Position numbers and translations under genes: made by a program
Notes under the pieces: generated by a model
The model's input: the letters and a program-made list of their open reading frames with translations, nothing else
The model's database searches: none
Told to the model about the DNA's origin: nothing
Shown: in pieces, positions 1 to 64,000 of the stretch
Position numbering within the stretch: the first letter of the stretch is position 1
How the letters are laid out: each line of letters opens with the position of its first letter
Origin: Phycisphaerae bacterium
Lineage (GTDB): Bacteria > Planctomycetota > Phycisphaerae > Sedimentisphaerales > Anaerohalosphaeraceae
DNA: 64,000 nt
Direction of reading: 5' to 3'
Assembly (NCBI GenBank): GCA_018052735.1
Contig: JAGPMT010000010.1
Coordinates: 1 to 64,000 of the forward strand

Positions 1-873
1 GCCGTCTTTGTAACAGCGGTTTTGTTTGCGCTGGCGATGCCGCCCGGCGCCGGCTGGCATGTGCTGGCCGCGGGCATGGTTTTCGCCATTGTTGTTGCCA
101 AAGAGGTGTTCGGAGGATTTGGGCGAAACATCTTCAATCCTGCTTTGGCTGGCCGATGTTTTGTTTATGTTTGTTTTCCGGTTGCGATGACGGGCATCTG
201 GTATCCGCCTGCGCAGGGCTCTTTAGGGGCACTGCTCCAGTGGACCAGCGCCCGACAGGCCGATGGAACGATAGCCGTTACCGGGGCTACACCCATGGCG
301 CATCTGAAAGCTGGCCGCCTGGTCCGTACTCCCGATGCGCCGTATGAAGCCGGCATTCCTTTCCGCATCGGCAGTCAGGAAACGGCGGCTGTCCGCAGCC
401 TTGTACTCTACAAGGCCCAGTTTTTCGGCCGCATCAGCGGTTCGATGGGTGTTACCAGCGCCTTGCTTATTTTAATAGGCGCTGTTTTTTTATTTTGGAC
501 CAGAACCGCCAGCCGCACAACAATTCTGTCTGTAGTCCTAACATATGCTGTTTTGAACGAGCTGCTGTTTCGGCTGGGCATTGCTCCTGTTCCGGGCGCT
601 GTGCCGGCTGTGCTGGGAGGAGGTTTTTTATTGGGGGCCTGTTTTATGGCTACCGATCCGGTCAGTTCTCCCCGGACCGAATGGGGCCGCTTTTATTACG
701 GCGTTTTGATTGCTGCGGCAACGGTTGTCATCCGCAATTTCTCGATTTTTAATGGCGGGCTGATGTTTGCTGTTTTGCTGGGCAATATGTTTGCACCGAT
801 TATCGATTACGGTGTGCAGACATTCGGCCAGCGTAAAAAAGCAAAACGGATTTTGGAGGAGAACGCCGGATGA
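1..873 (+). CDS. nqrB: Na+-translocating NADH:quinone reductase subunit B (5' partial)
   Basis: Integral-membrane subunit of the sodium-pumping NADH:quinone oxidoreductase; it carries a covalently bound FMN and forms part of the ion channel. The reading frame is open from base 1, so the N-terminal third (the family is about 400 residues; 290 are visible) lies outside the window. Seen: the KEVFGGFGRNIFNPALAGR segment typical of NqrB/RnfD, and the TGATP motif near visible residue 97, whose Thr is the expected FMN attachment site; several hydrophobic helices follow. It overlaps nqrC by 4 bases (ATGA), so the genes are translationally coupled. NqrB rather than RnfD is chosen because the downstream set ends in a ferredoxin-FAD subunit (NqrF). 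nqrA would be expected just upstream. Confidence 0.93.
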   Translation, partial: AVFVTAVLFALAMPPGAGWHVLAAGMVFAIVVAKEVFGGFGRNIFNPALAGRCFVYVCFPVAMTGIWYPPAQGSLGALLQWTSARQADGTIAVTGATPMAHLKAGRLVRTPDAPYEAGIPFRIGSQETAAVRSLVLYKAQFFGRISGSMGVTSALLILIGAVFLFWTRTASRTTILSVVLTYAVLNELLFRLGIAPVPGAVPAVLGGGFLLGACFMATDPVSSPRTEWGRFYYGVLIAAATVVIRNFSIFNGGLMFAVLLGNMFAPIIDYGVQTFGQRKKAKRILEENAG

Positions 874-1481
874 AAGACAAGCCGTGGTTTGCTGTTGTTT
901 ATATGTTTGTGATGACAGCTTTTGCCAGTTCCATCTTGATTGGTTTTTCCCGCCTGACCCGCAGCCGAGTAGAAGCCAATGCCCAGCTTCAGTTTGAACG
1001 GGCGGTGGTGCAGGTTTTTCCCGACATACGCTTTCAACACGATGAGCAGATACACCGGATTTTTACCCAGCAGTTTGAAAAAGATCCTCGCAGCGGTGCC
1101 TTTCGCTTTCTAAAGGACGGCCGGCTTGCCGGTTATGCTGTGCCGTTTTCGGGCCAGGGCTTCTGGGATAAAATCGAAGGAGTCATTGGCGTAGCTGCTG
1201 ACAGGCGGACGATAACAGGAATTGCTTTTTACCGGCAGAATGAAACGCCGGGTCTGGGGGCACGCATTGAAGAAGAAGAATTTCGCAGCCAATTTGCCGG
1301 AAAGAGACTGGCCGAAAGCCCGATCCTTTTGGAAATTGTGCCCTCTGCACAGCCGCTTGGGCCCAATTCTGTTCATGCCGTCACCGGTGCGACCCAAACC
1401 AGCGATCGGCTTCAAATTCTTCTCAACGCCAATTTACACACATGGCTGGAGGCCGTGTCGAATGAGGGGGAAGCCCAATGA
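870..1481 (+). CDS. nqrC: Na+-translocating NADH:quinone reductase subunit C
   Basis: Periplasm-facing flavin subunit of Na+-NQR. A single N-terminal membrane helix (about residues 9-28) is followed by a soluble FMN-binding domain. The SGATxT-type flavinylation motif appears near the C-terminus as TGATQT; its final Thr is the usual site of phosphoester-linked FMN, which needs the flavin transferase ApbE (not in this window). At 203 residues it is shorter than well-studied NqrC proteins (about 250). It starts inside the nqrB stop (ATGA) and overlaps nqrD by 4 bases. Confidence 0.93.
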   Translation: MKDKPWFAVVYMFVMTAFASSILIGFSRLTRSRVEANAQLQFERAVVQVFPDIRFQHDEQIHRIFTQQFEKDPRSGAFRFLKDGRLAGYAVPFSGQGFWDKIEGVIGVAADRRTITGIAFYRQNETPGLGARIEEEEFRSQFAGKRLAESPILLEIVPSAQPLGPNSVHAVTGATQTSDRLQILLNANLHTWLEAVSNEGEAQ

Positions 1482-2098
1482 ATTCTGTCAAATCACCGCG
1501 GGAAATTGTGTTAGATGGTCTTTGGCGGGACAATCCGATTTTCCGTCAGATATTGGGAATCTGCAGCACTCTGGCTGTGACCAACGCAGTGCTCAATACC
1601 GCAGTTATGTGTTTGTCGCTGACAGGGGTAACGGCTTTAAGCTGCTTTACGGTGTCCGTTCTGCGGAATTGGACGCCGCGAAATATCCGAATGATGGTGC
1701 AGACATTGATCATCGCTTTTTATGTCATTATTGTGGATTTGATGCTGAGAGCTTACTGGCCTCAAATGAGCCGCAATCTCGGTCCTTTTGTTGGCTTGAT
1801 TATTACCAACTGCATCGTAATGGGCCGCTGCGAAGCATTCGCCGGCTCCAATCCGCCGTTTTCCTCTTTTATCGACGGTTTATTTAACGGATTGGGCTAT
1901 TCTATCGTTCTGCTGGTGATTTCTGTTTTTCGCGAGCTTCTTGGAATGGGAACAATTCTTGGTTTTGCGATTCCTTATTTTTCGACGGCTTTATGGGACA
2001 AGTGGATTATTATGGTCATGCCGCCGGGAGCTTTTTTTGCCTTGGCCGCAGTCCTGTGGATTTGCCGGTCTATCAGGCCCAAGGAGGTTAAAAGATGA
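1478..2098 (+). CDS. nqrD: Na+-translocating NADH:quinone reductase subunit D
   Basis: Six-helix membrane subunit that pairs with NqrE around the sodium path. The segment RCEAFAGSNPPFSSFIDG and the following NGLGYS and FRELLGMG motifs are characteristic of NqrD/RnfE. Cys29 and a second cysteine in NCIVMGRCEAF fit the half-sites known to hold an iron-sulfur cluster between NqrD and NqrE. Length 206 aa is normal. NqrD rather than RnfE is assigned from the operon context. Coupled by 4-base overlaps on both sides. Confidence 0.93.
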   Translation: MNSVKSPREIVLDGLWRDNPIFRQILGICSTLAVTNAVLNTAVMCLSLTGVTALSCFTVSVLRNWTPRNIRMMVQTLIIAFYVIIVDLMLRAYWPQMSRNLGPFVGLIITNCIVMGRCEAFAGSNPPFSSFIDGLFNGLGYSIVLLVISVFRELLGMGTILGFAIPYFSTALWDKWIIMVMPPGAFFALAAVLWICRSIRPKEVKR

Positions 2099-2694
2099 AC
2101 AGCGCCGGTTCAGAAATATGGCTGGCAGTCGTAACCTGCTTTGCGGCTGTCTTTACCAACAACATTCTGCTGACTACATTTTTGGGAATGTGCCCGTTTA
2201 CCAGTGTTTCCCGCGAGGTTAAAACGGCTGCCGGATTGGGAGCAGCTGTGGTTTTTGTGATGACCTGTACAACAGTGCTGAACTGGCTTGCATACCGATA
2301 TGTCCTTGTGCCGTTGCAGTTGGAATTTTTCCGGTATATTTTATTTATTATTATTATCGCCGCATTTGTGCAATTTGTGGAGATGGTTATTGACCGCTAT
2401 TTGCCCCGATTGTATTACAATCTGGGGATTTTCTTGCCGCTGATTACGGTCAATTGTGCAATTTTAGGCGCATCGCTGTTTATGGTTATCCGGAACTATT
2501 CTTTTATTGTAACAATCGGGTATGGTTTTGGCAGCGGGGCGGGATGGTTTCTGGCGATATTGGCTATGGCCGGCATTCGTCAGCGGCTTAGTGAAGCACG
2601 GGTCCCGGCTGGCCTGCGCGGGCCCGGTATTACGCTGATTATCGCCGGCATTATGGCTCTGGCGTTTATCGGATTTACGGGGGTTTTGAACTGA
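2095..2694 (+). CDS. nqrE: Na+-translocating NADH:quinone reductase subunit E
   Basis: Membrane partner of NqrD, with inverted topology relative to it. The motif FTNNILLTTFLGMCPFTSVS is diagnostic, and a second conserved segment, LPLITVNCAILGASLFM, holds the other cysteine expected to ligate the cluster shared between the D and E subunits. About six transmembrane helices; 199 aa is the normal size. The start codon overlaps the nqrD stop, and nqrF begins 9 bases after the stop. Confidence 0.93.
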   Translation: MNSAGSEIWLAVVTCFAAVFTNNILLTTFLGMCPFTSVSREVKTAAGLGAAVVFVMTCTTVLNWLAYRYVLVPLQLEFFRYILFIIIIAAFVQFVEMVIDRYLPRLYYNLGIFLPLITVNCAILGASLFMVIRNYSFIVTIGYGFGSGAGWFLAILAMAGIRQRLSEARVPAGLRGPGITLIIAGIMALAFIGFTGVLN

Positions 2695-2703
2695 CTGCAC
2701 TCT

Positions 2704-3804
2704 ATGCTGGAGTTTTTTCTAATCATTTTGATTATCAGTTCGATTGCAGCAGGGCTGGCGCTGCTGCTGGTGTTGTGCCAGCGGTATATTGTCAATTACG
2801 GGCTGTGCAGGATTGTTATTAACGAGGAAAAGGAATTGGCCGTTGAAGGGGGAAAGCCGCTTTTATCAATCCTGCGGGACAGAAAGATATTCATCCCCAG
2901 TGCCTGCGGAGGCCGCGGGACCTGCGGTGTCTGCAAAGTCAAGGTATTGCAGGGCGGAGGTCCTATCCTGCCGACTGAGACGCCGTTCTTGACAAAACAG
3001 GAGCAGACCGATCGGGTGCGTCTGTCTTGTCAAGTCAAGGTGCGCAGTGATATCCGAATCGAGCTGCCACGGCAGTTATTGAGTGTTCAGGAATTTGTCT
3101 GCATATGCAGTCAAATTGAAGACTTGACCTACGATATGAAGCGATTTCGATTTGAACTGAAAAGCCCCCAAACGATAGAATTTACAGCCGGTCAATATGT
3201 TCAGCTTCTGTGTCCTCGTTATAAAGGCAGCAGTGAAGAAGTGTATCGTGCCTATTCAATAGCTTCTGATCCGCAGCAGAAGACGCAGATTGATCTTATT
3301 ATTCGGCGTGTTCCCAACGGTATTTGCACGACTTGGTGTTTTGATGTTCTCCGTGAAGGTGATCCGGTGCAGCTTAACGGCCCCTATGGTGAATTTTGCC
3401 TGAGCCGTACGGATGCTCCGGCGGTTTTTATTGCCGGCGGCAGCGGAATGGCTCCGTTTGTTTCTATTCTGCATTCCATGCGGAATGCCCGCTGCCGCCG
3501 GTCAGTGCATTATTTTTTCGGCGGCAACACAGTCCGGGATTTATGCCTTCTGGAGCAAATGAAAGAGTTTGAGCACGATTTGGAGCATTTTTCATTTATC
3601 CCCGTCGTGGCAAAACCGTCAGAAGGGGAAAACTGGGACGGCCAGACGGGTTTGGTAACACACGCTGTCCAAAAAAGCTTTAAGGACTTAAGCGCTTATG
3701 AAGGCTATTTGTGCGGCAGTCCCGGCATGATAGATGCTTCCATCAAAGTTTTGACTGAGCTGGGAATGCCGGCTGATAAAATTTATTATGACAAATTCGC
3801 CTGA
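2704..3804 (+). CDS. nqrF: Na+-translocating NADH:quinone reductase subunit F
   Basis: Electron entry subunit: oxidises NADH with FAD and passes electrons to a [2Fe-2S] cluster. Domain order: N-terminal membrane helix (about 3-24), plant-type ferredoxin domain with cysteines in SACGGRGTCGVCKV and a fourth in RLSCQV, then a ferredoxin-NADP+ reductase-like module with the FAD motif RAYSIAS, a nucleotide-binding GGSGMAPF segment and the C-terminal CGSPGM motif. At 366 aa it is somewhat shorter than typical NqrF (about 405). There is no clear Shine-Dalgarno; coupling to nqrE is likely. Its presence separates this operon from Rnf, which has no such subunit. Confidence 0.94.
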   Translation: MLEFFLIILIISSIAAGLALLLVLCQRYIVNYGLCRIVINEEKELAVEGGKPLLSILRDRKIFIPSACGGRGTCGVCKVKVLQGGGPILPTETPFLTKQEQTDRVRLSCQVKVRSDIRIELPRQLLSVQEFVCICSQIEDLTYDMKRFRFELKSPQTIEFTAGQYVQLLCPRYKGSSEEVYRAYSIASDPQQKTQIDLIIRRVPNGICTTWCFDVLREGDPVQLNGPYGEFCLSRTDAPAVFIAGGSGMAPFVSILHSMRNARCRRSVHYFFGGNTVRDLCLLEQMKEFEHDLEHFSFIPVVAKPSEGENWDGQTGLVTHAVQKSFKDLSAYEGYLCGSPGMIDASIKVLTELGMPADKIYYDKFA

Positions 3805-3819
3805 TACAGGAGACCCCCA

Positions 3820-4287
3820 ATGAAACAGTCTCCAGAAGAAAAGAAACTCGAAGACCTGCTTCGCTCAACAGCCATCGTCGCCGGCGGTTTTATGGGAACA
3901 GACCCGCGTCATCCGGCTGATGTTATTCAGGAAGATATCTTGGAAACAGAGAAACGCGGTTTTACCCCGGCCCAGCTGGCCCAGCGGATGCACGAACTGA
4001 CAGAATTGGCCAAACCCTGTCTGGGCTGCTGGGTTGAAACCTGCAGGGGTAAAATCCGTGTCAAGACAGAGGAGTTTAAAGGTGCCCTCATTTGTCCTTG
4101 GCCGCACCCGGGGTTGTTTGACAAACGCGTCACTGCCGCTGAACGCTTGGACACTGGAGAGAAGATTCAATGGACGGATTTGAATATTCATCTGATTGCC
4201 GAACACAGTTTTTTTGAGGGGCGAGGGGCTTTTTTCAGAATTGAACCTGCAGAAATTATTCGTATTTTATTTGAGGGCTTGACCTGA
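3820..4287 (+). CDS. Unrecognised cysteine-containing protein downstream of nqrF
   Basis: 155 aa, soluble, no signal peptide or membrane helix; I do not recognise a family. It starts 15 bases after nqrF behind a good ribosome site (caggaga), so it is probably the last gene of the nqr transcript. Visible features: AGGFMGTDPRHPADVI near the N-terminus, a CLGCWVETC cluster near residue 68, and a later CPWPHPG. Four cysteines and neighbouring histidines could bind a metal or cluster, but this is only inference. The position suggests a role linked to Na+-NQR assembly or redox balance. Confidence 0.72.
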   Translation: MKQSPEEKKLEDLLRSTAIVAGGFMGTDPRHPADVIQEDILETEKRGFTPAQLAQRMHELTELAKPCLGCWVETCRGKIRVKTEEFKGALICPWPHPGLFDKRVTAAERLDTGEKIQWTDLNIHLIAEHSFFEGRGAFFRIEPAEIIRILFEGLT

Positions 4288-4294
4288 CTGCCCA

Positions 4295-4315
4295 ACCGGC
4301 GATAATAAGGCCGGT
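4295..4315 (+). other. Hairpin between the nqr operon tail and rubredoxin
   Basis: ACCGGC (4295-4300) and GCCGGT (4310-4315) form a perfect 6-bp stem with a 9-base loop. What follows is A-rich rather than a U-tract, so this is not a convincing intrinsic terminator. It may be a processing or stabilising hairpin between the nqr transcript and the rubredoxin gene. Confidence 0.35.
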
Positions 4316-4358
4316 ATAAAAAATTTACACTGGAACCTCGTTTGAAAGGAATAGGACG

Positions 4359-4523
4359 ATGGAAAAATACAAATGTCTCTTGTGCGGCTATATTTATGAT
4401 CCTGAGGCGGGAGATCCCGACAATGGCATCGAGCCGGGAACAGCGTTTGAAGACCTGCCGGATGACTGGGTGTGCCCCGAATGCGGTGCCGGCAAAGACG
4501 ATTTTGAACTGTTAGAAGAGTAG
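4359..4523 (+). CDS. Rubredoxin
   Basis: Small iron electron carrier of 54 aa. The two knuckles CLLCGY (CxxCG) and CPECGA (CPxCG) give the four cysteines that hold one iron, and [16 protein letters not shown] plus [13 protein letters not shown] match the family almost residue for residue. The ribosome site gaaagga lies about 10 bases upstream of the ATG. Rubredoxin typically serves oxygen or superoxide reduction in anaerobes; here it sits between the nqr operon and the NADPH-producing zwf gene. Confidence 0.95.
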
Positions 4524-4624
4524 ACCCCGGGGGCCTTATCCTTGGACGGATTGGCGGGGTGAAATATGCAGCTGTTCTGGAATTATGGCTGTAGTACCCC
4601 GCAGCATTTAGAACGGTCTGGGCT

Positions 4625-6163
4625 ATGAAAAAAATCGAGGCGACGGTTCAAAAACAGGATTTGCTCTGTATCGATGCGGCAGCTGGTCCTGCGGGATTTG
4701 TGGTTTTTGGCGCATCGGGTGACTTGGCTTTTCGAAAACTATATCCCAGTTTGTATGAACTTTACCGGCGTGACCTCATGAGCCGCCATTTTTACCTGCT
4801 CGGATGCGGACGCAGTGCTCTAAGCGATTCAATGTTTCGAGACAGTATAAAAGAGAAACTGCAAACGATGCTTGATAATCCCGATTATGAAATGCTGCAC
4901 ACTTTTGTGCAGCATTTTTCTTTTATCAGCGGCAACTATGCTGATCCTTTGTTTTATCAGAATATCTGTGAGCGTATCTCCGTCTTAGAGGAACAGTTCA
5001 AATTCAGCGGAAGCCGTATTTTTTACCTTTCTGTTCCGCCATCTCTATATGAGGATATTGTAGATAAAATTAGTCAGATGAGATTGCACTGCCCGGCTGC
5101 TTCCGGCCGTATGCAGAATGTCCGGCTGGTTATTGAAAAACCGTTCGGCAGAGACCTGAAAAGCGCTAAACATTTGGATGAAATACTCCAGCGTCATTTT
5201 CACGAGTCTCAAATCTATCGGATGGACCATTATTTGGGTAAAGAAACAGTTCAGAATATCCTTATTTTCCGCTTTGCCAACAGCATTTTTGAACCGGTCT
5301 GGAACCGCAATTATATTGAAAATGTTCAAATTACTGCTGCCGAACAAGCCGGTGTAGAACATCGAGCCGGCTATTATGATGCCAGCGGAGCGCTGCGGGA
5401 TATGTACCAGAATCATCTCTTGCAGATGCTGGCATTGATAGCAATGGAGCCGCCTGTTTCTTTTCAGGCCGATTGTCTCAGAGATGAAAAGGCAAAGCTT
5501 CTACGGTCAATTCGGCCAATTTTGCCTGCCGATGTGCCAAGCAGGTTCATCAGGGGCCAGTATGCAGCCGGCACAATTGAAGGGCAACCAGTTGTCGGCT
5601 ACCGGCAGGAAAAGGGAGTGCCCCCTGATTCTTTGACTGAAACATTTGTCGCCGGCAAATTATTTATTGATAATTGGCGGTGGAAGGGGGTTCCTTTTTA
5701 TCTGCGAACCGGCAAGCGGCTTCGCCGAAAGCTGACGGAAATACGCATTACATTCAGGCAAGTTCCGCATTCGATGTTCCAGCCGGCTCAGTTTATTGAT
5801 ATGCCCGCGAATGTCCTGCGATTTCAAATTCAGCCGCAAGAAGGAATGTATTTGAGTCTTCAGGCCAAGCGGCCGGGGTCGAAAATCTGTATGAGCACAT
5901 TGGAAATGGCGGTGGATTACCAGCAGGTTTTTGGTGTTATTATGCCCGAATCGTATCAGCGGCTGTTGCTGGATTGTATGACGGGGGACCAAACTTTGTT
6001 TACCCGCCGTGACAGTATAGAAATATCTTGGGAAATCTTGACTCCAATACTCGATTTTTGGAGTCAACAAAAAGATCTTAATCTGTATCCGGCAGGTTCA
6101 GAAGGTCCTGAACTGCAGAAAGCACTTCTCGAGGATACAGGACATAGTTGGTCATCTATATAA
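4625..6163 (+). CDS. zwf: Glucose-6-phosphate 1-dehydrogenase
   Basis: Oxidises glucose 6-phosphate to 6-phosphogluconolactone with NADP+ (or NAD+), the entry step of the oxidative pentose phosphate pathway. The nucleotide motif [10 protein letters not shown] is at residues 29-38; the active-site stretch RMDHYLGKE is at 199-207 (family consensus RIDHYLGKE, with His and Lys kept); EKPFGRDL precedes it. The C-terminal domain has the usual [11 protein letters not shown] and LRTGKRL motifs. 512 aa is normal. No 6-phosphogluconolactonase or gnd gene is adjacent. It is the last gene before the Rex promoter region, from which it is separated by about 240 AT-rich bases. Confidence 0.96.
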
Positions 6164-6264
6164 AGCAAATCCGATAAAGAGCTTACAATTTAAGTTATTT
6201 ATATTCCTTTTTTTGGGTTTTATTGAGTAATTCATGTTATTATAAAACAGTATTTTGTTTTTTA

Positions 6265-6322
6265 TTGTGAAAAAAATATCAATTTTGCTTGATTAGTTTT
6301 TTAAAACTTATATAATTTAAGT
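6265..6322 (+). promoter_or_regulatory. Candidate operators ahead of rex
   Basis: Two possible repressor sites flank the rex promoter. 6265-6282 starts TTGTGA and ends TATCAA with a 6-A centre, loosely like the TTGTGA-N6-TCACAA type of Rex operator, but only 4 of 6 bases of the right arm agree. 6306-6322 is an inverted repeat ACTTA-N7-TAAGT overlapping the -10 box. Rex commonly represses its own operon. Neither site is a strong match, so this is a hypothesis only. Confidence 0.3.
6289..6316 (+). promoter_or_regulatory. Sigma70-type promoter for the rex-hydrogenase operon
   Basis: TTGATT (6289-6294), a 16-base spacer, then a perfect TATAAT (6311-6316), about 90 bases upstream of the rex start inside an AT-rich stretch (6164-6400) that holds no gene. 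Likely drives rex, the kinase and the hydrogenase genes, which follow with almost no gaps. Confidence 0.6.
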
Positions 6323-6406
6323 CATAAAAAAACTAATAGATTTATTATTGCGGTCAGAGATGTTGAAAAAACAGACTAAAGTTGTCATTAAAAAGAGGGA
6401 ATGTCA

Positions 6407-7039
6407 ATGGTTATGAATCGCAAATGTATCATTCGATTGTCGCGGTACAAAAATGCCCTAAAGCGGCTGAAGGCCTTGGGCTTTGTCAAAGTGTTTTCCG
6501 GCAATCTGGCAGATGCGGCTGGGGTAACTTCCTCCCAGGTGCGAAAAGATTTTTCCCTGTTTGGCATCACCGGAAACCGGCGCGGCGGGTATAAGGTGGA
6601 CGAGTTAATAGCCCGAATCCGGGAAATTCTCGGAAAAAATGAGCTTCAGAAAGTTGTTATTGTTGGTGTTGGAAATATAGGAAAGGCCCTTATACGCTAT
6701 AAAGGTTTTGAGGCCGGAGGAATTAAAATTATAGCTGCCTTCGATATTGATCCTGCCAAATATACCCGTTCCTTTGAGGTGCCGGTTTTGCCGATGGAGG
6801 ATTTTCGTGCCTTTGTGCAGGAGCATCAAGTCAAAATCGGCATTTTGGCAGTTCCCGATGTGGCAGCTCACCATGTATCAGAAATTATGATTTCTGCAGG
6901 GATTAAAGGTATTTTGAATTTTGCCCCTATCCAGCTAAGGGCGGCCGATGATGTTGTTATCAGCAATATCAATCTGGAGGTCGAGCTGGAAAACCTGATT
7001 TACTTTGTTAATGCACAGGAAAAAAACGAAGGTTTTTGA
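6407..7039 (+). CDS. rex: Redox-sensing transcriptional repressor Rex
   Basis: Dimeric repressor that senses the NADH/NAD+ ratio and releases DNA when NADH is high. An N-terminal winged helix (SQVRKDFSLFG is the family signature of the recognition region) is followed by a Rossmann domain with GVGNIGKAL and an acidic FDIDPAK at the end of the second strand, the usual NAD(H) discrimination site. The frame also allows ATG at 6401, but aaaagaggga ends directly before it, so ATG 6407 with a 6-base gap is preferred (210 aa, normal length). Direct neighbours are genes of NADH-dependent hydrogen metabolism, classic Rex targets. Confidence 0.95.
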   Translation: MVMNRKCIIRLSRYKNALKRLKALGFVKVFSGNLADAAGVTSSQVRKDFSLFGITGNRRGGYKVDELIARIREILGKNELQKVVIVGVGNIGKALIRYKGFEAGGIKIIAAFDIDPAKYTRSFEVPVLPMEDFRAFVQEHQVKIGILAVPDVAAHHVSEIMISAGIKGILNFAPIQLRAADDVVISNINLEVELENLIYFVNAQEKNEGF

Positions 7040-7042
7040 GTG

Positions 7043-8884
7043 ATGAAAACTCGCTCGCTCAAAAAGAAAATTCTTTCCGCATTTACCGCAGTTATCGTAT
7101 TGCTGGCGGCTTCTATTTTTGCGCTGGGCTGGTATGTGGTGCGCAAAGATCTTTTTGAGCAAACCCAGCTTCGGGTGATTCGTTCGCTGGACAGCGCACG
7201 GCTTTTTTACGAGGAGGAAATCAACCGCATAGGAACATCGCTTCAAATGGCGGATTTAAGTTTGTCCGACGATATACTCCGCGACAAGCTCCACGTGCAT
7301 TATTTTTACCGTCTTGAACCTAAACAGGCGGCCGCTGCAGACAGCGAAATCGTCCGTGCCGCTGCTGCTTCTAAGCAGCCCGTAGGAGGCAGCCGCATCA
7401 TCGGCAGAGAGGAATTGGGGCGGATTAACGGAGGGCTGCTTAAAAATGTGCAGATTGAGATTCTGCCTACGGAAAAAGCAAGGCCGACGGCACTTAAAAA
7501 GCTGGAAACCGCTATGGCCAAAGAATATGCACTGCCGATTCTTGATGCAGAGGGGCGGCTTCAGCAAGTCGTTTACGGAGGCCGTATTATCAATCAGGAC
7601 TATTATCTGGTTGACCGCATTCGCAAGCTGGTGTTTGGTGACGAAACTTTTAATGGAATTCCCATCGGCACGGTCACAATCTTTCAGGATGATGTCCGTA
7701 TTTCGACCAACGTTTTAGATGACAAAGGCCGACGTGCCATCGGCACCCGTGTTTCGGCTGAGGTTTATGAAGCTGTTGCGGAGCGGGGACAGCGCTGGCT
7801 GGATCGTGCTTTTGTGGTCAAATACTGGTATCGGTCTGCTTATGAACCGATACGAAATATCAACGATGTGATTATCGGCATTCTGTATGTCGGCATCCTT
7901 GAAGAACCTTACAATGCAATGGCCACCCAAATTTTGCTGATGTTTGTTGTGGTTATTCTGCTGGCATCGGCGCTGGCGTTTGTTTTGGCATTTATATTGG
8001 CCGGTTCGATTTCCAGACCTCTGACAGTTATGCGGGATGCGACACAGCGGCTTTCGCAGGGCGAGTTGGGGCATTTGATTCTGTCTCCTGAATCGGATAT
8101 AGAAGAAATCCGCCAATTGGCTCATGCGTTTAACGATATGTCAGTTCAGCTGGAGGAGAGGGAGGTGCGTCTTCAGGAGAATCACCAGAAGCTGGCTGAA
8201 CTCAACAAAAGCTATCTTGATTTGCTGGGTTTTGTTGCTCATGAACTGAAAGGGCTTCTTTCTTCGGCGGTTATTAATGCCTATTCGCTTCGGGATGGTC
8301 TTCTGGGGCTGATTAACTTCAAACAGAAAAGGGCGGTCGATTCCATCTGCCGCAATCTGGATTATCTGGACGCAACGGTCAAGAAGTTTCTTAACCTCAG
8401 CCGTATTGAACGCGGGAATCTGGATGTTAACAAAACCGAATTTAATCTTGGCAATGTATTCGAAGCAGCCATTGATACCTTTGCCAAACAGCTTGCAGCT
8501 AAAAAGATGACGCTGGAGAACAAAATTGACGCAGCACTGAATGTGCGGGCCGACATGGATCTGATGATGATTGTGGCCAATAATCTGGTTAATAATGCCA
8601 TTAAATACGGCTCTAACGGGGGGCGCATTGTAATAAGCGGACAAACCAGCGGAGAAATGGTTACCGTGGAGGTGTATAACGATTCCCGTCCAATAGCTCC
8701 GGATATGGTTGGTCAGTTATTCAAAAAGTTTTCACGGCTCAATGTACCCGAAAAAAAGAGCGTAAAAGGAACGGGTCTGGGGCTGTATATTACCAAGCAG
8801 ATAGTAGAAGCTCACGGCGGAAGCATTTGGGTTCAGCCGCGCGAGCGGGGAAATTCATTTATATTTACGATTCGTAAGGAGTGA
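7043..8884 (+). CDS. Membrane sensor histidine kinase of the hydrogenase operon
   Basis: 613 aa. Order: N-terminal membrane helix (about 8-29), a periplasmic sensing domain of about 265 residues that resembles single-Cache regions, a second helix (about 295-325), a HAMP linker, a coiled segment, a dimerisation/phosphoacceptor domain with FVAHELKG (His is present; the Pro usual after HELK/R-T is absent), and an ATPase domain with N-box NNLVNNAIKYG and G2 box KGTGLGLYI. The G1 box reads YNDSRPI instead of DxGxG. It starts 3 bases after rex (ATG 7043 or GTG 7040) and runs into the hydrogenase genes, so it is probably a sensor for hydrogen or redox metabolism. The receiver at 13472 is the obvious partner. 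Confidence 0.88.
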   Translation: MKTRSLKKKILSAFTAVIVLLAASIFALGWYVVRKDLFEQTQLRVIRSLDSARLFYEEEINRIGTSLQMADLSLSDDILRDKLHVHYFYRLEPKQAAAADSEIVRAAAASKQPVGGSRIIGREELGRINGGLLKNVQIEILPTEKARPTALKKLETAMAKEYALPILDAEGRLQQVVYGGRIINQDYYLVDRIRKLVFGDETFNGIPIGTVTIFQDDVRISTNVLDDKGRRAIGTRVSAEVYEAVAERGQRWLDRAFVVKYWYRSAYEPIRNINDVIIGILYVGILEEPYNAMATQILLMFVVVILLASALAFVLAFILAGSISRPLTVMRDATQRLSQGELGHLILSPESDIEEIRQLAHAFNDMSVQLEEREVRLQENHQKLAELNKSYLDLLGFVAHELKGLLSSAVINAYSLRDGLLGLINFKQKRAVDSICRNLDYLDATVKKFLNLSRIERGNLDVNKTEFNLGNVFEAAIDTFAKQLAAKKMTLENKIDAALNVRADMDLMMIVANNLVNNAIKYGSNGGRIVISGQTSGEMVTVEVYNDSRPIAPDMVGQLFKKFSRLNVPEKKSVKGTGLGLYITKQIVEAHGGSIWVQPRERGNSFIFTIRKE

Positions 8885-8890
8885 CAAAAC

Positions 8891-9244
8891 GTGGTTACAC
8901 CATTGGAAATGATTCGCAAAAAACGCGCGGAGGCAGTCAACCGCATCATCAGCAAGGGGTATCTGTCCACCAAGCGGGTTTATGTGGGTATGGCGACCTG
9001 TGAGATCGCCGCCGGATCCAAAGAAGTGATGCAGGTTTTTCGGCAGGCTATCGCCAACGGCTTAACGGATGTGTATCTCAGCCAGAAGGGCTGCGCCGGC
9101 CGCTGCAATCTGGAACCGACGGTGGAAGTGGTTGAAGAAGGTCATATCCCTGTCAAATATGGCCGGGTGACAGCCGAGCGGGCGCGGGAGATTGTGGAAC
9201 GGCATCTCAAAAAAGGCGAGATTATCAGTGAATGGGTCATCTGA
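8891..9244 (+). CDS. Thioredoxin-like [2Fe-2S] ferredoxin (HndB type)
   Basis: 117 aa, soluble. Belongs to the thioredoxin-fold [2Fe-2S] family found with NADP(H)- or NAD(H)-dependent [FeFe] hydrogenases (HndB). Cluster cysteines are seen in GMATCEIAAGSKEV (one Cys) and QKGCAGRCNLEP (C-x3-C); the family uses four, and the first-pair partner is replaced here (TCEIAAG in place of C-x4-C), as in HndB proteins I recall. GTG start, 6 bases after the kinase gene; its end is followed by hydB. It probably feeds electrons between HydB and HydA or acts as a scaffold. Confidence 0.85.
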   Translation: MVTPLEMIRKKRAEAVNRIISKGYLSTKRVYVGMATCEIAAGSKEVMQVFRQAIANGLTDVYLSQKGCAGRCNLEPTVEVVEEGHIPVKYGRVTAERAREIVERHLKKGEIISEWVI

Positions 9245-9258
9245 GAAAGGAAATCAAC

Positions 9259-11052
9259 GTGAAGCAGATTCAGTATAAATTGACGTTATGCGACGGCCCA
9301 ACCTGCGTTCATAACCAGTCCAAACAGCTGCGGGATGCGCTGGAATCCGAAATCGATAAAGCCGGCATCCGGAAGTCTGTATCGATTCATTTGAGCGGCT
9401 GTCTTGGAATGTGCAAGCAGGGGCCGATTTTGATTGTAAATCCCGGCTATACGATGTACGGCAATGTAAAGCCGGCGGATGTATCGGAAATTGTCCAATC
9501 GCATTTGGTCAGCGGCAAACCAGTTGTGCGTCTGATTATCCGGGAAGATCATTTGTACAATCGGTTTTTCCGTATTTTTGGAGATGCAGACTTTTTCGGC
9601 AAGCAGATGCGGATAGCCCTGCGCAACTGCGGCATTATTGATCCGGAAAATATTGATGACTATCTGTCGCTGCGCGGCTACGAGGCCTTGGCCAAAGTCT
9701 TGACGGATATGTCTCCCGAAGCTGTTATTGCGGAAGTCAAAAAAAGCGGCCTTCGGGGCCGGGGCGGTGCCGGTTTTCCCACAGGACTGAAATGGGAGCT
9801 CACAGCGCGGGAAAAAAGCAGCGAAAAATATGTCATCTGCAATGCCGATGAAGGAGATCCCGGGGCCTTTATGGACCGCGGATCTATTGAAGGTGATCCG
9901 CATACTATTTTGGAAGGGATGATTATCGGCGGATATGCTATCGGCTCCAGAAACGGCATTATCTACATCCGCGCGGAATATCCGCTGGCCATCAAGCGTC
10001 TGGAAAAAGCGATTGCAGAGGCCCGCCAGCACGGCTTTCTGGGCGAGCATATTTTCGGCACGGATTTCTCGTTTGACATTGAAATCCGGCTGGGTGCCGG
10101 GGCTTTCGTTTGCGGCGAAGAGACTGCCCTGATTCACTCCATCGAGGGTGTGCGCGGCATGCCGCGGCCCCGCCCGCCGTATCCGTCGGTCAGCGGACTT
10201 TTCGGCAAGCCGACGCTGATTAACAATGTTGAAACATGGGCTAACATACCGGTTATTATTCTCGATGGCGGCGATTGGTTCAGTTCAATCGGGACCAAAA
10301 CCAGCAAGGGAACAAAGGTGTTTGCTCTGGCCGGCAAGGTTTTGAATACAGGCCTTGTGGAAGTGCCGATGGGAACTACGCTCCGCCAGATTGTATATGA
10401 TATCGGCGGCGGGATTCCGAACAATAAAAAACTCAAAGCCATTCAAACCGGAGGTCCCAGCGGCGGCTGTCTGCCGGCTGATTATCTGGATACCGAGATT
10501 GATTATGAATCGCTGGCTAAAGCCGGCTCTATTATGGGCTCCGGCGGAATGATTGTAATCGACGAAGATACCTGCATGGTGTCGCTGGCTAAATTTTTCC
10601 TTGAATTTACACAGGACGAATCCTGCGGCAAATGCACACCTTGCCGCGAAGGTACCAAACGCATGCTCGAAATTCTGACTCGCATTACCGAAGGCAAGGG
10701 CAGAACCGGCGATATTGAAAAACTGGAACGGCTGGGGCAGATGATAAAAAGCGCTTCGCTGTGCGGTCTCGGCCAGTCAGCACCCAATCCGGTACTCAGT
10801 ACGATCAAGAATTTCCGTGAGGAATACGAAGAACATATTGAACATAAAAAATGCCGTGCCGGCCAGTGTTCAGCACTGCTCAGTTACCAGATTAATGAAA
10901 AATGTGTCGGCTGCGGCGCTTGCAAGCGGGTATGCCCGGTTGGGGCAATCGAAGGCATCCGGAAGGAAAAACACAGGATTCTTCCAGACAAGTGCATTCG
11001 GTGCGGCCAGTGCTACCAGGCATGTAAGTTTGAAGCAATCACTAAGGCATGA
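9259..11052 (+). CDS. hydB: Hydrogenase NADH-oxidising flavoprotein subunit (NuoF-like, HydB/HndC)
   Basis: Flavin subunit that exchanges electrons with NAD(P)H. Order: thioredoxin-like [2Fe-2S] domain (CDGPTC and SGCLGMC cysteines), NuoF core with the FMN/NADH-binding GLRGRGGAGFPTGLKW and CNADEGDPGAF motifs, SLBB-like stretch, a [4Fe-4S] binding SCGKCTPCREG, and a C-terminal pair of ferredoxin clusters (CVGCGACKRVCPVGA and CIRCGQCYQACKF). An in-frame ATG at 9232 would overlap the previous gene without a ribosome site; GTG 9259 follows AGAAAGGAAA, so 597 aa is preferred. With HydA and HydC it forms a trimer that, in characterised relatives, couples NADH and ferredoxin to H2 by electron bifurcation. 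Confidence 0.94.
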   Translation: MKQIQYKLTLCDGPTCVHNQSKQLRDALESEIDKAGIRKSVSIHLSGCLGMCKQGPILIVNPGYTMYGNVKPADVSEIVQSHLVSGKPVVRLIIREDHLYNRFFRIFGDADFFGKQMRIALRNCGIIDPENIDDYLSLRGYEALAKVLTDMSPEAVIAEVKKSGLRGRGGAGFPTGLKWELTAREKSSEKYVICNADEGDPGAFMDRGSIEGDPHTILEGMIIGGYAIGSRNGIIYIRAEYPLAIKRLEKAIAEARQHGFLGEHIFGTDFSFDIEIRLGAGAFVCGEETALIHSIEGVRGMPRPRPPYPSVSGLFGKPTLINNVETWANIPVIILDGGDWFSSIGTKTSKGTKVFALAGKVLNTGLVEVPMGTTLRQIVYDIGGGIPNNKKLKAIQTGGPSGGCLPADYLDTEIDYESLAKAGSIMGSGGMIVIDEDTCMVSLAKFFLEFTQDESCGKCTPCREGTKRMLEILTRITEGKGRTGDIEKLERLGQMIKSASLCGLGQSAPNPVLSTIKNFREEYEEHIEHKKCRAGQCSALLSYQINEKCVGCGACKRVCPVGAIEGIRKEKHRILPDKCIRCGQCYQACKFEAITKA

Positions 11053-11060
11053 GGATTTCT

Positions 11061-12842
11061 ATGGCAAATACAATTACCATCTACATTAATCATAAAAAAT
11101 ATCAAGTAGAACCTGGCCAGACCATTATGCAGGCGGCCGACAAGCTTGGGTTTCATATCCCCCGGCTGTGCTATCACCCTAAGTTGTCTATTGAGGGAGC
11201 CTGCAGAGTCTGCATTGTGGAAGTGGAAGGCGCACGCAACTATGTTGCATCCTGTGCCTTTCCAGTCAGCGATGGGATGAGAATTCATACCAACACGCAG
11301 GCTCTGCGCAGAGCCCGCCGCGATATTATTGAGCTGATTCTTGACAATCATCCTCAAGACTGCCATGTCTGTGAACGCGACGGCAACTGCGAACTGCAGC
11401 GGCTGGCATCCGCGATGGGCATTCGAGCCCGTCATTTTGAAGGCCAACGCAAGCGCTACGAAAAGGATTTGTCCAGTGAAGCGGTTATCCGCGACCCCGA
11501 AAAGTGCATTCTCTGCGGACGCTGTGTGAGGATGTGCTCGGAAATACAGCAGGTTCACAACCTGACCCAAGCCCATCGCGGCTTCAATACGGTGGTTATG
11601 CCGGCCTATAATATGCCGATGGGTGAAAGTGTGTGTACGGCCTGCGGACAGTGCATCAACGTTTGTCCGACCGCGGCGTTTCTTGAAAAGAACTATACTC
11701 AGGAGTTATTCGACAAGCTCAATGACCCCCATCTGGTCAAGGTCACCCAGTTTGCCCCGTCTGTTCGGGCGGCTGTCGGCGAGGCGTTTGGGCTGGAGCC
11801 CGGACGCAATATGGAAGGCCAGCTGATTGCGGCTCTGCGCAAGCTCGGATTTGACTATGTCTTTGATACCCAGTTTTCGGCAGACCTGACAATCATGGAA
11901 GAGGCCAGCGAATTTCTGGAGCGGCTCCAAAACGGCGGCGTGCTGCCGATGATTACGTCTTGTTCCAGTGCTTGGATGAAATGTCTGGAACAATTTTATC
12001 CTGACCTCATTCAGAATGTTTCAACCTGCAAATCTCCGATGTCTATGCAGGGGGCTGTTACCAAGACCTATTGGGCTCAAAAGATGGGCATCGATCCCAA
12101 AAAGATACTCAGCACGGCCGTGATGTGCTGCACTGCCAAGAAATATGAAGCAGCTCGGCCCGAGCTGATGGTGGATGGCATGCGGGGAGTGGATATTGTT
12201 GTAACCACACGCGAGATCGCATGGATGATTAAATCTGCCGGCATCGACCTGCTCCACATTAAGCCGGAAGAGCCGGATCACCCGCTGGGAATGTCCAGCG
12301 GTGCCGGTGTTATCTTCGGTGTAACCGGCGGTGTTATGGAAGCGGCTGTTCGTACCGCCTATGAACTCTATACAGGCCAGACGCTGGTGGATATCGAGAT
12401 AGCCAATGTTCGCGGATTAAAGGGCATCAAAGAAGGGACGCTCGAGATGGACGGCAAGGAAATTCGAGTTGCTGTTGCTCACGGGCTCGGCAATGCCTGC
12501 AGGCTGCTGGAGCAGGTTCGCAAAGATCCGAGCCGTTATCATTTTATCGAGATAATGGGTTGTCCCGGCGGCTGCATCGGCGGCGGCGGCCAGCCCTATG
12601 CTCAGATTAATACGATTCCTTTGGATGACGAAGCCCTCCAAAAACGGGCTCAAGTGCTCTATGATCTTGACCGTGCTAAGACCATACGGCGAAGTCATGA
12701 CAATCCGGATGTACAGAAGCTGTATAAAGAATTTCTGAAGAGCCCCTTAAGTCCGGTGTCGCATAAGTATCTTCATACCCATTACAAAGCGAAAACCCCT
12801 GTGGGGATTATTCCTAAGAAAGAACGTGAAAGCGGAGTATAA
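11061..12842 (+). CDS. hydA: [FeFe] hydrogenase catalytic subunit (HydA/HndD type)
   Basis: Produces or oxidises H2 at the H-cluster. Order: plant-type [2Fe-2S] domain (CYHPKLSIEGACRVC), the His/Cys [4Fe-4S] site (HPQDCHVCERDGNC), two ferredoxin clusters (CILCGRCVRMC and CTACGQCINVC), then the H-cluster domain. Its three signatures are TSCSSAW (canonical TSCCPxW), MCCTAKKYE (canonical MPCxxKxxE) and EIMGCPGGCIGGGGQP (canonical). The small-subunit region is fused at the C-terminus. Start ATG 11061 follows GAGG with a 6-base gap, better than ATG 11049, which overlaps hydB; 593 aa. The serine at the second L1 position is discussed as a finding. Confidence 0.96.
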   Translation: MANTITIYINHKKYQVEPGQTIMQAADKLGFHIPRLCYHPKLSIEGACRVCIVEVEGARNYVASCAFPVSDGMRIHTNTQALRRARRDIIELILDNHPQDCHVCERDGNCELQRLASAMGIRARHFEGQRKRYEKDLSSEAVIRDPEKCILCGRCVRMCSEIQQVHNLTQAHRGFNTVVMPAYNMPMGESVCTACGQCINVCPTAAFLEKNYTQELFDKLNDPHLVKVTQFAPSVRAAVGEAFGLEPGRNMEGQLIAALRKLGFDYVFDTQFSADLTIMEEASEFLERLQNGGVLPMITSCSSAWMKCLEQFYPDLIQNVSTCKSPMSMQGAVTKTYWAQKMGIDPKKILSTAVMCCTAKKYEAARPELMVDGMRGVDIVVTTREIAWMIKSAGIDLLHIKPEEPDHPLGMSSGAGVIFGVTGGVMEAAVRTAYELYTGQTLVDIEIANVRGLKGIKEGTLEMDGKEIRVAVAHGLGNACRLLEQVRKDPSRYHFIEIMGCPGGCIGGGGQPYAQINTIPLDDEALQKRAQVLYDLDRAKTIRRSHDNPDVQKLYKEFLKSPLSPVSHKYLHTHYKAKTPVGIIPKKERESGV

Positions 12843-12845
12843 GCG

Positions 12846-13337
12846 ATGACAGAGATGACCCAAGAGAAAATGGACGAACTGCTCGGTTTTATCGACAGTG
12901 TCAGCACAAAACCGTATTCGGATTCATACCTGATTGCTGTGCTGCATAAGGTTCAGTCGCTTTACGGCTACCTGCCCAGAGAAGCGATGGATATTGTTGC
13001 ACAAAAGATGCAGATTCCGACAGCACACATCTGGGGTGTAGCAACATTTTATCATTACTTTAATTTGAATCCTGTCGGAAAACACACCATCAGCGTCTGT
13101 ATGGGAACCGCCTGCTATGTGAAGGGTGCCGAAAAGGTGCTTAACACATTAAAGACAGAATTGAAGATTTCGGTCGGCCAAACGACGGAAGACAAGCTGT
13201 TTACTCTTCAGGAAGCCCGCTGTTTGGGGGCCTGCGGAATTGCCCCTGTCATGATGGTGGATGACAAAATCTACGGCGAACTGGATGCAAAAAAGACGAT
13301 TGATATTATTCACCAGTATCGAAAGGCCGCACAGTAG
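12846..13337 (+). CDS. hydC: Hydrogenase NuoE-like [2Fe-2S] subunit (HydC/HndA)
   Basis: 163 aa thioredoxin-fold ferredoxin that completes the HydABC-type trimer. All four cluster cysteines are visible: CMGTAC (C-x4-C) and CLGACG (C-x3-C), with the family segments YGYLPREAMDIVAQ and GVATFYHYF. It starts 3 bases after hydA and is the last tightly linked gene; 134 bases separate it from the receiver gene. Confidence 0.95.
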   Translation: MTEMTQEKMDELLGFIDSVSTKPYSDSYLIAVLHKVQSLYGYLPREAMDIVAQKMQIPTAHIWGVATFYHYFNLNPVGKHTISVCMGTACYVKGAEKVLNTLKTELKISVGQTTEDKLFTLQEARCLGACGIAPVMMVDDKIYGELDAKKTIDIIHQYRKAAQ

Positions 13338-13471
13338 CGACTGTATTGGAGATAACAAGTCAATGAGAAAAATCCACTTTTAAGGAAAAAAAATAAGACA
13401 TGGGGCGTTTTTTGTGGTATAAATCCCAGTCACGCAGAAAACAAACTTTGTAAAGGTTAGGAGAGTTAAAA

Positions 13472-13855
13472 ATGGCTAAAAAGGTGCTGGTAATTGACGA
13501 TGACAGCGATTTTGTTGAATCGATAGTAAATCTTTTGGAGGCAAGGGGTTATAATGTGGCTTCCGCCTCCAATGGCAAAGAAGGCGTTGCAGCGGCCAAA
13601 GCCGAGAAACCCGATGTTATTCTCCTGGATGTGATGATGACCACCAAAGATGAAGGTTTCAATGTAGCCCGGGAGCTTCAGTCAATTGAAGGTATTAAGG
13701 GTACACCGGTTATTATGGTGACGGGAGTACGCAAAGAAATGAACCTGCCTTTCGGTTTTGAGCCGGATGAAACTTGGCTGCCGGTCAAGCAGATTCTCGA
13801 GAAGCCCGTCAAGCCCGAAACCTTGCTGGCTGCCGTGGCGGATGCACTCAAATAA
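13472..13855 (+). CDS. Stand-alone receiver-domain response regulator
   Basis: 127 aa, only a CheY-like receiver. The acidic pocket IDDDSD, the phosphorylated Asp in ILLDVMM, the switch Thr in MVTG and the Lys in LEKPVKP are all in place. The insert TTKDEGFNVARELQ and the FGFEPDETWLPV segment match a receiver type that I recall beside multimeric [FeFe] hydrogenases. The ribosome site TTAGGAGAG is strong. No output domain, so it must signal by protein contact; the membrane kinase at 7043 is the likely donor. Confidence 0.93.
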   Translation: MAKKVLVIDDDSDFVESIVNLLEARGYNVASASNGKEGVAAAKAEKPDVILLDVMMTTKDEGFNVARELQSIEGIKGTPVIMVTGVRKEMNLPFGFEPDETWLPVKQILEKPVKPETLLAAVADALK

Positions 13856-13894
13856 GGGCATCTAAAATTTAGAGCAAATTGTTTGAATTAACAA

Positions 13895-13936
13895 AAAAAC
13901 CCCGGCTAACTTTGATTTTGCCGGGGTTTTTATTTT
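13895..13936. terminator. Bidirectional intrinsic terminator
   Basis: Perfect 12-bp stem AAAAACCCCGGC (13895-13906) and GCCGGGGTTTTT (13920-13931), 13-base loop, followed by more T. The A-tract on the left side makes it work on both strands: it ends the hydrogenase/receiver transcript (+) and rplU (-). Confidence 0.9.
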
Positions 13937-13949
13937 TTGGATGCCTCCA

Positions 13950-14276
13950 TTAGGCTTCGATACCCTCAATGATGACCTGAAGGTATTTCTGCCGATGACC
14001 GGTTCGTTTTTTCAAGCATCTCCGGCGAAACAGGGTTGGATACAACTTCGGGCCTGTTACGATTGGACTTTGGCCAGATACCTTAACGGTGGCGATGACC
14101 TTGGCACCAACCAGATACGGTGTGCCAATTTGCACTTTTTGGCCGTCTGATACAAACAGTACATTGCCCAGTTCGATGGTTTTGGCATCGGCCGGAACCT
14201 CGGTCAATTCGATAGTGATCACATCACCCTGTGATACCTTATATTGTTTGCCGCCTTGTTCGATCACTGCGTACAT
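13950..14276 (-). CDS. rplU: 50S ribosomal protein L21
   Basis: Large-subunit ribosomal protein bound to 23S rRNA. MYAVIEQGGKQYKVSQGD is the family N-terminus and GHRQKY the conserved C-terminal motif. The open frame extends further upstream, but ATG at 14276 has a GGGAGT ribosome site and gives 108 aa, the normal size. Unusually, the next gene on this strand is not rpmA (L27), its near-universal operon partner; the gene ends directly at a terminator. Confidence 0.95.
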   Translation of the reverse strand: MYAVIEQGGKQYKVSQGDVITIELTEVPADAKTIELGNVLFVSDGQKVQIGTPYLVGAKVIATVKVSGQSPIVTGPKLYPTLFRRRCLKKRTGHRQKYLQVIIEGIEA

Positions 14277-14339
14277 TTTAAACTCCCATTGAGTCAATCT
14301 ATTACAGAAATATTCACACATCAATCAAAAGAATGCGGT

Positions 14340-14368
14340 ATTCTACGAATTTGCCTTATATTTGTAAA
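14340..14368 (-). promoter_or_regulatory. Promoter for rplU
   Basis: On the minus strand, TTTACA (14363-14368), 17-base spacer, TAGAAT (14340-14345), about 65 bases upstream of the start codon. Five and five of six bases match the sigma70 consensus. Confidence 0.5.
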
Positions 14369-14487
14369 GAAAAATTTTCAATTTAGGTAAAATTTCTTAA
14401 CTTATTTTTTATAAATAACTTAGGGATTTTTGTAAGGACAATGCATCCGTAATCTATATCTCTATGAATATAAATTCCAACGCACGA

Positions 14488-14514
14488 TTGAATAAATAAA
14501 ATACTGTATATAAT
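14488..14514 (+). promoter_or_regulatory. Possible promoter for the class IV aminotransferase
   Basis: TTGAAT (14488-14493) and a perfect TATAAT (14509-14514), but the spacer is only 15 bases. It lies in the AT-rich divergent region 14277-14666, which otherwise shows no gene. About 150 bases upstream of the chosen start. Confidence 0.4.
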
Positions 14515-14666
14515 GATAGATTATATCTGTATTTGTCCCTTCCAATACTTATCGCACTAATGGGCACAATCCAATCCAGAGCCGGCATTATCGTTTGGCC
14601 TTGCAAGGCAGCATTATTGCGGATATGATTGTTGAAAACTACTTTTTTAAAAAAGGAAATGGCAAT

Positions 14667-15518
14667 ATGGATGTTGCAATGATTGATGACCAGATGTTGC
14701 CGATGTGCGATCTGGCTAAACCCTATCTCGATAGGGGGCTATACTTTGGTGACGGCGTTTATGAAGTTATTCGTTCTTATGACGGTCAGATATTTGCTTT
14801 AGATGAACATCTGAATCGATTTGAGCGGAGTCTTCGTGAGATTCAGATAAACACGGTGAATCTCAGTGTGATCAAGCAAAAGATAGTGGCGGCGGTGGAA
14901 CGGTCTGGCTATAGCAATGCAAAAATTTATTTCCATATTACCCGGGGTTCGGAGCCTCGTGATCATCTTCCCAGTGACGGCCTGCTTCCTAATTTTTTTA
15001 TGACTGTCAGCCAGCTTCACGATAGTCCCGAGGTAAAAGAAAAAGGAATTGCAGTTGCTGCATATCCAGATTTGCGGTGGAAGCGGTGCGATATCAAGTC
15101 GCTTAATCTTCTGCCCAATGTGTTGGCACGCATTGAAGTTAAAAAGCAGGGGGCCAGTGAAGCAATTCTGGTTGGCGATGACGGTACAATCACCGAGGGT
15201 GCCGGATCCGCGTTTTTTGCTGTGAATGGCAAAGAAAAGGTAATTATTACCCGTCCGTTGGGGCATGAAATTCTGCCGTCGATAACGCGGATGATGATTT
15301 TGCCGGTGGCCCAGAATGCGGGGTTGGCAGTTGTCGAAAAGACTTTGACCCCTCAACAGGCCGCTCAGTGCGATGAATTATTTATCGCCGTTACAACCAA
15401 AGATATCGTGCCTGTTGCATACTTTAATGGGAAACCCATCAGCGGGGGACGCTGCGGTCAGTGGACTGGACGACTGATTCGTGAATTCCGAGAGTTTGTG
15501 CACCAAAGAAGACAATAA
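14667..15518 (+). CDS. Class IV aminotransferase (D-amino acid / branched-chain type)
   Basis: PLP enzyme of the branched-chain aminotransferase/D-alanine aminotransferase/aminodeoxychorismate lyase fold. DRGLYFGDGVYEVIR is the family N-terminal motif, the catalytic Lys is in DIKSLNLLPNVLA, and the cofactor-binding EGAGSAFFAV segment is present. The open frame starts earlier, but ATG 14667 follows AAAAGGAAA with suitable spacing and gives 283 aa, the usual length. KSLNLLPN and the R-G-x-E motif RGSEPRDH resemble D-amino acid aminotransferases, which supply D-glutamate or D-alanine for peptidoglycan; aminodeoxychorismate lyase cannot be excluded. Confidence 0.88.
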   Translation: MDVAMIDDQMLPMCDLAKPYLDRGLYFGDGVYEVIRSYDGQIFALDEHLNRFERSLREIQINTVNLSVIKQKIVAAVERSGYSNAKIYFHITRGSEPRDHLPSDGLLPNFFMTVSQLHDSPEVKEKGIAVAAYPDLRWKRCDIKSLNLLPNVLARIEVKKQGASEAILVGDDGTITEGAGSAFFAVNGKEKVIITRPLGHEILPSITRMMILPVAQNAGLAVVEKTLTPQQAAQCDELFIAVTTKDIVPVAYFNGKPISGGRCGQWTGRLIREFREFVHQRRQ

Positions 15519-15835
15519 AGACACAAGATAAACCCTATCTTAGATATCGCAGCCCTGTAAGGACTACAATAATTTATATTGAACATATGAATTTTGTATT
15601 CCTTTACATCAGGATATAAATGCTCATTTAATATGTGTTATAGGACCTATTTAACTTTTGTTAAAGGCCTAAAAAGTCGAATTCTATGAATGATTTTTCG
15701 TTAGCTGCACTGGAATTTCAGTGTTTTTCCATTAAGCAAATCCGTTTTTAAGCCGAACAAAAGATGACGATAAACAGTAAGCAGTTGCTTGGAAAGTTTA
15801 AGAATCTAAATAACAGCACTAAGGATTAACAACAA
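15519..15835. other. Gene-free AT-rich spacer
   Basis: 317 bases between the aminotransferase and the phosphorylase. I see no open frame of note, no tRNA and no strong hairpin. It presumably holds the glgP promoter, but no -35/-10 pair with proper spacing stands out. Confidence 0.6.
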
Positions 15836-18448
15836 ATGCAGACGGTACATACATTTACAGTTAAGCCTTCACTGCCGGAACAGTTGAAAGATTTGCAGGT
15901 TATTGTTCGCAATCTTTACTGGACCTGGCATTATGATATCACGGAGATCTTCCGCCGTATTGATTATGATTTGTGGAAGCAGTGTATTCATAACCCCGTC
16001 AAGATGCTGGGCATGGTTTCACAGGCCCGTCTGGAAGACTTGGCCCGAAATGAGGGCTTTCTTTATCAACTTAAACAGGCCCGTGAAACACTGGAAAAAA
16101 CACTTAATGCTCCGTCATGGTTTAACAAGATTTATGCCAGAGAAGGGCACAAGACTCTGATTGCTTATTTTTGCGCTGAATTTGGTATCCACGAGTCCAT
16201 GCCTATTTATTCTGGTGGTTTAGGTATGCTGTCAGGGGATCATCTCAAGAGTGCTTCCGACCTTGGGATTCCGCTGGTGGGAGTCGGACTGATGTACCAA
16301 AAAGGATATTTTCGTCAATATCTTAACACCGATGGCTGGCAGCAGGAGCATTATATTGACAACGATTTCCACAATATGCCGCTGGAACTGGTGCAGAAGG
16401 AAAACGGCCATCCTGTTCTGATTGGCATCCAGTTCCCCGACCGCACGGTGCAGGCCCAGATATGGAAGGCAATGATTGGGCGTACGCCTTTGTATCTGCT
16501 GGATACAAATCTGACGGTCAATTCATTCCATGACCGTACGATCACCCAGACGCTGTACGGCGGTGATTCTGAAATGCGCATCTGTCAGGAAATTGTGCTG
16601 GGGATTGGAGGCTTAAAAGCCCTTTTTGCGCTGGGATTGGAGCCGACGGTCTGTCATATGAACGAAGGCCATGCAGCATTTATGGCGCTGGAGCGGGTGC
16701 GCAAGCTCCGAAGCCGCTACAATATGACGTTTGAAGAAGCTCTTGAAGCCGCCCGTGCCAGCAATGTGTTCACTGTTCATACGCCTGTGGCGGCTGGAAA
16801 TGATGAATTTCCTGTGGAGATGATTGATAAGTATTTCAGCCATTATTATGGAACACTGGGTATTAATCGTGAACAGTTTCTGGCACTGGGACGCGTGCAT
16901 CCCAATGACAGCCATGAAAGTTTCAAAATGCCGGTATTGGCTTTGCGAACCAGCACCTACCGAAACGGTGTCAGTCAGCTCCATGGCGAGGTATCGCGGA
17001 AAATCTGGTCGGGTTTATGGCCTGAACTGCCGGTGTCGGAAATCCCCATTACCTCAATCACCAACGGCATTCATGCGAAAACTTGGCTGAGTCCCGAGCT
17101 GAATTCGCTTTACGAACGTTATTTGGGTTCCCGCTGGGCGGACGAGGCGGTCGATAAATCCATCTGGCATAATCTGGATCAGGTGCCGGATGAAGAATTA
17201 TGGCGTATTCACCAGCGCGGCAAAGAACGGCTTGTGGCATTTGCACGAACCCGGCTTAAACGTCAGCTGCAGCGTCGAGGAGCATTTCATACCGAATTGA
17301 GCTGGGCCGAAGAAGTTCTGGATCCGGAAGCTCTGACGATCGGATTTGCCCGGCGGTTTGCTACCTATAAACGCGGCAATCTGCTCTTGCGGGAGCCGCA
17401 GCGTCTTATCAAGCTGCTGTCCAATACCGAAACGCCGGTGCAGTTTATTTTTGCCGGCAAAGCCCATCCCCGCGATACGGCTGGTAAAGAAATAATTCGC
17501 CAGCTGGTGCATTTTGCTTCGGAAAATCCGGAAATTCGCCGCCGGCTGATATTTCTTGAAGATTACGATATGGATATTGCCCGTTATCTTGTGCAGGGCG
17601 TCGATGTTTGGCTTAACAACCCGCGGCGTCCGATGGAAGCCAGCGGTACCAGCGGGATGAAGGCGGCTATTAATGGCGTACTGAATATGAGTACGCTGGA
17701 CGGCTGGTGGTGTGAAGGATATATACCAGACGGCGGCTGGATTATCGGCGCCGGAGAGGAATATGATGATTTATCCTATCAAGATCAGGTAGAGTCTCAG
17801 GCAATTTACAATTTGCTTGAACAGGAAGTTGTACCGCTGTTTTTCAATCGCGGCAAAGACCGCCTGCCGCGCCGCTGGATACGCCGGATGAAGAATACCA
17901 TCAAATGGTGTGCCCCGCGATTCAATACAAGCCGAATGGTTGCGGAATACACACGCCGCTTTTATCACCCTGCGGACCTGCGCTGGCAGGAATTGACGGC
18001 CAATGAAATGGAACGCGTCAAGGCTCTGTCTCTGTGGAAGCAGAAGATACGCCAGTCTTGGTCAGATTTGCAGATACGGTCGGTTGAAACCAAAACTGTT
18101 GACGGTGAACCGGTCGGCGATTACGGTGGCAAACAGCCCGAACTGTCAGTCGGATCGCAGGTGCAGGTACAGTCGCGTGTCCATCTGGGCCGGCTCGAAC
18201 CGACAGATATATCTGTGCAGATATATTACGGCAGGGTAGATTCCTCCGGACAAATCAAAGATGGTCAGATTTCTGAAATGGCTTATGTTGATAATTCTCT
18301 GGGTCCCGAACGCGTGGGGCAGTTCAGCGGGACTATTCCCTGCCGAATTTCCGGACAGCATGGCTTTGCTCTGCGAATTCTGCCGCGGCATCCGGATTTG
18401 GTGGAACCGTATGAGTCCGGTTTGGTCCTCTGGGAAACTGGCCGATGA
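15836..18448 (+). CDS. glgP: Alpha-glucan (glycogen/maltodextrin) phosphorylase
   Basis: Releases glucose 1-phosphate from alpha-1,4-glucans. 870 aa of the short bacterial/archaeal type with an N-terminal DUF3417-like region (LYWTWHYDITEIFRRID). FCAEFGIHESMPIYSGGLG and the GDHLKSASDLG that follows are typical. The PLP lysine is in ASGTSGMKAAINGVLN; the phosphate-site segment RFATYKRGN is present. The last 120 residues form a beta-rich extension also known in this subfamily. Monocistronic: gene-free DNA upstream and a terminator 15 bases after the stop. Supplies hexose phosphate to glycolysis or to zwf. Confidence 0.94.
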   Translation: MQTVHTFTVKPSLPEQLKDLQVIVRNLYWTWHYDITEIFRRIDYDLWKQCIHNPVKMLGMVSQARLEDLARNEGFLYQLKQARETLEKTLNAPSWFNKIYAREGHKTLIAYFCAEFGIHESMPIYSGGLGMLSGDHLKSASDLGIPLVGVGLMYQKGYFRQYLNTDGWQQEHYIDNDFHNMPLELVQKENGHPVLIGIQFPDRTVQAQIWKAMIGRTPLYLLDTNLTVNSFHDRTITQTLYGGDSEMRICQEIVLGIGGLKALFALGLEPTVCHMNEGHAAFMALERVRKLRSRYNMTFEEALEAARASNVFTVHTPVAAGNDEFPVEMIDKYFSHYYGTLGINREQFLALGRVHPNDSHESFKMPVLALRTSTYRNGVSQLHGEVSRKIWSGLWPELPVSEIPITSITNGIHAKTWLSPELNSLYERYLGSRWADEAVDKSIWHNLDQVPDEELWRIHQRGKERLVAFARTRLKRQLQRRGAFHTELSWAEEVLDPEALTIGFARRFATYKRGNLLLREPQRLIKLLSNTETPVQFIFAGKAHPRDTAGKEIIRQLVHFASENPEIRRRLIFLEDYDMDIARYLVQGVDVWLNNPRRPMEASGTSGMKAAINGVLNMSTLDGWWCEGYIPDGGWIIGAGEEYDDLSYQDQVESQAIYNLLEQEVVPLFFNRGKDRLPRRWIRRMKNTIKWCAPRFNTSRMVAEYTRRFYHPADLRWQELTANEMERVKALSLWKQKIRQSWSDLQIRSVETKTVDGEPVGDYGGKQPELSVGSQVQVQSRVHLGRLEPTDISVQIYYGRVDSSGQIKDGQISEMAYVDNSLGPERVGQFSGTIPCRISGQHGFALRILPRHPDLVEPYESGLVLWETGR

Positions 18449-18463
18449 CAAACCTTTAAGCGT

Positions 18464-18493
18464 AAAAGCCGTATTTTCAAATACGGCTTTTTT
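18464..18493 (+). terminator. Intrinsic terminator after glgP
   Basis: GCCGTATTT (18468-18476) pairs with AAATACGGC (18479-18487); the loop is very short and a run of six T follows (18488-18493). An A-tract precedes the stem, so it may also stop minus-strand transcription from 18530. Confidence 0.9.
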
Positions 18494-18529
18494 GACATAT
18501 GCGTTTTCCTGAGTAAAGTCGGCAGATCT

Positions 18530-19648
18530 CTACGGCATACAGTTCAAATAGGGATTGGCACAATCCAGCCACGAATTGGCAATGACTGCTAAATCGTTCA
18601 GGTCGATAATACAATCATCCGTTGCATCACCTTTCAGCGGGCATTCGTAAATCGAGAAGGCTGCATTGTTGGCATCCATAACGGCCGGATTGCCCATGTT
18701 GGTTATCCGTATCAAACCATTATCTGTATTGAGCACGGGTACCTGCCAGACATAGCGGCCGCTGTTGCCGATATTAGGAGGGTATACCCCAGACCAGCTC
18801 TGTCCGTTATCTGTCGAAAATTCGATTAAAACATTATTAATTGTGCCTGTTGACTGCCATTCTATAGGATAGAAACTGCCGCTTTTGATGACTTCTGTTC
18901 CATTGGGAGCAATCAGTGTCAATGTAGACGGTGCCGGAGCAACTGTCCGAAGCGAATTCAGATTCTGCTGGCCCCATTGATTGGGTTGGCCGAATGTGCT
19001 CAATTTGTCATCACCATCATAATCGGCAGAGTTGGCAGCAGTTGTCGAGGATGGATTTGCTTTCAGCTTGAAAACTTCGTCGCTGCCGATTCCAGCAGCA
19101 GGGCTGATGCCTTCACCGGCAGGTCCAAAAATTATTGCCCCAGCTGCATTTCGAATGCGAAGCTGCCAATTGGAGCTGCTGACAGGAAAGCTGGATGCCT
19201 CGATATAACGGCCGTCGGCGGTGTTATTGGCCTGAACGTTAATCCACCAGTCGCCGTCAGCGGGGTTGTAGCTGATATCGCTGGGAACATCTTCAGAAAC
19301 TGTAATAATCGTTCCGCTTCTTAAATCAGACCAAATGCTGTGATTGGTCAGGTCAAGCGTTTCATCGAGAACGTCGTTCTCATAAATATCCAGTTTCCAG
19401 TTGCGCATATCCAGATGGTCAGTAATAACAATCAATTCAAACCAGTCGCCGCCATTACCCATAATCCGGCCAAAGTAGTAGTCCGATGCCCTTCCTCCCT
19501 TTGCGTCTGCGGCAAATGTCCCGCCGCCCAAGAACGTATCGGGAGCAACAGCATTGTATTCATTAAGAATAACAGCAGCGCAGAAAGCAGCTTGTGCTAA
19601 ACTCAAGCAAAAGTAAATGAAGGCACATTTCTTAACTGAAGATTTCAT
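18530..19648 (-). CDS. Secreted protein with lamin-tail-like N-terminus and dockerin-type C-terminus
   Basis: 372 aa with a signal peptide (about 1-24, cut after a small-residue stretch near FCAA). Residues 25-130 start VILNEYNAV and contain WFELIVITDHLDMRNW, the pattern of lamin-tail (LTD) domains of secreted bacterial proteins. Residues about 245-335 form an Ig-like domain (PNGTEVIKSGSFYPIEWQS, then FSTDNGQSW). The last 35 residues read GDATDDCIIDLNDLAVIANS followed by WLDC: one dockerin-like EF-hand repeat of the sort abundant in Phycisphaerae. Extracellular role, perhaps surface or polysaccharide-complex attachment; no catalytic domain is evident. Ribosome site GGAGAGGTGA lies ahead of the ATG. 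Confidence 0.82.
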   Translation of the reverse strand: MKSSVKKCAFIYFCLSLAQAAFCAAVILNEYNAVAPDTFLGGGTFAADAKGGRASDYYFGRIMGNGGDWFELIVITDHLDMRNWKLDIYENDVLDETLDLTNHSIWSDLRSGTIITVSEDVPSDISYNPADGDWWINVQANNTADGRYIEASSFPVSSSNWQLRIRNAAGAIIFGPAGEGISPAAGIGSDEVFKLKANPSSTTAANSADYDGDDKLSTFGQPNQWGQQNLNSLRTVAPAPSTLTLIAPNGTEVIKSGSFYPIEWQSTGTINNVLIEFSTDNGQSWSGVYPPNIGNSGRYVWQVPVLNTDNGLIRITNMGNPAVMDANNAAFSIYECPLKGDATDDCIIDLNDLAVIANSWLDCANPYLNCMP

Positions 19649-19694
19649 CTGTCACCTCTCCGAAAACAAAGTCCCCACAAAGATGAATGAACAT

Positions 19695-19711
19695 TTCAGG
19701 ATAATCCTGAA
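19695..19711. promoter_or_regulatory. Perfect 17-base palindrome in the 5' leader of the dockerin-type protein
   Basis: TTCAGGAT-A-ATCCTGAA: two 8-base arms around one base, 15 bases downstream of the -10 box and about 45 bases before the start codon of the minus-strand gene. The position fits a repressor operator or a short mRNA hairpin; there is no T-tract, so it is not a terminator. Confidence 0.6.
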
Positions 19712-19725
19712 TGTACTAAATATAT

Positions 19726-19754
19726 ATACTATAAAAAACGCCCGAAATTGTCAA
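19726..19754 (-). promoter_or_regulatory. Promoter for the dockerin-type secreted protein
   Basis: On the minus strand a perfect TTGACA (19749-19754), 17-base spacer and TAGTAT (19726-19731). The transcript would begin just before the palindrome at 19695-19711, giving a leader of about 70 bases. Confidence 0.7.
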
Positions 19755-19815
19755 GATTTTTCCATCTTGTTGTTGTCATTCAGAGAAAGAAGACATACTA
19801 TTTTTCTGTTTTGTT

Positions 19816-20934
19816 TTAGATAAAGAGATTGCATATAATCTTTTGATATAATTCTTTGGCTTTTTTGAGTTCATTTATTCCTATATATTCATTGGGTTTA
19901 TGGCACAGTGTACTATCGCCCGGGCCCAAAATTACAATAGACTTACTAAGTTGCGCAAATAGAGGACCATCAGTTGTAAAGCCGGCCGCATATGTTTTGG
20001 CTGTGCCCGAAGCTCTGCAAACAGTCTGGATGAATGGATTATCTTCAGGTGTTTCCATAGATGGACAGGTTCGCAGAATAGAGACAGACGCCTCAAAATC
20101 AGGATCAACAGCTTTCACTTGGTCCAGCATTGATTCAATTAGCTTCACTATATCCTGATGCTCTTGATTGGGCAATGTACGAATATCAAGTTCAAGAGTG
20201 CATTTGTCTGGTATTATATTAGTGGCACTGCCGCCCATTATACGATTAGGACTGACAGAACAACCGCCCAATAGTGGATGTGGAATATGCGGAATAGCCC
20301 ACTTTTCAATATGATTGAGTAATTCATTCATTTTTCTTATAGCATTGATACCAAGATGCGGCATTGAGCCGTGAGCCGTTTTGCCAAATGTCTCGATTTT
20401 GACCCAAAGAATGCCCCGATGTGCACGCATTATTTTAAGATCCGTCGGCTCTGGAATTAATATGCCTATTACATTGCTGATGTTCTGACGGACTGTTTCA
20501 ACGAATCGTTTGACTCCGCAGCTGTCAGTTTCTTCGCCGGCAGTGGCGGCCAGAATAACACGGCCTTTCAAATCTTTTTTTTCACAAAATATTTGACGCA
20601 TAGCATCTGCTGCAGCACAAAGTCCCCCCAGCATATCCGCAGCGCCGCGGCCATATATTTTTCCATCTTTTTCTACTGGTTTGAATGGTTCTGTGGTCCA
20701 CTGTTGGCTGTTTGCTGGCACCACATCAATATGGGCTCCAATTACAAGAGCTGGAATGTCAGGTTTTTGCTGCCCTATGGATGCGATGACATTGGCACGG
20801 TTATGATCCCATAAATCGATTTGAACAGGGATACCATGTTGTTGGAAGTAATTTAAAAGTACGGCGGCAGCATTATATTCTCCGTTTTCGAGGGTTGGAG
20901 CTGCTGTAATCAAGTTTTTTAACAAATCTTTCAT
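19816..20934 (-). CDS. M20-family metallopeptidase (ArgE/DapE-like deacylase)
   Basis: Zinc enzyme of the acetylornithine deacetylase/succinyl-diaminopimelate desuccinylase group. The metal and catalytic motifs are seen: GAHIDVVP (His ligand and Asp), GRGAADMLGG (bridging Asp), TAGEETDSCG (Glu base and Glu ligand). A dimerisation domain follows around residues 175-285 (AHRGILWVKIETFGKTAHGS). 372 aa, no signal peptide, cytoplasmic. Substrate cannot be fixed from sequence; argH is 4 kb away on the other strand, so ArgE is possible but unproven. Weak ribosome site cAGGGc. Confidence 0.88.
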   Translation of the reverse strand: MKDLLKNLITAAPTLENGEYNAAAVLLNYFQQHGIPVQIDLWDHNRANVIASIGQQKPDIPALVIGAHIDVVPANSQQWTTEPFKPVEKDGKIYGRGAADMLGGLCAAADAMRQIFCEKKDLKGRVILAATAGEETDSCGVKRFVETVRQNISNVIGILIPEPTDLKIMRAHRGILWVKIETFGKTAHGSMPHLGINAIRKMNELLNHIEKWAIPHIPHPLLGGCSVSPNRIMGGSATNIIPDKCTLELDIRTLPNQEHQDIVKLIESMLDQVKAVDPDFEASVSILRTCPSMETPEDNPFIQTVCRASGTAKTYAAGFTTDGPLFAQLSKSIVILGPGDSTLCHKPNEYIGINELKKAKELYQKIICNLFI

Positions 20935-21047
20935 AAAAGCCCTGAAATATCTTATATTACGGTTTCCGCTTTTTTAATAAAGGTATAAAATTATACAGTT
21001 TTTTGTTTTGAATTGCGATGCAAATTGGAAAAAGGCAAAAAAATCTG

Positions 21048-21076
21048 TTGCAGAAGCTTTTAATTATATCATAATA
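21048..21076 (+). promoter_or_regulatory. Possible promoter for the zinc-ribbon/RNase H-PurN pair
   Basis: TTGCAG (21048-21053), 17-base spacer, ATAATA (21071-21076), about 50 bases ahead of the start codon in an AT-rich divergent region. Confidence 0.4.
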
Positions 21077-21128
21077 CAACACTTGGAATTATGGGTGGGG
21101 ATATTTACAAGTTAAAAAAGGATGTCGA

Positions 21129-21869
21129 ATGGGACCGGTTTTACATGGGTTAATTAAACTGCAGCGTGTGGAAAATCGTCTTCGGGCGATCAAAACAAAA
21201 CTGGCCAGATGCCGAAGAGGCGTATTGTTTCAAGAAAATCAGCTGCGGACACTCCAAAGCGGGCTTGAAGCAAAACAGGAGGAAATCAAACTGGCCAGAC
21301 TCCAAGTCAGCCGTCTGGAACTGGAATTGAAGGAGCGGGATGAGCAAATCAGCAAACTTCGCAATCAGTTAAATTTAGCACGCACTAACAAAGAGTATTC
21401 TGCGCTGCTGACAGAGCTGAATACTGCCAAAGCAGACGATTCCAAGCTTGAAACACAAGTCTTGGAGATGATGAAGAATATCGAAGCAGATGAAGCTGCC
21501 TGCGAGGAAATCAAAAAGCAAATAGAGACCCAACGTGTTAAAGTAGATGAGGTTCGCAAGGAAGCGGAAGCCAAAACTGCCGAACTTGAAAAGGATATTG
21601 CTGAAATTCAGGCCGAGTGGGATGCCGCTGCCCGTGATATTCCGCCGGCAGCATTGGCAATATTCAGCCGGGTAGCCGAAAATTATGATGGAGAAGCAAT
21701 GGCAGAGGTGGAACGAGTCGATGAGAACTCTTCCTCTTACAGCTGCGGCGGCTGTTTTATGGGAATTCCTGCTGAAGTAGTGAATGTTTTAAGCGGCAAG
21801 AAAGACGATATTATCCGCTGCAGCAATTGCACGCGGATTTTATACGTCAAAGAAGCCGAAAATCAATAA
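21129..21869 (+). CDS. Coiled-coil protein with C4-type zinc ribbon (DUF164/CdsZ type)
   Basis: 246 aa, cytoplasmic. Residues 5-165 are a long heptad-rich antiparallel coiled coil; the C-terminal ribbon has SCGGCFMGIP and RCSNCTRIL, four cysteines for one zinc. This fits the widespread C4 zinc-ribbon family, whose chlamydial member is secretion-associated and whose other members are often encoded beside RNase H genes. Here too an RNase H domain gene follows after 67 bases, supporting a shared transcript. Confidence 0.88.
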   Translation: MGPVLHGLIKLQRVENRLRAIKTKLARCRRGVLFQENQLRTLQSGLEAKQEEIKLARLQVSRLELELKERDEQISKLRNQLNLARTNKEYSALLTELNTAKADDSKLETQVLEMMKNIEADEAACEEIKKQIETQRVKVDEVRKEAEAKTAELEKDIAEIQAEWDAAARDIPPAALAIFSRVAENYDGEAMAEVERVDENSSSYSCGGCFMGIPAEVVNVLSGKKDDIIRCSNCTRILYVKEAENQ

Positions 21870-21936
21870 GCCTTAGACGGTATTTTTTAATGCCTCGTGC
21901 TGTTTTCTGGCAAGGCAGCATTCCAAGAGAATAAAC

Positions 21937-22998
21937 GTGGGTCAGCAAGTCGAACTTTTTACAGATGGAGGCAGCCGCGGCAATCCCGGACCGGCGGCTG
22001 CAGCTTTTATTTTGAAAGATGAAAACGGACGCTCCATTTTGGCCCGCGGTCTGTTTCTCGGGCAAACCACCAATAATATTGCGGAATATACCGCTGTCAA
22101 GGAAGGTTTGACAGCCGCACAACAGCAGGGGGCTCGATCGATACGCCTGTTTAGCGACAGCCAGCTGCTGGTGCGGCAGTTGAACGGCCAGTATAAGGTC
22201 AGAAGCAGCAATCTGCGTTCTCTTTATGGCGATTGTATGAATTTGCTGAAGTCTTTTGATTCATGGCAGGTTAATTATATTCCGCGAGAGAGAAATACCG
22301 AAGCTGATACTCTTGTCAATCGGGCAATGGACCAAAAAGGCGATGTGAATGCCATAGCGCAAAGGCCTAATCCGAAAGGCAAAACGCTGCGTTTGGGCAT
22401 CCTGCTGAGCGGGGGGGGACGCACAATGGTCAACATTCAGGATCAAATCAAAGCCGGCTGTCTGAATGCTCAAATCGTTTTGGTAATCAGTTCTCGATCT
22501 GATGTTGCTGGCAATGAACGGGCGAGGCAAATCGGTCTGGAACCGGTGATCATCCGAAAAAAAGATTATCCGGATATCGCAGATTTCAGTTGTCGTATTG
22601 CCGAAGAACTCGATAAAGCAAATGTGGATTTGGTCATTCAGGCCGGCTGGCTGTGCCTGTGGCAAATACCCCCGCAGTATGAAAACCGCGTGATGAATAT
22701 CCACCCGGCGCTTCTGCCGGCCTTTGGCGGCAAAGGAATGTGGGGCCATCATGTGCATCAAGCAGTCTTGAAGGCTGGCTGCAAAGTGTCCGGCTGCACC
22801 GTGCATTTCTGTACCAATGAGTATGATGCCGGCCCGATTATCATTCAGCGGGTCTGTGAGGTCAAAGACGACGATGACGCAGATTCTTTAGCAGCACGCG
22901 TCTTTGAACAGGAATGCATCGCATACCCCGAAGCGATCCGATTATTCTCCGAAGGGCGGCTCAAAATTATCGATGGAGTGGTAAAAAGAAACGGCTGA
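21937..22998 (+). CDS. RNase HI-like / phosphoribosylglycinamide formyltransferase fusion
   Basis: 353 aa, one uninterrupted frame holding two unrelated enzymes. Residues 1-135 are a type 1 RNase H of the RVT_3 kind: catalytic acids in LFTDGGSRGNPGP, NNIAEYTAVKEGL, LFSDSQLLVRQL and RNTEADTLVNRAMD, all four present. After a short Lys/Pro linker, residues 148-345 are PurN (formyl transfer from 10-formyl-THF in purine synthesis): LLSGGGRTM, the catalytic Asn and His in MNIHPALLP, and the conserved Asp in YDAGPIIIQ. GTG start. Both active sites look intact, so this is a real bifunctional protein and not a remnant. No other pur gene is adjacent. Confidence 0.93.
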   Translation: MGQQVELFTDGGSRGNPGPAAAAFILKDENGRSILARGLFLGQTTNNIAEYTAVKEGLTAAQQQGARSIRLFSDSQLLVRQLNGQYKVRSSNLRSLYGDCMNLLKSFDSWQVNYIPRERNTEADTLVNRAMDQKGDVNAIAQRPNPKGKTLRLGILLSGGGRTMVNIQDQIKAGCLNAQIVLVISSRSDVAGNERARQIGLEPVIIRKKDYPDIADFSCRIAEELDKANVDLVIQAGWLCLWQIPPQYENRVMNIHPALLPAFGGKGMWGHHVHQAVLKAGCKVSGCTVHFCTNEYDAGPIIIQRVCEVKDDDDADSLAARVFEQECIAYPEAIRLFSEGRLKIIDGVVKRNG

Positions 22999-23060
22999 GT
23001 TTGCATCCGCCGTCTGACTATTTGCAGGACGACTCTCTCTGAAGCTTTTATTAGGCTTTT

Positions 23061-24143
23061 TTATTTGCCGTCCCAGAGATAGAGCAGCCGCGGAGCAGCC
23101 AGTTTTTCAAGAATTTCTGATTCGAGGTTAATCCGGTTTCTGCTTTGTGCCCCGAGCATTGACCAGAGCGAAAAGACTTCCTGATAGGTTACAACCTGTG
23201 CATTGGAAATATTTGCCATCTGCTGGGCCTTTTCAACAGCAGCATCAAAATAGCCGATATCGTCGATCAGCTTCTTTTCATAGGCTTCCGGTGCTGTAAA
23301 AATACTGCCGTCGGCTAACCGCCGGATGGCATCTTTGGTGAGCACATCCTTTCGCCCTTCGGCGACCAAGTCTACAAATCGCTCATAAGCGGGTGTTATG
23401 ACTTTTTCGGTCAGATATTGTTTTTCCTCTTCGGTGGTTTCGCTAAACATACTGGGCCAGTCTTTTCGCTGACCGCTTTTGAGGGTTACAGGATTGATGC
23501 CAAGTTTCTCTTCCAGCAGTCCTTTGATGACCAAATGGTTCATAATTACCCCGATTGAGCCGGTAATAACCGTAGGTTCAGCCATAATCTGATCGCAGGC
23601 GACGGCTGAATAATAACCGCCCGATGCCGCCACAGACTGCATAAAACCAAGCACCGGCTTTCCGGTGTTCTGTTTAAAGCGGCGGATGTAATAATGAATC
23701 TGATCGCTGGATGATACGGCCCCGCCAGGGCTGTCAATCAGGACAATCAGCCCTTTAACAGCATTATCTTCTTCGGCGGTTTTAAGCTGCCGTCTGACCC
23801 ACTCGCTCATTGAATCGTCAATAATTCCCTTGATGCTGATTACAGCAATTTTTTTGGTGCGGGCTCCGTCGATTATTGTTTTTTCAACGACTCCTTCGTC
23901 GCTGCTTGAAACACCTCCCACAAGAACGGCCCCCATACCAATCATGGCTAGGAGCATAATCCCGTTGGCCAGAAGCGATAGGGTAATAACGATGCCCCAG
24001 AAGATTTTCCAGCCGGTCCCTTTTTTCTTGGGAGCCGGTTCATAAACCATATTGCTAAAGTCCGGAATATTGCAGGCCGGAGGCAGACTCGAAGACAGCT
24101 GCTCTGTTGGCGATTGCTGGGACGAATTGGAGTTAGATTCCAT
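23061..24143 (-). CDS. sppA: Signal peptide peptidase SppA (S49 serine protease)
   Basis: Membrane-anchored protease that clears cleaved signal peptides and other peptides from the membrane. About 45 polar cytoplasmic residues, one membrane helix (about 47-76), then a single S49 domain: IDSPGGAVSSSDQI, nucleophile Ser in SVAASGGYYSA and the general-base Lys in SGQRKDWPS. 360 aa matches the short (one-domain) type. It is convergent with the fusion gene upstream and shares a divergent promoter region with the acyltransferase gene. Confidence 0.93.
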   Translation of the reverse strand: MESNSNSSQQSPTEQLSSSLPPACNIPDFSNMVYEPAPKKKGTGWKIFWGIVITLSLLANGIMLLAMIGMGAVLVGGVSSSDEGVVEKTIIDGARTKKIAVISIKGIIDDSMSEWVRRQLKTAEEDNAVKGLIVLIDSPGGAVSSSDQIHYYIRRFKQNTGKPVLGFMQSVAASGGYYSAVACDQIMAEPTVITGSIGVIMNHLVIKGLLEEKLGINPVTLKSGQRKDWPSMFSETTEEEKQYLTEKVITPAYERFVDLVAEGRKDVLTKDAIRRLADGSIFTAPEAYEKKLIDDIGYFDAAVEKAQQMANISNAQVVTYQEVFSLWSMLGAQSRNRINLESEILEKLAAPRLLYLWDGK

Positions 24144-24182
24144 CTTTTTTGCCTTTCGTATTTATCAATTATATGTTTCCTA

Positions 24183-24211
24183 ATTATACGCAGATATGTT
24201 TGGGCTGTCAA
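24183..24211 (-). promoter_or_regulatory. Consensus sigma70 promoter for sppA
   Basis: Minus strand TTGACA (24206-24211), exactly 17 bases, TATAAT (24183-24188). All 12 bases match the consensus, about 40 bases ahead of the start codon. Confidence 0.85.
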
Positions 24212-24218
24212 TCAAAGC

Positions 24219-24246
24219 TTGACAGGCGACATTATAACACCATAAT
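24219..24246 (+). promoter_or_regulatory. Promoter for the lipid A acyltransferase gene
   Basis: TTGACA (24219-24224), 16-base spacer, CATAAT (24241-24246), 45 bases ahead of the ATG. Its -35 lies 7 bases from the -35 of the divergent sppA promoter, so the two polymerases would compete or share control. Confidence 0.65.
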
Positions 24247-24290
24247 AGGGCATACGAATCACAATATAATCAATATACTATATCGCAAAA

Positions 24291-25232
24291 ATGGTTTTCC
24301 CTAAGAAAGAAAAAAAACAAAAACACAAACGAAATATTGTACTGGATTGGCTGGGATATGCGGCTGTACGGATTATTCTTTGTATCCTATATTTGTTTCC
24401 GGTACGATGGAATTTACAGTTTGCCTGCTTTCTCGGCCGGCTGATGTGGAAGCATTACAAGCGCGGCCGGATTCGGGCGTTGGAAAATCTGCGGGCCAGT
24501 TTTCCTGATAAGGAGGACGGATGGCTGGAAGAAGTGGGCCGCCGCTCATTTGAGCATATTGTGATGCTGGTTATAGATTTGCTGTTTACCCCCCGGCTTG
24601 TACGAAAAGACAATTGGCGTCAATATGCCCGTGTCATTAATATTGAGCGTGCCAAATGGATGATGCGGGAAGGCAAGGGGCTTTTGATGCTGACAGGCCA
24701 TTACGGCAACTTTGAGATTATGGGGTATGCCCTCAGTGTCTTCGGCTTTAATGTTTACAGCATTGCCCGCCCGCTGGATAATCCATTTATCAACAATTAT
24801 CTTTACGGCGTGCGCCAGAGGTCAGGCCAAAAAATTATCGATAAAAAAGGTGCCGCCGACCAGATGGTTGAACTGGCCGAGCAGGGAGCAACGCTGTGTT
24901 TTATTGCTGACCAGGATGCAGGCAAAAAGGGAATCTTTGTCGATTTTTTCGGCCGCAAGGCCAGCGCCTACAAAAGCATCGGATTGCTGGCCATGCAGTA
25001 TCGTATGCCGATTGTAGTAGGGGTGTGCCGGCAGATACCCGGCCAATTCTTTTTTGAAGCCGAAGTAGGACGGATTATTATGCCCGACGAATGGCAGGAC
25101 AGAGACAATCCTCTCCAGTGGATTACGCAGGAATATACTGCCGAACTTGAAAAGTTGATTCGCAAAGATCCTGCCCAGTACTGGTGGCTTCACCGGCGGT
25201 GGAAAACCCGCCCCAAAGAAGAGCGGCAATGA
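24291..25232 (+). CDS. Lipid A biosynthesis acyltransferase (LpxL/HtrB family)
   Basis: Adds a secondary acyl chain to lipid A at the inner face of the inner membrane. One N-terminal membrane helix (about 26-46). The catalytic H-x4-E box is in TGHYGNFEIM; further family motifs are IARPLDNPFINNYL and the ADQDAGKKGIFVDFFGR region. 313 aa is normal. Together with the secretin and TolC-type genes it argues for an LPS-bearing outer membrane. Confidence 0.92.
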   Translation: MVFPKKEKKQKHKRNIVLDWLGYAAVRIILCILYLFPVRWNLQFACFLGRLMWKHYKRGRIRALENLRASFPDKEDGWLEEVGRRSFEHIVMLVIDLLFTPRLVRKDNWRQYARVINIERAKWMMREGKGLLMLTGHYGNFEIMGYALSVFGFNVYSIARPLDNPFINNYLYGVRQRSGQKIIDKKGAADQMVELAEQGATLCFIADQDAGKKGIFVDFFGRKASAYKSIGLLAMQYRMPIVVGVCRQIPGQFFFEAEVGRIIMPDEWQDRDNPLQWITQEYTAELEKLIRKDPAQYWWLHRRWKTRPKEERQ

Positions 25233-25250
25233 TTGCATCCAAAGCATTTC

Positions 25251-25279
25251 TTGACACGTTGCCGATTGAACTATATCAT
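25251..25279 (+). promoter_or_regulatory. Promoter for argH-thiL-tsaE
   Basis: TTGACA (25251-25256), 17-base spacer, TATCAT (25274-25279), about 40 bases upstream of the argH start. Confidence 0.65.
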
Positions 25280-25316
25280 GGCGTTTGCACTATAAACCCT
25301 CGCATGGAGTACAAAT

Positions 25317-26708
25317 ATGACCAGACAGGAAAAAAGCTGGGAAAAACGTCTTAGCGGCCCGGCGGATCCGTTGGCAGCCGATTTTGTGGAATCCCTTTCA
25401 TACGATCGGCGGCTCTACAAATATGATATTGCCGGTTCAATTGCCCATGCTGAAATGCTGGCCGAACAGAAAATTATCACCAAATCGGAAGCCGCAGATA
25501 TCAAAAAGGGATTATTGGAGATCGGTGAGGAAATAAGCGCCGGTCGATTTACCTTCGATAAAACCCAAGAAGATATCCATATGGCCATTGAATCGGCGCT
25601 GGTGGCTAAAATCGGCGATGCAGGCAAAAAACTGCATACCGGCCGCAGCCGCAATGATCAGGTTGCTGTTGATATCCGCCTTTGGATGCGGGATGAGATT
25701 GAAATCCTGCAGACACGCATTACCCGGCTGCAGGCTGCTTTTGTGCGCCTGTCGGAAAAATATACAGACGCGGTGATGCCCGCCTATACGCATCTGCAGA
25801 GAGCCCAGCCGGCAACGATTGCCTCCTATCTGCTGAGTTTTGTTGAAATGCTTGCACGCGACTGGAGCCGGCTGAAGGACTGCCGCGACCGGCTGAATGT
25901 CTGTCCCTTAGGCAGCGGGGCGGTAGCCGGTTCAACCCTGCCGCTGAATCGTGAAATGACGGCAGAAAATCTCGGCTTCAGGGACATCACATACAACAGC
26001 ATGGATGCCGTATCCGACAGAGATTTCTGTGCAGAATTTATTTTCTGCTGTTCGCTGATTGCGGCGCACTTGTCCCGCTTGGCCGAAGACTGGATTATTT
26101 ATACCTCATCAGAGTTCTCTTTTATTCGCACAGATGACGCCTACTGCACCAGTTCGAGTATGATGCCGCAAAAGCGCAATCCGGATATGCTGGAGCTGAT
26201 TCGCGGCAAAACGGGAACGATTTATGGAGCGCTGATGGCGATGCTGACAATCCTTAAAGCCCAGCCGTCTGCGTATAACCGGGATTTGCAGGAAGACAAG
26301 ATTCATGTTTTTGCTGCTGCAGACACCACAGATGCCTGCCTGCAGATGGCCGCCGCTATTGTCAGTCATACAGCGTTCAATACCAAGCGCATAACCGACA
26401 GCTTGGATGAGGGTTTTCTGGATGCAACGGCTCTGGCCGAATATGTGGTACGCAAAGGGATTCCTTTCCGGCAGGCACATGGCATTGTCGGCAGTTTGGT
26501 TGCCCAATGCGAAAAAGAGGGCAAAAAGAAGCTGGCGGAGTTGTCCATCGAGCAATTCCAAGCTGCCTGCGACAAAATTGATTTGGATGTTTTCAATACA
26601 CTGAATCCGAAAGGCGTTTGCCAATCCTACCAAACTGCCGGTTCTGCCGGTCCCGAAGCGGCTAAAGCGCAAATTGCATATTGGAAAAACAAGCTGAAGG
26701 AACAGTAG
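25317..26708 (+). CDS. argH: Argininosuccinate lyase
   Basis: Last step of arginine synthesis: argininosuccinate to arginine and fumarate. The superfamily signature [13 protein letters not shown] (catalytic Ser loop) is present, with [16 protein letters not shown] and the YTHLQRAQP segment carrying the general-acid His. 463 aa is normal. ATG 25317 follows a GGAG site. The C-terminal end overlaps the longest possible frame of thiL. No other arg gene is close. Confidence 0.96.
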
Positions 26709-26743
26709 AAGAGGGTTTGAAAACCGCCAATCCCAACGAATTG

Positions 26744-27661
26744 ATGAGCAATAAGGAAGATATCATAACAGCTTGGTTTGCTGAACAATCCAAAGCCGAT
26801 GCCCATCGGTTTCCCATAGGCATTGGGGATGATATGGCACAGGTCCGGGTGGGTGAAGATGGAACTGTCCTTATCACAACGGATATGCTGCTGGATGGTG
26901 TTCATTTTGACTTGTGCCGCTGCTCCCTGCGCCAAGCCGGCTATAAGGCAATGGCTTGCAGCTTAAGCGATTGTGCCGCGATGGCAACGGTGCCGCTTTG
27001 TGCAGTGGCAGCGGCAGCATTGCCGCCTGATTTTGGACAGGCCGAATTAAAGGAACTGTACACGGGATTAACACAAGCGGGACGCGCGTATGACTGCGAA
27101 CTGATTGGCGGAGACATCACCAAGTGGCGGAGCAAAGAAAGCCGATTTGCGATTAATGTAGCCATGATAAGCAGACCCAGCGGCTTTCATCCGCCGGTGC
27201 GGCGTAATGGGGCAAAACCGGGTGATTATATCTGTGTTACGGGTTCGCTGGGGGGGTCCTTAGCCGGCAAACATCTGTATTTTACCCCTCGTGTTAATGA
27301 GGCCCTTCAGATTACTGAAAAGGCAGTTATCCATTCTATGATGGATATAACGGATGGATTAAGCACAGATTTGAACCGCATCTGCAAGCAAAGCAGGGTG
27401 GGTGCAATTGTTGAGGCAGCAAATATTCCTGTTTCCAAAGCGGCTCAAAAGACCTCCAATCCTCTGGAGGCCGCCCTGCATGACGGGGAAGATTTCGAAC
27501 TGCTTTTTACCTTAGCGCCTGAAGAATTTCAGAAACTCCCCTCTATACCGGCAGTTCCTATTGTCAAAATAGGCACAATCACGGACTCGGGCCGGTTGGA
27601 AATGAAATATGCCGATGGAAAGGTTGTTGTGTTAACCCCAAGAGGGTACGATCACTTATAA
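26744..27661 (+). CDS. thiL: Thiamine-monophosphate kinase
   Basis: Phosphorylates thiamine monophosphate to the active cofactor. Motifs: IGDDMAQV and [11 protein letters not shown] for Mg2+/ATP, GGDITKW, the [14 protein letters not shown] segment and [10 protein letters not shown]. The frame is open from TTG 26681, inside argH, but ATG 26744 gives the usual N-terminus ([11 protein letters not shown]) and 305 aa; no good ribosome site is visible for any start, so coupling to argH is probable. Confidence 0.93.
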
Positions 27662-27669
27662 CGCTTTGC

Positions 27670-28140
27670 ATGATGTCAAAAGGCCCCATCGAGTTTATAA
27701 CACACAATGCCGCCGAAACGATTGCATTCGGACGCCGAATCGGCGCCGGATTGCGAGGCGGTGAGATTATCGCCCTTGTCGGAGACCTCGGAACAGGCAA
27801 GACCCATTTGGTAAAAGGCATTGTCCTTGGCTTGGATGCCTCAGATGCAGGGGAAGTGACCAGCCCGACATTCGTTCTTGTTCATGAGTATCTTGGATGC
27901 GGCGGGGCGAAAACCATCTATCATATCGATGCCTATCGGATTGAATCGACGGCTGAATTTGAGGCGCTGGGATTTGATGAATATTGCAGACCTGATACGA
28001 TTGTGCTGGTCGAATGGGCCGATAAGGTTCTATCGGCATTAAACGGATATGATGTTATCCAATTGCGGCTGGAGCATATCGGCAAAAGCAAACGAAGAAT
28101 TTCTGTTTACAATCCGCCGGATTTTCTCTCGGCAAAATAA
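27670..28140 (+). CDS. tsaE: tRNA threonylcarbamoyladenosine biosynthesis ATPase TsaE
   Basis: ATPase that works with TsaB and TsaD to make t6A37 in ANN-decoding tRNAs. Walker A is GDLGTGKT, followed by VTSPTFVLVHEY, HIDAYRI and VEWADKV. 156 aa, normal. Starts 8 bases after thiL (ATG 27670 or 27673). thiL-tsaE neighbourhoods are common in bacteria. Confidence 0.94.
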   Translation: MMSKGPIEFITHNAAETIAFGRRIGAGLRGGEIIALVGDLGTGKTHLVKGIVLGLDASDAGEVTSPTFVLVHEYLGCGGAKTIYHIDAYRIESTAEFEALGFDEYCRPDTIVLVEWADKVLSALNGYDVIQLRLEHIGKSKRRISVYNPPDFLSAK

Positions 28141-28600
28141 TAACGAATCGGGCTCGAAGTTATTCTGCTTGGAGGGGGCACTCTCTTCGAGATTTACCTG
28201 CTAAATTCTTAAATTGTCGAATGATTTTTGTCTCTGAACAGGTTTTTTGCAGGCTGCTTTGCTGTTGGTTTACAATCCATTATTCAATCCCCAAGATTGC
28301 TGCATAATGGGCCTATTTATCGGTTCTTCTTTATATTTTAGGCTGTGTGTAATCGGTATGAATATTTTTTGATTTTTTTGCCCTGCATAGTTGCCACTTG
28401 TCCTTTTTATTTATTAAGTTTTCTTTGGATAAAGTTGGAAGTTCTTTGACAAGCGAATATCGGCCTGGCGACCTATTGAGAGATAGCAGAGCACAGAGAG
28501 TGCCTCAGGTATCCGCTCCTACGTGTGGAAGCAAACCGTTAACGAAACGCAAAAACAATAATGTATTTCAGACAAGCACAAACAAAGAAAGGGTACGAAA
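28141..28600 (+). other. Long gene-free leader of the secretion operon with potential RNA structure
   Basis: 460 bases before the major pseudopilin gene. Within 28473-28550 several helices can form in a row: CTAT/ATAG (28473-28486), GCAC/GTGC (28491-28503), a compound hairpin with outer GGT (28508-28510) and ACC (28535-28537) and an inner GCTCC/GGAAGC arm, then CGTT/AACG. GC content is higher here than in the flanks. This looks like a structured 5' leader, but I could not match it to a known riboswitch family. A TTGACA at 28446-28451 has no matching -10 at standard spacing. The pseudopilin ribosome site aaagaaaggg follows. Confidence 0.45.
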
Positions 28601-29056
28601 ATGAGAAAGAACAAAGGTTTTACACTGGTTGAAATTCTGATTGTTGTGGTCATTCTGGGTATCTTGGCAGCGATTGTGATACCTCAGTTCAGCGATGCCA
28701 GCACACAGTCGAAGGTCAGCAGCGCCAAGAGCAGCCTGCAGACCCTGCGGTCACAGATTTCCCTGTATAAGATTCAGCACAACGATAATCCTCCTGCTTT
28801 AGACACCTTTGCCGCTCAAATGACGGGCAAAACAGATATTGATGGTGCGGCCGGAACACAGTATGGCCCCTATATGCAGGCGGTTCCCAAGAATCCCTTC
28901 AATGACAGCGACACACTGGCTGCTGCAGATGGTGCCACCGTCGGCTGGGTCTATGACGAGACAACCGGGATTATCAAACTGGGCGGCCAAGGCGCCACAG
29001 ACCTGAATGGTGATGGTGATACAGCTGATACAGGTGAAACCCATATTGACTGGTAA
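28601..29056 (+). CDS. Major pseudopilin / type IV pilin-like protein (GspG type)
   Basis: Major subunit of the secretion pseudopilus. The prepilin peptidase site is KGFTLVEIL near residue 6: cleavage after Gly and methylation of Phe are expected, followed by the 20-residue hydrophobic helix that anchors and packs the fibre, with Glu at position +5. The C-terminal domain contains YGPYMQAVPKNPF, as in GspG, and a C-terminal acidic stretch (NGDGDTADTGE) where GspG proteins bind calcium. 151 aa. First gene of the operon and followed by an attenuator-like hairpin, which suits a subunit needed in excess. Confidence 0.9.
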   Translation: MRKNKGFTLVEILIVVVILGILAAIVIPQFSDASTQSKVSSAKSSLQTLRSQISLYKIQHNDNPPALDTFAAQMTGKTDIDGAAGTQYGPYMQAVPKNPFNDSDTLAAADGATVGWVYDETTGIIKLGGQGATDLNGDGDTADTGETHIDW

Positions 29057-29075
29057 GTCTTAAGATGTTTCTAAC

Positions 29076-29120
29076 AGCCGGCCGGCTCCTGGTTTTCCGG
29101 GGGGCAGGCCGGCTTTCTTT
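29076..29120 (+). terminator. Terminator/attenuator after the major pseudopilin
   Basis: AGCCGGCC (29076-29083) pairs perfectly with GGCCGGCT (29107-29114), followed by TTCTTT. The T-tract is imperfect, so partial readthrough is likely; this would lower expression of the downstream minor components relative to the pilin. Confidence 0.6.
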
Positions 29121-29217
29121 GTTAATACAGGGAATTGCCAAGAAGACGGTAAGCAAATTTTGAATGGCTGGAAAAATTGTCAGGACGAGTTCGCTGAAGA
29201 TGGGAAAGGACCGAACA

Positions 29218-29685
29218 ATGAAAGCCGGTAAGGAAAATCCAAGAAAACTAACAAAGCTGGATCGGTGTGTTCTGATTGGATTGGTTGGGACAGCCGTTTT
29301 TCTATTTGTGCCTTCTTTGATTCAGGCCGGACAGGAAAAAAAACTGTCAAAAATGGTCGATCGTTTACAGATAATCCGCTCCCAGATCTCCCTGTATAAA
29401 GCCGACCATAATGGTCTTCTGCCCGGTCAAAGTGCTCCCGGCCAGAGCATCTGTCCGGAAGATATTCCGTTGGCAATGATGCAGTCCCGTCCCAATGGCA
29501 GCGGGCCTTATCTGCGGCAGATTCCGGAAAATCCTTATTTGGCGGAAACCGGCAGAGGCACAATGATTACTTGTGTAAATGATCCGAATGCCCAGCCAAC
29601 GGGTGCAGAAGGCACGGGTTGGTGGTTTAATGCTGCCACAGGACAGTGGAAGGCCTGCGATTCAGAATTTCATGCAAATTATTAG
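29218..29685 (+). CDS. Pseudopilin-like protein lacking a prepilin peptidase site
   Basis: 155 aa from ATG 29218, preceded by GGGAAAGGA (an earlier ATG at 29164 lacks a ribosome site). A single hydrophobic segment, CVLIGLVGTAVFLFVPSLIQ (about 16-35), sits behind a basic N-terminus, but there is no G-F-T-L-x-E motif. The rest parallels the major pseudopilin: LQIIRSQISLYKADHNGLLP against LQTLRSQISLYKIQHNDNPP in the first gene, and YLRQIPENPYL against YMQAVPKNPF. It therefore looks like a diverged duplicate that stays a plain membrane-anchored protein. Confidence 0.8.
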   Translation: MKAGKENPRKLTKLDRCVLIGLVGTAVFLFVPSLIQAGQEKKLSKMVDRLQIIRSQISLYKADHNGLLPGQSAPGQSICPEDIPLAMMQSRPNGSGPYLRQIPENPYLAETGRGTMITCVNDPNAQPTGAEGTGWWFNAATGQWKACDSEFHANY

Positions 29686-29747
29686 GCTTGTGTCAATTAA
29701 ATTATCGTTTTTTCCTTAACCGCAGAGACACCGGTAGATAGTTATTT

Positions 29748-30164
29748 ATGATGATGTACGGCAAAACCAAAGGTTTTACGCTTTTGGAAGCAACCATGGC
29801 GATGGTTATTGTAGCCATTGCTGCGGCGGGAGTCTTGCTACCGTTTGCCCAAGCAGCATCGGTCCATGCCGAGGCGGCTCGACAAACAATGGCTGCCAAT
29901 CTGGCTTCGGAAATGATGGAGATAATAGCGGCCAGCCCTTATGACACTATTATGGATTATAACGGTCAGATAGAAAATCCCGGTCAACTGAAGGATTCAG
30001 AGGGCAATTATCATACCGGATCGGCCTACGAGGGATTTGGCCGTTCGGTATTGTGTCAGCCCGTTGTTGTCGGGTCTGTAAATCTTGCCAAAGTGACCGT
30101 TGTGGTTACATACCGGAATGCTCCTGTAACGCGTATAACAACATTGATCGGCAATCACAGATAA
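29748..30164 (+). CDS. Minor pseudopilin (GspI/GspV-like)
   Basis: 138 aa. The leader and cleavage site are TKGFTLLEATMAMVIV, with the Glu at +5 kept, followed by a short soluble domain containing the VTVTY-like strand VTVVVTYRN typical of minor pseudopilins that initiate the fibre. Assignment to GspI is by order (G-I-J-K) and size. Several ATG codons in tandem (29748, 29751, 29754) are possible starts; no clear ribosome site. Confidence 0.8.
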   Translation: MMMYGKTKGFTLLEATMAMVIVAIAAAGVLLPFAQAASVHAEAARQTMAANLASEMMEIIAASPYDTIMDYNGQIENPGQLKDSEGNYHTGSAYEGFGRSVLCQPVVVGSVNLAKVTVVVTYRNAPVTRITTLIGNHR

Positions 30165-30190
30165 TCCGTTGTGTCAATGAGATTACTCGA

Positions 30191-30697
30191 ATGAAAAGAC
30201 GTATGCATCAATATGGGTTTACTTTAGTAGAGCTGATTATTGCACTGATGATTGCCTCGGTGGTTATGGCCGCGGTAGTAACGCTGGCTAATGCAGCAGT
30301 CAATGCCAATCAGGCCACTGATCTGATGGGGCGTGAGCAGGCACAGCTTCGGCTGGTGTTGATACGTTTGACAGATTTGATACGGCGAGCCAATCAGGTG
30401 ACCGCTGCGGATATTGATAGTTTCCAGCTTTGGCATGATAACAATGCTGATGGACTGAAAACAGCGGATGAACTGACTCAAATATCCCGGGGAACCGGCG
30501 GCAATACACTTCAAATCGACAGCATCGACAGCAGCGAGGTGTACACCCAATGCCGAAACATCAGTTTTGACTACGATAGTGCGGCACCTCAAACCCGCAA
30601 GGTAACTATTTGGTTTGATATAACGGCTGCCGGCCAAAGTCAGCGTTATAGTATCGTCGCCCGCCTGCGGGCTTCAGACGAACATCAGAAACTATAA
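30191..30697 (+). CDS. Minor pseudopilin (GspJ-like)
   Basis: 168 aa from ATG 30191, where the frame first gives a proper prepilin leader: HQYGFTLVELIIALMIAS. After the helix comes a larger soluble domain with WHDNNADGLKTADE (acidic, calcium-site-like) and the beta-strands usual for GspJ. In known systems GspI, J and K form the tip complex. Located between GspI- and GspK-like genes with short spacers. Confidence 0.82.
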   Translation: MKRRMHQYGFTLVELIIALMIASVVMAAVVTLANAAVNANQATDLMGREQAQLRLVLIRLTDLIRRANQVTAADIDSFQLWHDNNADGLKTADELTQISRGTGGNTLQIDSIDSSEVYTQCRNISFDYDSAAPQTRKVTIWFDITAAGQSQRYSIVARLRASDEHQKL

Positions 30698-30735
30698 CGG
30701 GTCTGCTTCGAAAAATATGACGTTTTTTGTTCAGA

Positions 30736-31203
30736 ATGGATGAGATGAAAAGCTATAAGCGAAGATTTAGTTCACAACGGGGCATGGCTATGCTGGCTGT
30801 GCTCTTTGTGGTGATAATGATAGCGATTGTTACTTCGGATTTTATCGCACGCTCTGATGCATCACTGGCTTCAGGCAGGAATTTATGTATCCGCAACGAG
30901 GTTGACTATGCCGCTTGGGGCGCTTTGGAAGCCGCTTGGGCTTTGATGCAGGATCCCAATGTGCGCGCTGCATTGCCTTATTCGGCTGTTGCCCAGCAGC
31001 TTGATGATACATCACAGATCTACTATGAGCTGTCTATTGAGTGCTGCGGGGCAGATCCCAATTTGTATCCGGTTGAATGCCGTGCCTATAAGCGTGTTAA
31101 TGCCGACATAAAAGCCCGGAGTGTCCAGAGTGTCCTGAAAGCTGACCTTAAGGTTGATCCCAACAGTATGCAAATCTGGTACGCTTCAATCCGCCGGCAG
31201 TAA
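30736..31203 (+). CDS. GspK/PilX-like minor pseudopilin
   Basis: 155 aa. The N-terminus reads QRGMAMLAVLFVVIMIAIV: Gly before a hydrophobic helix, as in GspK or PilX, which lack the Glu at +5 in this class. The next segment, NEVDYAAWGALEAAWALMQ, is the alpha-helical part shared by these proteins. It is much shorter than standard GspK (about 320 aa), so it lacks the second alpha domain. Start ATG 30736 (alternatives TTG 30727, ATG 30745). Confidence 0.75.
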   Translation: MDEMKSYKRRFSSQRGMAMLAVLFVVIMIAIVTSDFIARSDASLASGRNLCIRNEVDYAAWGALEAAWALMQDPNVRAALPYSAVAQQLDDTSQIYYELSIECCGADPNLYPVECRAYKRVNADIKARSVQSVLKADLKVDPNSMQIWYASIRRQ

Positions 31204-31271
31204 TGTCCGATAATCTTTGGCTGTTTTGGAAGGGCATTGCAGCATAGCCCCATTATGTCATTTTGCAGGCG

Positions 31272-31293
31272 GAATCTGGAGATTCGTCTTTTT
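31272..31293 (+). terminator. Weak terminator-like hairpin
   Basis: GAATC (31272-31276) and GATTC (31281-31285) with a 4-base loop, then GTCTTTTT. The stem has only 5 perfect pairs, so at best partial termination between the GspK- and GspH-like genes (spacer 31204-31373). Confidence 0.3.
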
Positions 31294-31373
31294 AGCGATT
31301 AAGCGAGGTTGCCAAGGTGACGACAATACATCGGGATTAATGTCGGCTCCCAACAGAACCAGAAAAAACGAGT

Positions 31374-31907
31374 ATGAAAAAGGCAATAACACAACAAAAC
31401 AGGCTGACAGCAGCGGGATTTACGCTTATTGAGCTGATTCTTATAATGGTGATTATCGGAATTGCAGCTCTGATAGCCATTCCCACAATATCCAGCGCGG
31501 CGGATGTGCAGGTTCGCAGTGCTGCCAACCGTCTGGCAGCCGACTTAGACTATGCCAAGGGATTGGCCATTACGCATCAGCGTCTTTGTGCGGTCGTTTT
31601 TTATCCCAACAGCGAGTCGTATGATATCCGCTGGACAGACACGGATGAAATTGTAGAGCATCCAACGCAGCCCGGCAGAAACTTTGTGGTCAATTTTGTC
31701 TCAGAGGGCATTCTGAAACGCGTCAATCTGGACAGCACGAACTTGGACTCCAATACAATTACTTTTGACTATCTCGGAAGTCCTTATAACGGAAAGGGAA
31801 CAGGTCAGCCGCTCAACAGCGGCCGTATTACCCTGAAAGCGGATGCATTTACCCTGTATGTAGATGTAGAGCCGGTTACCGGTTATGTAACGATTAACGA
31901 TTCCTGA
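31374..31907 (+). CDS. Minor pseudopilin (GspH/FimT-like)
   Basis: 177 aa with the leader TAAGFTLIELILIMVIIGIA (Gly/Phe cleavage, Glu +5). The body matches GspH/FimT: RSAANRLAADLDYAKGLAIT is the helix-to-domain segment in which such proteins carry R-x-L-A-x-D-L-x-x-A-R-x-x-A. It probably links the tip complex to the GspG fibre. Confidence 0.85.
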   Translation: MKKAITQQNRLTAAGFTLIELILIMVIIGIAALIAIPTISSAADVQVRSAANRLAADLDYAKGLAITHQRLCAVVFYPNSESYDIRWTDTDEIVEHPTQPGRNFVVNFVSEGILKRVNLDSTNLDSNTITFDYLGSPYNGKGTGQPLNSGRITLKADAFTLYVDVEPVTGYVTINDS

Positions 31908-31919
31908 TTGCTGGCAGAA

Positions 31920-33065
31920 ATGCGGGTTCAACAGATGCTTCAAAACTGGCTAAAACCGAAGTCGCTTCCGATTGGTCTGGATGTTGGACATTCCATGATC
32001 AAGATGATTCAGCTTTGCTGCAAAGATGGTTACATCAGTGTCGAAGCAGCCGAAGAAGAAATGCTGGATCGGACGCTTGCTCCGGATTCCGATGAATGGC
32101 GCCGGCATACGGCTGATTTGATAACCGCAATGTACCGGCGGGGCGGATTCCGCGGCCGAAAGGTGGTATCCTGTCTGCCCGGGGATGCAGTGAAAATCAA
32201 AAGTCTGCGGCTTGATACGGTTGAACCTGAAGAAATTGAAAAAATTATGCATACGGAAGTATCTCGGCGTTTCGGACTTGACCCCCAACGCGATGAGATA
32301 CGCTATATGGTGGCCGGCAATGCCTATCAAGGCGAAGAAATTAAAAATGAGGTTATCTTCTTCGGCATTGAAAGCCGGCAGGTAACTAACCATATAATGC
32401 TGTTGGAAGAAGCAGACCTTGTTCCTATCTCGCTGGATACAGTTCCCTGTGCTTTGTTCCGCTGCTTTCAGGCAACTCTGCGGCGGCGGGAAGATCAGGA
32501 TTTGGTCAGCGTTTTTGTGGACTTGGGTTCACAATATACAACGGTGATTATCGGCAAAGGGCAGGAAATTGCCTTTGTCAAGCAGATACCGATTGCCGGC
32601 AATGCCTTAAACGAACAGGTCGCATTGCGGCTGGGGATCTCATTGGAAGAAGCGGCTGCTGTGCGGGCTCGTCTTCGCAGTTCAGATGATCAGCAGAAAG
32701 ATCCCGAAACGAGGCGGGCGGTTATTGATGCAATGAGCACCTCCATTGAAATGCTGGCTCACGAAATTTCCCTGTGCTTCCGCTATTATGCTGTAACCTT
32801 TCGCGGACGCCGGCCGGCTGAAGCAGCGTTTGCCGGAGGCGAGGCCTATGAATCCGCTCTGATTGATGCCCTGCAGCGGCATTTAGGGGTAGAGATTCGG
32901 ATTGCCGAACCTCTGCGCGGTTATGATCTAAGCCGTGCTAAGTTTGACCGCCGGCGCAATCCTCAGATGTGTGAATGGGCCATCGCAGTCGGGCTGGCCC
33001 TGAAGGGGATGGAATTGAATCAATCACGGCAGTATGCAGCGCAGGAGACGGAAGTGTCTGTATGA
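31920..33065 (+). CDS. pilM: PilM-like actin-fold assembly protein
   Basis: 381 aa cytoplasmic protein of the FtsA/PilM fold that binds the N-terminal tail of PilN and connects the inner-membrane platform to the ATPase. Actin-type phosphate motifs: IGLDVGHSMIKMIQL and VFVDLGSQYTTVII; EAEEE and FGIES segments also match. Stop overlaps the next start (ATGA). Using PilM/N/O rather than a fused GspL/GspM is typical of type IV pili and of T2SS in some phyla. Start ATG 31920 is preferred over TTG 31908. Confidence 0.88.
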   Translation: MRVQQMLQNWLKPKSLPIGLDVGHSMIKMIQLCCKDGYISVEAAEEEMLDRTLAPDSDEWRRHTADLITAMYRRGGFRGRKVVSCLPGDAVKIKSLRLDTVEPEEIEKIMHTEVSRRFGLDPQRDEIRYMVAGNAYQGEEIKNEVIFFGIESRQVTNHIMLLEEADLVPISLDTVPCALFRCFQATLRRREDQDLVSVFVDLGSQYTTVIIGKGQEIAFVKQIPIAGNALNEQVALRLGISLEEAAAVRARLRSSDDQQKDPETRRAVIDAMSTSIEMLAHEISLCFRYYAVTFRGRRPAEAAFAGGEAYESALIDALQRHLGVEIRIAEPLRGYDLSRAKFDRRRNPQMCEWAIAVGLALKGMELNQSRQYAAQETEVSV

Positions 33066-33718
33066 AAGAAATTGATTTCATCCCGGAATGGTACAAAGCC
33101 GATCGCCGGCGCAGGCAGAGGTATATTCAACAGCGTACTCTGCTGGGCATTATATTTGCCGTTATGGTGGTTTGGAGTTTTGTTATGGGCCAGCATGTCA
33201 AGCGGGTACAAGCCGAGATGAACAGTGTTCAGACTGCTTTCGAGCTGGGTAAAGCACGGGTTGAACAAGTCCATGAATTGGAACAGCAGATTGCTGTAAT
33301 GGAACAAAAGACGCAGCTGCTTGGGTATATTGCTCCGCGAACAAAAATTTCGGCTCTGATGGGAGAGATTTCCTATCTGGCAGGCAGCAATATCCTTCTA
33401 AGCCGGCTGTGCTTCCAGAACGAGCCGCTGCAGTCTCCAAAATCTGTTGTCCAGCATTCAGCAGCTGTGGTGCAGACTGCGGCCGCCGCGAGCAGCCAAT
33501 CCTGGGAGCGTCAGCAGGTGCCGCTGCGGATAAAAACAACGCTGACTGGAATTGCTGCTTCGGGTGCGGATGCAGCCGGACTGATATCTTCTCTTGAGAA
33601 GTCTGATTATTTTGAGCAAGTTGTCCCCGTTTTTACCCGGGCAAAAAAGGTGGGGGATACTGAAGTAATTGAGTTTGAAATCCGATGTTATGTGGCGGAT
33701 TACAGGATACAGCAGTAA
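33062..33718 (+). CDS. pilN: PilN-like inner-membrane assembly protein
   Basis: 218 aa. N-terminal cytoplasmic motif KEIDFIPEWY (the PilM-binding INLLP-like tail), one membrane helix (about 27-45), then a coiled coil and a periplasmic ferredoxin-like domain. ATG 33062 overlaps the pilM stop. The longer open frame lies inside pilM and is discarded. Confidence 0.83.
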   Translation: MKEIDFIPEWYKADRRRRQRYIQQRTLLGIIFAVMVVWSFVMGQHVKRVQAEMNSVQTAFELGKARVEQVHELEQQIAVMEQKTQLLGYIAPRTKISALMGEISYLAGSNILLSRLCFQNEPLQSPKSVVQHSAAVVQTAAAASSQSWERQQVPLRIKTTLTGIAASGADAAGLISSLEKSDYFEQVVPVFTRAKKVGDTEVIEFEIRCYVADYRIQQ

Positions 33719-33729
33719 AAAAACGATCT

Positions 33730-34278
33730 ATGAAAAATCTGGATAAACAGCAAACAGCCATACTGATTCTGGCCGCAATAGTGATTGCCGGCTTTGCGGG
33801 CTTTCGCTATGTCCCCCTTGTCCGGCAGAAATACGCCCTTAACGTGCAGGTCAAAATGCAGAAACAAACAATCGAACAGATTGCGGCATCCAGTGCATTG
33901 CTGCCGGAACTCAAACAGCAGCATAAACTCATGACCGAGCGGCTGGAAGCATTCGGCCGGAAGATTCCTGAAGGACGCAATTTTGCAAATTTATGGCAGC
34001 AAATTGCGGATATGATGAATGCATGCCGGCTGACAGATCAGGTTGTTCAGCCCGGGGCTGAATTAACCTCCGAGACCGTGTGCTGCATCCCTTTGACCAT
34101 CGAATGCAAAGGCACCGCAGAACAGATGTTTGCATTTTTCCAGTCTCTGGAAAATATGGATCGTCTGATACGGATGGATGAAGTCCGGTTTGAAAATGAC
34201 GGCAATTACAGCGGAATAGTTAAACTGACAGCCAAGGCCAGCGTGTACTATCAGCCTTCGGCTGTCCGCAGCGGCTGA
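33730..34278 (+). CDS. pilO: PilO-like inner-membrane assembly protein
   Basis: 182 aa with a membrane helix at about 7-27, a coiled-coil stretch (QVKMQKQTIEQIA to LMTERLEAFGRKIP), and a C-terminal ferredoxin-like fold (PLTIECKGTAEQMFAFFQSL matches the PilO signature). Expected to form heterodimers with the PilN-like protein. Located 11 bases downstream of it. Confidence 0.85.
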   Translation: MKNLDKQQTAILILAAIVIAGFAGFRYVPLVRQKYALNVQVKMQKQTIEQIAASSALLPELKQQHKLMTERLEAFGRKIPEGRNFANLWQQIADMMNACRLTDQVVQPGAELTSETVCCIPLTIECKGTAEQMFAFFQSLENMDRLIRMDEVRFENDGNYSGIVKLTAKASVYYQPSAVRSG

Positions 34279-34284
34279 AATACT

Positions 34285-34881
34285 ATGAATCGAAAAACAC
34301 CCAGTCTTGCAAGAAAAATACAGACTCCCGCCAGTCTGCAGAACATCAGTCCCAAGATGATGGTAATGGTTGTTTTGCTGGCTGTGATGGGAATATTGTG
34401 GGGACGCGTACTGCTGGGCGGTAAAAAAGGTCCTGCCGTCGCTGAAGCTCAGCAAGCAGCCGTATCTGCCGCCGAATTACAAAGCGTTCAGTCTGCCCCG
34501 GCCATTCGCATCAATCCTGTGGAATTGCCTTGCCGACTCGGTCGAAATGACCAGTTAACAAATGATCTTTTCAGTCGGAAGGGCTTTTTATCGGCTGGTG
34601 CCCAAAGTTCGTCAAGGGACAGCACTGCAGATAAGCAGTCGCGGCTGGAGCGGCTGGCGGCCGCTCAGCTGACGCTTGAAGCGGTGGTGCGGCGGGAGGA
34701 CGGAACGCCTTATCAGGCATTTGTTAACAGAAAAATCGTGACGGTTGGTGCAATGCTGACGGTCAACGAGGGACCTGACCAATATGTATTAACAGTGACG
34801 GATATTAAAGAAAACAGAGTAGAACTCGAGTGGAACACAGTTTCGGTTGTTTTGAAAATGACCGGAACCAGCAATCAGTAG
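34285..34881 (+). CDS. GspC/PilP-like periplasmic linker protein
   Basis: 198 aa: short cytoplasmic tail, one membrane helix (about 26-44), a disordered Ala/Gln-rich linker and a C-terminal small beta domain with LTLEAVVRREDGTPYQAFVN and VGAMLTV, in the manner of GspC homology region and PilP domains that touch the secretin N-terminus. Family membership is inferred from architecture and its position directly before the secretin gene. Confidence 0.65.
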   Translation: MNRKTPSLARKIQTPASLQNISPKMMVMVVLLAVMGILWGRVLLGGKKGPAVAEAQQAAVSAAELQSVQSAPAIRINPVELPCRLGRNDQLTNDLFSRKGFLSAGAQSSSRDSTADKQSRLERLAAAQLTLEAVVRREDGTPYQAFVNRKIVTVGAMLTVNEGPDQYVLTVTDIKENRVELEWNTVSVVLKMTGTSNQ

Positions 34882-34896
34882 AAAGGATGGTGTTTT

Positions 34897-36558
34897 ATGT
34901 TGGCAAAACAGAATCGAACCGCAGGGAAAACAAAGCTTGCTGCGGCAGGAGTGTGGATCTTGACGGCAGCAGTGTTTGCTGCGCTGGCGGCTGCGGAAGA
35001 ACCGGCTGCTGCTCCGGAAGAAGCGGCTGTTGTTCAGCAGGGTGTGATGGGCCAGTCAATTCAGACAATTACTTTTAAAAAGGATATGCCCATTCGCGAT
35101 GCGCTGGCAATGCTGGCGCAGATGTATCAGAAAAACATTGTGCCATCGGCTGCAGTGGACGGCATAGTTACTGTCAGCAATCTGTACGATGTGACATTTG
35201 AGGAAGCCCTTCAGGCGATACTGGGCACGCATAAGTATGAAATCAAAGGCAACTTCATCAAGGTTTACACCAACCAGGAGTTTATGCAGGATAAAACCCG
35301 CTTTGAGCATGCAATTATAGCCCTGCATTATATCAACTCCGAAGAAGCCAGAAAGCTGGCCGAACCTCTGTTGAGTGAATTCGGCAAACTGGGCGTTACC
35401 ACAGCGGCACCTGCCGAAATGCAGGCCGGCAAAGGCGGGGATACGTTGGCCGTGCATGATCGGCTGGTGGTTTCAGATTATCCCGAAAATATCCAGAAAA
35501 TCCGGGACATTCTGGCAGAAGTCGATGTTGAACCTCTTCAAGTGTTGCTCGAAGTAACGGTGATGGAAGCGACGCTGACGGATGATACCAAGTTTGGTCT
35601 GGATTGGAAAAACATCAGCGACACCTCTATCAGTCTGGGCGGCAAAGGATTTATTCAGAGTGGTTTTACCCCTTCCACATCCGATACCGGCGGATTAAGT
35701 GTGGGTGTAACCTTTGATAATATTTCAGCGCTGATTACAGCGATTGAAACGGTCTCGGATATAACTATTATGGCCAATCCTAAGATATTGGCTCTTAACA
35801 AGCAGACCGGTAAGATTATCATTGGTAATCAAGACGGCTACCTGTCGTTAACCAATGTTGCTGAAGGCGGGACGTCAACCCAGCAGGTTGAATTTCTCGA
35901 AAGCGGTACAGTTCTTGAATACCGTCCTTTCATCGGCCGCGACGGAATGATTCGAATGGAAATTCATCCTGAGCAAAGCAGCGGTGAAATAAAGGTGATT
36001 GGCGGTGCAACACTGCCTAAAAAATCCACCACGGAAGTTATCACCAATGTAATGGTTCAGGATGGCCAGACGATAGTGCTCGGCGGTCTGTTTAAGGAAC
36101 AAACCACACAATCGCATTCGCAAGTGCCTGTGCTGGGTGATATTCCTGTGGTGGGTGAATTGTTCCGGGGCATCAATGACAAATCTGAACGGGTCGAGCT
36201 GATAGTCCTGATTACCCCTCACATCATCAACACGCCTAAGGAAGCCGATGGAGCTGACCGGCTTGAAGATGTGATGCGTCTGGCTCATAACGCGCGCCAG
36301 AATCTTTACTGGATGAGCCGTGCCAAGATAGAGGAAGACCGGTATGCCAAAGCCGTCAAGCTTTATGCCGAAGGCCAGCCCGAAGCGGCTCTGGCTATGC
36401 TTGATCATCCTTATGCTATTAATCGCAACTATTTGGATGAAGTGCGTCTTAAAGAACGCATTATCCGCGAGACCCAGCCGGACAAGGTCAATCAGATTGA
36501 ACGGATAATGCTGCGTAAAATAGAGAACGAAGAATCAGGCAAATGGTTCCGCAGATAA
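34897..36558 (+). CDS. gspD: Secretin (GspD/PilQ-type outer-membrane channel)
   Basis: 553 aa. Signal sequence with a long Ala-rich segment (about 1-33), an N0-like domain (ITFKKDMPIRDALAMLAQMY), secretin N domain (IIALHYINSEEARKLAEPLL) and the channel domain. The signature VPVLGDIPVVGELFRG and the closing ELIVLITPHII are standard. The last 120 residues are an unusual helical extension (SRAKIEEDRYAKAVKLYAEG, then a TPR-like pattern), which may replace the S-domain/pilotin contact. AAAGGA ribosome site. Confidence 0.93.
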   Translation: MLAKQNRTAGKTKLAAAGVWILTAAVFAALAAAEEPAAAPEEAAVVQQGVMGQSIQTITFKKDMPIRDALAMLAQMYQKNIVPSAAVDGIVTVSNLYDVTFEEALQAILGTHKYEIKGNFIKVYTNQEFMQDKTRFEHAIIALHYINSEEARKLAEPLLSEFGKLGVTTAAPAEMQAGKGGDTLAVHDRLVVSDYPENIQKIRDILAEVDVEPLQVLLEVTVMEATLTDDTKFGLDWKNISDTSISLGGKGFIQSGFTPSTSDTGGLSVGVTFDNISALITAIETVSDITIMANPKILALNKQTGKIIIGNQDGYLSLTNVAEGGTSTQQVEFLESGTVLEYRPFIGRDGMIRMEIHPEQSSGEIKVIGGATLPKKSTTEVITNVMVQDGQTIVLGGLFKEQTTQSHSQVPVLGDIPVVGELFRGINDKSERVELIVLITPHIINTPKEADGADRLEDVMRLAHNARQNLYWMSRAKIEEDRYAKAVKLYAEGQPEAALAMLDHPYAINRNYLDEVRLKERIIRETQPDKVNQIERIMLRKIENEESGKWFRR

Positions 36559-36575
36559 CCTATGCGCTGCGGCCG

Positions 36576-36623
36576 GATTCCGGCGGGGCGGTTGTCCGCA
36601 CCGTCGGAATCTGTGTTGTCTTT
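36576..36623 (+). terminator. Hairpin/attenuator after the secretin gene
   Basis: GATTCCGGCGG (36576-36586) pairs with CCGTCGGAATC (36601-36611), 11 bp including one G-U pair, followed by the U-rich TGTGTTGTCTTTT. It may reduce readthrough into the TPR and signalling genes. Confidence 0.5.
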
Positions 36624-36648
36624 TAGGAAATTAGGCAGGGAGTCTATT

Positions 36649-37854
36649 ATGGAAACAGGAAAGACAGTAGGAAAGTTGATGCTGTGGGCGGTTGGAATGC
36701 TGGTGTGTGCTGCCGGATGCGCCCCGAGCCATCAGCAGAACAAACAGGCGATGACGCAGCGTTGGGAGCAGACCTCGGCTCAGGCCAATATTCCGCAGGC
36801 AGAAGAACTCATAAGCCGGGGGCAGCTTGATAAAGCTCGTAAAATCTTAAATGCCTGTCTTGACGTTTCTTCACCGCAGCCAGCGGTCTATTTTCTGATG
36901 GGGCAGATAGATATGATGGAAGGCCGCACCGAACAAGCCCGTCAAAATCTGCAACAGGCTGTTCAGCTGGATCCGGAGCTTGATAAAGGATGGTATTTCC
37001 TTGGAACGCTGGCGGTTTTGGATAAGGATTATGTCAAGGCAATGGAATACACGCAAAAAGCGCTGGATTTGCAGCCGGCCAACACGGACTACATCCTTAC
37101 CCTCGCTGATATCTGCATCGAAGGCGGCCGTATCGAGCAGGCCGAAAAGATTCTCGATCAGGGACTTAAACTGCAGTCCGGCAATCTGGATCTGATGCTG
37201 GCCAAAGCACGTCTGCTCCAGCAGTCCGGCCTGCGGACACAGGCGCTTTTGCTGTATGAGCAGGCCCTGCTGATGCATGGTGCTGTTGCAGCGATTCTGG
37301 AACCCTGCGCTTATGCTTATTTGGCCGAAGGACAATGGCAGCAGGCGGCGGACAAATTCGAACAGCTTCTGCCGCTGTATAAACAGGATTTGGACCGATA
37401 CAATACGACGATGCGTTCGCTGGCGCTAGCGCTGTTCAATGCCGGCCGCTATGGTCAAGCTCTTGTTTATTATGATAAGCTGTCTGTGGTGTATCGTCAA
37501 GATGCCGATATCTGGCTGATGATGGCGCATTCGGCAATGGGTGTGGATGATGCGAAACGTGCCCTGCAATGTGCCCAGCAGGCCCTTAAATACCATCCTT
37601 CTTGGGCGAGTGCTTATGCCGTAAGCGGTTGCGCCCGGTACTTCCTTGGCGAGTATGAACAAGCTGTCCAAGACTATGCCAAGATCATCAATCACGAAGA
37701 ATTGGGTGCATTTGCATGGTTTATGACCGGCCGTTGCTATCAGCAGCTGGGGCAGCCAATTCAGGCCAACGCCGCTTATGAGCGTGCGGAAACAATAAAT
37801 CCGAATAATGAATTGATTAAATCATTTTTGAAAAGAACACTGAAGTCCTTGTAA
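36649..37854 (+). CDS. TPR-repeat lipoprotein
   Basis: 401 aa from ATG 36649, after GGCAGGGAG. Signal with lipobox VCAAGC (Cys about 23), then eight or nine tetratricopeptide repeats through the rest, e.g. AVQLDPELDKGWYFLGTLAV and ALDLQPANTDYILTLADICI. TPR lipoproteins act as pilotins or secretin-assembly proteins (PilF/PilW, Tgl), which fits its place after the secretin gene. No enzymatic motif. Confidence 0.88.
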   Translation: METGKTVGKLMLWAVGMLVCAAGCAPSHQQNKQAMTQRWEQTSAQANIPQAEELISRGQLDKARKILNACLDVSSPQPAVYFLMGQIDMMEGRTEQARQNLQQAVQLDPELDKGWYFLGTLAVLDKDYVKAMEYTQKALDLQPANTDYILTLADICIEGGRIEQAEKILDQGLKLQSGNLDLMLAKARLLQQSGLRTQALLLYEQALLMHGAVAAILEPCAYAYLAEGQWQQAADKFEQLLPLYKQDLDRYNTTMRSLALALFNAGRYGQALVYYDKLSVVYRQDADIWLMMAHSAMGVDDAKRALQCAQQALKYHPSWASAYAVSGCARYFLGEYEQAVQDYAKIINHEELGAFAWFMTGRCYQQLGQPIQANAAYERAETINPNNELIKSFLKRTLKSL

Positions 37855-37863
37855 GGGTGCATC

Positions 37864-39297
37864 GTGTCTATGAAAAAGGACCAATTCATCTGGATAGCTG
37901 CTTCTGCTGCAGGGCTGGCAGCCGGCGGCGCCGCAATCCTTGCCGCTGTGCTGTCGGGCAGCGTATCAGTGATTCTGCTGGCAATAGTCTGGCTGTCCAT
38001 CGCTTTGACCGGCGGAATGCTCCTGCATCATATCCATCAGCTCAAAGCGTTGGAGCGGGTGTTTCGGGTGGGTTCGCAGATGAAGATTCCGTTTGAGATT
38101 GTTCCCGGATCGGTGCTGGGTGATATAGCCAATGCAGCCAATTGCCTGCTGGATGAGACGCATCAGAAGATTCGGCAGATGCAGGATGAAAACCGCGATC
38201 TTATGCTGCAAATGCAGCTGCTGCGGCGGCGCAAAAGCGGCATCGAAGCGGTACTGAACAGCATTCAAGATGGTGTTCTTGTAACCGATGACAAAGATCG
38301 TGTTCTGCTGGCCAATCCGGCCGCTCAAAACCTTTTGAGTTTTGAATTTAATAAAGACAATGCGTGTCTGATTCAGGATGCGGTGAATTGGCCGGAATTG
38401 GTTCAATTGATTGTCAAAAGCCGCCAAAGCAAAATCCCGCATGTGCGGCATGAATTGAGCCGTCAGAAGGATGGCCGGCCGGTGACCTTTGATTCGGTAC
38501 TGTCCTGTGTGGAAGATGATGTAGGTAATGTCCTTCAGATTGTAACAGTGCTCCATGATATCACGCGGGAAAAAGAAATCTCCCAAATGAAAAACGACTT
38601 TGTCAGTCATGTTTCGCATGAGCTTAAAACGCCTCTGGCCTCAATCAATGCCTATGCTGAAATGCTGGTAGATGGAGAAGCACAGGATGCCGAAACGATG
38701 CGTCAATTCTGTTCGGTGATTCAGGGGCAGGCACAGCGTCTCAGTCGGCTGATTGAAGATATATTGAACATTTCACGCATCGAGTCCGGTCTGGTTAAGG
38801 TCAGCCGCCAGAACCATAGTATGGCGCTGGTGATACAGGATGCAGTCGATATGATTGTCAGCTATGCGCAGGAAAAGAATATATCCGTAGAGGCACCGGC
38901 TCCCATTCTGTATGATCAGGTTTACATCGATCGCGATATGATATCGCAGGTTATTATCAATCTGCTCAGCAATGCTGTCAAATACACACCCTCTGGAGGT
39001 CAGATTGCCATTCGTTCCGAAATAAATGAACTTGATGGAACGATTACTGTTACCGTTACAGACACAGGGGTCGGCATTCCCGAAAAAGACCTTCCCTATG
39101 TATTTGACAAATTTTATCGGGTAGAAGCAAATAACAAATATGCTAAGGGAACCGGATTGGGATTGAATCTGGTCAAGCAGATAGTCGAATCCGTGCACGG
39201 CGGATCTGTTTTTGCATCCAGTACACCCGGAAAAGGAAGCACCTTTGGATTTATTCTGCCTCTGGCTAAAGCGGCGGCTGCCCAGATGGTCTCATAA
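37864..39297 (+). CDS. PAS-domain sensor histidine kinase within the secretion operon
   Basis: 477 aa. Two N-terminal membrane helices (about 7-30 and 34-54) with almost no periplasmic loop, a HAMP-like linker, a coiled coil, a PAS domain (about 125-230, IQDGVLVTDDKDRVLLANPA), DHp with FVSHVSHELKTPLASI, and an ATPase domain (NLLSNAVKYTPSGG, VTDTGVGIPEKDLP, GTGLGLNLVKQI). All boxes canonical, so an active kinase. The architecture resembles WalK/PhoR. GTG start, 10 bases from the TPR gene. Confidence 0.92.
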   Translation: MSMKKDQFIWIAASAAGLAAGGAAILAAVLSGSVSVILLAIVWLSIALTGGMLLHHIHQLKALERVFRVGSQMKIPFEIVPGSVLGDIANAANCLLDETHQKIRQMQDENRDLMLQMQLLRRRKSGIEAVLNSIQDGVLVTDDKDRVLLANPAAQNLLSFEFNKDNACLIQDAVNWPELVQLIVKSRQSKIPHVRHELSRQKDGRPVTFDSVLSCVEDDVGNVLQIVTVLHDITREKEISQMKNDFVSHVSHELKTPLASINAYAEMLVDGEAQDAETMRQFCSVIQGQAQRLSRLIEDILNISRIESGLVKVSRQNHSMALVIQDAVDMIVSYAQEKNISVEAPAPILYDQVYIDRDMISQVIINLLSNAVKYTPSGGQIAIRSEINELDGTITVTVTDTGVGIPEKDLPYVFDKFYRVEANNKYAKGTGLGLNLVKQIVESVHGGSVFASSTPGKGSTFGFILPLAKAAAAQMVS

Positions 39298-39338
39298 GCA
39301 AAACCAGTTGAAATAATAAGCCGAATGGAGCGAAATTT

Positions 39339-39725
39339 ATGGAAAAGAAAAAAGCGCTGATTGTAGATGATGAGTTTCATATCGTTCAAGTGGTTGCTAT
39401 TAAGCTCCGAAATAACGGTTTCGATGTCGCAACTGCTGAAAACGGCAGTCAGGCCTATGATTTGGCCTGCCAAACTAAACCTGATATTATTGTAACGGAT
39501 TATCAGATGCCGATCATGAACGGACTGGAGTTGATCGAGAAGCTTCGTCAAAATCCGCAAACTGCTGCTATTCCCGTTATTATGCTTACAGCAAGGGGAT
39601 TTTCAATCGAAGATCGGCTTCAGGAACAGCTTCGGGTCTCAGCATGCCTGAGCAAGCCGTTCAGTCCACGGGAAGTTCTGGGAATAATTGAGGAAGTGCT
39701 CAAAGGACAGAATGTGGCGGTTTGA
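39339..39725 (+). CDS. Stand-alone receiver protein of the secretion operon
   Basis: 128 aa CheY-like receiver: acidic pair VDDE, phospho-Asp in IIVTDYQMP, Thr in MLTARG and Lys in LSKPFSP. No output domain. Directly follows the PAS kinase gene, so the two form a cognate pair; its target may be the adjacent HD-GYP protein, STAS protein or the assembly ATPase. Confidence 0.94.
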   Translation: MEKKKALIVDDEFHIVQVVAIKLRNNGFDVATAENGSQAYDLACQTKPDIIVTDYQMPIMNGLELIEKLRQNPQTAAIPVIMLTARGFSIEDRLQEQLRVSACLSKPFSPREVLGIIEEVLKGQNVAV

Positions 39726-39761
39726 AAAATCTGCCATTTCAACAGAGGAAAAAATTCTGCT

Positions 39762-41351
39762 ATGACACACAACGCGAGTTCACAAGCCCTGACAGATGAA
39801 AAAATCTATCCGTTTCAATCTCTGGCCGATAAGCTCAATCGGCTGGATTTGAATCTGCTGCTGTATGATGCCGGCGGCCGGTGTGTGCTGCAAAGCAGCG
39901 CTGGGCGTTTTGAAAGTGATACGGAGGCCATTGCCGGCCAGATAGAATCGATGCAGACGGCACAGAACGGCCTCCTGCTTTCCGGCTGGCCTTCCGACAA
40001 TTTGTTTGTCTGTCCGGTTTCGATTGAACCGGGGCTGACGGTCTTTCTGGCTGTGGATACGGGACCTGCCGGCTGCCGTAATGCTGTGTGCGAAAAACGC
40101 TATCTTGCCTGTATTGTGGAGGATTTCTGCAAACAGTTTCAGGATGCAGAGCGAATTCCGATGCAGCTTGAAAAAATCGGTACCGAGCTGTCACGGGCCT
40201 ATGAAGAAATTATGCTGCTGTATCGGCTTGGCGCCAACATGAAAGTAACTCAGACGAATGCATCCTACCTGCAGATGGCCTGCGACCAGCTGACGCAGCT
40301 GGTGCATGTTGAGGGCATTGTTTTTTTTGTCGAGAAGAAAATTGACGGCCGCCGGCAGCTGGCACTTATCGCCGGTTCCGGAGTTATTTCGATAGAACCT
40401 TCGCAGGCCGATATTCTGCAGACGCGGCTGATCGCTGAACTCCAGCGGGGCAGAGAGGCCTTGGTTGACAGCGCTGAAGACAGCCCATTCAGATACGATT
40501 GGCCCCCGGCCGTACGAAATATTATAGCTGTACCGCTGGGCGATGCCGATAGAATGCTCGGTTTTATGGCGGCCACCAATATATTGGATAAACGCGATTT
40601 TGATACCACGGATATAAAGCTGTTTGGCTCAGTGGCCAATCAGTGCAGGGTCTTTATTGAAAATAACAGCTTATTTGAAGAACTCAAAGAGCTGTTTATC
40701 GGCTGCCTGAAAGCTCTGACCGGCAGCATCGATGCCAAAGACCAGTACACCCGCGGACATTCCGAGCGGGTGGCCTGTATTTCACGATGGATCGCCGAAC
40801 GTCTGGCGCAGCATCGGCCTTTGTCCGACAAGCAGATTCATCATATTTATCTGGCCGGTCTGCTGCATGACATTGGCAAAATCGGCATTGGCGAATCAGT
40901 CCTGCGGAAGCGGGGGCGGCTGGATGACGATGAATTTGCCGTTATCCAATCGCATCCCCGTATTGGAGCATCCATTCTTTCGGGAATCCGCCAAATGGAC
41001 GAAATTGTCCCCGGCGTTTTAGGCCATCATGAGCGAATGGATGGCAAAGGGTATCCGAACGGCCTGAAAGGCGATCAAATCCCCCTGATTGCTAAGATTA
41101 TCAGTCTGGCCGATGCGTTCGATGCAATGACCTCCCGACGCGTTTATCGGGACGCAATGACCATCCAAAAAGCCCTGTCGGAGATAGAAAAAGGGATCGG
41201 CACGCAGTTTGATGAAGAAGTTGCCCGAGCCTTCCTCGAAAGCGATGTAGATAAGCTGTGGACTATTATTCAGGATGGTTTTATTGAGAGCTGGGACTAC
41301 AGCAATTTTGAAGAATACGGCATTGAAGCGGTTGGAGCATTGATACGATGA
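39762..41351 (+). CDS. GAF and HD-GYP domain protein (putative cyclic dinucleotide phosphodiesterase)
   Basis: 529 aa, cytoplasmic. An N-terminal region of about 150 residues I do not recognise, a GAF domain (about 155-300), and a C-terminal HD-GYP domain with RGHSERVACIS, LLHDIGKIGIG, the full HHERMDGKGYPNGL motif, and SLADAFDAMTSRR. With H, D and GYP residues all present it is probably an active hydrolase of c-di-GMP (or cGAMP). It overlaps the STAS gene (ATGA), and the ATPase gene that follows carries a MshEN domain, a known c-di-GMP receptor. Confidence 0.92.
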   Translation: MTHNASSQALTDEKIYPFQSLADKLNRLDLNLLLYDAGGRCVLQSSAGRFESDTEAIAGQIESMQTAQNGLLLSGWPSDNLFVCPVSIEPGLTVFLAVDTGPAGCRNAVCEKRYLACIVEDFCKQFQDAERIPMQLEKIGTELSRAYEEIMLLYRLGANMKVTQTNASYLQMACDQLTQLVHVEGIVFFVEKKIDGRRQLALIAGSGVISIEPSQADILQTRLIAELQRGREALVDSAEDSPFRYDWPPAVRNIIAVPLGDADRMLGFMAATNILDKRDFDTTDIKLFGSVANQCRVFIENNSLFEELKELFIGCLKALTGSIDAKDQYTRGHSERVACISRWIAERLAQHRPLSDKQIHHIYLAGLLHDIGKIGIGESVLRKRGRLDDDEFAVIQSHPRIGASILSGIRQMDEIVPGVLGHHERMDGKGYPNGLKGDQIPLIAKIISLADAFDAMTSRRVYRDAMTIQKALSEIEKGIGTQFDEEVARAFLESDVDKLWTIIQDGFIESWDYSNFEEYGIEAVGALIR

Positions 41352-41683
41352 AAATAGAATCGCAGAAGTACAACGATGTTGTTGTGCTGCAGCTTCAGGG
41401 AGAACTGACGGGGGATGCCCTCAAGCCCTTTGAGGACGAAGTCAGCAATGCCTTGGCTGCCCGCATTTCCGGTATTGTGCTGGATATGAGCAAAGTGGTG
41501 TTTATTGATAGCTGTGCTCTGGAATTTTTAACGGATTTGAACGATAAATGCCGCGAGCGGACGCGCCAGATGAAGATTGCCGGTCTTGATGAGACCTGTG
41601 CCAAGATACTTGAAATTACACGGCTTTTAAATCAGTTTGATACATATGGGGAACTGACCGAGGCTGTTAAAAGCTTTGTCTAA
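41348..41683 (+). CDS. STAS-domain protein (anti-sigma factor antagonist type)
   Basis: 111 aa single STAS domain of the SpoIIAA/RsbV fold. MSKVVFIDSCALEFL contains the conserved D-S motif whose Ser is phosphorylated in partner-switch systems. No anti-sigma kinase (RsbW-like) or PP2C phosphatase is encoded nearby, so its partner is unknown. Translationally coupled to the HD-GYP gene and 18 bases ahead of the ATPase gene. Confidence 0.9.
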   Translation: MKIESQKYNDVVVLQLQGELTGDALKPFEDEVSNALAARISGIVLDMSKVVFIDSCALEFLTDLNDKCRERTRQMKIAGLDETCAKILEITRLLNQFDTYGELTEAVKSFV

Positions 41684-41701
41684 GGACGCAAGCATTAACG
41701 A

Positions 41702-43417
41702 ATGAATACGACTGTGCAAACTCGATTGCCGCTTGGCCAGGTCCTGCTCAACAGGGGAGTCGTAACCCAAGAGCAGGTCGACCAGGCCCTGTCCCGCCAG
41801 CAGGTAATCGGCCACAGCAAGCTGCTGGGTGAACTGCTGGTCGAACTGGGATTCTGCACCGATAACCAGATATGCTCAGCGCTGGCAGAGGCCTATGGTG
41901 TCCCCTATGCTCAGCTGACGCCAAAACTGTGCGATCCGGCAATTGTAGAACTTCTGCCGCGTGATTTTCTTGAAGAACACGTCGTACTGCCTCTGTTCAA
42001 GGTCCATGACATGCTGACGGTAGCACTCAGCGAACCGTCCAATGTATTTGTTATCGAAGAGATCCAGCGGCTCAGCGGCTGCCGGGTTCAGATTGTTTGT
42101 GCCACTGCACGCGATATCCGGGCTACCCTGCAGAATTACCTGCCTGCTGCCAATGTATTTGTCATCGATGATATCATTGATGATGTGGCTCTGGAAGATT
42201 TCGCGATGATTGAAAACCTTCCGCAGGATATTGCCGATCTGGAAGAAGTAGCGGGTCAGTCGCCGGTCGTTAAACTGGTTAATTATCTGATATATACCGC
42301 TGTCCATGAAAATGCCAGTGATATCCATATTGAACCCGATGAGAAAAAGCTTCGGGTGCGCTACCGGGTAGATGGTCAGCTCTATGAAAAACTGCGTCCG
42401 CCTCATCAGATGCATGCGGCCATCGTGTCCCGCATTAAAATTATGGCAGAATTGGATATCGCCCAGCGTCGTCTGCCGCAGGACGGTTCTATCCATGTTC
42501 TGGTTCAGTCCAAGCCGGTTGATTTGCGCGTATCTGTAATGCCCGGTATTTATGGCGAAAAGGTTGTTATCCGCGTGATTGACTTCCGCAAGATGCTGAC
42601 CAACCTCGAATCTCTCGGATTCGGATACGACAATCTTAAGCTCTTTAAGAAGGTTATCAGCCGCCCCAACGGCATCGTTCTGGTAACAGGTCCTACCGGC
42701 TCCGGAAAAAATACGACCTTGTATGCGGCTCTTTCAGAGCTGAACAGCGAACAGGTCAATATCTGCACAGTCGAAGATCCGGTGGAATGCAATATACACG
42801 GCATCAATCAATTTGAAGTACATGAGATGGCCGGGTTCACTTTTTCCAGTGCGCTGCGGAGTTTGCTGCGGCAGGACCCGGATGTCATTATGATTGGTGA
42901 AATCCGCGATCAGGATACAGCCAATATCGCCGTTCAGGCAGCCTTAACGGGCCATCTGGTGCTGTCTACCCTGCATACCAACGATGCCCCCGGTGCTATC
43001 ACCCGCCTGATTGATTTGGGTGTGGCGCCGTATCTGGTTAGCGCATCGCTGGTAGCGGTATTGGCACAGCGGCTCGTGCGGAAAATCTGCCCCAACTGCA
43101 AAGAAGAATACGAGCCGGCCCACAGCATCCGCCGGACAGTCAAAGAATGGACAGGCCAAGATATTGTTTTTTATCGCGGGCTGGGCTGCAAGAAATGCCG
43201 CAATACCGGCTTTATCGGCAGGATTGCAATCCATGAGCTGTTTGTGCCGGATGACCGGATACTCGATATGATTACTCAAAATGTTCCGCTGAAAGCCCTG
43301 CGTGCGGCGGCTATTGAGAACGGGATGGTGCCGCTGCATATAGACGGAATCGAAAAAGTCAAAGCTGGCATAACAACAATTGATGAAATCCTGCGTGTAG
43401 CCAATGTGATGGATTAA
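41702..43417 (+). CDS. gspE: Type II secretion/type IV pilus assembly ATPase (GspE/PilB)
   Basis: 571 aa hexameric motor for pseudopilus extension. N-terminal MshEN domain (about 8-100): LGQVLLNRGVVTQEQVDQAL and a second copy LLGELLVELGFCTDNQICSAL, the two-motif signature that binds c-di-GMP in relatives. The ATPase core has Walker A GPTGSGKNTTLY (Lys336), Asp box, Walker B VIMIGEIRD and His box LSTLHTND; a zinc C4 site (CPNC and CKKC) is kept. Asn337 replaces the usual Ser/Thr of GK[ST]; see findings. Confidence 0.94.
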   Translation: MNTTVQTRLPLGQVLLNRGVVTQEQVDQALSRQQVIGHSKLLGELLVELGFCTDNQICSALAEAYGVPYAQLTPKLCDPAIVELLPRDFLEEHVVLPLFKVHDMLTVALSEPSNVFVIEEIQRLSGCRVQIVCATARDIRATLQNYLPAANVFVIDDIIDDVALEDFAMIENLPQDIADLEEVAGQSPVVKLVNYLIYTAVHENASDIHIEPDEKKLRVRYRVDGQLYEKLRPPHQMHAAIVSRIKIMAELDIAQRRLPQDGSIHVLVQSKPVDLRVSVMPGIYGEKVVIRVIDFRKMLTNLESLGFGYDNLKLFKKVISRPNGIVLVTGPTGSGKNTTLYAALSELNSEQVNICTVEDPVECNIHGINQFEVHEMAGFTFSSALRSLLRQDPDVIMIGEIRDQDTANIAVQAALTGHLVLSTLHTNDAPGAITRLIDLGVAPYLVSASLVAVLAQRLVRKICPNCKEEYEPAHSIRRTVKEWTGQDIVFYRGLGCKKCRNTGFIGRIAIHELFVPDDRILDMITQNVPLKALRAAAIENGMVPLHIDGIEKVKAGITTIDEILRVANVMD

Positions 43418-43429
43418 AAAACGGTTCTT

Positions 43430-44611
43430 ATGACAGTACAGGCAGTCGAAAAAGCACGAATGAAAAGCAAACAACTTCCTGCGGCAGAGACATCCGCAGC
43501 GGGCGGGACATTTTTCACCGGCAGACTGTCTAATCTGCCTGCACCGGCCTCGCATGTCCGAGCCAAACCGTCCGAACTGATGATGTTTACCACGCAGCTG
43601 TCGGTGATGCTCGACAGCGGGGTTGTGCTTAGTGATGCCATTGAGGCGATTGCTGAGCAGATGAATCCGGGAACTTTTCAGCAGGTTGTTCTCGAAATTG
43701 CTCAGCGGCTTCGCAACGGCGAAAGTTTTTCATCTGCTTTGCAGAATTGGCCCCGGATATTCGATGCGATGTATATCAGCATGGTCAGAACCTCTGAGGC
43801 CTCCGGCAAAATGGCTGAGATGCTCGATATTCTGTCGGGCTACCTTAATGCAGACGCAGAGACTCGAAAACAAGTCAAAAGCGCAATGATTTATCCGATG
43901 GTGATGCTGCTGATGGCTGTCGCAGCAACCGGCTCACTGATGTTTTTCGTGCTGCCGCGGTTTACCCGCATTTATCAGGCACGGGGGGCGGCACTTCCCA
44001 AGCTGACGCAAGTGCTGGTCAATTGCAGCGGCCTGCTGGCAAATCCCACCTTTCTGGCAGCGGCTGTAACCGCGGCCTTTCTGGGCTTTTGGGCGTGGTC
44101 TGTCTGGCGGCAGACGGAATCCGGAAGAAAAATTATCGATTGGATTAAGGTTCACACGCCTATTTTTGGCACAATGATTACCGACAGCATTATGACCCGT
44201 AATATGCGGATTCTTGCTACAATGGTTAATACCGGGGTCAGTTTGCTGGATGCGCTGGAAGTCATGAAGACATCCTCCGATAATTATTATTTTCAGATTC
44301 TCTGGACCCACACAGATGCTAAAATCCGCGATGGCTATCAGTTTTCAGATGCTATCCAGATGTCACCCTGCAGCGGTCTGATTGCCCCGGCCATCACCCA
44401 AATGCTTCGGGCAGGTGAAAAGTCCGGTCAGATTGGTCAAGTCTGCGATAAGATTTCTGTCTTTTTGGCTAAAAAACTCCAGAACTCCATTCGAACAGCC
44501 ACAGCGCTGATTGAGCCGCTGATGATTACTCTTATGGGACTTATTATTGGTACGATTGCTATTGCCCTGCTCTTGCCTGTCTTCCGCATCTCCAGTGTGA
44601 TGTCGCACTGA
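43430..44611 (+). CDS. gspF: Type II secretion/pilus inner-membrane platform protein (GspF/PilC)
   Basis: 393 aa. Two repeated cytoplasmic T2SSF domains (about 45-165 and 250-370; LMMFTTQLSVMLDSGVVLSD and MRILATMVNTGVSLLDAL are the paired motifs) with three membrane helices. Connects PilN/O and the ATPase. Last gene of the operon; the prepilin peptidase gene is not in this cluster. Convergent with ribD across 100 bases. Confidence 0.94.
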   Translation: MTVQAVEKARMKSKQLPAAETSAAGGTFFTGRLSNLPAPASHVRAKPSELMMFTTQLSVMLDSGVVLSDAIEAIAEQMNPGTFQQVVLEIAQRLRNGESFSSALQNWPRIFDAMYISMVRTSEASGKMAEMLDILSGYLNADAETRKQVKSAMIYPMVMLLMAVAATGSLMFFVLPRFTRIYQARGAALPKLTQVLVNCSGLLANPTFLAAAVTAAFLGFWAWSVWRQTESGRKIIDWIKVHTPIFGTMITDSIMTRNMRILATMVNTGVSLLDALEVMKTSSDNYYFQILWTHTDAKIRDGYQFSDAIQMSPCSGLIAPAITQMLRAGEKSGQIGQVCDKISVFLAKKLQNSIRTATALIEPLMITLMGLIIGTIAIALLLPVFRISSVMSH

Positions 44612-44712
44612 CGAAATCTACCGCTCTTGCATTTACATAACATCGCAAAATGCGGCAGTCGAAAAATCCTTTGCTCCAAGTCTGAATAGGTTTTCTGTTT
44701 GAAGAGCAATGA

Positions 44713-45849
44713 TCAAAAAGGATGGGTTTGCAGTGTTGCAGAAATGCAGATATCGCTGTCAAACTGTTCGATTTGAACGGCTTGAAGTGTCTGGTATCCT
44801 GCTGTCTGAGACAGAACAAGTCCCAATTCTGCTGTTCCGTCGGTGCCAAGAATGAGGGGAGCTATGAAAATGCAGACTTCGTCGGCCAGCTGGTGAGCCA
44901 AAAATTGGCCTATCAGATGCGGTCCTGCTTCAACAAGCAGTTGCTGGATGCCCCGCTGCCCAAGCTGGCTAAGGGTATTCTTTAAATCGCAGCGTCCATG
45001 ATGCTGTGGAACCGTAAGCACCTCAATCCCGGCTTTTTTAAGTGATGCGATGCGGTGTTGCGCAGACTGGGCAGTTTCCTGTGTCGTAACAACAAGTGTC
45101 GGCGCATCGGTTTTCGTTAAAAGATGGGATTCTGCCGGTATTCGCAATCTGCTGTCTAACACGATCCGCAGCGGCGGTCGTTCGACTCTGACGTCCTGAA
45201 GGCGAACTGTTAAATCGGGATTATCGGCGATTACTGTGTCAACGCCTGTCAGGATGCCCTGTACTTTTTTGCGAAGGCGGTGCACTTTCTGCCGGCTCTT
45301 TTCCCCTGAAATCCATCGTTTTCCATGCGTGCTTTTCCATGCGAGTTTGCCGTCGATACTTTGTGCCCATTTTAATATAATCCATGGCAAACCGGTGCGG
45401 GCATGCTTATAAAAGGGGGCATTCAGCATTTCAGCTTCTTGGCGGCACAAGCCGGTGTGGACCTCAATGCCGGCTTCGCTGAGCTGTCGAATGCCGCCGC
45501 CTGCCAGCGGGGTAGGGTCTTCCGATGCAATCACCACGCGCTGGATGCCCGCTTCGATTATCGCCTTACAGCAGGGCGGCGTTTTGCCGACATGGGTACA
45601 GGGCTCAAGTGTAACATACATCACCGCTCCCTCGGGAGTATGTCCCTGCTTTCGGCAGTCAGCCAACGCATTAATTTCTGCATGCGGTCCGCCAAAACGC
45701 TCATGCCAGCCCCGGCCGATTACAGTGCCCTTTCTGACAAGAACACACCCCACGGCCGGATTGGGTTCAACCTCTCCCAATCCCTTGCGGGCCAGCTCCA
45801 GAGCCTGCTTCATAAAATCAAGATGGTCCTCGTATCTGTCTTTTTCCAT
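44713..45849 (-). CDS. ribD: Bifunctional riboflavin biosynthesis protein RibD
   Basis: 378 aa: N-terminal deaminase acting on the pyrimidine and C-terminal reductase. The zinc site is GGPHAEINAL and TLEPCTHVGKTPPC; the reductase half has PWIILKWAQSIDGKLA and TGVDTVIADNPDL. Start ATG 45849; no strong ribosome site. It lies 39 bases after the TolC-like gene on the same strand and may be cotranscribed with the efflux genes, though functionally unrelated. No ribE/ribA/ribH genes adjoin. Confidence 0.95.
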   Translation of the reverse strand: MEKDRYEDHLDFMKQALELARKGLGEVEPNPAVGCVLVRKGTVIGRGWHERFGGPHAEINALADCRKQGHTPEGAVMYVTLEPCTHVGKTPPCCKAIIEAGIQRVVIASEDPTPLAGGGIRQLSEAGIEVHTGLCRQEAEMLNAPFYKHARTGLPWIILKWAQSIDGKLAWKSTHGKRWISGEKSRQKVHRLRKKVQGILTGVDTVIADNPDLTVRLQDVRVERPPLRIVLDSRLRIPAESHLLTKTDAPTLVVTTQETAQSAQHRIASLKKAGIEVLTVPQHHGRCDLKNTLSQLGQRGIQQLLVEAGPHLIGQFLAHQLADEVCIFIAPLILGTDGTAELGLVLSQTAGYQTLQAVQIEQFDSDICISATLQTHPF

Positions 45850-45888
45850 TCCATAGAATTATAGAACATTTGCTGCTGATGAAACTCC

Positions 45889-47514
45889 TTATTTTAAGGA
45901 TGCCGGTGCCCATTCGACTTGAGCAGATCCCAGAAGAGTACCAGTCGCATAGGCAAGGTCAACCAGCGAAATCTGATATTCTGTCAGTGCATTGATTTCG
46001 GCGCTCTGGGCGTTGGCAAAATTGGCTTGGGCTGCCAGTACATCCGTTGAGGTTCGAAGGCCGATTTCAAATTGACGAATTTCAGCCTGATAAAGCCGTT
46101 CTTCAAGCAGAGCACTTTGCCGGCTGGCCAGAATCCGCTGCCAGTTGGCTTCGCATTGGTCTAAAGCATTTAGAACTTCGACTTCTATCATTGCCTGCCG
46201 GTTTTCTTTGGTCGCCAAGGCCTGCTGCCGCTGGAAAAAGGCTTGCCGCAGCCGGCTTTCAGCCGCTTCATTGCCCAGCGGAACCATCAATTGGAGACCC
46301 AGCCGATGGTCAGCAAAATTATTGCGCCCCAGCATATCCCAGGCGGCACTGCGTGCCGGTCCCAGCCCATTGATATTGTACGTGTAATCAAGTGTCACCA
46401 GAGGCAATGCCTGATTGCGGAGATAGTCAATGGTGCTGATGCTTTTGGCAATTTGTAATTCCTGCTCGAGCATTTCCATACGGTTTTCAATTGCTTGGGA
46501 TACCAGCGTCGGGGCTGAGAAGGTATAATGAACCGGATTCGGTTCTGTGGCAGGCAGAATCACCGTTGGTCCGGCCGGCTGGAGATCTTTCTGCTGAAGA
46601 GCCAGTTTCAGTTCCCGCTGGCGGTCACGAAGGTTGTTTTCGGCAATAATAATAGCTTCCAGACTCTGGGCCAAACCGGCTTCAGCCCGCACAATTTCAA
46701 TCGGAGGATGCTGGCCGGCCTCCACAAAGCGGCGGGCACGTTCCAGCTGTGCTTGAGCCAGGTCATACTGCTGCTTGCGAACCTCCAGCTGCTTGAATGC
46801 CGCATACAGACGCCAGTAAACACGGTCAACGGCGGCAATAACCCGAATGACTTCCAGTTTGGTGCGGGCATCGATAATGCTTTTGTCGTATGCAGCAATG
46901 CGGATAGAATAAGTATTGGTGCGAATGCCGGCATTGCGAAGCAGCGGCTGGCTGATAGAGAGAGAAAAGTCCTCGCTGTACGAAGGATTATAGGTTGCTG
47001 ACTGGAAATTGCTCTTTGTGCGGCTGTCGGCCATGTCGAATGTAATGGTGCCGCCGGTTTGAAGCGGAATCCGAACACCCAGATCCACGTAGCCTGAATC
47101 AATTTGAGAACCTTGGATAGCTAAGGCAGCAGCCGGCGGCTGGTCTGTTTTGCTGTAAGACAGATTGGAAAAGAAAGCGGCCTCAAACTTCGCCCGTTCC
47201 GCATTGACGCCCTCTTCGGCGATGCGGGGGGCCAGCAATTGGACTTTAATATCAAGATTGTTTTCAAGGGCCTGAGAGCGACACTGCTCCAAAGCAAGCG
47301 TCAAAGATGCCGGCGGCTCTTTGGGTGCTTCCAGTACGGAGGGAACAGCCGGCTGCTCGGCAGAACGGTAGGATTCCAGATCCAGAGGTTCGATGATTTG
47401 CACTTTCTCTGGGGCAGCCTGCCGCGGAGAAAAGGGGGCAGAATACTCGCCGCAGCCGGTTCCAAGCAAAAGCACCCAACAGAGGATCTGCATATTTACC
47501 CATTTTTTTTCCAT
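45889..47514 (-). CDS. TolC-family outer-membrane efflux lipoprotein
   Basis: 541 aa with a lipobox LLLGTGC near residue 21, so a lipid-anchored member as in NodT/OprM types. Two coiled-coil OEP repeats follow (LEQCRSQALENNLDIKVQLL and the C-terminal ALDQCEANWQRILASR). The frame allows starts at 47550 and 47538, inside the permease gene, but ATG 47514 follows AGGAAAA and gives a proper lipoprotein signal. Outer-membrane partner of the MacA/MacB-like genes upstream. Confidence 0.9.
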   Translation of the reverse strand: MEKKWVNMQILCWVLLLGTGCGEYSAPFSPRQAAPEKVQIIEPLDLESYRSAEQPAVPSVLEAPKEPPASLTLALEQCRSQALENNLDIKVQLLAPRIAEEGVNAERAKFEAAFFSNLSYSKTDQPPAAALAIQGSQIDSGYVDLGVRIPLQTGGTITFDMADSRTKSNFQSATYNPSYSEDFSLSISQPLLRNAGIRTNTYSIRIAAYDKSIIDARTKLEVIRVIAAVDRVYWRLYAAFKQLEVRKQQYDLAQAQLERARRFVEAGQHPPIEIVRAEAGLAQSLEAIIIAENNLRDRQRELKLALQQKDLQPAGPTVILPATEPNPVHYTFSAPTLVSQAIENRMEMLEQELQIAKSISTIDYLRNQALPLVTLDYTYNINGLGPARSAAWDMLGRNNFADHRLGLQLMVPLGNEAAESRLRQAFFQRQQALATKENRQAMIEVEVLNALDQCEANWQRILASRQSALLEERLYQAEIRQFEIGLRTSTDVLAAQANFANAQSAEINALTEYQISLVDLAYATGTLLGSAQVEWAPASLK

Positions 47515-47530
47515 TGTTTTTTCCTGTTTA

Positions 47531-48793
47531 TTATTCATGCCGCAGTGCATCGATGGGATTCAGGCGAGCGGCTTTGATGGCAGGAAACATCCCGAAAATA
47601 ATTCCTACCGCCCCTGCAAATCCAAACGACAGAACAATCGCCCACGCCGGTATTTGCGTCTGCTCCATCAGGGGAGCGGATTTGGAAATCAGCTTGGCAA
47701 AACCGTGTCCCAAGAAAACCCCGATAGCCCCGCCAATCATGCACAGCACAACCGACTCGACAAGAAACTGTGTCAAAATAGCAGATGGCTTAGCCCCGAC
47801 CGCTTTACGCAGGCCGATTTCCCGCGTCCGCTCAGACACCGACACCAGCATAATATTCATAATGCCCACGCCTCCCACCAGCAGCGAGATACTCACGATT
47901 CCAAAAGCCACCAGTGTAATCATACCCATCACTTTTTTAAATTGCTGGACTTCACTTTCCATCAGAAAAACGCCGAAAGTATCCGGCTCACCCGGCTTTA
48001 TGTTTCGGCTGCGGCGCAGAAAAAATTGAATTTCTGCCTTTGCTTCTTCTGCCACCTCGGCATTCTTACAGCTCGCTATAACGCGGAACCATTGAAAATC
48101 TGTTTTATTTATTGTTCGGAAAGGAACAAAAACCTCGTATTGATTTTCACGCATATTACCGAACATCATAGCCGGCTTGTCTTCGAGCAGTCCAATGATG
48201 AGATAGGGAGTATATCCCAGCAGAATGCTTTGGCCTATGCAGTTGTTATCCAGATTCAATTTGTCCCGCAGATCTGCGGTTATAATACAGACTTTTCGTC
48301 CCTGCGTCTCGTCCAAAAACGAAAACGGTCTCCCCATCACGATATTGCGATTTTCGATTTTGAACCAGCTTGCCTCAACACCGGTCAAACGGACAGATTC
48401 AACTGTTTGATCGGCGTATCGAGCATTGATATTCTGGGTATCGGAAACGCAGGATAAATATTCGACGGAAGGGCAGTGTTCCAGCAGCCCCTCGAACTCC
48501 TGCGTTCGGAAACGGATATCCCACCAAGGAGTGTTCTTTTTGGGGCCTGTTGAGGGCCGCTGGGGCCAAAGAAAGATTTTTTTTGTGCCGAATATCTCAA
48601 AATTCTCCATAATTTTCTTGTTCATCCCATCCATTGCAGCAATGACGGCTGAAACCGATGCGACGCCGATGATAATGCCCAATGTGGTCAGGATGCTGCG
48701 GGTTTTGTTAACCCAAATCTGATTGATAGCCAGCAGCGTGCTTTGTATCAGCAGCCGCAATATGACCAGAGGTGTTCGAAGCAGGAACCTCAT
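47531..48793 (-). CDS. MacB-type ABC transporter permease (FtsX family)
   Basis: 420 aa: one N-terminal helix (about 10-40, ending with the motif [17 protein letters not shown]), a 200-residue periplasmic MacB-core domain, then three C-terminal helices with the FtsX segment [20 protein letters not shown]. Typical of type VII mechanotransmission transporters, which drive periplasmic efflux rather than transport through themselves. 4-base overlap with the ATPase gene. Confidence 0.93.
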
Positions 48794-49509
48794 GCATCAG
48801 CTCCTTTTGATGCCTGCTGATCACTGAAAATCTGCCCGTCTTTCATCGCGACAATCCGCCGGGCGTGGGCGGCAATATCTGCTTCGTGGGTGACCATAAT
48901 AATCGTCTGTCCTTCCTGATGGAGCTTCTCAAAAAGCTGCATAATGCCTTCACTGGTTTTGCTGTCGAGGTTGCCGGTCGGCTCGTCGGCCAGCAGCAGA
49001 CTGGGACTGCCCACCAGTGCGCGTGCAACAGCAACCCGCTGTTTTTCGCCCCCGCTGAGCTGGTTGGGCTTATGATGAGCGCGTTCAGCCAAGCCAACAC
49101 GTTCCAGTGCCTGCATCGCCAATTTGCGGCGCCGCAGGAAGGAAACATCGGAATAAATCAGCGGCAGTTCCACATTTTTCAGAGCGCTCATCCGGGGCAG
49201 CAGCTCGAATGATTGGAATACAAAACCAATTTGCTGATTGCGAATGTGGGCCAGCTGCGAAGCGGTCATTTTTGTCGTGTCAATGCCGTTGAGTTCATAG
49301 GTACCCGAATCTGCACGATCCAGACAGCCCAGCAGGTTCATCAGGGTGCTTTTACCCGAACCGCTGTGTCCCATAATGGCAACGAATTCATTGGTTTTAA
49401 TGTCCAGATTGATGCCCCTGAGGGCATAGACCCGGTCGGCGCCCACTTTGTAAGTGCGGGTCAGATTTCTGACGCGAATAAGAATGGAAGAAGCCAATGT
49501 ATTGCTCAT
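48790..49509 (-). CDS. ABC transporter ATPase (MacB/LolD type)
   Basis: 239 aa nucleotide-binding protein. Walker [12 protein letters not shown]-loop [10 protein letters not shown], signature [15 protein letters not shown], Walker [13 protein letters not shown] and the switch His in MVTHEAD. All intact. Energises the FtsX-type permease. Overlaps both neighbours by 4 bases. Confidence 0.95.
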
Positions 49510-50912
49510 AGAGATTTTTTATTTTTTGCCGCCGTTATGTCTGAATCTGCGGCTTCTTTTTTCTTTTCTTCTGTGACAGCCGTATCGTGTTTGAGGGTTT
49601 CGAGAATCTTATAAGGTCCTATGATAATAGCATCTCCCGGCTGAAGGCCTTCCCGGATCAGAGTATGCGTCAGATCGCTGGGGCCAATGTGTACGGGTGT
49701 GGCAACCGCCTTCTTATTTATATAGCGAAAGACCACAGGAATTTCCGTTTTTTTTGCATCAACTACAGGATTGTTATCTATTATATCCAGCGGCAGTTCA
49801 TCAACACGCCGTGCCAAAACGGCCTGGCTGGGTACTTTGATAACATTTTCATAACGATTTGTTTCAATATCCACATCTGCTGTAAGGCCGGAATAGAGTT
49901 TACCGACTTCACCTTCTATCAGTATTTCAGTTTTATAGTATTTAGCACCAATGCTGGACATGCGATGCGTCAAGGCAATGTTGCGAACAACTCCTTGAAA
50001 TTCAACATCCCAAAACGCGGGAACATGAATTTTGGCTCGCTGGCCGATTTTAACTTGGCCGACGTTGGTTTCATCCAGTTCCGCCAGCAGAATCATTGTC
50101 GACAGATCTGCAACTTGCATAATCACAGTTCCCGGATTGTTCATCGTGCCGGTCATAACCACTTCGCCTACTTCAGCATTAATTTGGGTGATTACACCAT
50201 CAATCGGAGCCGTAATAGTCGTATAACTGAGGGCCTCCCGAACTTCCTCAACACGGGCTTCAGCGGCGCTGAGATTGTGTTCCATTACAACAAGATTCAG
50301 TTTCGCTGCTTCAAGCGAATGCACGGCCGCATCAAATTGCGCCTGCATCTGGCGGAACGAGCTTTCGGTTTGTTCAAAGCTGGATTGGCTGATGTCTTTG
50401 GTTTCCAGAAGTTTTTTCTGCCGCTCATACTCCAGTTTGGCACTATCCAGAGATGCTTTTAACCCTTCTAAATTGGCTTGCTGCGAAAGAAGACGTGCTT
50501 TTTCTACCTCAATAAGAGCTCGTTGAGCATCTCGTCCAGCTTCAGCGCTGCGAAGCTGACTTTCCAAATCCCGTGAGTCAAGCCGAATTAAAACATCCGC
50601 CGGAACAGGCGGATTCGCAGCAGGGTCTCCTGCAGTTACGGTGTCACCTTCTTCAAAAGGCAATTCTTCGATGCGGGCGCTTACTTTGGCGCTGATATCG
50701 ACTTTGGTTTTTGGTCGAATTTCTCCCGGGGCATTGACAATTTCGACAAATTCGCTCGGCTGAACAGTTTCTAAGCGAACTTGAATAGATTGTATATCTG
50801 TTTTACGCTTCTTTATTATTCCGGCTGATAATATAAGAAGCAAAACAACCACAATACACAAAACAATAAATACCTTCTTGCTCACCGTAAATCCCTTAAT
50901 TTGGATATTCAT
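49506..50912 (-). CDS. MacA-like periplasmic adaptor (HlyD/RND membrane fusion family)
   Basis: 468 aa: one N-terminal membrane helix (about 12-32), barrel-sandwich lipoyl halves, a long coiled-coil hairpin (about 115-235), and C-terminal beta-barrel ([20 protein letters not shown]). Links the ATPase/permease to the TolC-like protein. First gene of the minus-strand efflux operon; the substrate cannot be told from sequence. Confidence 0.92.
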
Positions 50913-51017
50913 ACTTTAGAAAAATAACGCACTAATTTAAGGAATGTTACCATAAAGACGAAAAGTTGTGAAAAATATAAATTTTTTGTTGAAAATAGCG
51001 AACAAAATATGCATTAT

Positions 51018-51048
51018 TTGTAATATATAAATATATAGATATTATAAT
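51018..51048 (+). promoter_or_regulatory. Promoter and candidate operator ahead of the ArsR-type gene
   Basis: A perfect TATAAT (51043-51048) follows TTGTAA (51018-51023) with a long 19-base spacer. Inside the spacer is the near-palindrome ATATAT-AA-ATATAT (51023-51036), the place and style of ArsR/SmtB operators. The -10 is only about 15 bases from the ATG, so the leader is very short. The divergent efflux operon starts at 50912, so region 50913-51062 may control both. Confidence 0.45.
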
Positions 51049-51062
51049 GTAAGGCGACAAAT

Positions 51063-51359
51063 ATGACATACGAAGCGGCTCAGTATATTTCCGAGATCTT
51101 AAAGGCAGTTGGCCATCCAGTCCGCCTGCAGATAATTGAACAGTTAAGAGACGGACCGATGTGTGTTGGACTTCTGTCGCAAAAACTGGATATGCCGCAG
51201 TCTGTTATCAGCCAGCAATTGGGGTTAATGAAAGACAAGCAAGTTCTTCAATGCCATCGGGAGGGCACAAAGGTCTTCTACAGCATCAAAAATCTTAATG
51301 TTATCAAACTGCTGGATTGTGTTTACAGCCAATGCCCAGCGCCAGAGCAATCGGCATAG
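51063..51359 (+). CDS. ArsR-family transcriptional regulator
   Basis: 98 aa winged-helix repressor. AVGHPVRLQIIEQLRDG is the family first helix, MCVGLLSQKLDMPQSVISQQ the HTH. A Cys at about 34 (in the alpha-3 ELCVCDL position, here GPMCVGLL) and two more Cys near the end might bind a metal or sense redox, but the full CxC ligand pair is missing. Likely represses itself and the exporter operon that follows. Confidence 0.9.
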   Translation: MTYEAAQYISEILKAVGHPVRLQIIEQLRDGPMCVGLLSQKLDMPQSVISQQLGLMKDKQVLQCHREGTKVFYSIKNLNVIKLLDCVYSQCPAPEQSA

Positions 51360-51436
51360 AAGGAAGAATAAAATGTATTGATTTATTGGGTAAGAGAATA
51401 TCTAATGGCAAGTTATTATTTTGCGGAGTCTCCAAA

Positions 51437-54298
51437 ATGAAGGTTTTCAGCGAATCTGTTGTCCAATGGTCGGTGGCCCATTACAAACTTGTTACGGCTG
51501 CAATGATTGTATTTACATTGTGCTGCGGGGCATTTATACCTCTGATTCAAGTAGATACTGACCCGGAAAACATGCTTTCGCCTGATGAAGCGGTTCGGGT
51601 TTTCCACAATCAAACCAAAAAGCAGTTTGACCTCAGTGATATCGTTGTTCTTGGGATTATTAATGAACGCAATGAATATGGAGTATTTAATCCCGCAACG
51701 CTCCAGCGCATTTATGAATTGACGGAATTTGCCAAAACTCTCAACCATCTGGACAAAAAGGATCCGCAGCGTCTAGCCGGCGTGATTGAAGTGGATATGA
51801 TTGCCCCTTCGCTGATTGACCATATCGGGCAGGGCGGCCCGGGAGTGATTACATTTGAATGGCTGATGCCGCAGCCCCCGCAGACGCAGGCCGAGGCGCT
51901 GGAAATCCGCGATAAAGCCCTGTCCAATCCTCTGCTGAATGGAACGATGGTTTCCGAAGATGGAAAGGCCCTGTGTCTCTATATCCCCCTGACAGATAAG
52001 CATTTCAGCTATCGGGTGTATTCGGAGCTGAACAAAAAAATCGCTCAAATGGGCGGTGAAGAGAACTTTTATATTACCGGTCTGCCCGTAGCAGAAGATA
52101 CCTTCGGCGTAGAAATGTTTATTCAGATGGCCGTTTCGGCTCCGCTGGCGATGCTGACTATTTTTATCCTGATGCTCATTTTCTTCCGCAAGCTCATCCT
52201 GGTGATAGCTCCGATGATTATCGCGATGGTGTCAGTCATCTCAACCATGGGGCTGCTGATTGGGTTCCGTTATCCGGTGCATATTATGAGCTCGATGATA
52301 CCGATTTTCCTAATGCCCATTGCTGTGGTGGATTCGGTTCATATATTGTCAGAATTTTTCGAAGTTTATACCAAGCAAAAAGGACGCAGACAGGCCGTCT
52401 TGGATGTTATGCAGGTTTTGTTTGCTCCTATGCTCTACACTTCCTTAACCTCAGCAGCCGGCTTTTTATCGCTGGCGCTGACACCAATACCGCCGGTGCA
52501 GGTCTTTGGTGTGTTTGTGGCTGTTGGAATAATGATTGCTTGGATTTTCACCGTGACATTTATACCGGCCTATGTGATGCTGATTCCGGAAAAGTTTCTG
52601 GCAACTTTCGGACGTGCCGTGTCTGATGAAGATAAACCCGGCATCATGACGCGTCTGCTTCATAGCGCAGGCGGCTTAACCTGCCGTTATGCAAAGCCGA
52701 TTTTAGCCGCACTGGCAGTATTGACGGGTTTGGCTGGCTGGGGCATTGCTAAAATTCAAATCAATGATAATCCGGTCAAATGGTTTTCTAAACGCCACCC
52801 CATCCGCATTGCCGACATTGCATTGAACAGGCATTTTGGCGGGACTTATATGGCCTATCTGATTCTGGATGGCCAGCCCCCCCAAAAAGCAACCACAGAA
52901 GACTTGGAATATATCCGTAAGGGTTTGGCAGCTTTTGCAGCCCAGATTCAGCAGGATTATGCGAATGCCCCTATTCTGGCAGAAAAAATCCAAGTCCAGC
53001 TGGATTCCCTCTTTGCAGCCAGCGATTCCTATAAGGGATTTTTGGATGCCGTTGTCCGATGGATTGATACGCAGGCTAAGAATGCTCCCGATGAGGAATA
53101 TTATACGTGGGACGAACTGCGTGTATATTTTGGCATAGAGGGTGAACGGCTGAAGGTCTTCAAACGCCCCGATGTCCTGAATTATATGGCGGCTCTCCAA
53201 TCGCATCTGGAACAGACTGGTTTGGTGGGCAAAAGCAATTCCGTCGCCGATATCGTACGCAAAATCAATCAGGAACTGGTGGACGGCAGGCCTGAGAATT
53301 ACCGTATTCCCGAACAGCTTCAGGGTGTGGCCGAATGTTATGTGCAGTTTCAGCAGAGCCATCGCCCGAAGGATTTATGGCATTTTCTCACCCCGGACTA
53401 CCTCCACGCCAATATCTGGATGCAGCTTACCAGCGGCGACAACAAAGATATGGAACAGGTTGTCCGTGCGGTCGAGGACTACTTTGCTGCGCACAAGCCG
53501 CCGGTGGAGCTGACCTATCACTGGGCCGGCCTGACATATATCAATACAGTATGGCAGGAGAAAATGGTCTTTGGCATGCTGCAGTCATTTTTGGGCTCTT
53601 TTCTGGTGGTATTTATCATGATGGCTGTGCTGTTCCGCTCCCCCCTGTGGGGACTTTTATGCATGGTGCCGCTGACGATTACCATCGCGGCAATTTATGG
53701 AACGATCGGCTTTATCGGCAAAGATTATGATATGCCGGTAGCGGTCTTAAGCGCCTTGACACTTGGTATGGCAGTCGATTTTGCAATTCATTTTCTCCAG
53801 CGGAGTCGGGAAACCCATCAAGCGGCCGGATCGTGGGCAAAAGCAGCCCCTCAAATGTTTGGCGAACCGGCCCGTGCTATCAGCCGCAATATCCTTGTGA
53901 TTGCCATCGGTTTTCTGCCGCTGCTGGCTGCTCCGCTGGTGCCGTATAAGACCGTCGGCATCTTTCTGTGTGCGATTATGGCTGTTTCCGGTTTTATTAC
54001 GCTGGCGGCCTTGCCGGCGGTGCTTACTGTGGCAGAGAAATACTTTTTCAAAGCCGGCAGAAAAATAGAATCTGTTGGCTGCAACTGCAGTTTTTGCATC
54101 ATCATCGCCGTCTCGGTAGCAGCGCTGGTTGCACTTAATTTGCATCAGTACTGGCAGGTAGGTTTTACAAAACTCACAGGGATGAGTATTGCTCTCATTC
54201 CAGTCTTAGTTTTGGTTTGCGGACTGATGTCTCGCCGGAAGGCGTGCCAGACAAATAGAGACAATCAAATTTCACGGGAAGATGGAGGTGTCAAATGA
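51437..54298 (+). CDS. MMPL/RND-family exporter (HAE3 type)
   Basis: 953 aa from ATG 51437, preceded by GCGGAG. Twelve membrane helices in two sterol-sensing/MMPL-like halves, each with a large periplasmic loop (about 40-225 and 440-690). Proton-relay acid residues are seen in IAVVDSVHILSEF and LTLGMAVDFAIHFL, which occupy the same place in both halves. This subfamily exports hydrophobic or lipid-like molecules; the LolA-like and barrel genes downstream support transfer across the envelope. Confidence 0.9.
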   Translation: MKVFSESVVQWSVAHYKLVTAAMIVFTLCCGAFIPLIQVDTDPENMLSPDEAVRVFHNQTKKQFDLSDIVVLGIINERNEYGVFNPATLQRIYELTEFAKTLNHLDKKDPQRLAGVIEVDMIAPSLIDHIGQGGPGVITFEWLMPQPPQTQAEALEIRDKALSNPLLNGTMVSEDGKALCLYIPLTDKHFSYRVYSELNKKIAQMGGEENFYITGLPVAEDTFGVEMFIQMAVSAPLAMLTIFILMLIFFRKLILVIAPMIIAMVSVISTMGLLIGFRYPVHIMSSMIPIFLMPIAVVDSVHILSEFFEVYTKQKGRRQAVLDVMQVLFAPMLYTSLTSAAGFLSLALTPIPPVQVFGVFVAVGIMIAWIFTVTFIPAYVMLIPEKFLATFGRAVSDEDKPGIMTRLLHSAGGLTCRYAKPILAALAVLTGLAGWGIAKIQINDNPVKWFSKRHPIRIADIALNRHFGGTYMAYLILDGQPPQKATTEDLEYIRKGLAAFAAQIQQDYANAPILAEKIQVQLDSLFAASDSYKGFLDAVVRWIDTQAKNAPDEEYYTWDELRVYFGIEGERLKVFKRPDVLNYMAALQSHLEQTGLVGKSNSVADIVRKINQELVDGRPENYRIPEQLQGVAECYVQFQQSHRPKDLWHFLTPDYLHANIWMQLTSGDNKDMEQVVRAVEDYFAAHKPPVELTYHWAGLTYINTVWQEKMVFGMLQSFLGSFLVVFIMMAVLFRSPLWGLLCMVPLTITIAAIYGTIGFIGKDYDMPVAVLSALTLGMAVDFAIHFLQRSRETHQAAGSWAKAAPQMFGEPARAISRNILVIAIGFLPLLAAPLVPYKTVGIFLCAIMAVSGFITLAALPAVLTVAEKYFFKAGRKIESVGCNCSFCIIIAVSVAALVALNLHQYWQVGFTKLTGMSIALIPVLVLVCGLMSRRKACQTNRDNQISREDGGVK

Positions 54299-54486
54299 CA
54301 GTCGAAAAAGCACTGAGGGCAATAGCCGGCGGATTTGTATTGACTAGCGTTCTTTTGGCTTCCTTCCACAGCATTCATTGGCTGTGGTTTACCGGATTTG
54401 TGGGGGCCAATCTGCTCCAGTCAGCATTTACCAACTGGTGCCCGATGATAGTCCTTCTGAAAAAACTTGGTTTACCCAGCAGTTAA
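54295..54486 (+). CDS. DUF2892/YgaP-type small membrane protein
   Basis: 63 aa with two hydrophobic helices; the sequence FVGANLLQSAFTNWCPM with a Cys-Pro-Met end is the hallmark of DUF2892 (the membrane part of rhodanese YgaP). Start overlaps the exporter stop (ATGA). Function unknown; often near sulfur or exporter genes. Confidence 0.88.
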   Translation: MTVEKALRAIAGGFVLTSVLLASFHSIHWLWFTGFVGANLLQSAFTNWCPMIVLLKKLGLPSS

Positions 54487-54510
54487 CAGCAGAAAGCGAG
54501 GTATTTGAAA

Positions 54511-55338
54511 ATGAAAAAACTAATTTTTCTATTGGTTATGACAGCAGTTCTTGGATTAAGAACATTTGCCCAAGAGTCAGCCGCTCCAACAGTTGAAGAA
54601 ATCGTTAAAAAAGCCAATCATACGGCCTATTATCAGGGATTTGACGGAAAAAGCCGCGTTGTAATGAACATTATTGACAAGCAGGAACGAACGCGCAGCC
54701 GCGAGTTTGTTATTCTTCGCAAAAATACCGGACAAACGGACGGGGACCAGAAGTATTTTGTCTATTTTCAATCGCCTGCTGATGTCCGCAAAATGGTGTT
54801 TATGGTGCACAAGCATGCGTCGGTAGATCAGGAGGATGACCGCTGGCTCTATCTGCCGAACCTCGATTTGGTTAAACGGATTGCTGCAGGCGACAAGCGG
54901 ACCAGCTTTGTCGGTTCTGATTTCCTTTACGAAGATGTCTCAGGACGCAATTTGGCTGAGGATACTCACCTGCTTGTTCAAACCACCGACCAGTACTATG
55001 TTGTAAAAAATGTCCCTATCAAACCTGAAACAGTAGAGTTTTCATCCTATACAGTCTTCATCGATAAAAAAACCTATATGCCGATGAAAATGGAGTTTTA
55101 CGATAAAGACAACGTTCTTTACCGCACAATCGAATCAATAAAGGTCGAACAGATTCAGGCCAAAGAAGCAGATCAAGAAGTAACCTATCCGACGGTAACC
55201 CAGTCAGTAGTCAAAGACCTTAAAACGGGCAGCCGGACAGAAATGACATTCTCGGATATTCAGTATAATATCGGATTGTCGGATGATATCTTTACTGAAC
55301 GTTATCTGCGCAGACCTCCAAGAGAGGCAATGCGCTGA
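54511..55338 (+). CDS. LolA-like outer-membrane lipoprotein-sorting protein
   Basis: 275 aa. Signal peptide about 1-20 (LGLRTFAQ), periplasmic. Resembles the LolA/LolB-fold proteins annotated as outer-membrane lipoprotein-sorting proteins and usually paired with MMPL exporters: KHASVDQEDDRWLYLPNLDL and SFVGSDFLYEDVSGRN are typical. ATG 54511 behind GCGAGGTA is preferred to TTG 54505. It probably carries the exporter substrate through the periplasm. Confidence 0.85.
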   Translation: MKKLIFLLVMTAVLGLRTFAQESAAPTVEEIVKKANHTAYYQGFDGKSRVVMNIIDKQERTRSREFVILRKNTGQTDGDQKYFVYFQSPADVRKMVFMVHKHASVDQEDDRWLYLPNLDLVKRIAAGDKRTSFVGSDFLYEDVSGRNLAEDTHLLVQTTDQYYVVKNVPIKPETVEFSSYTVFIDKKTYMPMKMEFYDKDNVLYRTIESIKVEQIQAKEADQEVTYPTVTQSVVKDLKTGSRTEMTFSDIQYNIGLSDDIFTERYLRRPPREAMR

Positions 55339-55350
55339 TAGGAGCCGATT

Positions 55351-56625
55351 ATGAAAGTAAAATGGATTTGGATGACCGTAATTTTTTTTAGTATTGGAGC
55401 AGGGGCTGTTGCTGAAGAAAATGACGGCGCATCGCCATGGCAGCAGTTGTTCAGCTCGGTGGATGTTCACGGATTTACCGAACTGCGAGGCGGCTACCGC
55501 ATTCGCAAGGATCCTTACCAAAAGGATATGTCCGTAATGGAAGCCCGTACCCAACTGGATTTGTCCAGTTATAACGATTGGGGGGATTTCAAATACAAGG
55601 GAGATATCTGGGGAGATCTTGTAGCCGAACAGGGCGACTATGAAACACGCGAACTTTGGTTTTTTACCCGGCCAGCCGACTGGATGGATTTCAAGCTTGG
55701 GCGGCAGGTTCTGACTTGGGGGACAGGGGATTTATTATTCCTGAATGACCTGTTTCCTAAGGATTGGCAGTCATTTTTTATCGGACGTGACTCCGAGTAC
55801 CTCAAAGCGCCGTCTGATGCCGCCAAATTCAGTTTTTTTACAGATGCGGCCAATATTGATGTCGTTTATACGCCGAAGTTTGATTCCGACCGGTATATTA
55901 CTGGCCAATATCTTTCTTATTGGAACAATTCTTTAAGCCGGCGTGCGGGACGGGACGCCTATGTTTATACTGACAAGCCGGACCGTTGCTTTCGGGATGA
56001 TGAAATTGCACTGCGTATTTATAAAAATATCAACAACTATGAATACGCCCTCTACGGCTATTGGGGTTTTTGGAAAAGCCCTGCCGGAATGACCCCAACG
56101 GGATCGGCAACCTTTCCTGACCTGAATGTCTATGGCGCCAGTGTCCGCGGACAGGTCGCCAAAGGCATCGGCAATGCCGAAATCGCCTATTATGAGTCCG
56201 CTGATGACCAAAATGGAAAAAATCCGCTTATCAGCAACTCCGAATTACGGTATCTGGTTGGCTATACTCAGGAAATCGCCAAAGATGTCACAGGCGGACT
56301 CCAGTATTATCTTGAACAGATGCTCGATTACAATGCCTATCTTCGCCATCTTTCCGGCGGTCCGAAACGAGACCGGGACCGCCATGTTTTAACAGCTCGG
56401 CTGACCAAACTCCTGATGAATCAGAATCTGTCGCTTTCGATGTTTACCTATTACTCTCCCAGCGACAGCGATGTCTATCTGCGGCCGAATATCCATTACA
56501 AAGCTACTGATACCTTATCGGTGGAAACCGGAGCCAATATCTTTTTTGGAGACCATCCGCACACATTTTTTTCCCAATTTGAGAACAACTCTAATATTTA
56601 TGCGGCTGTCCGATATAGTTTTTAA
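55351..56625 (+). CDS. Outer-membrane beta-barrel protein (DUF1302-like)
   Basis: 424 aa with a signal peptide (about 1-20). Alternating amphipathic strands with many aromatic residues; the closing strand ends NSNIYAAVRYSF, with C-terminal Phe, as in outer-membrane proteins. WMDFKLGRQVLTWGTGDLLF resembles the DUF1302 group often found with MMPL exporters and LolA-like proteins. GGAG ribosome site. Last gene of the operon. Confidence 0.8.
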   Translation: MKVKWIWMTVIFFSIGAGAVAEENDGASPWQQLFSSVDVHGFTELRGGYRIRKDPYQKDMSVMEARTQLDLSSYNDWGDFKYKGDIWGDLVAEQGDYETRELWFFTRPADWMDFKLGRQVLTWGTGDLLFLNDLFPKDWQSFFIGRDSEYLKAPSDAAKFSFFTDAANIDVVYTPKFDSDRYITGQYLSYWNNSLSRRAGRDAYVYTDKPDRCFRDDEIALRIYKNINNYEYALYGYWGFWKSPAGMTPTGSATFPDLNVYGASVRGQVAKGIGNAEIAYYESADDQNGKNPLISNSELRYLVGYTQEIAKDVTGGLQYYLEQMLDYNAYLRHLSGGPKRDRDRHVLTARLTKLLMNQNLSLSMFTYYSPSDSDVYLRPNIHYKATDTLSVETGANIFFGDHPHTFFSQFENNSNIYAAVRYSF

Positions 56626-56900
56626 TGGCGTCGCAATGGGATATTTCACCATTTTTTCACCAGAAGGTATATAAAGTGGGAAAGTTTATTAACAGATAAC
56701 CTTCAAAATCTGAAATTTTTACAAAATTTTCCCCGCTTTCTTGCCGGCACCTGTTAGAAAATTCATGCAAACTATATGTAGTGGCCATTGTATATTTTTG
56801 GGCGCTATATATGGTAATTTTCTTGTTTTAGACGAGATTTTGGATATTTATCTCGGAAGATTTTTTTAACATATTTTTGAAAAAAACCGATGTTTACTTG
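56626..56900. other. AT-rich gene-free spacer before the mraZ promoter
   Basis: About 275 bases with long A/T runs. I see no gene, tRNA or clear terminator hairpin for the barrel-protein operon. Confidence 0.6.
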
Positions 56901-56954
56901 TTGACATTGTGGGAATAAGTGGTAATAATTCCCACAAACAATATTAGCTGTGGG
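56901..56954 (+). promoter_or_regulatory. mraZ promoter with candidate MraZ boxes
   Basis: TTGACA (56901-56906) and an extended -10 TGG-TAATAA (56920-56928; spacer 16). Overlapping it are GTGGG at 56909 and GTGGT at 56919, a 10-base period, and another GTGGG at 56950. MraZ is known to bind repeated TGGGN boxes of 10-base period in its own promoter. In addition GTGGGAAT (56909-56916) and ATTCCCAC (56928-56935) form a perfect 8-base inverted repeat around the -10 box. Confidence 0.7.
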
Positions 56955-56963
56955 ACAAGTACG

Positions 56964-57443
56964 ATGCTGCTGTTGACCGGCGAATACGAACATACAATCG
57001 ATGAGAAGAATCGGCTATTTATCTCAAACAAACTCCGAAGTCAAATCGATATCCGGAAATACGGCTGCAATTTTTATCTTACCATGGGTTCCAACGGCAT
57101 TTTGTGTTTATACCCGGATGAATATTTCGAGCAGATCGCCCTTGCCGGTGCGCCACGGACAGGCGCCCCGGACGAAGCAGTTGCTTTCGAGCGGCTCAGC
57201 TTTGCATTGGCCAGCAAGGTCGAGTTGGATCGGCAGGGACGATTGTTAATCAATGAAAAGTTAAGAAAACGAGCCAATCTGGGTACGGCATTGACTCTGG
57301 TAGGGGTCCGTGACCATATTGAGATATGGAATACGGAAGACTGGGAGCATTATCTGGAAGATAATCTCAGCCAATTTCATACACAGGTGGCTCAGGCACG
57401 CCAAGCCCAGCTGCAAAGGCAGGGCCAGGATTTGGAACGTTAG
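56964..57443 (+). CDS. mraZ: Transcriptional regulator MraZ
   Basis: AbrB-fold DNA-binding protein that autoregulates the division and cell-wall cluster. MLLLTGEYEHTIDEKNRLFI is the family start; the second half-repeat reads ALASKVELDRQGRLLINEKL. 159 aa from ATG 56964, with GGGACAAG upstream (the open frame to 56919 runs into the promoter). The C-terminal 15 residues are a Gln/Arg-rich helix. First gene of the cluster. Confidence 0.94.
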   Translation: MLLLTGEYEHTIDEKNRLFISNKLRSQIDIRKYGCNFYLTMGSNGILCLYPDEYFEQIALAGAPRTGAPDEAVAFERLSFALASKVELDRQGRLLINEKLRKRANLGTALTLVGVRDHIEIWNTEDWEHYLEDNLSQFHTQVAQARQAQLQRQGQDLER

Positions 57444-57455
57444 GGAGAACTCCTT

Positions 57456-57665
57456 ATGAAGACACAAACAAACAATCCAGTAGAAGTGCTTCAACAGGGA
57501 CTGACCGGGCGGCGTCCGGTGGATGAGCAGGTGCTGTCTTGTGCGGCACTGCTGGCCGAACGCCTCCAGCAGTTAAAAAGTGCCGACCCGATTTTTGACT
57601 CGATCGCGTTTTCGCCGGATGTGGAGGCAATGATGGCTTCCCATCTGACGGCGGTTGTAAATTAA
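57456..57665 (+). CDS. Small unknown protein between mraZ and rsmH
   Basis: 69 aa, strong ribosome site (AGGGAGAA), 12 bases after mraZ. No membrane helix, no signal; predicted mostly helical, with CAALLAERLQQLKSADPIFD and SPDVEAMMASHL. I do not recognise it. The place is normally empty in bacterial division clusters, so it may be a clade-specific regulator or division factor. The spacing and ribosome site support a real gene. Confidence 0.7.
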   Translation: MKTQTNNPVEVLQQGLTGRRPVDEQVLSCAALLAERLQQLKSADPIFDSIAFSPDVEAMMASHLTAVVN

Positions 57666-57693
57666 TGGTTTCTTTGACAATCCGGAGTGTCCG

Positions 57694-58620
57694 ATGTCGG
57701 TTCATCAGGACAAAGGGATAGATGAGCCGCTGCCGGCGGAACATATTCCGGTGCTGCTGAAACCGCTTCTGGATATCGTTCAGTTTCCCACGGATGGGAT
57801 TATGGTCGATGCCACGGTTGGACATGGAGGTCACAGCCGGCAGTTCGGCCGCCGCTTAGGCCCGGAGGGATTGCTGGTCGGGCTTGATGTTGATGCAGAG
57901 TGTATCCGTCGAGCCCGTTCATCCCTGTCCCCGCTGGCCTGTCGGGTGCTTCTGCTGCGGGAGAACTTTGCAGATATCAGCACTGTTCTCCGGCAGCAGG
58001 GTATTGACAAGGCGGATTTTATTTTGGCGGATCTCGGTTTTTGTTCGGCCCAGATGGACGATGTCCAGCGGGGTTTAAGCTTTCAAAAGCCGATGCCGCT
58101 GGATATGCGGCTGGATGACCGGCTGACGACAACGGCAGCGGATTTAGTAAATCAGCTGAGCCAGACGGAGCTGGCAGACGTGATTTATAGGTATGGACAG
58201 GATCGAGCATCACGGAGGATAGCTCGATTCATCGTCCAGCAGCGTTCGGTTCGAAAATTAACAACAACCACGGAATTGGCAGAGCTGGTATGCCGGGCAC
58301 TGAAGCAAAGGCCCCATGCGGGGCGGATTCATCCGGCTACACGGACATTTCAGGCTCTGCGGATCGCTGTCAACAGAGAGTTAGAAAATCTGGATCGGCT
58401 GCTGGAGACTGCACCCGCTTTGCTCAAGCCGGGCGGATGGATTGCAGTTATCAGTTTTCACAGTCTGGAGGACGGACGGGTTAAAAACAATTTTCGAAAA
58501 AATCATGCGGACGGACGGTATGAGATCATAACCAAAAAACCAATCGTAGCGGATGCACAGGAAGTTGCTCAAAATCCGAGAGCCAGAAGTGCAAAGTTGC
58601 GGATTGCCAGATGTTTGTGA
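57694..58620 (+). CDS. rsmH: 16S rRNA m4C1402 methyltransferase RsmH
   Basis: 308 aa SAM-dependent methyltransferase modifying N4 of C1402 in 16S rRNA. EHIPVLLKPLL at the start, SAM motif VDATVGHGGHSRQFGRRL, then DFILADLGFCSAQMDD and AVISFHSLEDGRVKNNF, all diagnostic (FCS for the usual GVSS is a local variation). Standard second gene of division clusters. Confidence 0.95.
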   Translation: MSVHQDKGIDEPLPAEHIPVLLKPLLDIVQFPTDGIMVDATVGHGGHSRQFGRRLGPEGLLVGLDVDAECIRRARSSLSPLACRVLLLRENFADISTVLRQQGIDKADFILADLGFCSAQMDDVQRGLSFQKPMPLDMRLDDRLTTTAADLVNQLSQTELADVIYRYGQDRASRRIARFIVQQRSVRKLTTTTELAELVCRALKQRPHAGRIHPATRTFQALRIAVNRELENLDRLLETAPALLKPGGWIAVISFHSLEDGRVKNNFRKNHADGRYEIITKKPIVADAQEVAQNPRARSAKLRIARCL

Positions 58621-58642
58621 GATGAGAAAAGGAGTTTTCAAA

Positions 58643-59509
58643 ATGACTGCTGATGCGAAAATAGGATTGCTGTTGGGGCTGTTTTTTATTGTTATTATTG
58701 CATTTCTGGTCAATGGACTGCCCAATTTTGTGCGTCAGAACGACTCAAAGCCCCTTGATGCGGCTATTACCGCCTCTGGGAGTTCAGAACTGATTATTGA
58801 TAACAGCTTGACCGAAGCGATTCATCGCCTCCGTCCTCAAATTGAGCTGCGCCAGACAGAGCCCTCCAATGAAGTTTTAGTTATTGATTCCTCTGCCCAG
58901 CCCATACCGCAGCAATCTTTAGAAACGGTATCTCAGCCGCAAATGAAAGTCCAAACCGAAGTTGCGGCAGCAGTTACGCCGGTCCCTGCTCCGAAACAGG
59001 AATCAGGTATCCAAGCAGTGCAGCCGGCTTCCCGCTCCGTACAGCCGGTTTCGCAAAAGTCCAAAACCCATATTGTGCAGTCAGGCGAGCATCTGTCTTC
59101 TATTGCGCAGAAATATTACGGCAAAGAGGACGGCAATCGCCGACTGGTTATTCAGAAACTATATGAGACAAATGCAAAGACCTTGAAATCCCCCGATCAT
59201 ATTCAGGCAGGAGATAAACTGGTTATTCCTCCGCTGGACGAACTGCTGGGAGCACCGCAACCTTCGGTTTCTCAGCCTTCTGAGACGCTTCTGAGTAAGT
59301 TTTCTTCGCTTTTGGAACGAGCAGGCAAAGAGGATACCAAGAAGGTATCTGAATATGTGGTGCGGCAAGGTGACAGTTTGTGGTCTATTTCCGAGAAGAC
59401 CTTGGGCGACGGCAAGCGCTACAATGAAATTATTCAGCTCAACAAAGACCGCATCAAGAATGCGGACGATGTGGCCGCAGGCATGACCTTAAAAATCCCC
59501 GCTCGATGA
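58643..59509 (+). CDS. Membrane-anchored protein with two LysM domains
   Basis: 288 aa from ATG 58643, behind AAGGAG (the open frame begins earlier, inside rsmH). One N-terminal membrane helix (about 8-27), a low-complexity Gln/Ser/Val linker, then LysM domains at about 145-200 (HIVQSGEHLSSIAQKYYG) and 238-286 (YVVRQGDSLWSISEKTLG). LysM modules bind peptidoglycan, so it is likely a periplasmic cell-wall protein. It occupies the interval between rsmH and ftsL, which is usually absent in other phyla. Confidence 0.9.
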   Translation: MTADAKIGLLLGLFFIVIIAFLVNGLPNFVRQNDSKPLDAAITASGSSELIIDNSLTEAIHRLRPQIELRQTEPSNEVLVIDSSAQPIPQQSLETVSQPQMKVQTEVAAAVTPVPAPKQESGIQAVQPASRSVQPVSQKSKTHIVQSGEHLSSIAQKYYGKEDGNRRLVIQKLYETNAKTLKSPDHIQAGDKLVIPPLDELLGAPQPSVSQPSETLLSKFSSLLERAGKEDTKKVSEYVVRQGDSLWSISEKTLGDGKRYNEIIQLNKDRIKNADDVAAGMTLKIPAR

Positions 59510-59519
59510 GCCCAGCCGG

Positions 59520-59762
59520 ATGTCGCGATTGCGAGTCATTTTTGTTGTCTTTTCCATAACGGCATGTTTGGTTTTTACCATTTTTTTGCGGACTTCCGCC
59601 AGCCGGATGTTCAATCAATATCGCAGTGCGGAGGTAGAGCAGAAAAACCTTCGCCAGCAGCTCTGGCAGAAGCAGCTTCGTTTTGAGTATCTGGTCAATC
59701 CGGCTGGATTGCCTCCCTTGCCTCCTCCAGATGATTCGGCTAAGAAAGGCGGTATGCAATGA
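59520..59762 (+). CDS. FtsL-like division protein
   Basis: 80 aa: N-terminal membrane helix (about 5-24) followed by a coiled coil of about 30 residues and a Pro-rich tail. Sequence is too short for a firm family match; the call rests on topology and on the place directly before ftsI, with a 4-base overlap, where FtsL always stands. Expected to join FtsB and FtsQ-type proteins. Confidence 0.65.
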   Translation: MSRLRVIFVVFSITACLVFTIFLRTSASRMFNQYRSAEVEQKNLRQQLWQKQLRFEYLVNPAGLPPLPPPDDSAKKGGMQ

Positions 59763-61510
59763 CGTACTCTCGACGCGAACGCTGGCTGCTCTGGCTGTTT
59801 TTAGTGCTGATTTTGCCGGCCTTTGGAGGACTGATATGGCGTCTGTTTGATTTGCAGTACTATCAAAAAGAGACGTTTGATAAAGTCAGCCGCAGGCAGC
59901 AGAACGCCGTTGTTCCAGATAAGCCGCGCCGGGGGCTTATTCTTGATTCTCGCGGTCGAGTACTGGCCGCCAGCGTTAAGACATGGAACGCATTTGCCGA
60001 ACCGCGCCGCCTGCGTGAATATCCAGACCAGATACAAGTGGCCGCCTCGGCTCTTCGGGATATCCTGAATATGCCCGGCTATGAGATTTGCCGGATTATT
60101 GAAGAAAGCCGAAATCCCGGCTATGTCAAGCTCAAAGCCCAGCTCACTCCCGGCCAGCGGGATTTGCTGAGTCACTGTCGACTTGCCGGCATCGGTGTTG
60201 AAGCCGACTGGATTCGCCAGTATCCGGCGGGGTCGTTAACCAGTCATCTGCTCGGATTTGTAGGTGCTGAAAATACAGGCTTATCAGGTCTTGAATTGCA
60301 GTATGAAAATATCCTTGCCGGTCAGCCGGGACAGCAGGTTTTTATCGTTGATGCCCAGCGTCGTCCCATCGGCACTCAAATGCAGGAAGCTATTGAAGCC
60401 CGGGATGGCCTGAATCTGGTATTGACAATCGATTCGGTCATTCAGCATTTCACCCGCGAAGCCCTGCTGAAAAAAATGACAGAATACCAAGCCGAATCGG
60501 CTGTGGCGATGGTAATGGATCCGTGGACGGGAGCCGTTCTGGCGATGGTATCTCTGCCCGATTATGACCCGGCGGCTTTTTCAACTACTCCCCAAGACCG
60601 AATGCGCAACCGCATTTTAACAGATTCCTATGAACCCGGAAGTATTTTCAAACCCATTGTTGCAGCTATTGCCCTTGATGCGGGGTCTGTAGGATTTAAT
60701 GAAAAATTCGATTGTGAAAACGGCTACTGGCCGCGTTATCGAATTGGGGAGTTTGGCAATCATCAATATGGCATTTTCTCAGTCCGTGAAATCCTGATTC
60801 ATTCAAGCAATATCGGTATGGCCAAAATCGGTCTGAAAATGGGTCAGAAAGAGCTGTATAAGGGCTTAAAATTATTTGGATTTTCTGAGAAAACAGGTAT
60901 TGACCTGCCGGGTGAAGAACCGGGTCTGCTTCGTCCATTGTCGCAATGGAGCGGCTGGAGCGTAACCCGTATTCCCTTCGGCCATGAGATATCGGTAACC
61001 GGTGTCCAGATATGCCGGGCTTACAGCATTTTGGCCAATGGCGGCTATATGATTAAACCGCATATAGTCCGTGCAGTTGTTGATAATCAGGGGACTGTTA
61101 TCGAAAATAAGCAGCCGCCAGTGAGAACGGGCTATATTCTTAAATCCGAGGTGGCACAATGGATTGTACGCAATGCCTTGGTCGGTGTTGTCAACGAAGG
61201 AACCGGCGATCAGGCAAAAATGGAACAGATACAAGTCTGGGGCAAGACCGGCACGGCCAATATTGCTTTGTCTGGGGGCGGCTATGATACCCGCAATTAT
61301 GTAGCATCCTTTGTCGGCGGGGCGCCGGCCGACAAACCGGCTGTCGTGGTTCTGGTGTCTATACGCAAACCCAATCGCGCTTTGGGCAAAGGGTACAGCG
61401 GGGGACGTGTAGCCGCACCGGTTGTAAAGGAAATTCTCGAAAACACCCTAACTTATCTGGGCATCATCAATTCTCAGCAGCTTCCGGTCCGGCAGGTGGT
61501 GCAGCAGTAG
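59759..61510 (+). CDS. ftsI: Division transpeptidase (FtsI/PBP3, class B penicillin-binding protein)
   Basis: 583 aa septal peptidoglycan cross-linking enzyme. N-terminal membrane helix (about 10-28), PBP dimer domain, transpeptidase domain with the three active-site motifs: YEPGSIFKP (Ser-x-x-Lys), HSSNIG (SxN) and WGKTGTAN (KTG). No PASTA domain. The 3' end overlaps the convergent mrdA gene by 44 bases. MurE/MurF genes do not follow, so the cluster is split here. Confidence 0.95.
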   Translation: MTYSRRERWLLWLFLVLILPAFGGLIWRLFDLQYYQKETFDKVSRRQQNAVVPDKPRRGLILDSRGRVLAASVKTWNAFAEPRRLREYPDQIQVAASALRDILNMPGYEICRIIEESRNPGYVKLKAQLTPGQRDLLSHCRLAGIGVEADWIRQYPAGSLTSHLLGFVGAENTGLSGLELQYENILAGQPGQQVFIVDAQRRPIGTQMQEAIEARDGLNLVLTIDSVIQHFTREALLKKMTEYQAESAVAMVMDPWTGAVLAMVSLPDYDPAAFSTTPQDRMRNRILTDSYEPGSIFKPIVAAIALDAGSVGFNEKFDCENGYWPRYRIGEFGNHQYGIFSVREILIHSSNIGMAKIGLKMGQKELYKGLKLFGFSEKTGIDLPGEEPGLLRPLSQWSGWSVTRIPFGHEISVTGVQICRAYSILANGGYMIKPHIVRAVVDNQGTVIENKQPPVRTGYILKSEVAQWIVRNALVGVVNEGTGDQAKMEQIQVWGKTGTANIALSGGGYDTRNYVASFVGGAPADKPAVVVLVSIRKPNRALGKGYSGGRVAAPVVKEILENTLTYLGIINSQQLPVRQVVQQ

Positions 61511-63593
61511 GTTTTTCACCTATATATCCCGCCTCGTTGCAGTAATACAGTATCCGATGGCCCAGCGGAGCCGCTTCCCCGGCACCTCGCTGGCCGCCTT
61601 CTACAAGAACAGCCACCACGATGGTCCTGCCGGTTTTATCTTCGGCAAAGCATTCAAACCACGCATGATAAGGTCTTTCGGTCGAACCGGTCTTGCCGTA
61701 GATGGTTATGCCGCGACTGAAGAGTTCGCTGTTTCTGAATTCCTCGCGGGCTGTTCCATGACTTTCATAAACAACGGCCTTCATTCCATCCCGCACAACA
61801 GAGAGTGTTGACGGCGAAACAGGTATTCTTCTTTGGTACCGCTCGTTGTGCGGGTCGCGGTCGTCGAAGACCAGACGGGGCGCTTTATAAATCCCCCCGC
61901 GGGCAATGGCAGAAAGGGCGTTAGCTGTCTGCAGCACTGTAACCCGCAAGCTGCCTTGCCCCATTCCCCACCATTTTTTTTCCCAGTCCGGAATAGGTTT
62001 AAGCTCTGAAGCGTTTTGAACTTTCGGCTGATAGACATCATAGATCAGGCATCCGCGCGATTGGTTAAGAAGGATATCCTCGGTATTGTTTCCTGCGGCC
62101 TCAGACGGCAGCGGCGTCAGCAGAACATCTTGGCCCAAGCCGAACTGAAAAAGCCAAGATTGAAGCGCCTGCCCTTTAAGCCGATTGGCTAACTGAGAAA
62201 AATAAACATTGCAGCTTCCCCGGATAGCATTTCGTGCGATATTGCCTCCCTCACCGGCAAAGTGGTCATCGTGACCGATGCCGTAATTGCGCTGCAGCAG
62301 ACAGCGCGGCCACCCCTCAGGCGGCAGATGCCATCCGGAACAGGAAATCGGCTCCGTCGGGGAGATTTTATGCTCTTCCAAACCGGCTATCAGCACAAGG
62401 GGCTTGGCGGTTGAACCGGGGGGATAATTCCGTTCCAATGCTTTATTTTCCCAAAGCTTGTTCGGATCCCGCGGATTAAAGATGCGATTGTAATTGTCGC
62501 TTTGGCGAATGGTATTCAAATCAAATACCGGAATGGATGCAATGGCCAGAATATCATTATTGGCTGCTTCCAAAACCACAGCAGCGCTGGGTTTGCCTTC
62601 GTGAGGCATCCTCTTGTCGGCCAAAAGTTTTTCGATTTTCTGCTGCAAATCCATATCAATCGTCAGCTGCACATCCCGGCCGTACTGCGGTTCAATCCGT
62701 TCCAGAAGATTGCCGTCCCGGTCATAAGTGACCTCGCCGCGACGGCCGCGCAGAACGGATTCATAGATTTTTTCTATCCCGCTTTTGCCGATAACTTCCC
62801 CCTCCTGATAGCTCATGTATTTATCATGCTCAAACTGCTCGATTTCGTGCTCCTGCCACGGGGCGACCCAGCCGATAATCTGGCAGGCGGCTGCCCCATA
62901 GGGATAATAACGTTTGGCTTCTGTTTTAATCTCCAGTTCTTGAATGCCCAGCAGCTCCACTTGGGCACGCAGCAGGTCATTCTGTGTTTTCAGCTCAATT
63001 AGAGGATACGACTGATGCATTTCCCATAAATCAATCTCGACAATATCTTCAGGCCTTATCAGCTCCCGCTGGGCAAGATAATCGGCCCGCGAGCGTCCTT
63101 GATTGCGCCGCAGCCAGAAAATATAGCGTGCCCGTTCCCAGATAAAGTCGTTAATCTGCTGAATATTGGCTGTGATTTCCTCCCGAGATGCATCCGCCAG
63201 CTGCAAAGCCAGCTCAATCGTTCTATTCAGGGTTTCCAGCGGCTCTTTCCATTTTTCCTCATAAAACTCGCGTTCGATCTCCTGCCGGGATTTGCTGTTT
63301 GTAACGGCCCGAAGGATGCGTCCTTCCCTCCAGCGGGCATCCATCAGGCGGGTCAGCTCATAATTGATGTGAAGAAAAAAAGCGGGCTTATCCAAAGCGA
63401 CCGGATTGCCGCTGCGGTCCAAAATCCGTCCGCGAATCGTAGGACGCTGCTGCGGAACAAGGATGCGCAGTTTTTCGACTTCCTCACGGGCTTGCTGGAC
63501 ATGACAGATTTGCAGAATCATAAGCCGGCTGACAGCGATTGTCAGACCGGCCAGACAGAGCAGAATAAAGATTTTAAGGCGAAAGTGATACAT
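61467..63593 (-). CDS. mrdA: Elongation transpeptidase (PBP2/MrdA, class B penicillin-binding protein)
   Basis: 708 aa, longer than usual (about 620-650). Membrane helix 7-27, dimerisation domain with a helical insertion at about 85-200 (charged, Arg/Glu-rich), transpeptidase motifs YPPGSTAKP, GSCNVYF and YGKTGSTE. The end of the gene runs antisense across the last 44 bases of ftsI; the C-terminus is Pro/Ala-rich. mreD precedes it by 2 bases, so it belongs to a mre-type elongation operon on the minus strand. Confidence 0.94.
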   Translation of the reverse strand: MYHFRLKIFILLCLAGLTIAVSRLMILQICHVQQAREEVEKLRILVPQQRPTIRGRILDRSGNPVALDKPAFFLHINYELTRLMDARWREGRILRAVTNSKSRQEIEREFYEEKWKEPLETLNRTIELALQLADASREEITANIQQINDFIWERARYIFWLRRNQGRSRADYLAQRELIRPEDIVEIDLWEMHQSYPLIELKTQNDLLRAQVELLGIQELEIKTEAKRYYPYGAAACQIIGWVAPWQEHEIEQFEHDKYMSYQEGEVIGKSGIEKIYESVLRGRRGEVTYDRDGNLLERIEPQYGRDVQLTIDMDLQQKIEKLLADKRMPHEGKPSAAVVLEAANNDILAIASIPVFDLNTIRQSDNYNRIFNPRDPNKLWENKALERNYPPGSTAKPLVLIAGLEEHKISPTEPISCSGWHLPPEGWPRCLLQRNYGIGHDDHFAGEGGNIARNAIRGSCNVYFSQLANRLKGQALQSWLFQFGLGQDVLLTPLPSEAAGNNTEDILLNQSRGCLIYDVYQPKVQNASELKPIPDWEKKWWGMGQGSLRVTVLQTANALSAIARGGIYKAPRLVFDDRDPHNERYQRRIPVSPSTLSVVRDGMKAVVYESHGTAREEFRNSELFSRGITIYGKTGSTERPYHAWFECFAEDKTGRTIVVAVLVEGGQRGAGEAAPLGHRILYYCNEAGYIGEKPTAAPPAGPEAAEN

Positions 63594-63595
63594 CG

Positions 63596-64000
63596 TTATT
63601 CATTCAGACCGGACAGGCTTTCCCTTGTGCCTGCTCCTCTGTTTAGGATGGATAAGAAGGACCAAAGCAGCGGGCTTATGACCGCCGAATAAAGTCCCGT
63701 CAGCAGCACAGTCGAGTAGGGAATTGTTTGACGCACTTTAAGCATTCCCAGCCAGAGGGTGAAAGTTTCGGCTGTCAGATAAACAGCAAAAATGATTCCG
63801 GCTCGATAAAGTGCCTGCCGAACAGTCAGCAGCTGGCGGACTTGATTGAGCAGGAGTCCCAGCCCTCCGCAGCAGACTGTATGCGGGCCGATCAAACCAG
63901 CCGCCAAATCGGCCGCAAAGCCAATCAGAAAGGAGCAGACGATGGCCTGCCGGGTGCGGGTGCTGAGGGCATAATAAACCAGTACGGTAATAAGGAGACT
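63596..64000 (-). CDS. mreD: Rod-shape determining protein MreD (N-terminus outside window)
   Basis: About 134 residues visible; the frame is open to the window edge, so the start lies beyond 64000. Hydrophobic, about four helices; FLIGFAADLAAGLIGPHTV corresponds to the conserved MreD segment with an acidic residue in a membrane helix. Upstream mreB/mreC are expected beyond the edge. Assignment rests on hydropathy, this motif and the mrdA neighbour. Confidence 0.8.
   Translation of the reverse strand, partial: SLLITVLVYYALSTRTRQAIVCSFLIGFAADLAAGLIGPHTVCCGGLGLLLNQVRQLLTVRQALYRAGIIFAVYLTAETFTLWLGMLKVRQTIPYSTVLLTGLYSAVISPLLWSFLSILNRGAGTRESLSGLNE

Follow-up and report, generated by a model that had tools for sequence, protein, structure and literature searches.

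A conserved RNase HI-PurN fusion in the planctomycete order Sedimentisphaerales

We found that one gene of a Phycisphaerae bacterium encodes, in a single frame, an RNase HI and the purine synthesis enzyme GAR transformylase (PurN), and that this fusion is real, old and conserved in one order of anaerobic planctomycetes, the Sedimentisphaerales. The gene lies in the window, i.e., the whole stretch of 64,000 nucleotides that was analysed. Both domains belong to known families; what appears new is their combination, a lineage-specific fusion between an RNase HI and a metabolic enzyme. The original prediction had called the pairing undescribed and, coherently, the open-licence literature that we searched contained no description of an RNase H-PurN protein; the pairing may already be listed automatically among the UniProt/InterPro architectures. 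The protein is likely a bifunctional housekeeping protein, with two independent enzymes carried on a flexible linker.

The fused frame and its two domains

The fused gene, its parts and its upstream neighbour are located in the window as follows:

21129..21869, + strand: C4-type zinc-ribbon/coiled-coil protein (Zn_ribbon_9, CT398_CC; below the CdsZ cut-off), 67 nt upstream of the fused gene
21937..22998, + strand: fused gene, RNase HI (protrusion-less, RVT_3 type)-linker-PurN, 353 aa, GTG start
21937..22335, + strand: RNase HI domain, residues 1-133 (Pfam match, catalytic D10, E50, D74 and D124, structure match)
22336..22389, + strand: inter-domain linker, residues 134-151 (poorly conserved; pLDDT <50 at residues 142-144)
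22390..22995, + strand: GAR transformylase (PurN) domain, residues 152-353 (NCBIfam and Pfam matches, N254, H256 and D297, structure match to 3auf)

The 353-aa frame (21937-22998, + strand) contains no internal stop. Its N-terminal part is matched by the Pfam families RVT_3 (PF13456, residues 9-130, E 3.2e-26, 92.1 bits against a cut-off of 21.6) and RNase_H (PF00075, residues 3-84, E 2.2e-11, 44.5 bits against 25.8), and the fused protein scores 42.2 bits with PRK00203, the model of the classical E. coli-type RNase HI, which is below the cut-off of 160. The C-terminal part is matched by Formyl_trans_N (Pfam PF00551, residues 153-334, E 9.9e-36) and by the NCBIfam PurN equivalog TIGR00639 (residues 152-344, 162.3 bits against 150.1). 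In the alignment of the fused relatives, the four RNase H acids are unchanged in 50/50 sequences, and the same holds for N254, H256 and D297 of PurN, which correspond to the catalytic N106, H108 and D144 of the E. coli enzyme.

The AlphaFold2 model, obtained from 12 input sequences (mean pLDDT 88, pTM 0.60), predicts two separate folds. Residues 147-353 superpose on the GAR transformylase 3auf (1.4 A over 202 residues, Z 30.2). For residues 3-132 the match is 3hst (3hst_D), the structure of the Rv2228c RNase H domain (0.9 A over 130 residues, Z 23.7); the RNase H half also fits 4e19_A (Z 23.9) and 3u3g_A (Z 21.6). Pfam, TIGR00639, the catalytic residues and the model agree on a complete RNase H and a complete PurN within one frame, as had been proposed from the DNA. 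The automatic annotation probably names the whole protein PurN, hiding the RNase H.

In the same alignment, codons 134-151 have the lowest conservation of the whole fusion, which matches the linker originally placed at about 22345-22385. Among the 50 relatives, the linker spans 21-66 residues between the aligned domain borders and its sequence is not conserved. Between close pairs, dN/dS is ~0.04-0.2 in both domains and the linker is looser, the exception being one short-branch pair in which RNase H reaches 0.38; as read from these substitution rates, purifying selection acts on the RNase H and PurN domains alike. RNase H changes faster than PurN, with a mean pair identity of 0.54 vs 0.70.

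A start codon is found in or near the linker in 45/50 fusions, but many of these are the conserved Met that ends the RNase H helix and lack a Shine-Dalgarno sequence. A linker start accompanied by any Shine-Dalgarno-like motif is present in 14 of the 50, at varying positions, and we rejected the idea that PurN is translated on its own from within the gene, as no ribosome site plus start is conserved in the linker of the 50 fusions. In the window, the linker GTG at codon 137 (22345) is preceded by AAGG and is a possible internal start. The start codon of the fused gene itself is nearly always GTG or TTG and rarely ATG (50 relatives), and its spacing to the RNase H motif is constant; these GTG/TTG starts could hold its translation low. 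One fused relative (L103) has no ATG, GTG or TTG ahead of the RNase H motif, and may need CTG or another start. Promoter and terminator scans were uninformative.

Taxonomic range, gene neighbourhood and origin of the fusion

The search for full-length homologues, suggested together with the original prediction, was carried out on a class-wide draw of 396 Phycisphaerae genomes, 105 of which belong to the order of the window, the Sedimentisphaerales. The full-length fusion is present in at least 88 of these 105 genomes, according to a hand count in which 84 genomes show a single full-length match and another four (G022, G263, G275 and G395) have full-length frames with longer linkers. Ten genomes of the order are not fused, seven from family f5 (one of which, G051, has no match at all) and three from family f4; in the remaining seven the match is cut by a contig end, partial or missing. 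Among the 291 other Phycisphaerae no full-length fusion was found, the best matches beginning near residue 115-152 and corresponding to PurN alone. No fusion was found either in the 166 Planctomycetota genomes outside the class (phylum-wide draw), where PurN alone appears among the matches listed. A strongly diverged fusion could escape these genome searches.

The same open frame occurs in independent metagenome-assembled genomes (MAGs), including those recorded as Sedimentisphaerales and Anaerohalosphaeraceae (L037, L039), from which we take the name of the order. It also recurs in genomes that consist of one contig, among them G015, G309, G336, G344 and G354. This rules out an assembly or frameshift artefact, to which we assign a practically negligible probability, and with it the stop or frameshift between the domains that had been named as grounds for discarding the fusion.

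The zinc-ribbon gene is a conserved neighbour of RNase HI across Phycisphaerae, and no other purine gene is present in the immediate neighbourhood of the fused gene. In the outgroup Phycisphaerae L110, L112 and L113 such a zinc-ribbon gene precedes a stand-alone RNase HI, and in L094 and L095 ileS (identified by family search) is followed by purN. RNase HI and purN are also apart in family f5, which belongs to the same order: here the zinc-ribbon gene precedes an RNase HI with a C-terminal extension, and purN comes directly after ileS (L072, L075). The f5 extension (L064-L068) adds ~120 aa for which no Pfam or NCBIfam family was found; that of L112 weakly resembles TIGR04076 (6.8e-6, below the cut-off).

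In the phylogenetic trees, the RNase H domains of the fusions group together in a single clade (99/99 support), apart from the stand-alone RNase H. In the PurN tree the split f5 copies fall among the fused ones, although a topology with a single fused clade passes the AU test (p 0.27). This mixing leaves it uncertain how many fusion and fission events took place. The simplest history that we infer is one purN relocation followed by in-frame joining: purN would have left its place next to ileS once, when the order arose or later, and landed at the 3' end of a zinc-ribbon/rnhA operon, where it would then have been joined in frame.

A different, likewise unusual PurN fusion was observed in a single genome, G069 (family f18, Phycisphaerae). 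At L101:2551-3567 (- strand), one open frame of 339 aa encodes a PurN preceded by a HEPN domain (residues 6-121; PF05168, E 2e-14).

Redundancy, loss of the RNase H half and meaning of the joining

In the genome of the window (2.88 Mb, 96% complete), the fused copy is the only PurN. The other PF00551 matches were rejected as a second purN, being by eye a methionyl-tRNA formyltransferase (L002) and a sugar-formyltransferase-like protein (L003). PurT is absent from this genome: the search returned long ATP-grasp frames alone, carB-like and accC-like by length and below the cut-off. The fused domain is also the only RNase H detected by the family searches, and no type 2 RNase H (HII/HIII) was found by family or same-genus protein query in this 96% complete assembly. 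To our knowledge, nearly all bacteria possess a type 2 RNase H; its apparent absence here may reflect either an assembly gap or a diverged form. The alternative of separate purN and rnhA genes beside a dead fused copy, raised with the original prediction, does not hold in this genome.

Three side observations were made during these searches. The L003 gene (L003:1165-2019, - strand, contig C63) lies between sugar 3,4-ketoisomerase-like and DegT/DnrJ aminotransferase-like genes, as judged by eye, and probably serves formylated amino-sugar synthesis. At C15:20421-22787 and C46:112872-115301, two frames of 1075 and 1084 aa carry paired ATP-grasp matches each and look like two carbamoyl-phosphate synthase large subunits. 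In relatives, the type 2 RNase H matches seen, of ~320 aa, were only weak.

The RNase H half has been lost naturally in one lineage. In the finished f4 genomes G037, G042 and G046 the locus consists of the zinc-ribbon gene followed by PurN alone, and no RVT_3 domain was found in them; the f4 relatives G050 and G054 keep the fusion. In all three, a classical RNase HI is encoded elsewhere (E 1e-43 to 1e-44), and the classical enzymes of domain-lost relatives (L122, L124) exceed the PRK00203 cut-off. Among nine other genomes tested for a classical RNase HI, G336 alone has both this enzyme and the fusion. The comparison, 3/3 vs 1/9 in small numbers from two genera, is suggestive rather than statistical and fits displacement, with the fused domain serving as the cell's RNase HI and droppable once another is present. 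Because the genomes that lost the RNase H half all carry a separate classical rnhA, the fused domain appears to behave as the cell's RNase HI and to be separable. Mycobacterium smegmatis likewise tolerates the deletion of either one of its two RNases HI, though not of the pair (PMC7466739).

In the reading that we favour, the N-terminal domain would be the cell's type 1 RNase H, clearing RNA from RNA/DNA hybrids, and the C-terminal domain would be the only GAR transformylase, which uses 10-formyl-THF in the third step of purine synthesis. Co-translated behind the zinc-ribbon gene, the modules would work independently, and the fusion would be retained through co-expression or drift rather than substrate channelling. 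Judging from the sequences, both domains are presumably active; their independence is suggested by the variability of the linker and by the RNase H loss in one lineage. Each half is an ordinary enzyme, and their pairing is perhaps a historical accident.

The original prediction had gone further, proposing a protein that joins hybrid turnover with purine synthesis. While its fusion proved real, conserved and undescribed in the literature searched, the functional link is unsupported: the linker varies in length and sequence, one lineage has lost its RNase H half with PurN kept in place, and the domains of the related actinobacterial RNase HI-CobC protein proved functionally independent in vivo (PMC7466739). 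Overall, a functional RNase HI-PurN unit selected across the order, with PurN as the missing substrate grip or with purine supply coupled to hybrid removal, seems unlikely to us. We also doubt that PurN aids the RNase H, i.e., that the partner of an RNase H without the basic protrusion, the part by which the hybrid is gripped, gives substrate contact or faster product release, although full-length Rv2228c works faster than its isolated N-terminal domain and CobC has been suggested to replace the protrusion (PMC7466739). The RNase H described here is of the same protrusion-less type (3hst, Z 23.7), and at this locus RNase HI has varied C-terminal extensions in Phycisphaerae (PurN, TIGR04076-like in L112, the unnamed ~120 aa in f5). 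However, such a helper role fits poorly with a linker of unconserved sequence and 21-66 residues, with the stand-alone RNase HI of the same type in outgroup L110, and with the CobC deletion in M. smegmatis, which had hardly any effect in vivo (PMC7466739).

Metabolic coupling, in which purine supply is tuned to replication or RNA turnover, or PurN is tethered to nucleic acid via RNase H and the zinc-ribbon neighbour, has a distinctly low probability: the RNase H half is gone in a lineage that keeps PurN in place, and the immediate neighbourhood is devoid of other purine genes. Moreover, the products of RNase H are oligonucleotides, which are not PurN substrates. What speaks for coupling is the long conservation of the fusion across an order, together with the co-purification with DNA of MSMEG_4306, the mycobacterial counterpart of the zinc-ribbon neighbour (PMC7092591). 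We give very little credence to the RNase H domain being a former nuclease turned into a nucleic-acid-binding or structural appendage of PurN. Its faster divergence would be coherent with such a role, but its four acids are kept in all 50 relatives under purifying selection, most of the genomes tested contain no further type 1 RNase H, and only genomes with a classical RNase HI lack the domain.

Significance and comparison with known systems

With the Sedimentisphaerales protein, nature has joined an RNase HI of this type, beside the same kind of zinc-ribbon gene, to an unrelated metabolic enzyme for a second time and in another phylum. It turns the curiosity of Rv2228c/MSMEG_4305, judged as fixed by drift, into a testable pattern: is the partner irrelevant, or does a protrusion-less RNase HI need some C-terminal partner? 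With its fused, split and domain-lost versions, the order is a natural experiment. In addition, because the automatic annotation likely names PurN only, the genomes of the order may be recorded as without RNase HI.

The closest known systems are the actinobacterial RNase HI/CobC proteins (Rv2228c, MSMEG_4305 and SCO2299; NF005567 PRK07238), for which the activities of both domains were measured; these domains are functionally dissociated in vivo, and the authors explained the fusion by drift (PMC7466739). They share with the protein described here an N-terminal protrusion-less RNase HI, a variable linker, a C-terminal metabolic enzyme, confinement to one lineage and an adjacent zinc-ribbon gene (MSMEG_4306/Rv2229c there, Zn_ribbon_9 at 21129-21869 here), MSMEG_4306 being a C4 zinc ribbon protein associated with DNA (PMC7092591). 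They differ in the C-terminal enzyme, which is a histidine phosphatase there and PurN here; PRK07238 matches the fusion at residues 6-141 only, with 117.8 bits against a cut-off of 326.

With bacterial PurN (TIGR00639; 3auf, 2ywr), the fusion shares the complete domain and the catalytic Asn, His and Asp (41% identity to 3auf over 202 residues), and it differs in the attached N-terminal RNase H. With the stand-alone RVT_3-type RNases HI (LC11 3u3g, Halobacterium 4e19, Sulfolobus 2ehg), it shares the fold, the four acids and the lack of a basic protrusion, but PurN stands where those enzymes have a free C-terminal end. Lastly, the eukaryotic GARS-AIRS-GART protein also joins PurN with other enzymes in one chain; unlike that protein, the fusion described here pairs PurN with a partner from outside the purine pathway.
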